This document shows positions 1 to 54,895 of a stretch of 54,895 nt of DNA, one piece after another (positions within the stretch are counted from its first letter, which is position 1; the number at the start of each line of letters is the position of its first letter). The position numbers and the translations under genes were made by a program. The stretch spans positions 35,001 through 89,895 of the forward strand of contig CALSCQ010002252.1 of NCBI GenBank assembly GCA_943704525.1, given 5' to 3'. The notes under the pieces were generated by a model. It was not told the origin of the DNA. It made no database searches and saw nothing but the letters and a program-made list of their open reading frames with translations. The stretch comes from Pigoraptor vietnamica. Lineage: Eukaryota > Opisthokonta > Filasterea.

Positions 1-1235
1 ACTTGGCCACCGTCGAGATCGACGCGTCGTTGGCGACAAAGCACGACGAGAAGAGGAGGGCGGCCTGCTTCTGGTGGAGCTGCGCAAGCTTCTGCTCGAG
101 CAGTTCGTGGTACAGCCCGTTCCCGGCAATGTTGCGGGTGCCGCCGGACCCGGCGCCGTACTTGTCAAGCGCTTCCCTTCACGCACAAAGGACACACAAG
201 GGATCAGTTCTGTACAAGGCCATACGCACGACGATACGCAATTCTTCAGCGGGTCAAAACGGCTCTCAGTCTCTCTCAAACGAGTCAAAAACGAAGAGAA
301 AACCAGAACAGAGGGAGGCCAAACAACAGGCCAAACAACCCACTTCATGGCGTTCACGACGACGGGGTTGCGGCTCATCCCGAGGTAGTCGTTGCTGCAC
401 CACACCGTGACCTTCTTGGGCGGCGCAACCGCCATCGCGGGGCCGACGCGGTACGACTCCGCCTGGGGGAAGTTCGAGGCGAGTCGGTTGATGTTCTTGA
501 AGACGCGGTAGCTGCTGTCGCTGCGCTTCTCCTCGACCTTCCCCGCGAAAACAGACTCGTAGTTGTACGCGCCCGCGGGAAGATCCGACGGGGGCGCGTT
601 CGGGTTCGGAATCACGGCGCTGAGGCGCGGCGCAGCCTCCGAAGCAACGGGAGGGAGGTTTGCCGTGAAGACGGGGCACGGCGCAGCAGCCTCCGCCGTG
701 GACACGACCTGCACACACACCACACAAGAAAATGGGTAAGAATGGCGAGAAGGAAGAAATGATCGCCTTCGTTCATGGCACACAGCAGTACACGCACACA
801 AACGGAAGCTATTCCAACTCAATCGACAACAATGATTACAAATCGGTCAACGCAAACGGTATTAAAAAAGCACACCTTCTTCAGGTGCTCCTGCATGAAC
901 GTCGTCTCGCTCGACTCGACAGCTTCCATAGCCGGCGCATCGTTCTCAATCGCTGCGGGCGCAATTTCAAACAAATTAAAAAAGCAAAACTCCGACAAAG
1001 ATTTCGCTTTCATCTTATAGCTGTTGCATCAAACAGTCCACGGAACGGGCACGCACTCACCCGCGCTCGCAGCAGGGACGCCATCGTGCATTCCGCGCGC
1101 GAACGTCATGGCCTGGGACATGATGGGGCACTGTCCCGCAAGCGAACGCATCGAGGGCGACGTCCGAATGAGCGACACGCCCGCCCGCTGCATGTGCGGG
1201 CAAAATTTGATCATGTTGGCCAGGGCCGCCTCCAT
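1..1235 (-). CDS. ALAS: 5-aminolevulinate synthase, N-terminal part (3' end beyond window)
   Basis: Pyridoxal-phosphate enzyme that condenses glycine and succinyl-CoA into 5-aminolevulinate, the first step of the C4 heme pathway in mitochondria. Exons on the minus strand are 1235-1061, 952-876, 708-344 and 177 to the window edge, all phase-compatible, giving about 264 residues. Family sequence is clear from exon 3 onward: YRVFKNINR, then [14 protein letters not shown], then [12 protein letters not shown] and [12 protein letters not shown]. The first 95 residues form a leader with three Cys-Pro motifs (FCPHM at C12, QCPIM at C36, PCPVF at C95). These resemble the heme-regulatory motifs of animal ALAS, which control import and turnover. 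The start is the first ATG of the exon carrying CP motif 1. The catalytic lysine region lies outside the window. The identification is secure; heme regulation is inferred. Confidence 0.93.
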
Positions 1236-2017
1236 CTTCCCTCACGCTCACGCGAATTGCACAATAAACACTCGCGTCGGACCCTTTCTTCCGAAGCGAC
1301 AGACGGATATAAAAACGATGTGGCTCAAGCGATTTTGAATGCCCCCGAAAGGTTGCATACACACACACGCAGACACACGGTCACGCCGCATGTGCGAGAA
1401 TGGGATACGAGAGGGGAAAAATCAACACGGCTTCGAATAAATGCGCTCACTATGGAAAATGAATGGAGACGGCAAATTGATAATAATTGAAAGTAAACAA
1501 AGTTTCATTAATTATGCGATTCTATGGAGAAAGTAGCGTGTCATATTACAACTAAAATATGTATTAAAATTTACTTGCGCCTCGTTTGGCAATGCATGGG
1601 TGAGCTTTGGGTAAGTATAAAATATGGCACTTATCAATTGTGTATGACACCGCAATTTCAATCATGTTTTGCTCTCAGAAGATCCTCAAAGGCGTCGCCA
1701 TCATTCTCTTCCTTACTAAACCCATCTGCTTCCGAAATAGTCTAAAGCGATTCACTATGCCGTTGTGAATGGGTTTACTTTAATTTGAGAGTCAAATCAC
1801 TTTTGTGTCATATTTTCCCATGGTTTCCAAATATTCATGTGTTTGATTGCGCAACCGATCCAATCGGAACACAAACAGGTGACTTCCGAATCACCACGAA
1901 ATTCGGCCTTTAGCAAAAGACTTTCACTTCAAATGTTACGCACTTGTTACAACTTTTATCGGCTGAGCGCGCCTTTTTTTGTTGTGGGAAGTTTTAACCA
2001 ACTCCCAAACCCAACGC
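1236..2017. other. Divergent intergenic region, AT-rich core
   Basis: This lies between the ALAS start (minus) and the MUTYH start (plus) and must hold both promoters. About 1430-2000 is visibly much richer in A and T than the surrounding DNA. The longest plus-strand ORF here (1524-1745) has no recognisable domain and no splice partner. I see no RNA gene or repeat. Confidence 0.6.
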
Positions 2018-3622
2018 ATGATGCCGACGACAAAGCGCACGCGTGCATCGTCCAAAGCCGGAGCCATTGCATTTGCTGCTGCGGTTGCGCCCAAAATCGC
2101 GCCGCCGGGCAAAGATGCCGTCCAGGACATTGAAGACTTGATGCGATTGAGGGCGCAGCGCATGCCCCGAGGATCTCATGGCGACGGCTTCCACGAGTTC
2201 GAGGCGGACGAAGTTTCGTCCATTCGTTCGCGGCTGTTGGAATGGTACGATGAGCACCAGCGTGTACTTCCGTGGCGACGACCGTCTTCGGCGAGCTCGG
2301 TGGGCGTCGATGCGCGTCCCGACAACGGCGACGACGAGAACCGCCCCTATCGCGTCTGGGTGTCCGAGATCATGCTGCAGCAGACGCAGGTATCGAAGGT
2401 GATTGGCTACTTTGAGCGGTGGATCGCGCGCTGGCCAACTGCGGCGGCGCTGGCGAGCGCGACGCTTGAAGAGGTCAACGAGGTCTGGTCGGGACTTGGC
2501 TACTATTCGCGCGCGCGAAGGCTGCACGAAGGGGCTCGGCGCATCACCGAAGAGCTCGGCGGGCGCTTTCCATCCGACGCGGAAACACTCATGAAAGAGA
2601 TCAGCGGCGTTGGACGTTACACCGCGGGTGCCGTCGCGTCGATTGCATTTGGAGAGCGCGTGCCTGTTGTGGACGGGAATGTCATCCGCGTACTGAGCCG
2701 CCTCCGCAGTATAGGCGCCGACCCAAAGGCAGCCGCCGTCGTCGAGAAGATGTGGGAGTTGGCTGGCGCGCTTGTGGATCCTTCGCGTCCCGGCGACTTC
2801 AACCAATCCATCATGGAGCTGGGCGCGACCGTGTGCACGCCACAAACCCCTAAGTGTGGCGAGTGCCCCGTTCGTCGTCACTGTCGCGCGCTTGCGGAAA
2901 GCGATGACGTGTTCGTGCCGGTCGCTTCGAACAAGCCGCCCCGAAAGGCTGCGAGAACTAGCGAGCCTGCGACGCAGTGTGACCTGTGCCACGAATCGCT
3001 AGCCGGCGCAACAGCAAGTCCGCCGACTCGTTTGAGCGTACTTGCCTACCCAATCAAGGTCGCGAAAAAGAAGGCGCGCGAGGAGAGCTTTGCCGTTGCC
3101 GTCGCTATCGCGCGGTCGTCGCCTGCGCCGCTCTATCTCATTGTGAAGCGGCCAGACAAGGGCCTTCTTGGGGGACTGTGGGAGTTCCCCAACCGTCAGC
3201 TGGCGTCGGCAGTGTGCGACGACGGCGACGACGAAGCTGTGCAGCTCGTGCCGGCACAGGCGCGCGAATCGGACGCCGTGGAGACGATCCGGTCGCTTGC
3301 CGTGCGTGCGTCGGACTTGTCGGTGTCTACGTTTTACGCGGGCGCCGTCTCGCACGTTTTCAGCCACGTGAAGCACACGTATGAAGTGTATTTGTGCACG
3401 GTCGAGGAGGCGTTTGCGACCTCGGAGGGCGCTGAGGTAATGCGGTGGATGTCGGAGGATCAGCTCTCGTCGGCGGCGCTATCGACAGCCATGCGGAAAG
3501 TGCTCGATTGCGCGTTGAAAGGGGCGGCCAGCGAGTCGCCGGGCAAACCGGCGCCGAAGAAGCAGGCTGGCCATCGCTCCAAGGGCCAGTCCGCGATAAG
3601 CGCCTTTTTCAAGGCAAAATGA
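2018..3622 (+). CDS. MUTYH: Adenine DNA glycosylase (MutY/MUTYH)
   Basis: Removes adenine mispaired with 8-oxoguanine in base-excision repair. The gene is a single exon of 534 residues. The HhH-GPD domain covers roughly residues 75-295. The catalytic Glu is in SEIMLQQTQV (E117), the helix-hairpin-helix is in KEISGVGRYTAGAV, and the catalytic Asp is in VVDGNVIRV (D219). The 4Fe-4S loop has spacing C-X6-C-X2-C-X5-C (C273, C280, C283, C289). A NUDIX-like 8-oxoG recognition domain follows, with the WEFPNRQL segment. The last residues, QSAISAFF (524-531), match the PCNA-binding PIP box consensus. Two ATGs are adjacent (2018 and 2021); the first is used. An in-frame TTG upstream is not needed. The protein is probably nuclear, and a mitochondrial form cannot be excluded. 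Confidence 0.96.
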   Translation: MMPTTKRTRASSKAGAIAFAAAVAPKIAPPGKDAVQDIEDLMRLRAQRMPRGSHGDGFHEFEADEVSSIRSRLLEWYDEHQRVLPWRRPSSASSVGVDARPDNGDDENRPYRVWVSEIMLQQTQVSKVIGYFERWIARWPTAAALASATLEEVNEVWSGLGYYSRARRLHEGARRITEELGGRFPSDAETLMKEISGVGRYTAGAVASIAFGERVPVVDGNVIRVLSRLRSIGADPKAAAVVEKMWELAGALVDPSRPGDFNQSIMELGATVCTPQTPKCGECPVRRHCRALAESDDVFVPVASNKPPRKAARTSEPATQCDLCHESLAGATASPPTRLSVLAYPIKVAKKKAREESFAVAVAIARSSPAPLYLIVKRPDKGLLGGLWEFPNRQLASAVCDDGDDEAVQLVPAQARESDAVETIRSLAVRASDLSVSTFYAGAVSHVFSHVKHTYEVYLCTVEEAFATSEGAEVMRWMSEDQLSSAALSTAMRKVLDCALKGAASESPGKPAPKKQAGHRSKGQSAISAFFKAK

Positions 3623-4218
3623 AATGGGCCGGCAGACTTGCAAGAAGATGACTAGAGTGGCGCATCTCGAAATTTGAATGCGTTGTTCGTAGTTGTTTCG
3701 GTGTGTGCCCATATTGTGTAAGCAAACGCGCAAATGTTTCACTTTTGTCCAGGTGCGTCAGCATGTGCGGGGCGCATCATGATACTCGGGTTCTTCTAAT
3801 TTTTTCGGCACGAGGAGCCCTGGAGTGAATCGTGAGTAGCCGGATTTGACTTGGAGTTGTCGAGATTATTGACAAAAAATGCGCCTCAGTTTCAATATAA
3901 TCCTTCGGCTGCTCCACCCTCGTCATTGGACGCCTCACTTGTCTCACTTCGTTCGCAGTGTGCACTCGCACATACACACAAAGAGATCCACCTGCATTTC
4001 TCTCGTTGTGCTCTCAGCGAAAGACCAGAAGACATCGTTGCCGCTTTGTGGCGTCTCGTCGTTTCAGTGCTTCCCCCCTTTCTCTCTCCCAACGAGACCG
4101 CCGCGGCAGGGTCCGCGAGAAGACATCACACACGAGAAACGGCTTGCGCAACAGTGCTGAACGTGGCCGATGGTTTCGCGTCGTTAAAGCCCAAGCGATC
4201 GCCGCGCGGCTTGTTCGC
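3623..4218 (+). other. Intergenic region between MUTYH and the HECT ligase gene
   Basis: This contains the MUTYH 3' end and the HECT ligase promoter and 5' leader. From about 3958 the frame of the HECT first exon is already open, so an earlier start is possible. The upstream translation does not look protein-like, and the first convincing ATG is at 4219. I see no RNA gene or repeat. Confidence 0.5.
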
Positions 4219-7200
4219 ATGGACGGGCGGGGCTCTCGTTCCGGCCGCTCCCAATCGTCAACGCCCCGTGGGGACGCGAAGGTAAAGACCGGAACACGGA
4301 CGAGACACCAGCAACAGCAGCAGGAACAAAAGACAATTGCATACGCGCGCAGAGCCACCTCGGCACGTGCACAGCGGGGGGTATCGCAGGCGACTTCTGA
4401 GCAAGTCGCGTACAGTAACGAGGGGGAGGACGTAACGAACGAGAAGCCGACGCGTCGGTCGAAGCGCGCGGCGCCGGAAATCGCCGAAGAGGGCTCGCAG
4501 GAGCGGCCTTCGAAGCGGCGGAACACGCGCAGCGAGACCAGCGTTGCGGTTGAGGAGAGTGGGCAGTTCGCCGGAGCCGTTTCCACACAGGACGCGCCGT
4601 CGCTGAGGCCGCGAAGGCCTCGATCGGAGATAGGGTCGGCCTGTAGCAGCCCTGCGGCGAATTCCGTCGCACGCCGAGAGCAGCCCACGCCGAAGTCAGG
4701 CGGGCAAAGCCCGGTTCGTACGTCGCCGCGCCGCACGGCGTCCGCTCCGAGTGACGAGGAGGAACCGAAACCGAAGCGACAGAAGACTGTGAAGGAGGAT
4801 CGACCCGCCGCGCAAGCGAAGAAGTCGCGTGGCGGACGAAAGGCTATGTCGGGCAAGGAGGATAATCGATCCAAGAAAATGGAGGAGAGCGAAGACGACG
4901 AATTCCAGGACGCCGCTGAGCACCACGCCGACGACGACGGCGAAGGAGAGGGGGACGTCGAGGGAGACGGAATGGCGCACAGCGGACACGGTGACGATGA
5001 TGACGAGGGAAGCCACGACGGCAACGATGAGGACGAAGACGATGGCGAGGAGGACGAGGGCGAGGACGGCACGGCCCGGCTTACCGCGGACTCGCAGGAC
5101 AGTGCCACGGCTGCGCTGCAGGGACTGCTGCGACGCCTCGGCGCGGGGATCGAGATGCACATGGGCGGGCACGCGCATGCGATCGGTGAGTGATTAAGTT
5201 GTCGATTTGAATACGCTCGTGTGTGCGTGTGTGGTATGCGTGCAGGTCAAGTAACTCCTGCTTCAAAACGTATTCCAGCCGGCGGGTCCGGCCGCCTTCG
5301 TGCCCTACTGCAGGGGCTCAAGTCTCCTTCCGAGGACGAGAAGCTTGTCGCCGTCTCCGAGCTATGCGAACTCTTGTCGATGAGCACGGAGGACAACTTG
5401 CCGGGATTCCCCATCGACCAGTTCGTGCAGCCGCTCGTCGAGATGCTTCGTCTCGAACACAACCCCGAGCTCATGCTTCTCGCCGCGCGCGCGATGACGC
5501 ACCTCATCGAGGCCTTGCCGGGAAGCGTCGGCCCCGTCGTCAACAACGGCGGTGTCGGTTTGCTGTGCGAGAAGCTGCTCAACATTGAGTACATTGACCT
5601 CGCCGAGCAGTCGCTGACCGCGCTGGAGAAGATTTCCAAGGAGCATGGCGGTACCATTCTTGCGGCCGGTGGCCTTTCGGCGGTGTTGCAGTTCCTGGAC
5701 TTTTTCTCGACGAGCCTGCAGCGGTGCGCCGTCACGATTGCGTCGAACGCGTGCCGTTCCGCGCCGCGAGACAGCTTTCACCTTGTGCGCGACTCTATTC
5801 CGCTGCTCGCAAACCTTCTTACTTACCAGGACAAGAAGGTCGTGGAGCGCGCGTGCCTCTGCTTCGCGCGCCTCGTCGACTCGTTTGCGGAGGATGGCGC
5901 GCACGTCGAGGCCATCGCGTCGCAGGGAATGATCGAGAACATGCTCAAGCTCATCTCGGCCCAGCCCATGCCGGTCTCCGCGGGGACGTTTACGATGATA
6001 GTGCGCACGCTGTCGGCTGCGTCTCGCGCTCGTCCGTCACTCGTCGCGTCTCTCCACGAGTTCCACGTCGCTGGCACCATCCGGCAGATTCTGCTCGGCC
6101 CTGACCGCGCCCCTGGCGACGTTTCGTACGCATCGGGCAGTCACACGGCCGAGCAGCTATACGAGATACTCTGCCTCTCTGCGGAGATGCTCCCACGCCT
6201 TCCGGAAGAGGGCATTCTCGCGGGGCCGCCGTCGTCGCAGGGGCAGCAGCGGACTGGCCGGCATCGCAGGAATCTCACGGGAGAGTCGATGGGAACGCCC
6301 GCGGACACGGTCTCGGCCGCCGATGACCCGCGCGCAGCGCTCATCCAGAAGAAGCCGGACGTCGTGGCGACGTTTGCCGAGGAGCTCTTGCCGGTGTTCC
6401 TAGAGGTGTACCAGTCGACGGTCAGCTCAACCGTCCGCCGCAAGTGTCTCGTGACGATTCTCAAGATTGTTCACTTTTCCTCGGCGGAGCACCTCACGGA
6501 GCTGCTGCGGACTGTCGCCATTTCGAGCTTTGTGGCCGGACTCCTCACCGCCCGCGATCCGCACGTCGTAGTGTATGCCGTGCAGCTGGCCGACATTCTC
6601 ATCCGCAAGATGCCGAGCATTTTTTCCACGTACTTCCGCCGCGAGGGCGTCATGTATGAAATGGCGCGCCTCGCTCAGGCGGCAAAGGGTGCCGCGGCGC
6701 CCGCTCCCACCGCGCAGCTCGCCAGGCTTGCGCAGGGCACCTTCTCAACGCCTCCGAATCGCCGCCTTAGCGAGTCTTATAAGAAGTCCGACAAGAAGAA
6801 GGGCAAGGGGGCGGCCGAAGAGGAAGAGGGGAAGGCGGACGCGAAGGCAGGTGCGCCGCGCGTGTCTGCGGAGATGGCCAACCCCACGCCCACCAAGTCG
6901 CCGGGTGCGGCGTCTGAGGAGACGCAGCGGTGGATTTCGGAGCAGGCGAGCGCGTTCTGCGCCGAGTTCTACCATGAGATGGCGTCAGACTCTGCGCCCG
7001 CGCACCCCGCGGCCGAGACGCTCCGCCTCCTGAAGACGCTCGCGGCCAAGATTTCCTCCGAGACGGACGCGGCGACTGACACGCTCGTGGCGATCCGTGA
7101 CATCGTCGTAGACGCTGAACGCAATGTCTCGTCGTTTGAGCTCCACAATAGCGGTATGCTGGCGGCTCTCCTTCGCTACGTGGCTGTCCCCGAGGGCCAG

Positions 7201-10200
7201 TACAGCAACGCCGCTCGCACGGACCGCCTGCGGTGCTTCGCGCACGTCTTCCTCAACGCGCCGGCGCCCGCGGGAGTGCAGCCTGTACCCTTCCTGCCCG
7301 GCGCTCCCGCGCTCGTTCAGCTCGTGGCCAAGACGCACGGGTCGCTCAACAACATTGAGCAGTTTCCCGTCATTCTGAGCGAGGTCAACAATAGGTCCGG
7401 TGCCGCGGCCGGGGGGCAGCGTGGTGCGCTGGGCGGTCTCAAGGCGCTCACGCAGCCTCTCAAGCTCCGCCTTGCGCGCGAGTCGGGCGAGGAGGGTCTC
7501 AAGGACTACAGCGGCAGCATCGTGCTTATCGAGCCTCTCGCAACGGTTCAGGCGATAGAAGACTTCCTGTGGCCCCGCGTGCGATCTCGTGAAACTGCGG
7601 ACGCTGCGAAGACACGCGAGGAGGCGCTGCGCAGGCGCATGCAGCGCGTGCGCCGCGACTCGGCTGGTCGCGAGTTTGAGGAAGAAGGCGACGACAGCGA
7701 TTCTTCGGACGTGTCGCAGTCGTCCGATCGGCCGCCGGAGTCGGAGCGTCGCCAGTCTGGCACGGAGACGGGGGCCGCGCGGAACCGCGAACGCAGGTTG
7801 CACCTGTATCTTGAGGGAAACGAGCTGCAGCCGTCGATGACCATCTTTCAGGCTGTGCAGCGCTTCGGCGCAGACGCCGCCCCGGAGGAGGAAGGCGGCG
7901 ACGACGAACAGCAGCAGCAACGCGCGCGCCCGTTGGGAACGTACACGATCAAGTACCGTCTCGCACCCGCGGGCGGCTCCTCTGCGTCGAACACGCAGGG
8001 CGCGACCGTTGTGGGTGCCGCGACTACTGTTGGCGATACGTCGGCAGCTGCCGGGACGGCGGCGGAGGGCCCGAGTGGCGCGCTGAGCAACACGCTTGCG
8101 CTGGACGCCTACCTTGGGGCGCTCCCGTGTTCGATTCCCCCGACGGACGCGGTTTATCCGGTACTGCGGCTCCTCCGTGCCCTGTACGGCCTCAACCGGT
8201 TCTGGTCGGTGCTGTACGATGCGCCGACGGTTGCGGGCGCCTCGGCGGTGTCTCTGAACGCCGTCGAGTTTGTCAACAACCGCCTGACGGCCAAGACGAT
8301 GCGGCAGTTGCAAGACCCCATTGCCCTTTGCAGCAACAGCATTCCCGAATGGGTCGGCGAGCTCGTGCGCGTGTGCCCGTTCCTCTTCCCGTTCGACTGC
8401 CGCCAGCTCTACTTTTACATGACGTCATTTGGGATTTCGCGCGCCCTCATGCGGCTGCAGGAGCGACCGAACGAGGCCGCGCCCGGCGACGAGGGGAATG
8501 CGAACGGCGGCAACGAACGGGACTCGTTCCGCGTCGGCCGCATTTCGCGGACGAAGGTGCGCATTCCCCGGCAGCGCATTCTCGAGACGACGGTCAAGGT
8601 CATGGAGATGTATGCGAGCACAAAGGCAATCCTCGAAATCGAGTATTTTGACGAGGCCGGCACGGGCCTCGGGCCTACTCTGGAATTCTACACGCTCGCG
8701 TCCAAAGCGTTCCGTCGCGCCGATCTGTGGCTGTGGCGCGGATCGAAGGCTGCGGAATCTGGCGAGTCGACCACCCGCGTCGAGATGGACACGGACGGCA
8801 AGGAGGTTGCGTACGTGCACGCGCCGCGCGGCCTGTTCCCCGCGCCGCTTCCCCCCAATGTGGAGGAGAGCGCGATCAAGACGCGGATGAGCCACTTTAC
8901 TGTGCTCGGGCGTTTCGTGGCCAAGGCGCTCCTGGACTGCCGCATCATTGACGTTCCGCTGAGCCTCCCCTTCTGCAAGTGGATGCTGGGACTCGAGGCG
9001 GAGCTGCAAGTGCGCGACATCCGGGTGCGTAAATGCCGCTAAAGCCGTGCCTTTCTTTCCCCTTCTCTTTTCTGTTTTTCCGGACCGGTTTGTTACTAAT
9101 TTGAAAACGTATGATTTGCGGGGTGCATGACACTTACTTTTCTATTTGGTGTGGCGATGGCTGATGGCTTACTCGAAACTTACGCGCAGGACATCGATCC
9201 CGTTCTTGCGACTTCGCTGGAGGAGCTCTTCGAGGCCGCACGCCAGCGCTCAGCGGTCCTTGCCAATACGTCGCTGGTGGGCCGGATGTGCACGAACTCG
9301 TAACTGTTGGGGTTAGGGGTTGTCTTAGTGTTCATATGTCCAGCGACGACGTATCTATTGGGCTTAATGTTGTCTTGTTTGCCTGATCTCGTACTTTTCC
9401 GCTTTCAGACGGACGCGGAGCGAGAGATTGCGCTCGATAACATCAACATTCGCGGCGCCTCTGTGGAGGACCTCTGCCTCGATTTCACGCTTCCCGGCTA
9501 TCCCGAAATTGACCTCAAGGTGCGCACGCGAGCGCGCTTCACGTTGTCTGTTCAGTGCATGTGCACTAGGTAAATTTCTTGATCAATTCTCATGCAACTG
9601 ACATCTGGCGCAACAGGAAAACGGTCGGGACTTTGCGGTGACTCTGGACAACCTCGAGGAGTATCTTGGCGTGAGTACCTCTCTTGATGCTCGGTGCATC
9701 ACCAAAACCGAGTTTATGCTGCGTGTGTATGCGTGCATTGGTCATCGTAATATTGTGCTGCGTGAGAGTCTCAACGTCCGCGCGCACGCAGCTTGTTGTC
9801 GAGGTGACCCTCCGCTCTGGCGTCCGGCGCCAGTTTGAGGCGTTCCGCACGGGATTCAACGCCGTCTTCCCCATCAAGGCCCTTCGCGCGTTTGTGCCGG
9901 AGGAGATTGACACGCTGCTCTGCGGGTCCACGAAGGAGCTCTGGGACCGAAAGAGTGAGTAGGGTCAAATCCTCGCGCGATGAACCCGCCTCAATTGTTG
10001 CCGTGCGTTCCATGTTGCATGTTTGTCCCATTTACGCCAATGTCTGCCTCTGCTGACGAGATTTGTCCATTCCCTGTGCAGCGCTTGTTGAGGCGTGCAA
10101 GCCGGACCACGGGTACACGATTGGCAGCGGCGCCGTCCAGAAGCTCTTCGATATTCTCAGCGAGTACTCGCCCGAGGAGCAGCGCAAGTTCCTCCAGTTT

Positions 10201-10524
10201 GCGACGGGGAGCCCCAACCTTCCTGTCGGCGGTACGTTAGCACTATGTGACCCGTGGGATCCGGTGATTGGTCGCACTAGGAATTGTTCACTAACGGTCC
10301 ACTCGCTGCACCTCACTTCCCCCGCAGGCCTTCGCAGCCTGAACCCGCCTCTCACAATCGTCCGCAAGACGCCCGAAGCCCCGCACACGGCGGACGATTA
10401 CCTCCCGTCGGTGATGACGTGCGTCAACTACCTGAAGCTGCCGGACTATTCGACGAAGGAAGTCATGGCGGCGAAGCTGAAGACGGCGATCAACGAGGGG
10501 CAGAACTCGTTCCACCTCTCTTGA
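4219..10524 (+). CDS. HECT-type E3 ubiquitin ligase, TRIP12/UFD4/UPL3 family
   Basis: Accepts ubiquitin from an E2 onto its HECT cysteine and transfers it to substrates; this family serves the ubiquitin-fusion-degradation and N-degron pathways. Exons are 4219-5185, 5246-9024, 9190-9276, 9409-9519, 9617-9670, 9792-9954, 10082-10231 and 10328-10524, totalling 1835 residues. Exon 1 (residues 1-322) is charged and low-complexity: basic first, then a strongly acidic Asp/Glu stretch near 4880-5070. ARM-like helical repeats begin about residue 335 ([19 protein letters not shown]). The HECT domain covers roughly 1430-1835 and has hallmark segments [46 protein letters not shown] and the catalytic Cys in [15 protein letters not shown] (about C1802). 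It ends in SFHLS, as in the family. Exon phases all agree. The N-terminal start is less certain than the rest. Confidence 0.95.
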
Positions 10525-10911
10525 ACGGCGTCCGCGTCTTGCGGCGGCGCTGCGTGAGTGATTGTACCGTTTCGTTTGTGGCGTTTCGCAACCTGTTTGG
10601 GACTTTGGCTGCTGGATTTGCCGAGGCATGAATGATTGATCTCGCGGGTGCGCGTGCGTGTGCGTATGGATGTGCGTTGTTTTGCGGCGTGGCGTGATAG
10701 TACTGTGACTAAATACCTGTAGCGTGGTGTTGCATGAGTTGCTTTCGGTAACTGAGCAAAGAAACCCAAGAAACAATCAGCATGACGTAACATCAAACTG
10801 GCCGAGAATTGCGTGCATTTTAGCTCTTCCGATGCAACACGAAAACGCACGCCACACCGCGCAAAGCATTATTGCCACTGAGAGGTGGGACTCTAATGTT
10901 GTGAACTTAAG
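10525..10911 (+). other. Short intergenic region between the HECT ligase and GNAT genes
   Basis: This holds the HECT ligase 3' untranslated region and the promoter of the downstream GNAT gene, both on the plus strand. I see no ORF with protein character, no repeat and no RNA gene. Confidence 0.5.
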
Positions 10912-12251
10912 ATGGACGCTCTATTTGCGTCGTTCTCGGGCGATGGCGTGACGCTGCGCGCCGCCCGGCCGGAGGATGCCGACACACTCGCGCGCATCTT
11001 TTTCGAGGCTTTCACCGACGTCTACGAGCGCAACAACGTCAAGGCGACCTTCTCGGCGATAGATCCCGTCTTGTACTTCTTCAACAACATTCTGCTGGTG
11101 TACGACGGAGTTGTGGGCGCTGTTGCCGGTGAGTCGTGACATTGAGCCGTTGGGCCAACGCCCACGCTTGCATGCTGCGCTGTCCTTGCGCCACTGTAAG
11201 ATTTTACGTTCGCCTTGCAACGACGGTTATTGCCGGGACGTTTGTTGGGGCTAACCGGCTCTTCCGCAAGCCCTACTCGTGCTCATGAATACTCATCAGC
11301 ATGTTTCACTCGACCGCTCCAGAGCACAACGGCGCCATAGTGGGCAGCAACTTTCTCTGGGTCGAGGACACGGCGGGCATTGGACCGATCACCGTCAGTG
11401 TGGCTGCGCAGGGAAAGAACATTGGCCGGCGGATGATGCAGTGGTCCGTGGCGGAGGCGAAGCGGCGCGGCTACGAGACGATCCGACTCACGCAGGACGC
11501 ATTCAACGCCGCGAGCTTCTCGCTCTATCTCACGACGGGCTTCGACAGCGTGGATCTCTTTCATAGGGTTCGTATTCCGGCGAGGGGAGGTGCTGGGGTT
11601 GCGGTGCCGGCGGACGTGTCCGTGCGGTTTGCGTCTGCGGAGGATGTGCCGGCGTGCGAGGCGATGTGCTTGCGGGTGAACGGATACAAGCGACCAGGGC
11701 TTATTGCGAGCGTCGGGGATGCCGTGCCCGCAGAAAAGCGGTTGCGAGTGGCGGTGGGGAAGGACGGCGCGATTGTGGGGTACAGCAATGGGATAACGAC
11801 GCACACGCACAGTGTGGCGCTGGACGAGGAGGGGATGAAGGCGCTTATTCTGCACGAGTGTTGCCGCAAGGTCGAGAGCGGCGACACGGAGGACCTTCAG
11901 CTGCATATTTTTGGACGCCTCAATCCAGGTGCGTGTTAATGGGACTGTGGATGACCCGCACAGAGATAGAGTTGACGGCACGATCGATTGTCCATGGCGA
12001 GAACACTCGTGCAAGACGCGCGCACACTATGCACACGCATACAACGCGCGAGGGCGGACCGTTTGTCTTTCGCGCACGTGTCAACGGTTTCAACTCAAAA
12101 CCGCTCTAACATCCCGACATCGACGACAGGGCTTCTCCGTTGGATACTCACTGCGCTGTCGGGCGCACGCGTGCACAAGAACATGACGTACATGATCTAT
12201 GGGCCACGAGAGGATCCCCGCGGCGTCTACTTTCCAAACGCAATATACTGA
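10912..12251 (+). CDS. GNAT-family acetyltransferase with a second, degenerate GNAT-like half
   Basis: Probable acetyl-CoA-dependent N-acetyltransferase; the substrate is unknown. Exons are 10912-11128, 11323-11928 and 12130-12251, giving 314 residues. Exon 1 opens with a typical GNAT start (VTLRAARPEDADTLARIFFE). Joining exon 1 to exon 2 restores VAEHNGAIVGSNFLW followed by GIGPITVSVAAQGKNIGRR, which contains the acetyl-CoA pyrophosphate loop. A second region begins again with VSVRFASAEDVPACEAMCL but lacks a clear second acetyl-CoA loop, so only the first half is likely catalytic. Exon 3 encodes a tail with MTYMIYGPREDPRGVYFPN. An upstream AG nearer the exon 2 start gives the wrong frame, which is why 11323 was chosen. 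It could be an aminoglycoside-type, peptide or amino-acid acetyltransferase. Confidence 0.8.
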
Positions 12252-12383
12252 AAGTGCAACGCAGTGAAGAAAGGCGTCCTACAAACCGCCTCTCCTCCGA
12301 CAACTCGTTCATTCCACGGCGCAAGAGTGCGGACCAGCCGCAGCCTCGCCGCACATTAACACACACACTACAAGACGCCGCAA

Positions 12384-14273
12384 TCACAGCGACACTGCGG
12401 CGGCCGCACTCTCCAGCATGCCGGCAAGCTGGTGTTTCTTGTACTTGAGCGCGTCCTCGGCCAACGCGCGCAGAAGGGACCGCCGGAACGCCGCGTCTGC
12501 CGGTGCGCGCGCCACAATGGCCATGACCTCGTCCGGACCTGCGACAATAATACCCGCGACCATCAATACACGGCGCAGGACAGCAAAAGTACAACGGCCA
12601 CGCACAGCCACCCACTTCGCCCAGGGCGCCGCATAATTGCCACCGCTTCCGCACGCAAGTCATTCATCGACACGCCGCCGGCGATCGGCGAGGATTGTGA
12701 CAGTCCCTGCGTCACGTCGGGAACTGCCGTTGAGACGCCTTGCGGAGACGAGAGTGCGGGCGGCGCAGAGTGCAGACTCGACGCGACGGTTGCCTCCGCA
12801 ATGGCGCTGTTGGCGCTGAGCGGTACAAGCGAAACCAGCGTCTCCGATCCCCGACGTTCCAATCGGGGCGGGTCGAGCCTTTCGGCGGTGAGAGACACCG
12901 ATTGCGCAGCCGACGGTGTGGAGGCGGCAAGAGAGACCCTAGTGGGTCCCGAGGATGCCTCCGACGCAACGATCGGCCCTTCCGCGCGGGGACTTGGCAT
13001 GTCGGCCCCGCGATCGCGCTGAACGGGAGAGTTGGACGGCTCTCGCGAAAGCCGACGCCCAGCGGGAGAGGGTGAGCGAGAACCGGTGCGGCGGCGCTTC
13101 AGGCGCGGCGGCTGTCCGGACGCGGCGTCGGCGAAAGTCGTGCGGATATCGGCCTCGTCCACCATGACGCCGTCCTGCTTCACATAGATAGAGCGAGGGG
13201 ATTATTATTCCGGGGTACGATGCGATACAATACCATACACACTCGCACACACGCACACATGCACACTCGCACACACGCACATGCACCACAAGACAGGTGT
13301 TTTTTTCGCGCCCACCCCATCGCGGCGCCGCGGGCCGCCCATTCCGCCGCGAACATCATCGTCGTCGATGGACCTTAGTCGCGGCCGTTTGCGCAGAAAT
13401 TCCTCATAATTTCCCATTGTGCCGATAGGAACAGATACCTCGGCCACTGGGACGACGCACAACTCAGTGAGCGACCCAACTGAAAAAAAGAAAGCGCAGA
13501 ACAAACATTCCGCGCACAGCCAGTGGGACTCACCCTCGTGGCTGAGAAGGCGCGGGTCACGTGCGCCGGCGTCGATGGCCTCGCGCAACGCTGCCATGTG
13601 CGCGAGGAGCTCGTCGCGTGGAATGTCCGCCGGCGACAGCTGCGTCACGTGACGATACTGCCATTAGCGACATTAGCAAATAACAAACGGAATCCTTTTC
13701 CAAAACATGCCTTCTGGCGCTGCGAGGCCGAGCCGTCTGCTTCCGACTCGCTGCGTGTGAGGAAGGAATGAGCGTCGCGCACAACTCCGGCGTGCCGCAA
13801 CCACACCGATATTGAGACGAGAGACACACACCCTTGCTGTCCGATCTGAGCCGCAAACTTGTCTGCCGCCGTTCGCCCGTTCATGCGAATGCGACGCAGT
13901 GCGTTGGCGATGTCCGGGTGAAAGTAGGACTCGGGCGGTCGCTCCGGGATCGGCGCTGCAGCCGCCGCTGATACGCGCTTGAGGGCACCTCTGCGCAGCG
14001 AGTGAAAATTTCGGTCAGGACACGGCGCAAATAGTGGATGGCGGTTACGCAGAGTGCCGAGCAAGACTCTGCTAAAACGAGGGCAAGAGAATGTGCACAC
14101 AACAACGCAAAAGGACTAACTCAGACTAACTCCCTACGCATCGCTTATTCTCACTTGAGGGGGTGGTGATAATACAGCGGGATTGTCCCAAGATAGGCCT
14201 CGAGACGACTCGTCCACATGGGCGTCGGTACGCCCCTGGGAAGAAAAAGAGTTATTATCAGGCCAAACACTCT

Positions 14274-14313
<40 letters not shown>

Positions 14314-16042
14314 ACACATTAACGCACTTCAAGGGGCCCGATAACTCTTCGACGAGTGGCAAGACGACCGCGTAATTGTAGGGGAGAACGAAGAGCACCA
14401 CCGACTGCCCCGTGCTGCGTGGCTTGAGGAAACCGAACGGCAGGCCGTACGTTCGCGATGCCTGTTCACGGCGACTGCTGCCGTGCACGAACGCCACCCA
14501 GCACGCGTCGGGCTTGCGGCGCGCCAGCATCGTCTGCACCGCGATCCGCGCTCGTATTAGAGACGGGCCTCAGCACTGACAATAAAACGCAATTGCATGC
14601 AATTTTCCACCACAACACCAAATATGGCCATCACTCGCCTGCGTCAGGGCGCACGCCTCGATCTCGTATTTGTCAAAGGGAAACGACTCGACGTACATAG
14701 GATCGGCGTCCGCAATCGCAACCGAGATGACGGGGTGTGCAGTGCGAAGAGGAAACTGTGCGTGTGAAAGGAGTGTGTGTGGGAGGGGCAAAGACATGTA
14801 CGTGAGTCAACGGCAATGGCGAACGAACGAAATGCACACACCGGCAAGTGTTCGTGCGAGGCAAGCACCTTAGGGACGCGACTGTCAATCCAGTAGTCCT
14901 CCGGGATCGGCCAAAACGCGCCCGTTCCCTGCGCGGCACCCTTTGGCGCGTGCAGTTGCAGCATTCGCCTCACAGAAGAGACCGACGACGGCAGCGGGAC
15001 ACTGTCGTACGCGTCCGGTCGGAGTCCGGGGATGAGGACGCCCTTTTCGCGCGGATCAAAGCACTCGAAGCTCACGAGAACGCCCTGCTGAAGGCGGCTC
15101 ACGACTGACTCGGCAGCCTGAAGCGATTGACACACACACGCCAACGCAGTCTCCGTGAGAATGATGGTGTAACATAGCCAACAATCAGATAGGGACGAGT
15201 CAAATAATAATAGAAAGGGCAGCGCATGCCATGTGTGAAGTACAGTCGCCCCATTGTGCGCACCTGCATGGCCGACCGATGGTGGGGCGCAATAAACACG
15301 CGACCGCCAGTGGCCTCGCACACGGCGGACAAGGCTGGGTCCGGCGCGCGAAACACCGCCGGCGGGGCGCCGCAGCCGGGCGGCTGTAGCACAATCGTAA
15401 AGATCCGCTGGTCCCACCGAAAGGGATCCTTGCACATCTCTGAAAACGGGTGCGGCGTGGGAAGCGCGTTCCGGAGGAGGTCGGGCACGTCCGCGACGGT
15501 CACGCGTGCCGACGACTGCGCGCCAGTGCCCAACGGAAAGAGGCCGTCCGTAACAGCGAGCACGATGCCCGGCTCCGTCACGCACGGGTAGCGCCCTTGC
15601 CCCACTGTATCCACGCCAGTCGTCACGCGGTAGCAGTTCAGCACGTCCAGCGAGAGGCGCAGGGCTGTTATGAGAGCGCCATCGTCCAGCGCAGAGAGCG
15701 CCTTGAGTTCGGACATGAACGCGGCGAACGGCTCGCGAAAGCCAATCTTAACGGCGCCGGCGCCACCTGCCGCACCGGTCGTCACGAGCATGTACCGGTC
15801 ACTTCGACTTTGCGCGTCACGGGCGCGAATCTGCGCGGTACATTACAGCGTACGCCCGTCAGGCCCCGTAACAACGGTAATGCAATCAAACAGTGTGCAT
15901 TCGCCAGCAGTAGTGTGCCACACACTACACGTGCCTTGATGAAGTGCTCAATAGTCGCCTTCGCGAGGTCGAGGTACGAGAGACCGGTCGATGTCGTCTG
16001 CGCCATGGACGCGCTCGTGTCGACGAGGAAGGCGATCAGCAT
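12384..16042 (-). CDS. INTS6: Integrator complex subunit 6
   Basis: Subunit of the Integrator complex, which acts with RNA polymerase II on snRNA 3' processing and promoter-proximal termination; INTS6 helps recruit PP2A. Exons are 16042-15929, 15830-15264, 15117-14869, 14755-14639, 14533-14328, 14235-14155, 13990-13832, 13750-13711, 13657-13534, 13479-13316, 13177-12616 and 12538-12384, about 845 residues. The N-terminal VWA domain starts MLIAFLVDTSASMAQTT and runs through DPFRWDQRIFTIVLQPPG. The family blocks follow in order: GAFWPIPEDYW, FPFDKYEIEACALTQ, LPYNYAVVLPL, ADIPRDELLAHM, MGNYEEFLRKRPR and GVMVDEADI. The C-terminus carries the INTS6/SAGE1/DDX26B domain (ALKYKKHQLAGML). Two introns use GC donors. 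The acceptor at exon 11 may instead give a start at 13174. The order and spacing of all blocks match INTS6, so confidence is high. Confidence 0.93.
14277..14312. repeat. CA/TG dinucleotide microsatellite in an INTS6 intron
   Basis: Uninterrupted CA on the plus strand, which is TG on the sense strand of INTS6. It lies wholly inside the intron 14236-14327. Confidence 0.9.
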
Positions 16043-16666
16043 CTTCAAACAGCCGCCGTCGCCACACACAGGCACGGCGGTGAATGGGCGCTATCGCACG
16101 GACGGCATGGTGCGACTTCAAACGGTCTCAATTCCCGCACGAAATGGCCGCTGTCAAGACTTCGTTGAGGACCGTGAGCCGACGCTGAATAGCGTCGGTG
16201 GTAACGGAAGTGTAACACGCGTCCACGTCATTTGGAAAATGACGACTCCTCGTATTCCACTTTGCGCGAGCCAATGGGCGTGCGGCACGTGTCGATGGAC
16301 TCGGTTTTATTTGGAAATCCCTCAAAAAACAGCACAAAAGGAACAATTCTCAATGTGCGAGCCCCCCACCAGCGCTCCAGCTGACCGGTGTGTGTCCTCT
16401 GCCTGAACCGCGACCACAGCGGCATGCGAGGCACATCTCCCGTCTGCGCACTCTCGCGTGTGTCTGCGAGCGACGCATGTGCGTGCGAGAGCGCTCCAAG
16501 CTTTGTTTGCCTCTGCACTGCCTCTTCTTGTCGAGAGCGCCCTCACTGACTTTACGCGCTGCATCTCTCACTCCGTGGTGACCGCCCGCATTTGGCAGTT
16601 CACCGCATCCGTCGATTCGTAATAGCCAAACCGCGTCCGTTTTCGTAGCTCGCGAGGCGGAGGAAG
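16043..16666. other. Divergent promoter region between INTS6 and the ER DnaJ gene
   Basis: Both genes start at the edges of this stretch and read outward, so it must carry two promoters and two leaders. Antisense ORFs here have no protein character. I see no RNA gene or repeat. Confidence 0.5.
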
Positions 16667-18918
16667 ATGCGGCTCACGAGTGTTGTGGTTGTGGTGGCCG
16701 TTGCCTTGGGTGGCATCGTGCTTGCGCTGGCCGGAAGGGACTACTACGCCATCCTGGGAGTGCCGCGCGACGCGAGCGACCGGCAGATTCGGAAAAACTA
16801 CCGCGACCTCGCAAAGAAGTACCACCCCGACAAGAACCCAGGCAACAAGGAGGCTGAAGCCATGTTCAAGGACGTGGCGGAGGGTGCGTGCCTGGTCGGA
16901 GCTCGGGATTGTGTGCTGGGCTGTGGGGGTGCGGTTGGCGTGCGTCGGTGGCTTACGGCTTGTTGTCGGCCTTGTTTGCAGCGTACGAAGTGCTGACGGA
17001 CGAGGAGAAGCGCCGCATTTACGACCAGTATGGCGAGGATGGCCTCAAGCAGAACCAGGTGTGTGCATGCTCACTGAGGGAACCGTAACGTGACTCTCCC
17101 AGCACTACTTCCTCCCCTCCGCTGCCTCTGCGTGCTTCACGTGACACAGCCTCTGCGTTCTTTCGTCTCGTGCAGAACCAGGGCGGCATGAACCCGTTCA
17201 GCAGTTTCTTTGGCGACTTTTTCGGGGGTGGCGGCGGCCAGCAGCAGAAGCGCAAGGGCCCCGATGTGAACCTCGAGATTGATGTCACGCTCGAAGACCT
17301 CTACCTTGGCCGGTCGCTGCCGGTGAGCGGATGTTCGTTGTCCGAGTAATTCGACTCGCTGTCATGAGGGGTCTGGCGCTGTTATGTGCTTTGTGCGTGC
17401 ATGTGTGCGTCACCCACGCTTCCGCTCACAACAACGACTCGCAGGTGGAGACGAGCAGGCAGGTGCTGTGCAGCAAGTGCCGCGGCACCGGCGCACGGAC
17501 ACCCGAGGACATTGTGACGTGTAACGAGTGCGGCGGCCGCGGAGTGAAGATCACGACGCACCAAGTCGCCCCGGGCTTCGTCCAGCAGATGCAGAGCCAG
17601 TGGGTGGCGCACACATGGGCGATAACGTCGTGAAGTGGATCGAGTGTGTCTGAAGAGGATAGCTTGTGCCGTAGGTCGCGTGCGTGTCTGCCCGTGCGTG
17701 TCTGCGCTCGTGCGTGGATGGCTGCGTTTGCTCACGTGCCGTCTTTCGCCGCAGATGCAACAAGTGCGGCGGCAAGGGCAAGATGGTGCGCGCGACGTGC
17801 CCCATCTGCAAAGGGAAGAAGGTGCAGAAGGGCACCGAGACGGTCACGCTCTCCATCGAACGCGGCATGGCCGACGGGGAGAAGATTGTATCCGCTCACA
17901 CACGCGTGACTTTGTTGCTGCGTGCATGATGCACGTGCACACTCGTCGCTCACCCTTGCGCTCCTTCGCAACATTCATGGCGATGGTCTGTTGCTGTGCG
18001 TGAAGCCCGTGCGTCCAGCCTTCGCTACTCCACTCTTTCGGTCTTTCGCGGCCGTTCGCTGCGTCTATTCCTGTTTTCCCTTTGTTTTCCCTTGACCCCA
18101 CCACCCATTGTGCTCCCTTTCTGCACCCGTCCGCCTTGTTGTTGTCTGCAGACGTTCCAGCGGCAGAGTGACCAGAGCCCAGACGTCACTCCCGGCGACC
18201 TCGTCTTCACCCTGAAGACTATTCCCCACGATCGCTTCACGCGCAAGGGCAACAACCTCTACGTCAAGGAGACGATTACGCTGCTCGAGGTACGCGTGCG
18301 AGTGCGGTTGCGTGGACGTGCTCTTCGGTGTATATTGCACGCGTGCACTGTTAGTCTGTGTGTTGCTGAAATTTTTCGCTCTGTCCCTCTATGCAGGCCC
18401 TTGTCGGCTTCGAGCATGAGCTGAAGCACCTTGACGGCCACACCGTCCCGCTCAAGCGAACACAAGTCACACAGCCTGGTGTGTCTGGTTCTCCATTGCG
18501 CTTTCACTCGTTTTTGTTGACAGCTCCCACATTCTTGTGTGCGCGTGTGCGTGTGTGTGCGTGTGTGCGTGTGCGTGTGTGTGCGCGCGCGTGTGTGTGT
18601 TTGTGTTTGTGTGTGTGTGTGTGTGTGTGCTTCTTGTCTTATCCATTCGGGCACGCAGGATTCGTTATGACGGTGGACGGTGAGGGCATGCCGGTGCACA
18701 ACTTTGCGTCGGACAGGGGAAAGCTGTATGTCGAGTTTGTCGTCGTGCTTCCCACGAAGCTCACGCCGGAGCAGGCCGAAGGTACGCGCTGCGATATGTC
18801 GTCGGCTTCCCTTTTGTCTTTCATACATCTTGCGTGCGAATGTGCGAATGTGTTCGGGGCCTGAACGCATCTTCCCTACTCTGCAGCTGCGCGACAGCTC
18901 TTTGGCGGGTCGTCCTGA
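16667..18918 (+). CDS. ER-lumenal DnaJ/Hsp40 co-chaperone (Scj1/ERdj3-like)
   Basis: Stimulates the ATPase of the ER Hsp70 (BiP) and delivers unfolded clients. Exons are 16667-16883, 16982-17058, 17176-17322, 17445-17599, 17755-17887, 18152-18289, 18397-18478, 18659-18781 and 18887-18918, giving 367 residues. Residues 1-23 are a hydrophobic signal peptide. The J domain follows directly (RDYYAILGV from R24) with HPD at 53-55, then a Gly/Phe-rich linker. The cysteine-rich domain has four CXXC units (CSKC, CNEC, CNKC, CPIC), the canonical type I arrangement. The client-binding beta domains contain [20 protein letters not shown] and [11 protein letters not shown]. No KDEL-type signal is present at the C-terminus (LFGGSS), as in ERdj3. 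The splice at 17599 was chosen because it restores [14 protein letters not shown]. Confidence 0.94.
18535..18632. repeat. TG/CG-rich dinucleotide tract in a DnaJ intron
   Basis: Imperfect (TG)n with CG interruptions on the plus strand, which is the sense strand of the DnaJ gene. It occupies most of the intron between exons 7 and 8. Confidence 0.85.
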
Positions 18919-19372
18919 GGACACTCGCTCGTTGTGCTTGCATTCGCGTTCTATTGTGCCGAAAACCCGCATCGCGCGCGCGCGTCGCCGTCGCTGCCGC
19001 TGCCGCTGGCGCGTATTTCTCTTTCTCACATTTATGGTTTGTGCGAAAGATTCGCAAACAAAAACTGCCCTGGTGGAGTTCGTCTGTTGCGCAACGTCAG
19101 TCGTTTGGAGCGGCGAAATTGCAGAGAGCGATACGCGCCGCATGGAATGTGCGATTTGGTGTGTTCATTTCTCGAGTAGGCGTCCCCGTATGCCCCATCT
19201 CGCGCGCAATCGCGCGAAGGGACACCGTGCCCACAGCATGACGTCATAACGGTGGCAGGTGAAGCAAACGCAAAGCGATGAAATGGAAAGAAGTGCAAAA
19301 CGAGCGCATCGGCAACACTGCGACCGAGAAGCAGCAGCGACGTGCAGCCGCACTCCAGCTGTACCTGCGCCA
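18919..19372. other. Convergent intergenic region, DnaJ and nucleotidyltransferase 3' ends
   Basis: Both flanking genes end here, so this is shared 3' untranslated sequence. Several overlapping ORFs on both strands have no protein character. I see no repeat or RNA gene. Confidence 0.5.
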
Positions 19373-22300
19373 CTACGACGCGCGCGAATGCTTGTACGGC
19401 TCGCAGATAGTGGCGAGGTCGCCCCCGTCGCACAGCAGGCGGTATCCACGCATGAATTCGCCGCGTATCTCGAACAGCCTGCGGGCGAAAACGGCGGCTT
19501 AGGGAGATAGAACAAATATATGGCTGACACGACGCAGCGACCGACGATGTGCACCACCGCACTTTGCAAACGGGTATGCACTCACGTGTTCTTGTCAACG
19601 ACACGCCCGAGGTTATGTGTGTTCTCAAAGGGGTCCTCGATGCAGATCCAGTAACGGTCGGTGCGGCTGTTGTTCTGCTCGCGAACAGCAAAAAAGAAAA
19701 AGAAGAAAGGAAACACACGTGAGACAGGCACCACGAACGAGCATGCATGACCCTTGCGAACGCGGTGCCCGAGTTCAACACAGAGAAAAGCGCGCATGGC
19801 TCACCTTGAGCGACCACTCCTTGTCGGCCTTGGACGCGAGGCGGGCCGTCTTCACGCACACGACGCTGTCGTGGTAGTCGAAATCGTGCGCAAAGTACCG
19901 AAAGAACCCGGCCAGGAGATCGCCGAGGCTCTCCGAGTTGCCGTTGACGCTGTCCCCAAACCCGAAGTCGCGGAGCTGAGGGATGGCGTCGAAAAAGTAG
20001 CAGTCGTAGCCGTCCACCTTGACCTCGGGCCGCACCGTCTGACCCTCGGGATGGATCTGCTGCAGGCAGGGGAGGACAGGCACCGGTCGCGTCTGCAGAT
20101 AGTAGATGACGAGCAGTACGAAGGCGTAGCTGAAGGGGAAAGGGAGAGGGGAAAGGAAGAGGGGACGCAAAAACAGACGAATGTCAATTATTAATGCGAT
20201 TATCCGCACACGGTCATCGCAAAGATCACCATTCGGGCGAACGGGCATGGACGCGCGGTCGCACCTGCTGAGTGTGCCCATGTAGGGCTCGTTGATCTGG
20301 CGCTTCTTGGCCCAGTACTTGACCACGCGAGCGAGGTCGACGGCGCGCTGGTCGACGAGAGCGTACGTCTGGAGGAGGCGCGTGTTGTGCAGCGCCAGGC
20401 TGTTGTTGATGCAGATGTCGCAACAGATGCCGCTGAGGGACGACAGGGGAGGAAGATTGGTAAGGGTGAACATAGGACGCGTTTGGCGGAACATGTGCGG
20501 ATGTACGAGCCCGGGCGCACATGTGAGACGAGCCAGCACTGACACAAGTGTGACCAGCGACGCCGGGCAAAAATGGGCCTTGGAATTGCAGGGAAAGCGC
20601 TGCAACAAGAGAGCGCACGCTCACCTTGTCGGATCCCTGAATTTGACAATGGGCACGCGCGCCTTTGGAAGCGGGAGCACATCGGACATTCGATCTGCGC
20701 ACGTGGATTGGTTTGAGTGGGAGCGTGCGGAGAAATAAGGGATGTCGCGACTGCGCATGCATGTGCGCGTGTATGCGGGAGTGACAGACGTACAGCAACA
20801 CAAAACTTCATATCAACGCCCGGGAATCATGAAACCGTCCATGCGAATTCGCCAACATCGCCAACATCCCCACTCACCCTTTCGCAACATGCGCGCCAGT
20901 TTCTTAACCATCGTCGCCTGCGCCTTTTCGTCCGCGTCGTTCATAAGGCAAATGTCCATGTCGCAGTTCTTGAGCCCAAAGTTGTTCGCAGATGACCCGT
21001 ACACGTGCAACGTCGCGTCTGCAAGGAAATTCATCACGTAAACACCACGAATAAAAACACCTCTTCTCTCCGTTAAAGAAGCACCTGAGGTGAAAAAAAT
21101 AGTTGCGGAAGACCCTAAACTCCAACAATAATGTCACGCTGTGTTCTTCACACGCAAGAACACAGGAACCGCCGCCACTCACTCGGCCAATGCCTCGACA
21201 CAAGCGCCTGCAACCGCGAAAAGAGCGCTTCCCGACGCGAACACTCCGCCGGCGTCGGCGATATCTCCGTTAAGAGCGCCTGGGGACGAAAGACAAAGAC
21301 GCGGTTGACCATTCACCGCCATAGCCCACAATCACGCACATTCACACTCCGCGCACCGAATGACAACAAGAGGTGGATAAGCACGCACCTCCATCTGTCG
21401 CGTGACGTGCTCGATGTGCGTCGATGTGGGCGTGCGCTTCGTCACCGGCCTCGACGCATAGTCGTCGAATCGCTGCGTTCACAAAAAGAGTATACAATTT
21501 CTCAACACACAAATGGACACGCGCACACACCAGTCGCGCATCGCACACAACGCAGTTCGTGACCGAAGCAAGGCCAATACCCACCCCGCCCGCCTCCCCG
21601 CGATCGTTCAGCGAAATACCATCCATGAGCGCCGCAACGCCGTCCACACCGCGCACCCCCGCGACGCTCGGCATGGCACCCTCGAACCGCGGCGTACCCC
21701 CGCCGTTCGCAGACTGCCTCTCGTGTTGGCGAGCGTCCGCATGCGCCGTGGCCACAGCAGCGCCATTCGCGTCCCTGTTGTTTGCCGGCGATGCAGCGCC
21801 CATACGCGCGGGTGCGACTGCAGACGGTCCCACCAATGTCCTCATCATGGGGGCGTATCCGATCACGGCAGCGTCTCTATGAACGCTCGACTGCGCGCCA
21901 GGCGGCAGCACTCCCGGCATTGCATGCGGCGCCATGTGCGACACGCCAGGTGCGGGACCCACGTGCGGTGTCCACACGTTGTCCATCCGCGCGCCGCCGA
22001 GCGCGATCGGAAATCCAGGCGGAAGTCGCTGCTGCTGCTGGAGAGGCAGTCCAGCGGTGCCGGCAGGCCCGGTCTGTCGCGAGCCCTCGCCCACAGTCGC
22101 TGACAGTGCCGGCGGCGGCGCGTGTTGTTGCGGGAACGCAGAAGCGCCCGAATGGAGCGCCAGCCTGCCCTGGAGCGACGGCGGGAGCTGCGGACCGGCC
22201 CCCGGGGTAGCTCGCGCAGCACCTTGCCCAGACGCCGGAGGGCCACGCCACTCTGGCGCCTCTCCTCCCCACGGCCCTTCCGCGTAATGTGCGAGAGGGC

Positions 22301-23288
22301 CCATCTGCGGGTGCGTGCGCTGCTGCGCGTGTTGCGGCGGCGGCGGGTTTTGCCGCTCCGACGCACCAACCGGTTCGCCTGCAGTCCGCGCTGCCGGCAC
22401 TCTGGGCGACGCAGCAAAATCGCCCCTCCCGAAGCTCTCTGCAAGGCGACCCGGCGGCGGCGTCGGCGTGCCTGTGCCCTTGTCGCGAAACCCGAGAAGG
22501 CGACCGATGTGCTCCTCGATTTGCCGCGCATCAAACGACTCGTTCAGCCGGTCGTCCGTCGGCAGCTGTGGCGATCCCGTGTAAAAGACGTTCGGCATCC
22601 CATCTCCGCCCCACGTAGATCCGCTGAACCGGGAGGGCGCAGGCTGCGCAATGGGGCCGCGCACCATCATGGGAGGCGCATCCCCCACCGGCGGGCGACC
22701 GGCGTACGCGTCGTGCTCCACGGTGTGTTGTGGCCCAGCGTCGCTTCCGTCCGCCCCCTCGTATTCCCGCATCACTCCGTATCCCGCAAACAACTGCTGC
22801 TCAATCTCGCGCGACGACAACGCGTACGCCAGTCCGGCATTCCACGACGGGTGGGGCGGGTACATGTGCTCGGGATGAAACTCGCCGAGGTGTGGGTGCA
22901 TCGCGAACAAGTGCGCAAGCGGGTGACCGTCCGTGCCGGCGCTTGGCGGAGGCGTCGGCGGTCCGCGGATGTACGTGCCGTTGTCATAGACAGGCTGCTC
23001 GGGCACATCCTGCTTGAAACGGCCGGGAGAACCCGGCGGGCCCGGCGCGAGGCCAGGAGGGGCATACGCTTGGGGGGGAAGTCCACGCGGCTGCATGTGC
23101 AGCCCCCACGGTGGCATGGCGGGCGGTTGCTGCGGTGGCTGCTGAGCCATGCCGTTACCACCAACGGGGGCCGCCGAACCGATGGCGCCCGCAGCGGTCC
23201 GATGAGGGCGATACGCCTGGGCGTGTACATCCGGCAGTCCGTAGGGTTGCGGCGCCCATGTGCCCTGGCCGGGAAGCAGCGCGGCCAT
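19373..23288 (-). CDS. Cid1-family terminal nucleotidyltransferase (TUTase / non-canonical poly(A) polymerase)
   Basis: Adds nucleotides, probably U or A, to RNA 3' ends. Exons are 23288-21585, 21472-21389, 21279-21183, 21018-20878, 20694-20625, 20432-20265, 20129-19805, 19674-19586 and 19478-19373, giving 927 residues. Exon 1 encodes about 568 residues of disordered, Pro/Gly/Gln-rich sequence with no recognised domain. The catalytic module occupies roughly 600-927. The Pol-beta signature is HVYGSSANNFGL followed by DMDICL, supplying the first two catalytic aspartates. Then come PIVKFRDPTSGICCDICIN, KYWAKKRQINEPYMGTLSS and LLVIYYLQTR. The PAP-associated motif is EDPFENTHNLGRVV. Phase-matched joins restore each of these blocks. 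The base choice cannot be told from motifs seen here. The exon 1 donor at 21585 is the least certain junction; GTCACG a few codons on is an alternative. Confidence 0.9.
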
Positions 23289-23828
23289 CTTCCGCCACGA
23301 ATCACGAGTTTACGGGTGGGTCTATGGAGCAGTCCACTTTGCCGGCCCCGCGGGCAACACGGCGAGGGACGCCACCACCGCACACACGTCGCGCGTACAC
23401 AAGCAAGGACGCCGCAATCAGCCACTAAATTCTAATTTGCCGCCGGCGCAGCTCCATACATCACGGTTGAACGCACACGTCGCCGTTACGGAGTGAGTGT
23501 TGCCTGTCGGAAGAAAGAAGTTTGACGACAGCAGGCGCAGTGTGTGCGCGCCGAAATAGTGCATCGATGTTTCGCTCGTCCCGCCAATTGACACTGCGGG
23601 TTCCGCAGGGGTGACTCACCCGGCAGTGTTAAATTGACATCGACCGAATTGTACCCACAAATCGGCCAAAAGTCAATTTGTTTCCCCACTCTGCCCATCA
23701 GCTCCCCCTAAAAAATGCGCGAACTTGCATCCGGGGTAACGTTACTGGTTGTTACATTATCAGAGTTTCGTCTTCAATGCACCACGCAGAGAACACACTC
23801 GTCGACACACGTACACGCACGCATAATA
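23289..23828 (-). other. Promoter region of the nucleotidyltransferase gene and 3' region of glycogenin
   Basis: Both neighbours are on the minus strand: the nucleotidyltransferase starts at 23288 and glycogenin ends at 23829. I see no ORF with protein character, no repeat and no RNA gene. Confidence 0.5.
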
Positions 23829-25681
23829 TCACTTGTGCTCAAGACGCGCCTCCCCCTGCGTCAAAGCGAGCACTCCCAACTTCATCTCAAGCATGCGTAT
23901 GTGCCCTTCGATGTCCGCACAAACTTCTTCGACGACCTCGGGGTGCGCGGCAGTAGCAATCGACCGCTTCACGTCCTCCACTCGCCTTTGCAGGCTCGCG
24001 ATCGAATGCTCAACACGACGGACTCGCTCTCGTGCCCGCTTCGCGGCCTCAATAGCGGCCGCTTCCTCGGCGCCGTGTCGCATCATCTGATCCAGGCGGC
24101 GTTGCACGAGCGCGAAGCCCGTCAGCGGCTGCCCGGCGTCGTCCACCGCCGGTTCGGGCGGAGGAACGTCCAAGGGCGAAGGAGAGAATACGGGCTCAAT
24201 CTTTTTCGGCGATGGTGGGGCCTGCGCTTCCCCCTGCGACGGATGCGGTTGCGCTGATGGCGAATCGGCGCGACGCTTTCCCCCACGTGCGCCCTCGGGC
24301 TTGGGCGGCTCCAATACTGGCGGCGGGAGTTCAAAAGGCGACGCCCAAGGGATACTGTCGCCCTTCTTCTTCGTAGATGACGTTTGCGCGCGCTCCGTGA
24401 GCGCCAAGAGGTGCTCGGCAGGCCCTTTGAAACTGTCCGCCGGAGACTGCGCGACGGGGCCAGCGGCCGCGGGGGCTTCCGTCGCCTGCGTCACGAATGG
24501 GACAAGGTGACACATGAGACTTTGGTGTGACGGACTATATACACGCGGCCCCTTTGCGTTCAGACAACTCACCCATTTCTCGAAGTAGCGGTCGTATATG
24601 TCCCACCACATCTGCGCGTGTTCCTTGGACACACCGGGCGTGTTGAGGACGCGCCCGTCCGCGCTCCGGTGGAGATTCCACGGCTTCAAGTGGCCGATAA
24701 AGTGGAGAATGCGAACGCCACTCCCGAAGCGCTCGAACGCCGGAAGGTACGAATAATACGCGTTGGGATTCATGTTGTAGAGGAACGAAATGTGCCGCTT
24801 GATGTCCGCCGTCGCCCAGTCACTCCAGGCCTGGTTCAGCAGGCCCTGGTCACCGCCTGCTCCGACAAGGCACAAAGGCACATCAGCACAACTCGCACAC
24901 ACTGGCAATCGCACACACCGTACACTGCACTTGGGCGTTGGTTATATATACGCGCCAACAGCGACAGCGTGCGAAAGGCGACCACGCACCGTCAAACGAC
25001 CCCTCGGTTGCGGCCATCTGCGCAAGTCGCTCAAACGTCGCGTTCGACGGCACAAAGACAAACACTCCCGAGTTGAAGCAATCCGGCCACCCGATGTCCG
25101 GCGCCGCCGAGAGCTCCGGAAGGTCGAAGAGGGCGTCCGAGTTCTGCACGACGAGCGTGTCGGCGTCCAGAAACACGCACTTGTCGTAGTCGGTGAGAAG
25201 CCACGCGAATATCTTCGTGAACGTCACTCCGAGCTCCGGCCGATTGAGGAGAGCGAGGCGATCGGCGTCGTTGCTGTTCAACTCCCGCACGAGAACTACA
25301 CGCCACACGTCCGATAACCGCCGGCTGCAGCACCCGTTTCGCAACCCGTGAGTAAATGTACAAGACACCAGCACACCACAACCACACAAACTCACCGCAT
25401 AAGCAGTGTCACCGAGTCAGTGACCAGCACGACGAGCGCACGCTGCGTGCCGGACTCTTTTAGGGAGTGTCCCAATACAAGCGCGCCGTAGCCGTAGTTG
25501 TCGTTGGTCACGAGCGTCACATAGGCCTGTCGCGCCGCGTCTGTGCACGGGAGAGTTTGGGGAGCAACTATTAATCACTAAAACGCCTCTCCCAGCAACC
25601 CACCGAAGGGGCAGCTGCACGGAGCCTGCATGCAGGCACACCCCAAAAGCAAGCGCACTCACCGGACGACGGGCCCGCCAT
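23829..25681 (-). CDS. GYG: Glycogenin-type GT8 glucosyltransferase with a long charged, coiled-coil tail
   Basis: Self-glucosylating primer of glycogen synthesis. Exons are 25681-25663, 25540-25396, 25324-24990, 24856-24573 and 24485-23829, giving 479 residues. The GT8 domain spans about residues 8-260 and follows glycogenin closely: YVTLVTNDNYGYGALVLGHS, LNRPELGVTFTKIFAW, DAD at 108-110 (metal/UDP binding), DIGWPDCFNSGVFVF and GDQGLLNQAW. The segment NAYYSYLPAFERFG keeps the acceptor tyrosine, and Y201 aligns with human Tyr195. The final 219 residues (one exon) are Pro/Ser-rich and then a charged helix with heptad character (EEAAAIEAAKRARERVRRVE). This differs from the short glycogen-synthase-binding end of animal glycogenin. 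Exon 1 codes for only six residues plus one base. Confidence 0.92.
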
Positions 25682-26345
25682 TCCTTCGAGATCAATCCGC
25701 AGATTTGCAGAGTCCCCAAACGCGCCCCAATAACCGCAAATACGATTTGCCGACGATAGAAATCAACCACACGGTGGTCCGGTGCGCTCTGGCCAGCAAC
25801 TGTCAACTTGCGCGGACTTCCTGCGGACGTTTTTGCTGCGACGGTGTGTGGGCGCGGCAATAGTGGCCTGCTACAGTTGAGCACACGGACGCTGCTCCAG
25901 CGACGACGAACGGAGCGGTTGCACCGAAATACTCCACGTGCACGCGAGCCTTCGCAGAGTACAGGAGAGAACGTGGAGAGTTCTTTTTGTGTGCAAGTTG
26001 AAGGGAAAAGCGAGACCCAAAGTGAGCACGCGACAAGGCATGAGTAATTGTGCCATCACAATGACGACATAGAATGAAATGACGTTATATTTACAAATGT
26101 CCAGATTGGTGCGTTCCATTTTGGCCGGTTCAGACATGCCGTGCGCACCGCAAAAAAAAAACACAACACGGAAAACCGGAACGAAAATCAGAAGAGAGAG
26201 AGACACAAAACCACGCGAGAAAACGAGAAGGCGAAGGAAAGCGAGGGAGACGCACACTGTCATTCACGTGAGCCCTTTCGACTGATACGTAGCGCTCAAC
26301 GGCAGTGTACAAAGGGCCCCCCGCGTCTGCGCGCGGAGGGCCGGC
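25682..26345. other. Divergent promoter region between glycogenin and the DENN-TBC gene
   Basis: Both genes start at the edges and read outward. A purine-rich stretch (AGA and GAA runs) lies near 26150-26250. I see no convincing ORF or RNA gene. Confidence 0.5.
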
Positions 26346-29300
26346 ATGGCGGCTGAAACGGCCACGCGCCGACTGGTGGACTATTGGTTCCAGGTGGGGA
26401 GTTGGCTCCCTCTCCCTCTCCCCCCCTCTCTCCCCCTCTCTCCCCCCTCTCTCCCTCTCTCTCCCTCTCCCTCTCCCTCTCCCTCTCTCTCCCTCTCCCC
26501 CTCTCTCTACCCCTCGCTCTCTCTTTCTCATTCTGTGGAGTCGATGGACCGTCCATGATTTACGCTCCTTCTCTCCCCTGTTGGGACTTCGGCGCGTTGA
26601 CTGTTTGCGCAACCCCAGATCGGATGTACCGTGAACGATGGCGATGTCGATGCCCTCGCGAACGCACTTCAACGCCTCTGTGACATTACAAACGGCGACC
26701 TCGAGTCTGAGGACGGCGGTCGTCAAGAAGGTGTGTGTGCACTCCGTCCTCACCAATGACCCCTCCCGCACTGCTGACTGTGCCCATCGGATTTGCTGCA
26801 GCGGCCGCCATCCAAGAAAAGGTGCGCATCGGCACTGTCTCGCGGTACCCGCGCGAGGACCACTTCGACTACAAATTCCCCGCGGCCATCGAGTCGGTGG
26901 GTTTTTATTTGGGCTCATTGCTACATCTCGTTCCATTCACTCACTGTGGCTCATTTTTCGGCTCCCGACAGTTCTGCCTCCCATGCGGCCCCTTTCTCAG
27001 CGAGGAGCCGTCTCCGCCGGCGTGCTATAGCCTTGTCCTGACAAGTCCGGAGGGTGACAGGGCGTACGTCACATGCGTGGCACTCTATGAGCCCATATCG
27101 TCGCACCGGCAACTGCGCGACGTCCACGGCCCGCTGTGCATCGGTCTCATCTCCCACTGGCCGATCTTTTCCGTAATGCGAGATGTGCTTATGATCGTGC
27201 GGGGGCTCGCTCTCGGCGCTTCGAACCTTTCGCCTCAGCCCGCCGAGGCCATCGAGGCCGCGATCGCCTCGTTTGTGTCGTGCGTCCCTGTGCCTCCCCC
27301 CGGCCGCACGGAGATCTCGTTCACGATCGCAGGCGTGCGCCTTCACCACGGGCGGCCGCACCCTCCGGACCTTCCTGCTGCAGATTTCAACTTTGCGCCG
27401 CTCTTCCGGCGACTCTCCGTAGAGTCGGTCGTGACGCTCCTCACGGCCATTCTCCTCGAGCGACGCATCATCGTGTACTCGACCGAACTGTCGATGCTGA
27501 CGCTGTGCACGGAGACAGTCCTCGCCCTCGCGCACCCGTTCGCGTGGCACTACGTCTACATACCCGTTCTGCCTTCCGCGTACCTGGAGGACATGATAGA
27601 AGTGCCGTCGCCCTGCATCGTCGGCGCGCATGCCTCGGCGCGCCTTCGCGGCAAAATGCCCTCCGACATTGTCATCGTGGATCTCAACGAGGGCTCGGTC
27701 ACCACGGGACTCGCGCTCCCTGCCGCGCCCCCGAGCCGCATCAAGTGCCTTCTCAAGAATTTGGACGGCAACGTCGTGGCTGTGGGCCGCAACCCCGAGG
27801 TCGTGAGTGACCTGGACGGGTTCGATCACGTGCCTGTGGGTGACGAGTCCTTCCCTCCCCGGCATTTGCACCACGGCGACGGGTGGTGCCGCGCCGCCTC
27901 GAACCTCTCTGGCGACGATTACGACGCCCACGACCGCCTTCTAGGCTACGCGGGGCTCGGGACCTCGCAGCAGAGCGGCGCTGGGTTTGGTTCGCAGCGT
28001 CCTCTGACCGATACGGAGAAGCTGCGGTGCGCGTTCATGCACTACCTCTCCCAATTTTTCGATGTCGGCGACTACCGCAAATTCCTGACGGGGCTGGCGG
28101 AGAGCGCGGCCACGTCGCGCCTCACACCCACCGACCGCGGAACGTTCATCGACGCGAACGGATTCGAGGTGACGGCGGAAGAGGCCGCTGCCCTCGAGGA
28201 GGGGTGGGCGGACGGCGCCGTGCAGGTGGACCGCAAGGGGCTCCTTTCAAAGGCGCCGTCGTGGGCGCGCGAATTTCTCACCGCCTTCGTCGACCGCAAG
28301 ATATTCGCGCGCTTTGCATACGAGCGGCTGTCGGAAGCGCAGACGGAGCGGCCTACGATGCTGTTTGACGAGATGGCGTCGGGGAGGCTAGGAAAGGACT
28401 CGCTGGCGTGGGATCGCGTGACGGCATACCTGCGCCACGTCTGCAATGACGTGACGGCTTGTGTGCACGTGGGCAAGCCCACCGCCATGCCCGCGACTTC
28501 GCCGGGGCACGCACACGGCCGACTCTCTCAGGAGGCGCTCGCTGCGATGAACGGAATGCCTTCCACGCGCTTCCCCAAGCTCTCTTTCACGTCCCTCACC
28601 GCCTCGCAACCCGCGCCCCTCCACCTCCCCGATCAAACGTCGTGCGCTCTGCACGTGCTGCACGCCCGGCCTCGACCGGAGCGGAGCGTTGCTGGCGGCA
28701 TCATTGGGTCGGTGCTGAAGCGCTTCAACTCGGGTTCGGACCGCTCGCCGCGGCTCAACAGGAAGGGGATGGGCACGAGCGCGACTTTCACGGCCTTGCC
28801 GCCGCCGGCGGGCAGCGAACTCTCGAAGTCGCCGCCAACGGCCTCGACTTCGGAGGGTTTTTTTCCCTCGCTGCTGGGGCGCAAGGCTGAGTCTGCCGCG
28901 AACGGCGAACCCCGCGCCACGGTAAGCAAAAAGGCCGGTCGGTTCGATCCGGCGCCGATTCCGGGATTGCCGGGCGTGCGTGACTACAGGCGCGTGGACG
29001 CTGCGCTGCTGCGCGATATGAGGGCGGACGATGGCCACATGTTGGACATGCCTGGCCTCCGGTAAGTGTGCGAGCGGTGTCGCATATACCACATTGCGTT
29101 TTCGTGGCGACAAATGATGACAATTTTTTTGTGCGCGTGTGTGCAGGCGTGCCGTGTTCTACGGCGGCGTCGCAGCAGATGCGCGGCGGGATGTGTGGCG
29201 GCTGCTATTGGGTCTCGTGTCCACGGACTTGACAACGTCGGCCGCCGAAGATCTCGTGCTCCAGCGGCGACTCGCGTACGAGCGCATCCGATTGGACATG

Positions 29301-30401
29301 GAGGCGAAGTCGGCGGATCCAGAGTTCGCGCGTGTCATCAAGCGGATCGACAAGGACGTCCGGCGCACGGATCGCAACCACCCACTGTTCGCCGGCGACG
29401 ACAACCCGTCGCGTGCGGCCATGTGCAGCGTTCTCGCGACGTACGCCATTCACGACTACCCGCTCGGCTACGTGCAGGGCATGAGCGATCTCCTCTCTCC
29501 GCTGCTGGTCGTGCTGGGGGAGGAGAGCGAGGCCTTTTGGGGGCTCGACTGTCTGATGCGCCGCATGCGCGGCAACTTTGCGGAGACGGAAGCCACGATG
29601 CGCGACTACTTTGGCCGCCTGGACGGACTGCTTGAACAGGTCGATCCGGCGTTCAGGTGAGTTTAAGGCGGGAGAGGTGCACCGCGAAGTGTATTTGTGT
29701 TGGCAAAGCTGCATCAGTACAGTGTGCATTTTTGCATGTAGTGCACCCTGCGACGTTTGTATTGGCACAATGAGAGTACAGTGTGCATTTTTGCATGCAT
29801 GTAGTGCACCCTGCGACGTTTATCTGTGTTGACAAAAGTTCTTGCATCGCACAACGAGGGGGGGCTGAGGAGAGTGCCATTTGCATGCAGGGCATACCTC
29901 GCGAGCGTGTCGCAAATTGAGGACGCGTGTTCCGGGCGGGGCGCTGGGGATGCCATGTCGTCGGACATGAACAGTCTGCAGTTCAGTTTCCGGTGGTTCC
30001 TCCTCAATTTCAAGCGGGAGTTTGAATTTGACGAGGTGTTGCGGATATGGGAGGTGAGATCTTGGGTCGCTCACGAAAGTTTTCTGGATAAGGCTCTGAC
30101 TCCTCGAGCCTTTCTCGGCAGTGCATCTGGGCTCGCGAGGGCTCCAACGACTTCCAATATTACGTGGCAATGTCCATCATCGAGACGTATAAGGACGTCA
30201 TCATGGTCCAGAAAATGTCGTGGAACGACATTCTGCAGGTGCGCTTTCCGTGTCGAGCGCGGTTTTGTATTGCGCCAGATTCGGAGGCTGACGACACCAT
30301 TGGCGCAGTTTGTGAACCAGCTTGCCCTCAAGATGGACGTTGCGCGCATTCTAGAGCGCGCACGCTGCATTGAGGAGTACGTGGCATTCATGGAGCCCTG
30401 A
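26346..30401 (+). CDS. DENN domain-TBC domain fusion protein (Rab GEF-like plus Rab GAP)
   Basis: Predicted Rab regulator with two opposite activities in one chain. Exons are 26346-26393, 26619-26730, 26802-26896, 26972-29061, 29147-29656, 29891-30053, 30122-30238 and 30309-30401, giving 1075 residues. The start MAAETATRRLVDYWFQIG is a typical uDENN opening. The cDENN contains SVVTLLTAILLERRIIVYS and HPFAWHYVYIPVLP. A dDENN-like region follows (FLTAFVDRKIFARFAYERL). After a Ser/Pro-rich linker (about 590-770) comes a TBC1D15/GYP7-type TBC domain from about residue 780. It includes RRAVFYGGVAADARRDVWR, the arginine finger in IDKDVRRTDR and the glutamine finger in GYVQGMSDLLSPLL, so GAP activity should be intact. 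The junction intron 29062-29146 is phase 2 on both sides and falls inside the conserved GLRRAVFYGG stretch, which argues for one gene. The Rab targets are unknown. Confidence 0.9.
26404..26535 (+). repeat. Long CT-rich polypyrimidine tract in DENN-TBC intron 1
   Basis: Almost pure pyrimidine on the sense strand, built of CTCTCC and CTCTCTCCC units with partial mirror symmetry. It fills the first half of intron 1 (26394-26618). Confidence 0.9.
29699..29822 (+). repeat. Two-copy direct repeat of about 60 bp in DENN-TBC intron 5
   Basis: Both copies contain ACAGTGTGCATTTTTGCATG followed by TAGTGCACCCTGCGACGTTT. The second copy carries an extra CATG. The repeat lies within intron 29657-29890, away from the splice sites. 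Confidence 0.85.
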
Positions 30402-31386
30402 GCAATGAAAGAACGTCTTGTGTGATTCATCGTAACACAGCCACACACAGAAACACACAAAGAGAATTGTCCGGACAAATCCACGTTACCGATTTGGTAA
30501 TGACGCCACCTTGACGCCCTCTTGCACGGCCCCGGATGTGTCTCCCGGGCAACTTGGACTGTTCCATTGGGCTCCGATTTCTTTTATTTCGATGCGCAGT
30601 TCACTATGAGCTGACTATGGCTTTTGGGATTTATTTTGTGCGTGTCTAAAGAAAGCCCCTTGACTTTCCCTCGTGGCTCGGCAAATTTAATGTGAAAAAG
30701 TGTCATTTTTCTGCCCGAAAACTACCCCGTTTCCAGTCTGTGCGCTCGCAGCCACCGTGGTTCGTTTGCCCTTGCTGACACTCAGCCGGCGTTTTTCCCT
30801 ATCGGCGTGAGTTCGATGCGCGTGTTTGCGTGCGAGTGCGCACGTCCCTCTCTCTCGACTTGATAGTTCGCGCACATGGGCGTCCATTCTTGGACGTGTG
30901 TCATTATTTGCCAGTTGCTTGAAACCTTGCCAGGGCTTGCTGATTCTTCCGAACTTTGGGCATTCGCCTTCACCCCGTTTGTTGTGTGTTTGTGTACGCG
31001 CGATCGAATCGAATCGGATCGTCGCAACCTCGTACTTCGTCGCTCAACCCAAACGCGAAGTTGTGTTGGAACAGAGGCGAACTGCTGTTCGTGCGCGGGG
31101 AAGGGCGTTCTTCGAAATCCGCGAGGCGTGACGTCGCACGCTGCGTGTCGTGGCGTTGATGACATTTGTCGCCGTCGCATAGGTCGCGCCGAGGGCATCG
31201 TTCCGCTGGCGGCCTCGCTGCCGCCAGCGCCGAGGGTCTGTGAGCGCGCCGGGGAAGGGCCCCGGTTGCTTGACGATGGCGTCCTAGTGTTTCTGGTACA
31301 ATAGAGTTGCTCGCACGCCGTAGTGCGTGTCATCGCTCGCGTTTCCCGCCGCGGAGCCCGCGCCCGACGGCGGGCCTCTCGGCGCA
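30402..31386 (+). other. Long intergenic region upstream of the phosphodiesterase gene
   Basis: This holds the DENN-TBC 3' region and the promoter and leader of the phosphodiesterase gene. ORFs on both strands between 30780 and 31450 have no recognisable domain. An upstream non-coding exon of the phosphodiesterase gene could lie here but cannot be shown. No RNA gene was recognised. Confidence 0.5.
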
Positions 31387-34300
31387 ATGGATTGGCGGAA
31401 ACAGTCCGTGGCCGTGCAGGAGCGACCAAGCATGGTGCGTGCACCGTCAATTTATTGATTGTTTGTTGCTGCTCGAGATGTGTGCCACATATTTCCGGAG
31501 TGTGTACGCGTGTGCGAGTGCGCTGCGTACGCGTCTACACAAGCGCGCGTGACGCGTGCACACGCCGTGTTTGAGTGCGCTGCGTGCATGACGTACGATG
31601 TCGTGCTATTGCCAGGAATTTCTTATTCAACCAAGGATCGTCTCTCCAATCGCGAACACACACTCTAAACAAAGCGCCCCCCGCGCACACGCAGGAGCTC
31701 CTCACGGCCAGGAAGATTCGGGACCAGGACGAGCAGCTTACGATCCAGGGTCCCGTCATCTTCCAGATGTTCCTTCACTACTGCGTCTTTATGCTCATCG
31801 TCTTCATGGCCGAGCGGCTGGGCCTCGCCCCCGAGATTCGCTTCCCGGCGCTCGTCCCCTACTTTATGCTCTCGCTCATCGCGTCGCAAATCAGCCGGCT
31901 GATTTACACGCGGTCGCCGCTGAGCCTTCTGCCCGTCTACATCAGCTTTGTGCCCTTCCTCGTCCTCGTCGTGCTCTCGCGAGAGGTCCACATGAACGTC
32001 GCCGTGCTGTGGTTCTGCTCGCTGATGACCATCAAGATGCAGTGCGGCGTGCAGATTGCGCAGCACGTCATGGGCGTGACGATGCTCTTCATTGCGGCTT
32101 ACGCGGCGACGGTGCGTGTCTCCCCGTGCCAATCGTTGCACCCTTCTCGTTTTGAGACGCGTCTCTGTGCGTGTGTGCGACTCCGGCACATGTCGCTGAA
32201 TCTCCCGACTGCTTGCTTTCTCTGTGCGTGTGTGCGACTCTGGCACATGTAGCTGAATCTTGCTTTCTCTGTGCGAGTGTGCGACTCTGACACATGCCAC
32301 TGAATCTAATCGACTGCTGGCTGTGCGCAGGTGGGCGCGATGACGTGGTTCTACACGGATCGGACGGGCTACGCGAGCTTTCGCGGGCTCGTGCTCGACC
32401 CGCAGATCGAGTGGGACCAGGAGTTTCTCATCATGTTCTGCCTGTTCTGCCTCGGTCTCTGCTTCTGGTCGCTGCTGCGCTACATCAAGAGCTACGCGCT
32501 GACGGTCGCGAGCCGCGAGCGCAAGATGGAGCAGCTGTGGAACGCCAACAACGACCTCAAGAAGGAGCTGAAGAAGATCAAGGAGGAGAAGGAGTTTGAG
32601 GAGGAGCTCAAGATCGACCTCAAGTCGCCGTTCATCAAGGTCATCGAGATACTGCGCGAGATTCAGCAGAAGCCCGAGACGCCCGACGACGTCAAGGACA
32701 AGCTCGAGTTTGCGATGAAGGCGGTCGCGAGCAGCAAGAGCGTCAACGAGTTTATCCTCAGCGACGAGAACAGCGCGCTCGTGGACGACCAGACGGGCGT
32801 GTGGCTCCGCGAAATGCTACAGGCGAAGAAGGACACTCCCGAAGTGACCTCGCAGCCCGGCGGACGGCAAGGGCGCATGTCGATCTACGACCGACGATCC
32901 GCGTCGATGAGTCTGCAGCACGGTTTTGGCGTTGCGGCGAGCGGATCCGTTGCGTCTGGGCTGTCGGGGGGCGGCGCACGGCACGAGCCCATGCTGTTGA
33001 TCAACGAGGACGATTACGAGCACGACCTGGAGGCCTTTGAGATCGACAAGGTGTGTGCGCGTGGTTTTGCTGTGACTGCATGTGCACCTTTGCCGTTCTT
33101 TGCGTGTTGTCCCATGCGTTTTCCTTTGGTGTGTGCGTGTGTGTGGCTATGCGATGCGTCATGGTCTGGGTCAGCGAATGCTTGTCACTCTCTCACGCGT
33201 GCAAATTCTTTCACTCGGGACGCAGTGGGAGGACTTTTGCTTGCACGTCGAGCCCAAGATTTTGCAGTCGCTCGAGACGGTCGACACGTGGGACTTTGAC
33301 GTCTTCTCGCTGCACTCGCGCACGAACGGCCGGCCGCTGTTCTATCTGGGCTACGCGCTGTTTGCCAAGTACGACCTCTTCCGCGAATACAACATTGACC
33401 CGCCGAAGTTCCAGGTGCGCCGGCGGACGGATGCGATCACGGACGCGTGTTTGTGGTGGAAGCTCGTCGTCTCTTGCCTATTTCCACCCGTGTCCCTGTA
33501 CGCCCACTAATTCATTGTCACTCCTTTCTCTCTCCAGTCGTGGCTGAAGGCGATCGAGGGCGGATATCGGTCGACGATTCCCTACCACAACTCGACGCAC
33601 GCGGCGGACGTCCTGCAGAGCATGAACTACATGCTCAACCGCGACGCGCTGCAGCACATGCTCTCGCCGATGGACCTCTTTGCGGCACTCGTAGCGTGCA
33701 TCATCCACGGTGGGCGTTGTGTGCCTTCCGAATGTCTGAGAGTCAATCGTCGTTGCGCCTGTGCGTGCGTCGTTTATTGTGTCCACCCTGCAGTAGCATA
33801 CGTGCCACATCGTGCGCCTCTCTCATACGCTAGCGTCGCTCTTCCCCGCAGACTTTGACCACCCTGGCAAGAACAACGCCTACCTTATCAACACGGACGA
33901 TGCGCTCGCGATCTGCTACAACGACAAGTCCATCCTCGAGAACCACCACGCGGCCGCCGCCTTCCGCGTGACGAAGAACGACGAGACGAACATATTCAGC
34001 GGAATGTCCAAGCAGATGTACCGCGAGCTCCGTGAGAAGGTCCTCGCCCTCGTCCTCGCGACGGATCCCGCGCAGCACTTCGATTATCTCTCGAAGTTCA
34101 AGGCCAAGCTCTCCGCCGACTCGTTTGACTATAACTCGGAGAGCGACCGCCTCACGTTCATGCAGATTGCGATCAAGTGCGCCGACATTAGCAACCCCGC
34201 GAAGGTCCGCGCGCTCTCGGTCGAGTGGACGAACAGGATTATGGAGGAGTTTTTCCAGCAGGGGGAGGCGGAGCGTGCGCGCAACCTGCCCGTCTCTGCG

Positions 34301-34525
34301 TTCATGGACCGCGAGCAGACGTCGATACCCAAGTGCCAGGTCGGCTTTATCGACTTTATCGTCAAGCCGCTGTACGAGGCTGTCGATTCGTTCGTGGGCT
34401 TTGACATTGCCATGACGAATATTGCGTCGAACCGCGACTACTGGTCCGTGAAGCTCAAGCAGGAGGAGGCGGACACGGCCGCGAACGGAGGCAAGCGGCC
34501 GCCGAACAAGCCCGCCGTGCCATAA
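31387..34525 (+). CDS. Membrane-anchored class I cyclic-nucleotide phosphodiesterase
   Basis: Hydrolyses cAMP and/or cGMP. Exons are 31387-31434, 31695-32111, 32331-33050, 33226-33414, 33538-33709 and 33852-34525, giving 739 residues. Residues about 40-155 contain around five hydrophobic spans (for example FLHYCVFMLIVFMAE and YFMLSLIASQIS). Another follows near 190 (FLIMFCLFCLGLCFWSLL), making about six membrane segments. Then comes a charged coiled coil (ERKMEQLWNANNDLKKELKK) and a linker. The catalytic domain begins about residue 396 (WEDFCLHVEP). It has the metal-binding motif HNSTHAADV (H475, H479) and, across the 33709/33852 junction, CIIHDFDHPGKNNAYLIN. QIAIKCADISNP and the downstream glutamine region (VGFIDFIVKPLYEA) complete it. 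Exon 1 codes for only 16 residues and is the least certain part. Substrate specificity is not evident. Confidence 0.93.
32161..32307 (+). repeat. Three-copy tandem repeat of about 47-56 bp in phosphodiesterase intron 2
   Basis: Each copy has TCTCTGTGCG, then TGTGTGCGACTC or a variant, then GGCACATG or a variant, then CTGAATCT. The last copy runs to about 23 bp before the CAG acceptor at 32329-32330. Confidence 0.8.
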
Positions 34526-35053
34526 CAGCCGCACATGCCGCTCGCCATCGCGTCGCTGCCTGCCGTCCTGCGTCTGCGCTGCGCTGCTCTGCGTTTGCCG
34601 CCCGCGTCTCGTTGCGTTTCTGCGCGCGCCCGCGTCTTTCTCGCACGTCCACTTTTGCTTTCTCTTGTTTATCGTGTACGTAATAGTTGGCGTTGCTGCG
34701 TCGTTTTGGTTTTGTTATTGGTTGGGATGCCACGTGTCCCGTACTATGCCCGCGCCGAATTTTCGAGGCTCTCGCGAGTTTCCTCGTGTCGGTGACACTT
34801 GATCTGCCGCCGCGCGTTATTGCGTGCGTTTGCCCGCGCGTGACTCAATGTAATCACCGCAACGCGGTGTTGTAACTTGAAATGCCGGCTGTACTTGGGT
34901 CGCGTGCGTGTGCTGCGTCCGCCTAGCACGCGTGCGCACGAACAACAGTTCCACTGCCATGGGAAGACCTTACTAAAATGTACCGCGAAGAAGTCCATCT
35001 GCAGCACACGCGTGCTCCACGGCGCACAGCATAAGACGACCGTTCATTGCGCC
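34526..35053. other. Convergent intergenic region, phosphodiesterase and TIM44 3' ends
   Basis: Shared 3' untranslated sequence of two converging genes. I see no ORF with protein character, no RNA gene and no repeat. Confidence 0.5.
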
Positions 35054-35533
35054 TCAGATGGTCTCGCGCGTCATCTGAACGGCCATCTCCATGACCTTCC
35101 ACGCGTTGGCCGGGTCGAAGATCGACTGGTCGCGGCAAAGCGCCCACGTGTAGTACACGTCCTCGATCTTCTCCTGTGGATCGAAGCAGAGAATTGCACG
35201 CGTTGTCAGAACAGAATGGCAGTCGTCGTGCAGCATGCAAACTCAAGACACGAGAAGCGGGCGTCACGCTAGCACTTTGATCTCTCCTGTCCCCATCTCG
35301 CCGCACAAAGTGATGCAACCGAAGGGAATGTCATGCAATGGCTGTGAGATGGCTTCACGGCCACACACCGGATCGCCCTCGACAATCTTGCCCGTCCTCT
35401 TGTCGCGAACGACCATCGTCTGCTGCGCCGTGAACATGAACACGAGCACGGGGCCCTGCTCCATCACGCGCGCAAGAGCAAGCTGTGGGCGCGCAAGGGA
35501 AACGTGGCGATCGTGTAAGCTCAATTGAACACG

Positions 35534-35627
<94 letters not shown>

Positions 35628-37697
35628 GGGGGCGATAAGTGCACATTCGGTCACTACTTACGTCTACGTTGCGAATGTCGAGAATCTTGGCGTCGACAAA
35701 AAGGCCGGCGTCATTGCGGAACTTGATGTTCGCGGCAAGGACATTGAACACCTGCGATTGGCGACGAAATTAGTACAACAGGCCCTTCAGCACGCGTTAT
35801 CTTCCCCACTCACACAACACACACACAAACACACACGCTCTCACTCACTCTAACTTTTCTCACTCTCACACTCTCCCTTTCACAAACGCATTTGAACAGA
35901 GTCCGAAAGGCCGCACACAAACGCAATCAAACGACAACGACTCTCATCGACACCCACAGGCTCGTGTAGCCACTCGTTGAGGATTTCGAGGTCGCCGCTG
36001 AGGTACGCCTCGAGCACCGTGGGGATGATCTCCAGCTCGACCTCTTGGATAAACTTCTCCTTGTTGAACTTGGGGTCGACCTTCGCAATCTCCGCGAGGC
36101 ACTGCGCCGTCTCGTTCTCGGCGAACATGGTGCCTGGCGAACGCGAACAAGACAACAGAACGATGGAGTCGTCAGCCAGCGAGTTCACACGGGATTTTGG
36201 AAAAGCGTGGACGCACAACCACAGGCAAGACCAGAGCAAGTAATGTACGAACTGCATGCACACAGCGCACTGAACGTGACTAACCCATCGTGTCCGATAA
36301 CCGCGAAGTGAAGGCCTTCGTCGCACGCACGAACACATTGTCGCTCTCGTCGACCTTCTGCTTGAAGGAGAAGAGACCTGTGGACGGGAATCTTCATCAG
36401 AGAGCGACTCTACCGCGGTGCGAAGCTCAGTTAAAGCAGCACAATTACATACAACAGACAACACACAATAATAGCACGAAGCACATTCGCGCAGACATAC
36501 ACACAGACACGCCACACACCCACGCACACACACACACACACGCACACGCACACGCACACACACACACACACACGCGCACACACACACGCACACACACACA
36601 CACACACACGCACACACACACACGCACACATACACACACACATGCGCGCACGCACACATAAGAACAAAAAACGCACACAGGACACAGCCACACACAGCCA
36701 CGCACTTTGAATAAGAGGGTTGTTCTCCTTGAAGTCCTTCCACTGTGTCTGCCACTTGGAGTCCTTGTGAAGAACAACGCGCGTCTCCGAACTGCGGCAC
36801 AGCCCAAAAGAGAAGCCCGTCAGTGCATTTTTTTCAGGCGGTACCCAAATACACACATGAACATGCTGGTTGACTAGAGTGGCGTGCTCGACATGTGCGC
36901 ACAGGCGTACTAATCCCGCGCGCACGGAAATTTTGCAACGCACATACAATTGTGCCCATGCGTGCTAGGTTGCGTATGTGCAACTTCATCGCGTGCACGC
37001 ACCTCTCCTGGATGTCGCCGTAGTCCTCCTTCTTCACGATGCGCCGCCTCCGCGTCTTCGGCTTGGCATACGGCGCAAATCGCGCAGAGCCCTCGTCCAC
37101 GAGCTCGTTCGTGATCGCCTTCACGCCCTCCGACACCTTCTGCACCAGCGGATTCTCAACAACGACCTTGCCAGACTCGGCGATCGTCTCGGCGGCGGCT
37201 TCGGCGGCTGCCTTCGCAGTGTCCGCTACGTCCTTCACCACCTTCGTCTCCGCGACAGTCCCCCCCACGGTACTCGACACAGTGTCCGTAACGCTCTTGA
37301 GGACCTGCGCTAGCCTGCTCGCGCTTGCCTTCCCCGCCTCTTGGGTCGTCTCCGCCACCGCCTCGACCGTCTTCTTTGCGGCCTTGACCGCATCGAGCTC
37401 CTCCAGCTTCCTCTTCTCCTCGGCGAGTCGCTTCAGGTTCTCTTGAATCTCCTTGTTGCGACCAAAGCCCTTCTTGAGATTGTCGACAAAGTGCTTGAAC
37501 ATGTCCGACATGTGCCGCACGGGAACGACGGCCGAACCGTGCGAGCCCGCACGCGGCAACACGCCACGCGTGTGCGCATACTGACTCCTCGGGATGCCCG
37601 CCAACAAACGCCGCTGCAACACCGCCGCTGCCACACCCGTCGACGCACTGCACCCGCGCGTCGCCGCCTGCGCCGTCTTCCGCGCCACCGACAACAT
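35054..37697 (-). CDS. TIM44: Mitochondrial import subunit TIM44
   Basis: Matrix-side scaffold that tethers mtHsp70 to the TIM23 translocon. Exons are 37697-37003, 36791-36706, 36377-36285, 36133-35958, 35751-35662, 35482-35369 and 35173-35054, giving 457 residues, close to the size of animal TIM44. The first ~60 residues are rich in Arg, Ala and Ser and lack acidic residues, as in a mitochondrial presequence. Helical sequence follows (FKHFVDNLKKGFGRNKEIQE, KRLAEEKRKLEELDAVKAAK). The C-terminal TIM44 domain carries KVDESDNVFVRATKAFTSRL, EIAKVDPKFNKEKFIQEVEL, EIIPTVLEAYLSGDLEILNE, ARVMEQGPVLVFMFTAQQ and YYTWALCRDQSIFDPANAWK. Every junction preserves frame and restores family sequence. Two large (AC)n tracts lie in its introns. 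Confidence 0.95.
35534..35625. repeat. Perfect AC/GT microsatellite in a TIM44 intron
   Basis: About 90 bp of uninterrupted AC on the plus strand, which is GT on the sense strand. It lies within intron 35483-35661. Confidence 0.95.
36500..36660. repeat. Imperfect AC/GC-rich microsatellite in a TIM44 intron
   Basis: AC dinucleotides with GC interruptions on the plus strand, GT-rich on the sense strand. It fills much of the intron between exons 2 and 3 (36378-36705). Confidence 0.9.
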
Positions 37698-38361
37698 CGT
37701 ACCGACTATAAAAATAATGCGACCACACTTCGGTTGATCGCCGCGACGGCGAACGCCCTGCAAGCAATGCGCAGACGCTCCCGAGCAGAACACCTCGGAA
37801 GGGTACAAAGTCGAATGCTGTTTGTGTCCCTCCTTTTGCGCTTTTACGGAAGACTGCGATTAGAAGCGATTTTCAGCTGCGGTTCGCCACGTGTTGTGCG
37901 ACCGACAGCTGACATCACGCCCGACTGGACAGGTCACCATTTTCCGAGTTCTCGCAAATTACGAGGTAACCTGGCGTGCCAGATGAGTGACATTGACGGA
38001 CGCGTGCTTACAGCACGAACTTTCTGCCGATTCGATTTTCTGTACAATCGGGGAGCTCTTGCGGAGACATTGCCCTCTTTCTTCGTGCTGCAGCAGGACT
38101 CTTTGAGGTCCTTCTCTTTTGTGGCTGTGGTTGAGGAGATGGACAAAGTAGCTGCGGCTGACAGGGGGTGACAGCAGCGTGCCCACTGTGTCCGTTGGTT
38201 GCGCGAAATCGGTGAGTGCTGCCCGCGATTGACAGACGCATGTTCGCGATTGGCAGACGATGAACTTCCTTACTCTAATCTTCATAGCTCATTCTCTCCC
38301 ACTATGCACTCATGATTGTTGGCACTGAAGTCGAAAACGATCGCAGCGTTCCACGCCCACG
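37698..38361. other. Divergent promoter region between TIM44 and FKRP
   Basis: Both genes start at its edges and read outward. A plus-strand frame stays open through part of it (37700-38170) but has no protein character. I see no RNA gene or repeat. Confidence 0.5.
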
Positions 38362-41284
38362 ATGGGTCTCTGGACCTCATGCCGGCGCCTCTGCCCCTTT
38401 CGCCGGGTCCTCTTCCTGACGATCGCGGCCCTGCTTTCCGTCAATCTGCTCGCTCTCGTTTATATGCAATCGAGCACGACTGGGCCCGAAGCGCCGCGCG
38501 AACGTCCACCGATCGTCACAGTAGTGATACGAGACTTTATGTTCTTTCGCAACAACGTGCCCGGGACTGTCGCTGCCGTGAATCGCGCGCTTCCGTCGGC
38601 GAAGGTTCTTGTGGTCTCGCGCGGCGTGCCCTATCCTCCCATTGAGCTTTCGCAGGGGAGCCATGCGACGGTGGGTGATAGTCGTGGGTGCGTCAAACAG
38701 CACGTGGACCACTGAACGGCTTCTGTCGTAGATTTTGTTGCTTGCGCTCGCACCCCCGAGTGTGTTCTCAATGCGTTCGCGCGGGATGACATTCGCGTCG
38801 CCTACTACTGTACTTGGGTCACTGCCTCATCGTGTCTCACTGTAGCTCGTAAAATTCGACTGAGCAGTTTGTCAATGTTGCGGTTGTTCCCGGCGACAAC
38901 CACACGCTGCACCGCGCGGAAACCTTCATCACGACGCCCTACACGCTCGTCCTTCCCGACAATGTCTTCCCGTCGAGCGACGCGGACGTTGTCGCTATGG
39001 TGAAGACGCTCGAGGCGCACGCAGGCGCGAGGGCGGCACACGCAGACAGGGGGGTTCGTATCGCCGCCGCACAGGTCGTGGCGGAGGGAGAGGACGGCCG
39101 TGGCGGCCATTCGGGCGCGCTCTGCAAGTGCCAAGCGATGGACTTTGACGTGAGGCGATGGACGCTGACGGTCAACTCTGCCCATGGCGCCGTGTTGCCG
39201 TCACCGGTGGTACGTGTTCGACCTAGCCCCAACCCCCCAAACTGCTTGCGTCTTTGTGTGTTGTGCTTGTTATTTAGGCTTGCCTCCTCTGTCTCAATGC
39301 GTCTTTCCGCTGTATGAGATTGCCTGATGTACAGGCGACTATGCACTGCTTGTTTCCTATTCATCCACTACTTAAATCCACAACTTTCCCTCTTCCATTC
39401 CGTTGCAGATCTGCGGCGCTGTGCGGTGTGCGACGTGCCTGCGCCAGGCGCCAATTCTTCTCGCCACGAGGGACCTCTTGGCACTCGATTGGGACGCGTA
39501 CGATAGGATGACGTCAGAGGCCATCTTTGCGCAGGCGTCCGCAAGGAATTGGAAGGTGTGCTCGTGTGCATGTGCATGCTTGCGTGCGCGTATGCGTGTG
39601 ATATATAGACTATGAGAGAGAGAGAGAGAGAGAGTGTGTGTGTGTGTGTGCGTATGTGTGCGTGTGTGATTACATGTGTGTGTGTGTGTGATTATACATG
39701 TGTGTGTGGTGTGCGCGTGTGTGTGAGCTCGTGAGGCCACACCGCGTCAAATGGTCACAGTATGTACGGTGCAAATGATGTGCGGCAAAGAGTGTGTCCT
39801 CATCGGCCCACATGCGCCGCCATTTGTCACACCAGGTCGCCTTGCACGAGTCCTCTTCGTTTGCGGCCGGCACACCGCTCTTCGACCACGACGAGCACCT
39901 TAAGTGGAAGGCCAACCGCGACTTTACGAACTCAAAACGCGCCATGAACGCACGTCTGGGCATCAAACTCGTTGTCGAAAGTTCCGGCGTGGGAGAGCCC
40001 AAGCGCGAGTTCTTTGGTACGTGTGCGCAGGGTGGATTTCGCTCTGCATTCAGGAGAAGAGGAAGAGTCGAACGTCAATGACATGGTTGATAGAGAGGGA
40101 CTGTCAATCGTTGCGTTGACGCACCCGCGCCTCCCTCTCGCGTGCCAGGCTGCAATCGGAAGGGCCCGCGGTGCTTTGGGACTGTCGTCGATGATGCGCC
40201 GGAATTTCTGTATGCGGGAAGGTGGGAGTTGCACGCAGAATGCGCAGCGCACACACTGCCGGCGCAACACACGCAGACCCACGTACCCACACTGCTGTGC
40301 GTTCTTTTGCCAGTCGCACTCACGTCGGCTGATCTCAGGTGGACGCCTCCGTGCTGCCTGCACGCCATCCGCACGACGGGACGGCATGTGATCAACCGCC
40401 TGGAGGAGGCCGGAGTGCGCTACTGGCTTGAGGGTGGCACATTGCTCGGAGCGATGCGCAGCGGCGACATCATCCCTTGGGTGTGTGGCGCTCCGAAGAC
40501 GTGCACATGTAACGCAACGAAGAACACGTGTGCAATGTGTTATGCGAAGAGCACCTGTGTGTCTTCTCCCATGCGCAGCGTAGACTGGCACGCCTGTCGC
40601 TTGGTGTGCGTGCGTCCTGGATATTTGCTGTTGGATGCGAGTTTGATCAATCGCCGCACTCACGTCGCAGGATTACGACATGGACATTGGCATTTTCGAG
40701 GACGACATTGCCCGCCTCCCCGAATTGGCCGCCGTGCGCAAGCTCGCAAAGGGCGGAACGAAGACGTTCGACGGCTTTGTGTGGGAGAACGCGCGCGAGG
40801 GCGCGTTTTTCCGCGTGCAGTACAGCGAGGCGAACCACCTCCACGTGGACCTGTGGCCGTTCCGGGAGCGCGCGAGTGACGGCATGATGACGAAGGACAC
40901 GTGGATGGCGACGCATCGGCAGGACATGGAGTTCCCGTCGCACTTTTTGAAGCCGCTGCACCGGATGGGTGGGTGTGGTGCTCGTGCGGCTGTTTGTTGT
41001 GCCCATCCTTCTCCCTTTTATCCTCTGGGTTGCTGCCGTTCCTTGAATCTCTGTGGGAGAGTCCCAAAACTCGTGGCGTCAGCATGATACACACGAATGT
41101 TCTTGAGGGTCGCGGTGAATTCGCTGGACGCTGACTTCATGCTGTTGTCCGCTCGGCAGAGTTCATCGGGATTGAGGTGTCCGTGCCGAACAACGCGCGC
41201 GCCTTTCTCGAGCTCAAGTTTGGCCCTGGCGTCATTGAGAATCCGCGCTTTCCCGGCGGCGCCGAGCACATCAGCACTGGCTGA
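38362..41284 (+). CDS. FKRP: Fukutin-related protein-like ribitol-5-phosphate transferase (LicD family)
   Basis: In animals FKRP transfers ribitol 5-phosphate from CDP-ribitol onto the O-mannosyl core of alpha-dystroglycan in the Golgi. Exons are 38362-38670, 38868-39209, 39409-39555, 39836-40016, 40149-40221, 40339-40480, 40671-40968 and 41160-41284, giving 538 residues (human about 495). Residues about 16-35 are a signal anchor ([20 protein letters not shown]), as expected for a type II Golgi protein. A stem/GT-like region follows. The LicD core begins about 352 with [18 protein letters not shown]. It continues with [20 protein letters not shown] and [11 protein letters not shown] with the metal-binding Asp pair. 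[29 protein letters not shown] and [17 protein letters not shown] follow. These runs are nearly those of animal FKRP, more specific than generic LicD similarity. Its neighbour is the partner enzyme LARGE. The donor sugar remains to be shown. Confidence 0.93.
39611..39725 (+). repeat. GA then GT dinucleotide tract in FKRP intron 3
   Basis: A run of GAGAGA changes into imperfect GT repeats with ATTA interruptions, on the sense strand. It lies within intron 39556-39835. Confidence 0.9.
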
Positions 41285-41564
41285 GAGGGCTCCTTCGCAG
41301 CCGAAGGCAGTACTCTTCCTACTCCAGCCCGAGCGCTCGTGCGGACGCCCACGTTCCTCTTACGGCCACCATATCTTCTCGCATAACTGGGATTGCGCAC
41401 GCGACCCATGTGGGCTTGATGCTCATCGGCCGGCCAGGTGCAAGGCCGAGACGACACAACGAGAAACGACGCGAATACGGACGAGATGGGCACTAGTTTG
41501 AGCGCTGTTCATTAGCACATGCGCACACAAGAGAATTCTTTCCTTCTCACGGACGATGCGGGCG

Positions 41565-44500
41565 TTACGACTTGCGCCCCATCTCTTCCATAAACTCCTT
41601 CTTGAGTCTGGCCAAACACATCTGTGCGCACGTGGCCGTGATGAGGAGGTGAATGGTTGATGAGCATCCAGCACGCGGAGGTGAGGACAATCCAACGAGA
41701 GGACGATAAAGACGAACGGAAACAACGGAGACAAGGCGCAGAAGGGGAGGGTTAACGGAGACAAGGCGCAGAGGGGGAGAAAGACCCCGCAGCGCACGCG
41801 CACAGTACGACGGAGCGGAACGGCCGGCACACGCACCCTGTAGAGCTGGTTCTTCCTGAACTTGCGGATGTCGAGCGAAGGGCTGTGCGGCATGTGCACA
41901 ATAAAGCCCTCCGGAATGACGACAAACTCATAGCCCTTTTTCGAGAGCTCGTAAATGTGCGAGACTTTGTTCCAGCCAAAGCCCACAAACCGCGTGTCGT
42001 ACCTGCCACACCGCCAACAATAAGCCATCAAGTCATCGCGATTCACAGCTCGGCAACCTGACATGATGTTGTCCCACAACACACTACCCACACGCACCCG
42101 TCCCCATGCAGGAACTCACCTCTGCACGTCGCGGCGCACCACAATGTACGGCTCAAAATCCGGCGCCCACTGGATCGTGTACGGGCGCGACGCCGTTCGC
42201 CACCGGTCAAAGTCGGTCGGCGCGTGCCCCTGCGGCCACTCGTTGAAGCGGAAGGTCGTGACGTCCCGCGTCTCGACCATTTTGAAAAGATCCGCCTTTG
42301 ACGCGGGCATCGCAAACTTGTACTTGAACGTCTCGAACGCAGGGACCACCAGCGCCTTCTGACCCTCCGCCATGCCCGTGCTGGCGATTGTGGCTCTGCA
42401 GGGGACGAGGGGTTTATCAGGCGAGAGGGCACCGCGACAAAACCGAGAGACACTGCCACAACACACAACAAGACATGAGGGCACGGACGTGCCCTCACCG
42501 CAGCGTGCTGTAGAGGTCCTTTGTCGGGAGAAAGTCAATGTCGACGAGGAAGGCGAAGGGTGTCCGGACTTCGTCGAGGGCGACGTTGCGCAGGTAATTG
42601 ATGGGAAAGAAAATCTGCCGAGATGGCGGAGGATGGGCGTCAGCCATCCGGCAACCGTTCGTCCAACTGAGAATTGACCACGCGCACGCTGTACCACTCT
42701 CCGCTTGTGGAAGTCCGTGACGTTTCAGCGCATGCACATCACTCAATTCGACACGTGCCAACGCGCCGCACAAGCTGCCACCAACCCACCCCCTCCACGT
42801 AGATGAAGTGATAGCCAATATTCTTCCGCGCGGACAGCGTAGGCGAGCTCTCGATGTATGTGCTCACTTGCGCCGCATCTGCGTCAGTGAGGTAGATCGA
42901 GAGCGACATGGGACCTGCACGTGCCACGCGAGCAGAGTATGCGTTAGAGAGACGAGCGCACGGCCGATGCCTTTGTTGCAAGAACAATGTCGCGACAGAG
43001 CACTCGAGAACGCCAACACACCTTCCCAGTGCTCTGCAAGCGGCTCCAGCATCACCAGGCGGTCCAGCGAGAACTGGGTAACGAGCGTTACGTCGTCGTT
43101 CGATTGCTGTCGACATCAAAGTGCCGGTGAGTGACATATACCGCGAACACGGCACGCGCATAAGACTGAACGCACACAAGCCACGCAGTTCCTGCACACG
43201 CCACGTAAGGTTACAAACGCACCGGCGGCTCTTCGTAGTCCTCGTAATAGAGGTGCGTGCGGTAGCGCGTGTCGGCGGCCTTGCGAAACTCGATGCATTC
43301 GTCGTACACCGTGTTTTCCTTCTCCGCCCCGAAGCGGGGGCACGCGAGCAGCTCACGGCGGAGAAGCCCGCCATCGTACTGATGGAGCGCAACAGGAAAC
43401 CACCGTGAGAATGGGGTGCTGATGCTCGTACAGCTTGTCACACACGCCCGCACGTCCCGCACGCCCGCACACACGCACACCAACAATTACACAGAACGCT
43501 CACCTGCGAGAAAGTCGCGACAAACAGGCGGAAGAACTCAATGTTCTTGTTGGCGACGGCAGTCTTCTTGGGCGAGTTCCAGTGCACCACTCCAATCTGC
43601 AGCAAACAAGCACACAAGAGCATTCACACACACTGTTGAGCCGGAGCGAGCAACGCACAAGACACCACAAAGCACATAAAACGCCTGCACCCCACCGTGC
43701 CACGCTCCCTGTAGCACACGTCGGCGAGAGAGTTGTCGCTGAGCTGGATGTTCCACTCGCACGGCAGGCGATACACGATGCGCGGGTTCTCCTTGATGAC
43801 GGCGTTGATGACGTCCTGGTCCGCGAGGTGCGTGATCTTCCGCCCCGGTTCGCGCTGCTCGAGCTCCGCGCGCGCAGTCTCCAGCCACACGCGGTCCCAC
43901 TTCATTTTGCGCATGCGACCGAGATCCATGAGCATGACGCCCGTGTTGAACCCGACGCCCACAGCCGGCCACGGGTGGCTCGACTTGAGCTTGCCCAGGT
44001 ACCACTCGCTCTGGTTCTCCACCAGACCCAGCACCTGATCCGGCTCGAAGCGCGAAAAGTGCTCCCACAGCTTCGCAATGTCCGCGCCAAAGACGACGTC
44101 GGTATCGAGCGTGATGAGGCGTTCGACGTCCGGCAGCGCGACCTCTAGCGTCAGCTTGAGCAACCCGAACACTCCAGAATAGTGGGACGTGGGAATCGTC
44201 GCCACTCGGTTGCGGTAATCGTCTGTCTTGTAATACGACGCCGTTACATGAGGGACGTGCCACGTCGCAAATAGCACGCGCAAGATGCGCTCGGACGCAT
44301 CGTCGACGAGCAGGTGCAAGTGCAGCGGGTGTTGGCGATAGAAGAGGATCGACTTTAGCACAGCCACCACCGATCTGCAGTGCGGTGCGTCAGCATCGCC
44401 GTTGTCACACGAGCATCCCAAGGGGTAGCGCGACATGAAAACACACGGGCTTGAACAACGCATACACACTGGCCATCAGCGCAACTATTCTCCCTCGCTC

Positions 44501-44787
44501 ACCGGCTCGACTTGTACCCAGCACAGACGATGGCGATGTGAATCGTGTCACAGCGCCCCAGCATTCCGTCGCCGTTTTCGCCGTTTGCGTCCGCGCACTG
44601 CACAGCACCCGACCCTGCGCAAATTCCACGCAATCAGGCAAAATACCCACGACGCAGTCACTTTACAAGGGGGATCGTCACCTCGCGTTGTTCTTGGGAG
44701 GCCATCTTTTTGGTAGAGTGTAAACGCAACAACGACACCGACCACAACCGCCAGCCCAAGCCTTCTACAAAGGGCGGTCGTCCGCAT
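41565..44787 (-). CDS. LARGE: LARGE-like bifunctional xylosyl/glucuronyltransferase (GT8 + GT49)
   Basis: In animals LARGE polymerises matriglycan by alternately adding xylose (GT8 domain) and glucuronic acid (GT49 domain). Exons are 44787-44682, 44614-44503, 44374-43696, 43596-43504, 43378-43223, 43106-43022, 42914-42790, 42614-42499, 42395-42120, 42002-41837 and 41621-41565, giving 656 residues. The signal anchor is about residues 10-26 ([16 protein letters not shown]). The GT8 domain runs from [14 protein letters not shown] to about residue 330. It has DTD at 163-165, [21 protein letters not shown] and VVHWNSPKK. The GT49 domain has DID (about 476-478, in [12 protein letters not shown]), [38 protein letters not shown] and [16 protein letters not shown]. 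Both catalytic DxD motifs are therefore intact. The protein is about 100 residues shorter than human LARGE1, mainly at the N-terminal stem. It lies 280 bp from FKRP, tail to tail. An upstream in-frame GTG is not a plausible start. Confidence 0.94.
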
Positions 44788-45418
44788 GCTGACCGTGCGA
44801 ATAGGGGCGCCGGCACCCACGAGAGCACAAAGGTATTACCGCATGTGACAGATTAGCCACGGTTGGCTGCTGCGGTAACTGCGGACTCGTGCTCAACAGC
44901 GGGAGAGTATGAGAGCTATCAATAAATGAGAATGGGAACCGCTTCTCACGTGTGCATGTAGCCCAATGAGAGCAGTGAGTGCAGCTCAAGTCGACGGGTT
45001 GAAATCGCCGATTCGCGTCGGTGCCGGTAGAAGGGTGTGTGGAATAGAAGCCGCAGCTGTCAACCCACATGACATGTGGACACCGAGTATTATATTGAAA
45101 CACCCTCAAAACTGGCCCCATTTCAGACGTTTTCAATTCCGATGTATAGTAACATGATACTAAACTGAGACATAAAATACCATCATTTACTTATATGAAG
45201 AATGGGGAAATATTGTACTTTGTATAGAGATTATCTGACATCAAAATCCCAAAATGGCTACAAAGCGATGACGCTAGCCCCCTTGTTCTCACACACACCC
45301 TCGCATAGCGACAGCTGGGAGCGCACACCTGCGTGCACACGTGCGACACTCTATTAAGTCGCCCCCACATTCAAACCTTCTCTACAGTGTGTCCCAGAGA
45401 CACTGTGAAACTCCAAAC
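44788..45418. other. Divergent promoter region between LARGE and the cystatin-like gene
   Basis: Both genes start at its edges and read outward. About 45130-45260 is AT-rich. I see no RNA gene, repeat or convincing ORF. Confidence 0.5.
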
Positions 45419-46360
45419 ATGCGCACCGCCATTCTCACTCTCGCCGTCGCCGCGGCGCTCGTCGTGGCCTCGGCCGACGCGTTCCGCGCCGGCTCTCCGC
45501 GTCCCAAGGGATTCGGCACGCACCGCGGCGAACGCGGCATTGTCGGTGCTCCGTCGGAGATTCCCACAGACAGCGCCGATCTGTCGCCACTGTTGGAGTT
45601 TGTGGTGATGCAGATGAACCGCGAAAGCAATTCGCTTATGAAAATGGTCCCCGTGAAGATTGTCTCGGCGAGCAAGCAGGTCGTCGCAGGCCTCCTCTAC
45701 AAGATTACGTTCACCGCGGGCCTCTCGCGCTCGTGCTTGAAGGACGACCGCCTGTCGACCGTCGAGGAGTGCCCCGTGGGCGACGTGCAACAGTACACGG
45801 CCGACGTGCTCGTGCAGGCGTGGGCCAAGGAGGCGCCCGTCAAAGTCGTGCGCATCACGCCGAACCACGAAGCCGTTCCCGACGGTAGCGTCCCTGGCGG
45901 CGAGCTCCCTGTCGACGTCTATTCGGACGACGCGGCACAAGATGCGCTCGAGTTTGCGCGCAAGACGGCCGAGACGAACGTGGCTGCGACGGCGCCCGCG
46001 CTGCGCGTGACGGTCACCAAGGTGTTGTCTGCGACGAAGCAGCTCGTGAACGGGCTCGTGTACGACTTTGAGTTCCTCGCAAACGTGCGCGCGGAAGGCA
46101 GCAACGCCGCGGGTGCGACCGAGCGCATCAGCGCGCGCGTGCACCAGGCCCTCGGGGAGAGCCGCCCGCTGAACATTCTCGACATTGAGCGCCACCCAGA
46201 GTGCGGCACGGGCGTGCTGGGCCTCGCCGAGTTCGTCGGTGCCGATTTCGTTGCGGATGGCGAGGGAGCGCGTTGCGTGTCGGGCGAATACGCCGGCTGT
46301 GCCACGCCGTTTGCCTTTGCGTCTGTCGAAGACTGCAAGGTGTCCGCGGACAACGCGTAG
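45419..46360 (+). CDS. Secreted protein with two cystatin-like domains
   Basis: Likely inhibitor of papain-type cysteine proteases, or a secreted protein built on that fold. It is intronless, 313 residues. Residues 1-21 are a clean signal peptide (MRTAILTLAVAAALVVASAD, small residues before the cleavage site). Two units of about 110 residues each carry the QxVxG-type first inhibitory loop in a matching setting: VKIVSASKQVVAGLLYKITF and VTKVLSATKQLVNGLVYDFE. The first unit has a conserved-looking cysteine pair after the loop; the second unit has cysteines only near its end. The cystatin Pro-Trp second loop is not obvious in either. No anchor is visible, so the protein should be secreted or lysosomal. 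The start follows the signal peptide; an upstream in-frame non-ATG extension was ignored. Confidence 0.78.
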   Translation: MRTAILTLAVAAALVVASADAFRAGSPRPKGFGTHRGERGIVGAPSEIPTDSADLSPLLEFVVMQMNRESNSLMKMVPVKIVSASKQVVAGLLYKITFTAGLSRSCLKDDRLSTVEECPVGDVQQYTADVLVQAWAKEAPVKVVRITPNHEAVPDGSVPGGELPVDVYSDDAAQDALEFARKTAETNVAATAPALRVTVTKVLSATKQLVNGLVYDFEFLANVRAEGSNAAGATERISARVHQALGESRPLNILDIERHPECGTGVLGLAEFVGADFVADGEGARCVSGEYAGCATPFAFASVEDCKVSADNA

Positions 46361-46566
46361 AGGGCACGAGCCCTGCTGTAAATACGAACCCTTTCCCCTT
46401 AGGGACATGGTTGTGCGCACGCGTGCGTGCGTGTGCTGTCAGTAAGATCCTGGAGGGTATTTGCTCCCTTTCCTTCTGTATTCTGTTGCAACAACGAAGT
46501 AAAAAAAAAACAAAGCTGTACATAATCAATGTCGACTCGAGGTTGCCCTTCATTCTTCGCGAAGAC

Positions 46567-49500
46567 TCAAGGCACACAAGGGCCTCCATCCATCGCAGCC
46601 GACAGCTCGGCCACAACGGCGCTGAGATGAGGGGGAATGGGCACGCCGTCAACCAGTCCGTGCGCATACGCAGCAACGGCCGTTTCGGCGGCGCGCACCG
46701 CCTGCGTGCCACCGCCGAACGCGGCGCCCCACTTGCGCTTCTTGTCGTTGGTGGTGTCGACCGCAGGACGCCGCGCAGACGCCAGCATGCCGGCGAGGAG
46801 GTGAACGATCTGCGAGCGCATGAAGATTCGAGTCAGCGACCATGGAAAGTGAAAACAGCGTGAAGGGAAAATTGATAGCCAACAGCGCAACGGCAGGGAC
46901 ACAAGACAAACAGACGACAGGACAGCGGCATGCTTGACACACGCACCTTCTCCCACAAGGGAGTGCTGCGGCTACGAACGACACGCGAGAACGGCGCAAG
47001 AAGCGCGCATACAAAGGACGCGGAGAGGCTGGTGAACGTGGGGGCTGCGGCCTGCACGGCCTCCACAATCACGCCTACAGCGCCAATGCCGCCGTACGCC
47101 GCATACACATGCAGAAGGGCGACGAGACGCGACGTCCAGGGCTCGACCACCGAAATGGCGCGGGTCCCGCACGCCGGCGTGCCTTCGTCGCACGTGCACG
47201 AGGGGCGAAGCCAGTCCGCCGCCGTGTCATCGCAAACGCAGGCGAGCGCCCGCTGCAGGATGCCGACCAAAATGGGGCCCACGACGTCGGCGGGAAGTCG
47301 GCTCAAGAGCGCTCCCACCGCGTGGAGCACGTCGCGCGGTCCAGCAGGGTTGTCCGGAAGACGCGGAGTCGCATAATGTCCCGGCGCGCGCGCGTCACGC
47401 TGCTGGAGGAGCGAGGCCTCCGCCGCCGCCAAGACGTCCGCGGGGATGCCATCGAGGGCCATGGTGACGAGACGAGTGCACAGCGTGGGAAGGCCGACGG
47501 GGGCGGCGAGCATCTCGCACGAGGCCACCAAGAGCAGCCGCGAGCGCGGGCACGAGAATTCGCTGAAGCGCCAGTCCGGTTGGAGGCGCTGGCGAGTGTC
47601 GTCCGCCACGACGTCGGAGTGCTCGCCCGTCCACAAGTCGCACAGTCGACGCGCGAGCCGCAGAACAAACGACGCGAGGTAAGCCGGCTGCGACGCGAAC
47701 TCGAACAGCTGCGCCGCGTTGGGCGAATTCGCGCGGACGGACGACACGTAGGCGAGGAACTCTGGGGTCAGCAGCCAGTGCGCTCCCGTGTTCCACGGCT
47801 CCACGTCGGCCACCCCAAACTCCTTGTTCACGTGCGCGGGGGGTACCGCATCTCGCACGAGCAGCGTGGCGAGGGCCGTCCGCGCGAGCACCGCCATCAG
47901 CTCCACCTTGTCGTCCAAGAGCGGGTAGTACGAGAGGGTCGAGTGCACGAGCGTCACGGGAATGTCGTGGTAGCGATAAAGCGCGCCGTACAGGTCGGCG
48001 ACCGCGTGGACGGCGCCGGCCCTGTCCGTCGGTCGCTCGGCAAAGTGCTCCAGGCACAGCGACACGAACGCGTCCAGCGACGGCAAGAGCCGCAGTGCGT
48101 AATCCCCAAAGTACACGAGCGACGGCGGCGGGCTGTTGGCCGCCCCGCCGCGCATGGTCGCCACCTGGCGCGTGCGGAGCGCAAACAGCGCCGAGGTCCA
48201 GGGAGCCGGCGGCGGCCGCGCGCCCTGCCCGCTCGCGTCGTCCGGCAGAGGGCCGCAGAGGGGTTCCGGCGACACGCGAAGGTGAATGAATTCCGAGACG
48301 CGCCGGCACGAGTGGACGTTCGACTTGCCGGGGTTCAGGAGAAGCTTGACAATGTCCATGGCGCGCGAGAGCGCCCCGCCTTCGTACACGCCGCGGAGCA
48401 GCGCGGCCATCACGAGGTCGAGCGGCACGAGGCCGTACGCGAAGCACAGGTCGTCGAGCGACTGCACCTGCGACGCAATGTCCGCCGCGTCTCTATGCTG
48501 GGCGTCCGTCTGGTCGACCACAAAGTCAACGAGCGCGGGGATGGCCGAGAGGAATGCGCCCGCCCCCATGCCGTCCACCGCGCGACGCACGGCAGACGCG
48601 TTCAGGCGACGGGTCGTGTCGGTTTGGAGACGATACACCGCCCGGTACACGGCGGGGAGCAGCAGGCGGTGCGCATCCGGCTCGGAAAACTGCGCCACAA
48701 ATGACTCGACGAGCGCGGCGTCCGCACCCTCAAACAGCGCGTCGACGCTCGCCAGCGCTTGCACGTCGGCGGCCTGGTGGGTGTCGGAAAACAGACAAGG
48801 GGGGAAGTGAGCGCAAACTAAGTGAAGAAGACAGCACGGATGATGACAGAAGAAAGCGGGCCGTGGCCAATCCCCACGCACGATGCATCGCGCGCACCCA
48901 ATGCGTGCATGATACCCACCTTGATTTTGGAGGCCTCGTAGGCGTCCCTGTGCGCCGCCGCCCTCGCCGCATAAAACGACCGCATCGGCTCGGGAAACTG
49001 GCTCGCGGCCGCTTCGCTCCATCGCAAGTGGTGGCCCCAGGCGTCTTCCACGCGTTGCAAGAAGGCAACAACGTCCTCCGGCCCGAACATGGGCGTGGAG
49101 AACAGACCGCTCCTCCTTATGGACGCCGCCAGCGCGCGCACGACCGCGCGAACGAGCAGCTCGTTCGAGAAGCGGCCGACGAGGCCTTCGGCAGCGGGCG
49201 CCCTGAATGCGGCGACTTCGCCGCTGAAGGAATCGGAGGCCAGCTTGACGGCCGCACTGAGGAGGTCGTGGGCCAGCGCAACGCTCGCCGCCCTCCGCGA
49301 CCCGTCGGCGAGCAGGGCGACCACGTGCGAGAGTCCCGGTGAATTGCGGATGCAGCGTACGAGGCGGAACGACACCATTTCGGCCAGAACGTGCGCGGGA
49401 AGGGGCGACCGCCGCATATTATCGGGGGACAGCGCCTCTTGAAGCATGGGCACGACGCGATGGAGCGACGGAGGCCACCCGGCATTGTCCGTGAAGGGGG

Positions 49501-52010
49501 CCGGGAGGCTCTCGTACAGGCGCACAAACGTCTCCACGAGCGGCGCACTGAGGGCACCGGCGAGCCCCTCACCCCGGCACAGCTTGATGAACGCGTCGTA
49601 GTAGCGCGAAGCGAGGCGCATTCGGCAACGGCCGGACAGCTGGTCGAGCCGGCGCACGTCGATGCCGTGGGCGAGAGGTCCCTGGGGGCCGCCCTGAGGA
49701 AAGTACGCCACAACCGCGCCGTTCTCGCTCGCCGTCACGCTCTCTCGCGATTCAATGCCGGCGGTGAGCCGACCGAACAGCACGTTCACGACTGCCGACG
49801 TGGACGAGTGGCACATGGCGCCCATTGCGTGCCAATCGGCATCCGCCAGCGGCTGGGCAGGGTCCCGCGAGGCAAGAGACTCGACGACGGCCTGCACGTG
49901 TGTGTGTGTGTGATGCGGTTGAGCATTTAGGGACCGAAGCGAGAACATGAACATGCACGCACACCTTTCGCAAGCAACAAGATGAGCGAAAAACAACACA
50001 CCAACCATGCACACGGACACACGGGCATTCATTTCACATCCACACAGATGAACAGACAGGCCACAGCCGAAGCAAAGGACGGGCTGGAGAGACACGCAGT
50101 GCCAGAACGGAGACCCACCCTCGCCTGGTTTTTTACGGCATCCTGGTACAGGGTAAACGGCCCCGTCAGCCGGGGATGCGCCAGCGTGAGGGACTCGAGC
50201 GACGTCGTGAACGCGCGCACGATGTCGGAGAAGGGCGCCACGCGGAAGAACCACGCAGGGTCTCCGGGCGCCGGAAGCGGCGTCGGAAACGCGCCGACGA
50301 AGATCGACATGAGCGCAGAAAGGGCGGACGTGGTCGGTTGCGCGCTCGCACACGAGAGGCCCGTGCGTCCTGCCAGCGCCGCCTGCACCATTCCGAGCGT
50401 GCGGTCGCCAACAGGAGGCAGTTCGGTGCAAGGCAGCAACAGCCACGCCGCGAGCAGCAGCCCGCCCGGCCGCGACGAGAGGCGGCGAACGAGCCCCTGC
50501 ATCAGAGCCTCAAAGTCCAGCGCGCTGCGGCTCGTGAGGCACAGCACGAGGTCCGCGAGCGCGTTCCACTCCCTGAAGCGCCGATACCAATTCAGCCGAG
50601 CGTCGCCGCCGAGCGCCTCTCCCGCCCGTCCCAAATCGCCCACGCGCTCCGCCACGGCCTGCGCGTGATCCAGCACGACGCTGGTGACGAGCGCACGCAG
50701 CGAGGCGCTGGGAGGGATGCGACCGAGCGGTGCGGAAGGCCCCACGTCCCCGCCCTGTCCTCCCTTGAGCGACCGGTTGAGCGCCGCAAAGAGCCAATCG
50801 AACTGCGACAGTTGCGACTGGCACAGGACGTCGCGCAGCCGCGCCGACTGCCACGCGGGGGTCGCCTCGCGGCCGGGGGACCCATGAAAGAGCGCGTGCG
50901 ACCAAAAGTACGCCGTCTCAGAGTCCTCTCCGGCCACGGGAACCGCGCGACAGACGTGACGCCGGGCAAATGCGTCGGTCAACGACGTCCAGGGTGCAAG
51001 GCGTGCGCGCAGTGCGTCAAGGACAGGCGGCACCGGCGGCCCGCCCCGCGCCTCCGAGCCCGCACACACGGCGTCCACCTCCTCGGCGACGACAAACGGG
51101 TGAAGTAGCCGCTGCACCGTCGACTCACCTGAGAAGAATGCGCCGACGGCCGCTGCGCTCGCCAGCGACGCCGCGGAATCCGCCGGCGCGCCCAAGAGTA
51201 TCACGAGTAGGCATCGGAGAACGGTCCTCAGATCGCCGCGGGGAATGCGGTGGGCGTGAAGGACAATCAGATGCGCGAGGTGTCGGCACACGGCGTCGCC
51301 CAAAGGGGACGCGGTCGCGCCGAGATGCTGAATTGCGTGCGCGGACTGCACTGCCCACGCACCGGCTACAGGTCCGCCTATGGCCACAGCCGAGTCTGCG
51401 AGGTTTTCCAGCACTAGCTGCGCGCCGAGGGAGGGATTTCGGAGACCGTTCGGATGCCCGACGGCAGCGATTATGCATTCGATCGCAGCGCCAACTGCGA
51501 CGCGAACGGTTGACTGCGACAGGGAGCATTTTAACGGCAACCGGTCAGTCGCAAAAATGTATGCACATGCACAGCCATGGGCCACCGAACTCAGCGCCGC
51601 CCACCACGTCCTCGGCACCCGCAACGATATTCAAGTATTGCACGAAATCGCTCGCGCGGCCGGAGTGATCCCTGCGCGCGCACACACACACACGAACAAT
51701 CGGTTACAATGAACAATCGAAAGGACCACATGAATCCCATGCACGGCCACAGGTGCTTGACATACCGTCCGTTGGCCCCTTGCGCTATCGAAGCCTGCAT
51801 CCACATAAAATAGAACGACAGATGCGGCGTGAGCAGCTGCACGAATTTTCGGCCAAAATCCACTCGGTGGCGACTCGATCATAGACTCACCAGCGTGTGC
51901 GCGACGGCACTTTCCAGTCGAGCGCGGTCGACGCCATCCACCAACGGCACCGCCGGACTCGCGCCTGCGGACTTTGCTGGCGGCGTGCTCGTTGAGCTCA
52001 CGGTGACCAT
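46567..52010 (-). CDS. MED23: Mediator complex tail-module subunit 23
   Basis: Large helical subunit of Mediator that relays signals from activators to RNA polymerase II. Exons are 52010-51891, 51836-51766, 51671-51605, 51513-50119, 49891-48920, 48773-46947 and 46809-46567, giving about 1564 residues (human about 1368). Most of the chain is Ala/Leu-rich helix with no catalytic motifs. The assignment rests on MED23-specific stretches in the right order. These are YRYHDIPVTLVHSTLSYYPL (family FHDRPVTYLYNTLHYYE-type), DWRFSEFSCPRSRLLLVASC (family CDWRFNEFPNPAAHALHVTC-type) and a C-terminal helical region. The N-terminal three exons are short, and the third donor (51605) has alternatives nearby. 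A fast-evolving HEAT-type protein of another complex is the main alternative, but the two matched blocks make MED23 the better call. Confidence 0.8.
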
Positions 52011-53597
<1,587 letters not shown>

Positions 53598-54160
53598 GTT
53601 TGCAAACAAGCACACGAAAATTCCACAGGAAAGAAGGAGAAAGAGTGAGAAAGAGAATGATAATAGAAGGAGTGAACAGTATCCGTGCGCATGTTGCCTG
53701 ACACCGCGTTGTCACTGTGTCCCACGACGACGTTGTAACGAACCCGAGCCGTCATCAACTTAGACTGGCCATTTCACTATGAAATTTGTATGAAAATCAA
53801 AATTATTACAGAGTGGGCAATTTCCCGCCACACTCGGAACACTGGAAAAATGGGGCTAATTTCGTCAAAATTTGCGGTCCGAATTTCAATTTGATGTGCG
53901 TCGAGTGAGTTTGGACAAAAAAATGGGCGCGAAAAAATGAATTGAAAACAAATCGAAATCTCGGCGAGTTGTTGTTGGGAGGTAACCTAAAAACAGACGT
54001 ACCTAAAAATAGATCGCCACCGCGACGTACGGCAGCAACACGCACGCACGCGCAGCGCAACCAAGTAAGCGCTCAAGAACGGAAGGAAGAGCAAGGCTGT
54101 CTTCAGCGTTCTCTTTGGATCCTCTTTCTCCCATATTTATTTCTGTACCGAGGGCGGAGG
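53598..54160. other. Divergent promoter region between the E2 gene and the last gene
   Basis: Both genes start at its edges and read outward. About 53760-53960 is AT-rich. I see no RNA gene, repeat or convincing ORF. Confidence 0.5.
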
Positions 54161-54775
54161 ATGGCGGAGGCTGGGTTAGCGACTCTGGTGAAGGCGTGCC
54201 TGCACGCGTCCATCGTCGCCAAGAAATTCAAGACGGGAGATGCCCTCCTCAAGTGCTGCCAGGACATCAGGGTGCGCGTTCTTTCCGCGCAAAGTCGCAT
54301 GAAGCGTATTGTTGTGCACGAAAGAAAGCTCGCGCGTTGTGCGTGTGGTGTGGACAACTCTTGACGTAACGATGTTCCTGGTCGCCGCCCCACACAGGAC
54401 ACTTATATTGCGAAGAAGCGCGAGCTCATGGAGCACGAGAACGATCCGTCTGTCTCAAAGGCTCTCGAGAGCTTCAAGGACATTCTTGCAAAGTCGGAGA
54501 GCCAGCTTGAGAGGTTCGTCACGGTGTTCTGTTAGTGGTGGTAACGTGCCTCTACTGCGCGTCTGCAGCGCCGCTTTTACCATAATTTCGCATGTTCCGT
54601 TTTGGAGAGAGTAGTATGGGTCGGCGTTTGGAAAGGGGGGGGCTGGGTCGTGTCCCCTTTTCTTATTCTTTGTCTGCGTCGCAGCATGAGGGACATCAAG
54701 TTCTTTGCCGACCTCAAGCACGGCGGAAAGGTCGAGGCGATGATCAGGGACCTCGATTACGGATGGAGCCGAGTG
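54161..54775 (+). CDS. Unrecognised helical protein, 5' part (continues beyond window)
   Basis: Three phase-compatible exons (54161-54271, 54398-54513, 54685-54775) give 106 residues, after which intron GTACGT opens and the window ends. The sequence MAEAGLATLVKACLHASIVA, KFKTGDALLKCCQDIR, DTYIAKKRELMEHENDPSVS, KALESFKDILAKSESQLE and SMRDIKFFADLKHGGKVEAM is strongly helical and amphipathic, with no signal peptide. The layout of regulatory-looking helices at the N-terminus resembles four-helix bundles that precede kinase or repeat domains, such as MLKL-like N-termini, but I cannot match a family. Exon 2 and 3 boundaries have weaker alternatives. No function is proposed. Confidence 0.65.
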
Positions 54776-54794
54776 GTACGTGCCCTCGCGCAAT

Positions 54795-54820
54795 GTGTGT
54801 ATCTATGTGTGTGTGTGTGT

Positions 54821-54860
<40 letters not shown>
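54795..54860 (+). repeat. TG microsatellite in the last gene's intron
   Basis: Near-perfect TG repeat on the sense strand of the last gene, just after the donor at 54776. It is cut off from its acceptor by the window end. Confidence 0.9.
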
Positions 54861-54861
<1 letters not shown>

Positions 54862-54895
54862 ATGGCTTGCATGAAAGCTGACCTTGCCCCCCCCC

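Follow-up and report, generated by a model that had tools for sequence, protein, structure and literature searches.

Full-length FKRP and LARGE orthologues lie tail to tail in the filasterean Pigoraptor vietnamica and probably belong to an ancestral matriglycan-type pathway

FKRP and LARGE are human muscular-dystrophy enzymes, and matriglycan on dystroglycan is the handle by which animal cells, including muscle cells, hold the basement membrane. POMK, B4GAT1 and LARGE1, the glycosylation baits used on Capsaspora, are described in choanoflagellates and Capsaspora without dystroglycan, a protein reported as missing in Capsaspora and in two choanoflagellates (PMC4582122), and choanoflagellates are described as having the core M3 enzymes, all but LARGE2 (PMC8478517). 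On these accounts, the pattern of enzymes before dystroglycan is already in print. For the supply of CDP-ribitol, Haemophilus Acs1 is described as a bifunctional CDP-ribitol synthase with a cytidylyltransferase and a ribulose-5-phosphate reductase, and the same source presents as an open question in 2016 which reductase makes ribitol-5-phosphate in mammals (PMC4873967).

Pigoraptor vietnamica, in whose genome no dystroglycan above the family cut-off was found, shares with the choanoflagellates and Capsaspora the presence of pathway enzymes in a unicellular holozoan, and differs in that its enzymes were traced gene by gene and its FKRP and LARGE genes are adjacent. The Pigoraptor enzyme set and a second LARGE that has lost its GT49 DXD motif are new here. 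We consider it probable (about 75%) that the FKRP and LARGE orthologues belong, as two steps, to a nearly complete, ancestral ribitol-phosphate/matriglycan pathway with an acceptor other than dystroglycan.

Convergent FKRP and LARGE genes

The window, a stretch of 54,895 nucleotides on contig CALSCQ010002252.1, carries the following features, both gene predictions being splice models.

38362..41284, + strand: FKRP orthologue, predicted, 8 exons, 538 aa
38362-38670, 38868-39209, 39409-39555, 39836-40016, 40149-40221, 40339-40480, 40671-40968, 41160-41284, + strand: FKRP exons
40149..40480, + strand: FKRP exons 5 and 6 and the intervening intron; zinc-finger loop (ends TPPCC) and hG[GS]-type motif EGGT, reaching the splice site before DYDMDIG
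40671..40968, + strand: FKRP exon 7; DYDMDIG corresponds to human D360/D362/D364, the second motif there to human D416
41285..41564, no strand: 280-bp gap between the two convergent stop codons, which were re-read
41565..44787, - strand: LARGE orthologue (GT8 + GT49), predicted, 11 exons, 656 aa
44682-44787, 44503-44614, 43696-44374, 43504-43596, 43223-43378, 43022-43106, - strand: LARGE exons 1-6
42790-42914, 42499-42614, 42120-42395, 41837-42002, 41565-41621, - strand: LARGE exons 7-11

All seven introns of the FKRP model are GT..AG, and a single open frame runs from the ATG at 38362 to the stop codon ending at 41284. FKRP_N (PF22921, E 8.8e-45) and LicD (PF04991, E 2.3e-16) were both recovered, residues 47-532 align with the human FKRP structure 6kaj (E 1.5e-104), and by both Pfam and this alignment an FKRP-type stem is joined to a LicD/NTase catalytic domain. 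The catalytic Asp362/364/416 and the zinc-finger Cys289/296/317/318 with Arg295 (human numbering) are identical in the 6kaj alignment; the roles of these residues are named in PMC6965139. The three core motifs quoted for FKRP in the original prediction are all present, one of them running up to a splice site. Pigoraptor FKRP has in common with animal FKRP the stem domain, the LicD/NTase core with its three catalytic Asp, the C4 zinc-finger loop with its Arg, and the N-terminal hydrophobic anchor (Kyte-Doolittle 19-residue mean 2.4). It differs from the animal protein in its eight exons, in a host genome without dystroglycan above the cut-off, and in a transferase activity that is predicted.

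The LARGE model has 10/10 GT..AG introns between the ATG at 44787 and the stop codon ending at 41565. GT8 (PF01501, E 1.4e-18) and GT49 (PF13896, E 9.1e-50) lie in one polypeptide, and residues 52-655 can be aligned with human LARGE1 (7ui6; E 1.2e-227), XXYLT1 (4e-12) being the sole other molecule matched in the structure search. Both catalytic motifs ascribed to this protein beforehand were located, DTD at residues 163-165 and DID at residues 477-479, and LDTDVVF and VDIDFLP of Pigoraptor pair with LDTDITF and SDIDFLP of Peromyscus LARGE1 in the alignment; the human motifs are numbered D242-X-D244 and D563-X-D565 (PMC9746966). The Pigoraptor protein resembles animal LARGE1/LARGE2 in joining GT8 and GT49 in a single chain and in having the two DXD motifs and the HWNSPKK histidine, whereas its N-terminal stem is shorter, the alignment starting from residue 52 as against 138 in the human LARGE1 chain. 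Its N-terminal hydrophobic segment (19-residue mean 2.04), like that of FKRP, fits the predicted signal anchor. Judged from sequence, FKRP and LARGE are full-length orthologues with their catalytic residues kept, and their transferase and polymerase activities are predicted on the same basis.

In quick trees, as were all three in this work, each gene fell with its named family. Pigoraptor FKRP grouped with Capsaspora and one further protein (SH-aLRT 96), apart from the 18 animal rows (95), and Pigoraptor LARGE stood outside the 20 animal rows (90) in a tree built without Capsaspora or choanoflagellate LARGE, in which the paralogue on contig C229 formed a very long branch. That paralogue is a second LARGE-like gene with a single open frame, keeping the GT8 DTD but with DGT where the DID of GT49 would stand. 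Among the FKRP matches listed (best 120 of 382), the lowest E-value belonged to Capsaspora, no named Pigoraptor FKRP protein appeared, and identities were 36-43%. By percent identity FKRP is nearer to vertebrates (43-46%, Capsaspora 36%), Capsaspora being favoured solely by E-value and tree path.

These comparisons bear on whether the contig comes from contaminating animal DNA, or the genes were acquired from an animal by transfer, which we regard as very improbable. The higher FKRP identity to vertebrates would fit such an origin, as would LARGE, whose identity to the matches listed (best 120 of 1519) is 49-54% and among which no named protist, including a named Pigoraptor LARGE protein, was found. 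Against it stand the lowest E-value and the grouping of FKRP with Capsaspora, the place of LARGE outside the sampled animals, the recognisable neighbours on the contig, which are ordinary eukaryote genes, and a protein encoded by the same assembly that is identical to a EukProt Opistho-1 protein (see below). The named culture contaminant is the bodonid Parabodo, a kinetoplastid, and kinetoplastid genes are mostly without introns. Animal contamination was rejected on the listed matches of FKRP and LARGE and their positions in the trees relative to the sampled animals, and a single-celled host, as originally proposed, is upheld.

The tail-to-tail arrangement with 280 bp between the genes is exact when measured from stop codon to stop codon. 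The FKRP and LARGE genes themselves are not products of chance; their linkage, which is new in Pigoraptor, may be due to chance. It is possible, but in our view unlikely, that the neighbourhood is functional, for example as a conserved pathway pair or through coupled 3' ends. With eight pathway genes and 8,000-14,000 genes assumed for the genome, only about 0.004-0.007 adjacent pairs are expected, an estimate made post hoc, after the pair had been spotted. Being convergent, the genes have no common promoter, and the further pathway genes that were found lie elsewhere, on separate though short contigs (C177, C324, C664, C1096 and C1195). No other pathway-enzyme domain was detected by Pfam in 30 larger ORFs, 20 in the window and 10 upstream on the contig, many of them without a family.

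Pathway enzymes elsewhere and an ISPD fused to a reductase

The original prediction, made from the window, named fukutin, ISPD, POMGNT2 and B4GAT1 among the genes to be sought in the rest of the genome, and took the absence of all other pathway enzymes as evidence against itself; homologues of all four, and of RXYLT1, were found, fukutin by its C-terminal end only. The fukutin match has 50% identity over 84 residues at the C-terminal end (E 1.6e-25) and shows part of the protein, the gene being cut by a contig end. RXYLT1 lies on C664 (PF24785, E 2.3e-47; PF24786, E 2.4e-5, 25.1 bits against a cut-off of 25). On C1195, B4GAT1 has 67% identity over residues 323-415 of the human protein (its last 93 residues), compared with 23-29% for human B4GAT1 against other loci and the LARGE of the window. 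The POMGNT2 fragment on C1096, two exon pieces joined by eye, matched 7e9j with E 2.1e-33 and EOGT with 9e-4. The human POMK query gave two weak kinase-like exons (E 0.004 and 0.035) in an exon-wise search that may miss a divergent gene, and the fukutin N-terminal family FKTN_N (PF19737) had no genome match at E 0.001, nor any in 14 of 14 control genomes. For POMK, FKTN_N and DAG1 alike, family-level negatives are weak in this intron-rich genome, because the ISPD families PF01128 and PF18706 also gave zero matches for a gene that was later found by a whole-protein query.

That query detected ISPD on C177 as four colinear exons of 55-69% identity. The gene has 14 exons, and its IspD domain (E 4.4e-38) shares a chain with a reductase of the SDR superfamily; the spliced model is identical over all 470 residues to the EukProt protein Opistho-1_new@80942, Opistho-1 being given as Pigoraptor vietnamica (PMC7147346, PMC9492541). 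By this one protein the assembly is almost certainly that of P. vietnamica. The reductase keeps its nucleotide-binding glycines, NNAG and YxxxK, motifs that are missing in all seven sampled animal ISPDs (six vertebrates and one cnidarian in the tree). The fusion of ISPD to a reductase that looks intact is new in Pigoraptor. Haemophilus Acs1, as described, has the same combination of IspD-type cytidylyltransferase and reductase in one chain. The Pigoraptor protein differs in being eukaryotic, with 14 exons and an SDR-type reductase of predicted activity, and in the ISPD tree, where it groups with Capsaspora (95), the cnidarian ISPD is nearer by tree path than any bacterial row. The fused protein could also produce ribitol-5-phosphate from ribulose-5-phosphate; SDR enzymes as a class accept many substrates.

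A profile comparison is suggestive of animal ISPD_C being a decayed reductase domain. C-terminal profiles built from 18 SDR-type and 90 animal sequences, chosen among 120 matches listed, aligned C-terminal end to C-terminal end with E 0.0026 and a score of 26.4, which none of 150 column-shuffled controls reached (maximum 20.9), and the reversed control gave E 0.088. Smaller sets (8 + 11 rows) gave E 0.0016; in their control, where the IspD part was set against ISPD_C, E was 0.43. The reading is only suggestive because the HHalign probability is low (11-16%). Among the best 50 fold-comparison matches listed, filled by SDR chains, human ISPD (4cvh) was missing.

Predicted product, acceptor and significance

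Under the proposed mechanism, the pathway would go back to an ancestor shared with choanoflagellates and animals. POMGNT2 would extend O-mannose; fukutin and then FKRP would add ribitol-5-phosphate taken from CDP-ribitol, which ISPD fused to a short-chain reductase, unlike animal ISPD, would supply; RXYLT1 would add xylose and B4GAT1 GlcA; and LARGE would polymerise Xyl-GlcA on some molecule other than dystroglycan. The genome search for DAG1 (PF05454) gave one sub-threshold match (E 0.043, 16.8 of 23.3 bits) with frames that are EGF-like by eye, and no dystroglycan above the family cut-off in a family-level search that is weak in this intron-rich genome; another acceptor is therefore the natural reading. 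The pathway homologues and the lack of dystroglycan above the cut-off partly support the prediction of a related polymer on another acceptor, of which the polymer and the acceptor themselves would be the conjectural part.

Alternatively, the orthologues might make a different product, such as N-glycans, mucins or lipids capped with short Xyl/GlcA units or modified with ribitol- or glycerol-phosphate, rather than polymeric matriglycan. GT49 is expanded, with 34 exon-level matches spread over 15 contigs of the genome, four other LicD loci are present, dystroglycan was not found above the cut-off, and POMK, described as needed for efficient LARGE1 work (PMC8478517), was not recovered, its query meeting only the two weak kinase-like exons. 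Given so large a GT49 family, Pigoraptor may indeed make several GlcA glycans. The presence of POMGNT2 and of RXYLT1, which in humans adds xylose to ribitol-phosphate, together with both intact LARGE active-site motifs, speaks against a different product, to which we give a minor chance. The reading that fits best is a predicted matriglycan-type polymer carried by an acceptor other than dystroglycan. That filastereans make such a dystroglycan-free polymer, fed by a bifunctional ISPD able both to reduce ribulose-5-phosphate and to cytidylate ribitol-5-phosphate, we hold at even odds.

If the bifunctional reading is true, it would account for the need of animals for a different supply of ribitol-5-phosphate. 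The fusion suggests where the CRPPA C-terminal domain may have come from, a domain in which 18 of 32 variants fell in one reported patient series (PMC12921627), and bears on the mammalian reductase question as posed in PMC4873967. If a filasterean makes matriglycan, the glycan would predate the protein that carries it, and what it first did could be studied in single-celled organisms; transfection and editing are described as possible in Capsaspora.

Homology and catalytic residues of FKRP and LARGE

Models of the FKRP and LARGE genes were built from splice signals and homology, as no transcript was seen for either. Every intron in both models follows GT..AG, and each model reads without interruption between its ATG and its stop.

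38362 to 41284, + strand: FKRP, 8 exons, 538 residues (splice signals and homology)
44787 to 41565, - strand: LARGE, 11 exons, 656 residues (splice signals and homology)

Human FKRP (structure 6kaj) aligned to the window FKRP from residue 47 to 532 (E 1.5e-104), and a stem domain of FKRP type is joined to a LicD core in the protein. The residues named in the FKRP crystal paper (Asp362, Asp364, Asp416, the four zinc cysteines and Arg295; PMC6965139) were all aligned. Human LARGE1 (7ui6) aligned to residues 52 to 655 of the window LARGE (E 1.2e-227), with XXYLT1 as the second-ranked molecule (4e-12). Both DXD motifs, DTD in GT8 and DID in GT49, are retained, in agreement with the original prediction. 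Judged from these sequences, the two proteins are full-length orthologues of FKRP and LARGE.

A quick FKRP tree was built from 24 rows hand-picked from the best 120 of 382 matches, including two EukProt rows labelled choanoflagellate-like from their header style. The window protein grouped with Capsaspora and one further protein (SH-aLRT 96), separated by a branch (SH-aLRT 95) from 18 animal rows. However, the highest percent identity in the tree set belonged to a platypus row (46%), and the Capsaspora FKRP, despite the best E-value among the matches listed, was only 36% identical to the window FKRP. The quick LARGE tree (22 rows, with a very long branch as outgroup) placed the window protein outside 20 animal rows (branch support 90), but lacked its most telling test rows because no named protist occurred among the best 120 of 1519 matches.

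GT49 is a large family in this genome, with 34 exon-level matches on 15 contigs (loci L001-L008, L027-L038, L040 and L049), partly clustered on contigs C390, C269 and C1263. One of these genes, at L037:536-2671 on contig C229, is LARGE-like, with a single open frame giving 676 aa from one candidate ATG. Its protein keeps the GT8 DTD, while the GT49 DID is replaced by DGT, and therefore it may be a xylosyltransferase only.

Arrangement and origin of the locus

The two intron-bearing genes are convergent, and their stops lie exactly 280 bp apart, the predicted spacing. To the right of LARGE lie the following neighbours.

45278-46357, + strand: cystatin-domain protein
46836-49418, - strand: Med23-like exon

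Other matches in the window were MutY-like, TRIP12-like, DENN, phosphodiesterase, GNAT and Cid1-type polymerase. It is unlikely that the FKRP-LARGE linkage has functional meaning: although the chance that any two among eight pathway genes adjoin is about 0.5% for an assumed gene number, the pair was noticed post hoc, its genes are convergent, and a Pfam scan of 30 larger ORFs, taken from the window and from its contig upstream and in many cases matching no family, found no other pathway-enzyme domain.

Parabodo is a kinetoplastid, and kinetoplastid genes mostly lack introns. The window contig (C933, in a 32.5-Mb assembly) is intron-rich, so an origin from the prey Parabodo caudatus was ruled out. 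According to PMC7147346 and PMC9492541, Opistho-1 is Pigoraptor vietnamica, a filasterean; its culture held P. caudatus, and the published assembly had been decontaminated.

Other pathway enzymes in the genome

No homologue of ISPD (CDP-ribitol synthase), fukutin or B4GAT1 had been seen in the window, and a search of the whole genome recovered these together with RXYLT1 and POMGNT2, fukutin as a fragment; POMK was not recovered. Human ISPD matched four colinear exons on contig C177, where the gene is fused in frame to a short-chain reductase (SDR).

L021:3286-6882 (contig C177): in-frame ISPD-SDR fusion gene of 14 exons, with the reductase complete

The spliced product is identical across 470 residues to EukProt Opistho-1_new@80942, which presumably derives from the P. 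vietnamica transcriptome; the match to this one protein is the basis for the species assignment. A Capsaspora relative (71%) bears the NCBI name notch1-induced protein. Close to the filasterean rows in the ISPD comparison is P0260, also of IspD-SDR type, which retains the glycine motif and NNAG and lacks the tested YxxxK pattern; it is possibly a half-decayed intermediate.

Fukutin is represented by 84 C-terminal residues (50% identity) at the extreme end of contig C324. RXYLT1, on C664, matched both domains of its family, with the N-terminal match only just clearing the cut-off; B4GAT1, on C1195, is 67% identical across the last 93 residues; and POMGNT2, for the start of core M3, has a homologue on C1096. 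Homologues thus exist for 6/6 enzymes of the ribitol-phosphate and polymer steps known from human biochemistry (ISPD, FKTN, FKRP, RXYLT1, B4GAT1, LARGE), fukutin as a fragment only. The dystroglycan search gave one sub-threshold match, in a stretch with EGF-like frames (by eye). Four further LicD-core loci, not evidently FKRP or fukutin, were L009 (C462), L010 (C794), L011 (C597) and L012 (C572), the proteins on C462 and C597 starting with a hydrophobic stretch (by eye). A second GT61 protein lies at L054:49-1947 (contig C987).

A probable filasterean ribitol-phosphate pathway

The sequence shows the genes and residues described above, and from the human pathway we infer the activities, order, product and acceptor. 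Most likely, the ISPD-SDR protein would supply CDP-ribitol to fukutin and FKRP, and these two would attach ribitol-phosphate in tandem to an O-mannosyl core. Once RXYLT1 and B4GAT1 had primed the tandem, LARGE would add Xyl-GlcA repeats in the Golgi on a putative acceptor.

A broader literature search for a paper with both Pigoraptor and dystroglycan gave none among the 20 of 460 matches listed; PMC8061703 contains both words. POMK, B4GAT1 and LARGE1 are reported for choanoflagellates and Capsaspora, without dystroglycan, in PMC4582122, and the core M3 enzymes of choanoflagellates, LARGE2 excepted, in PMC8478517, whose table of 13 enzymes does not include ISPD. Since these enzyme sets were already published, our finding extends a known pattern, gene by gene, to a named filasterean and adds variants to it.
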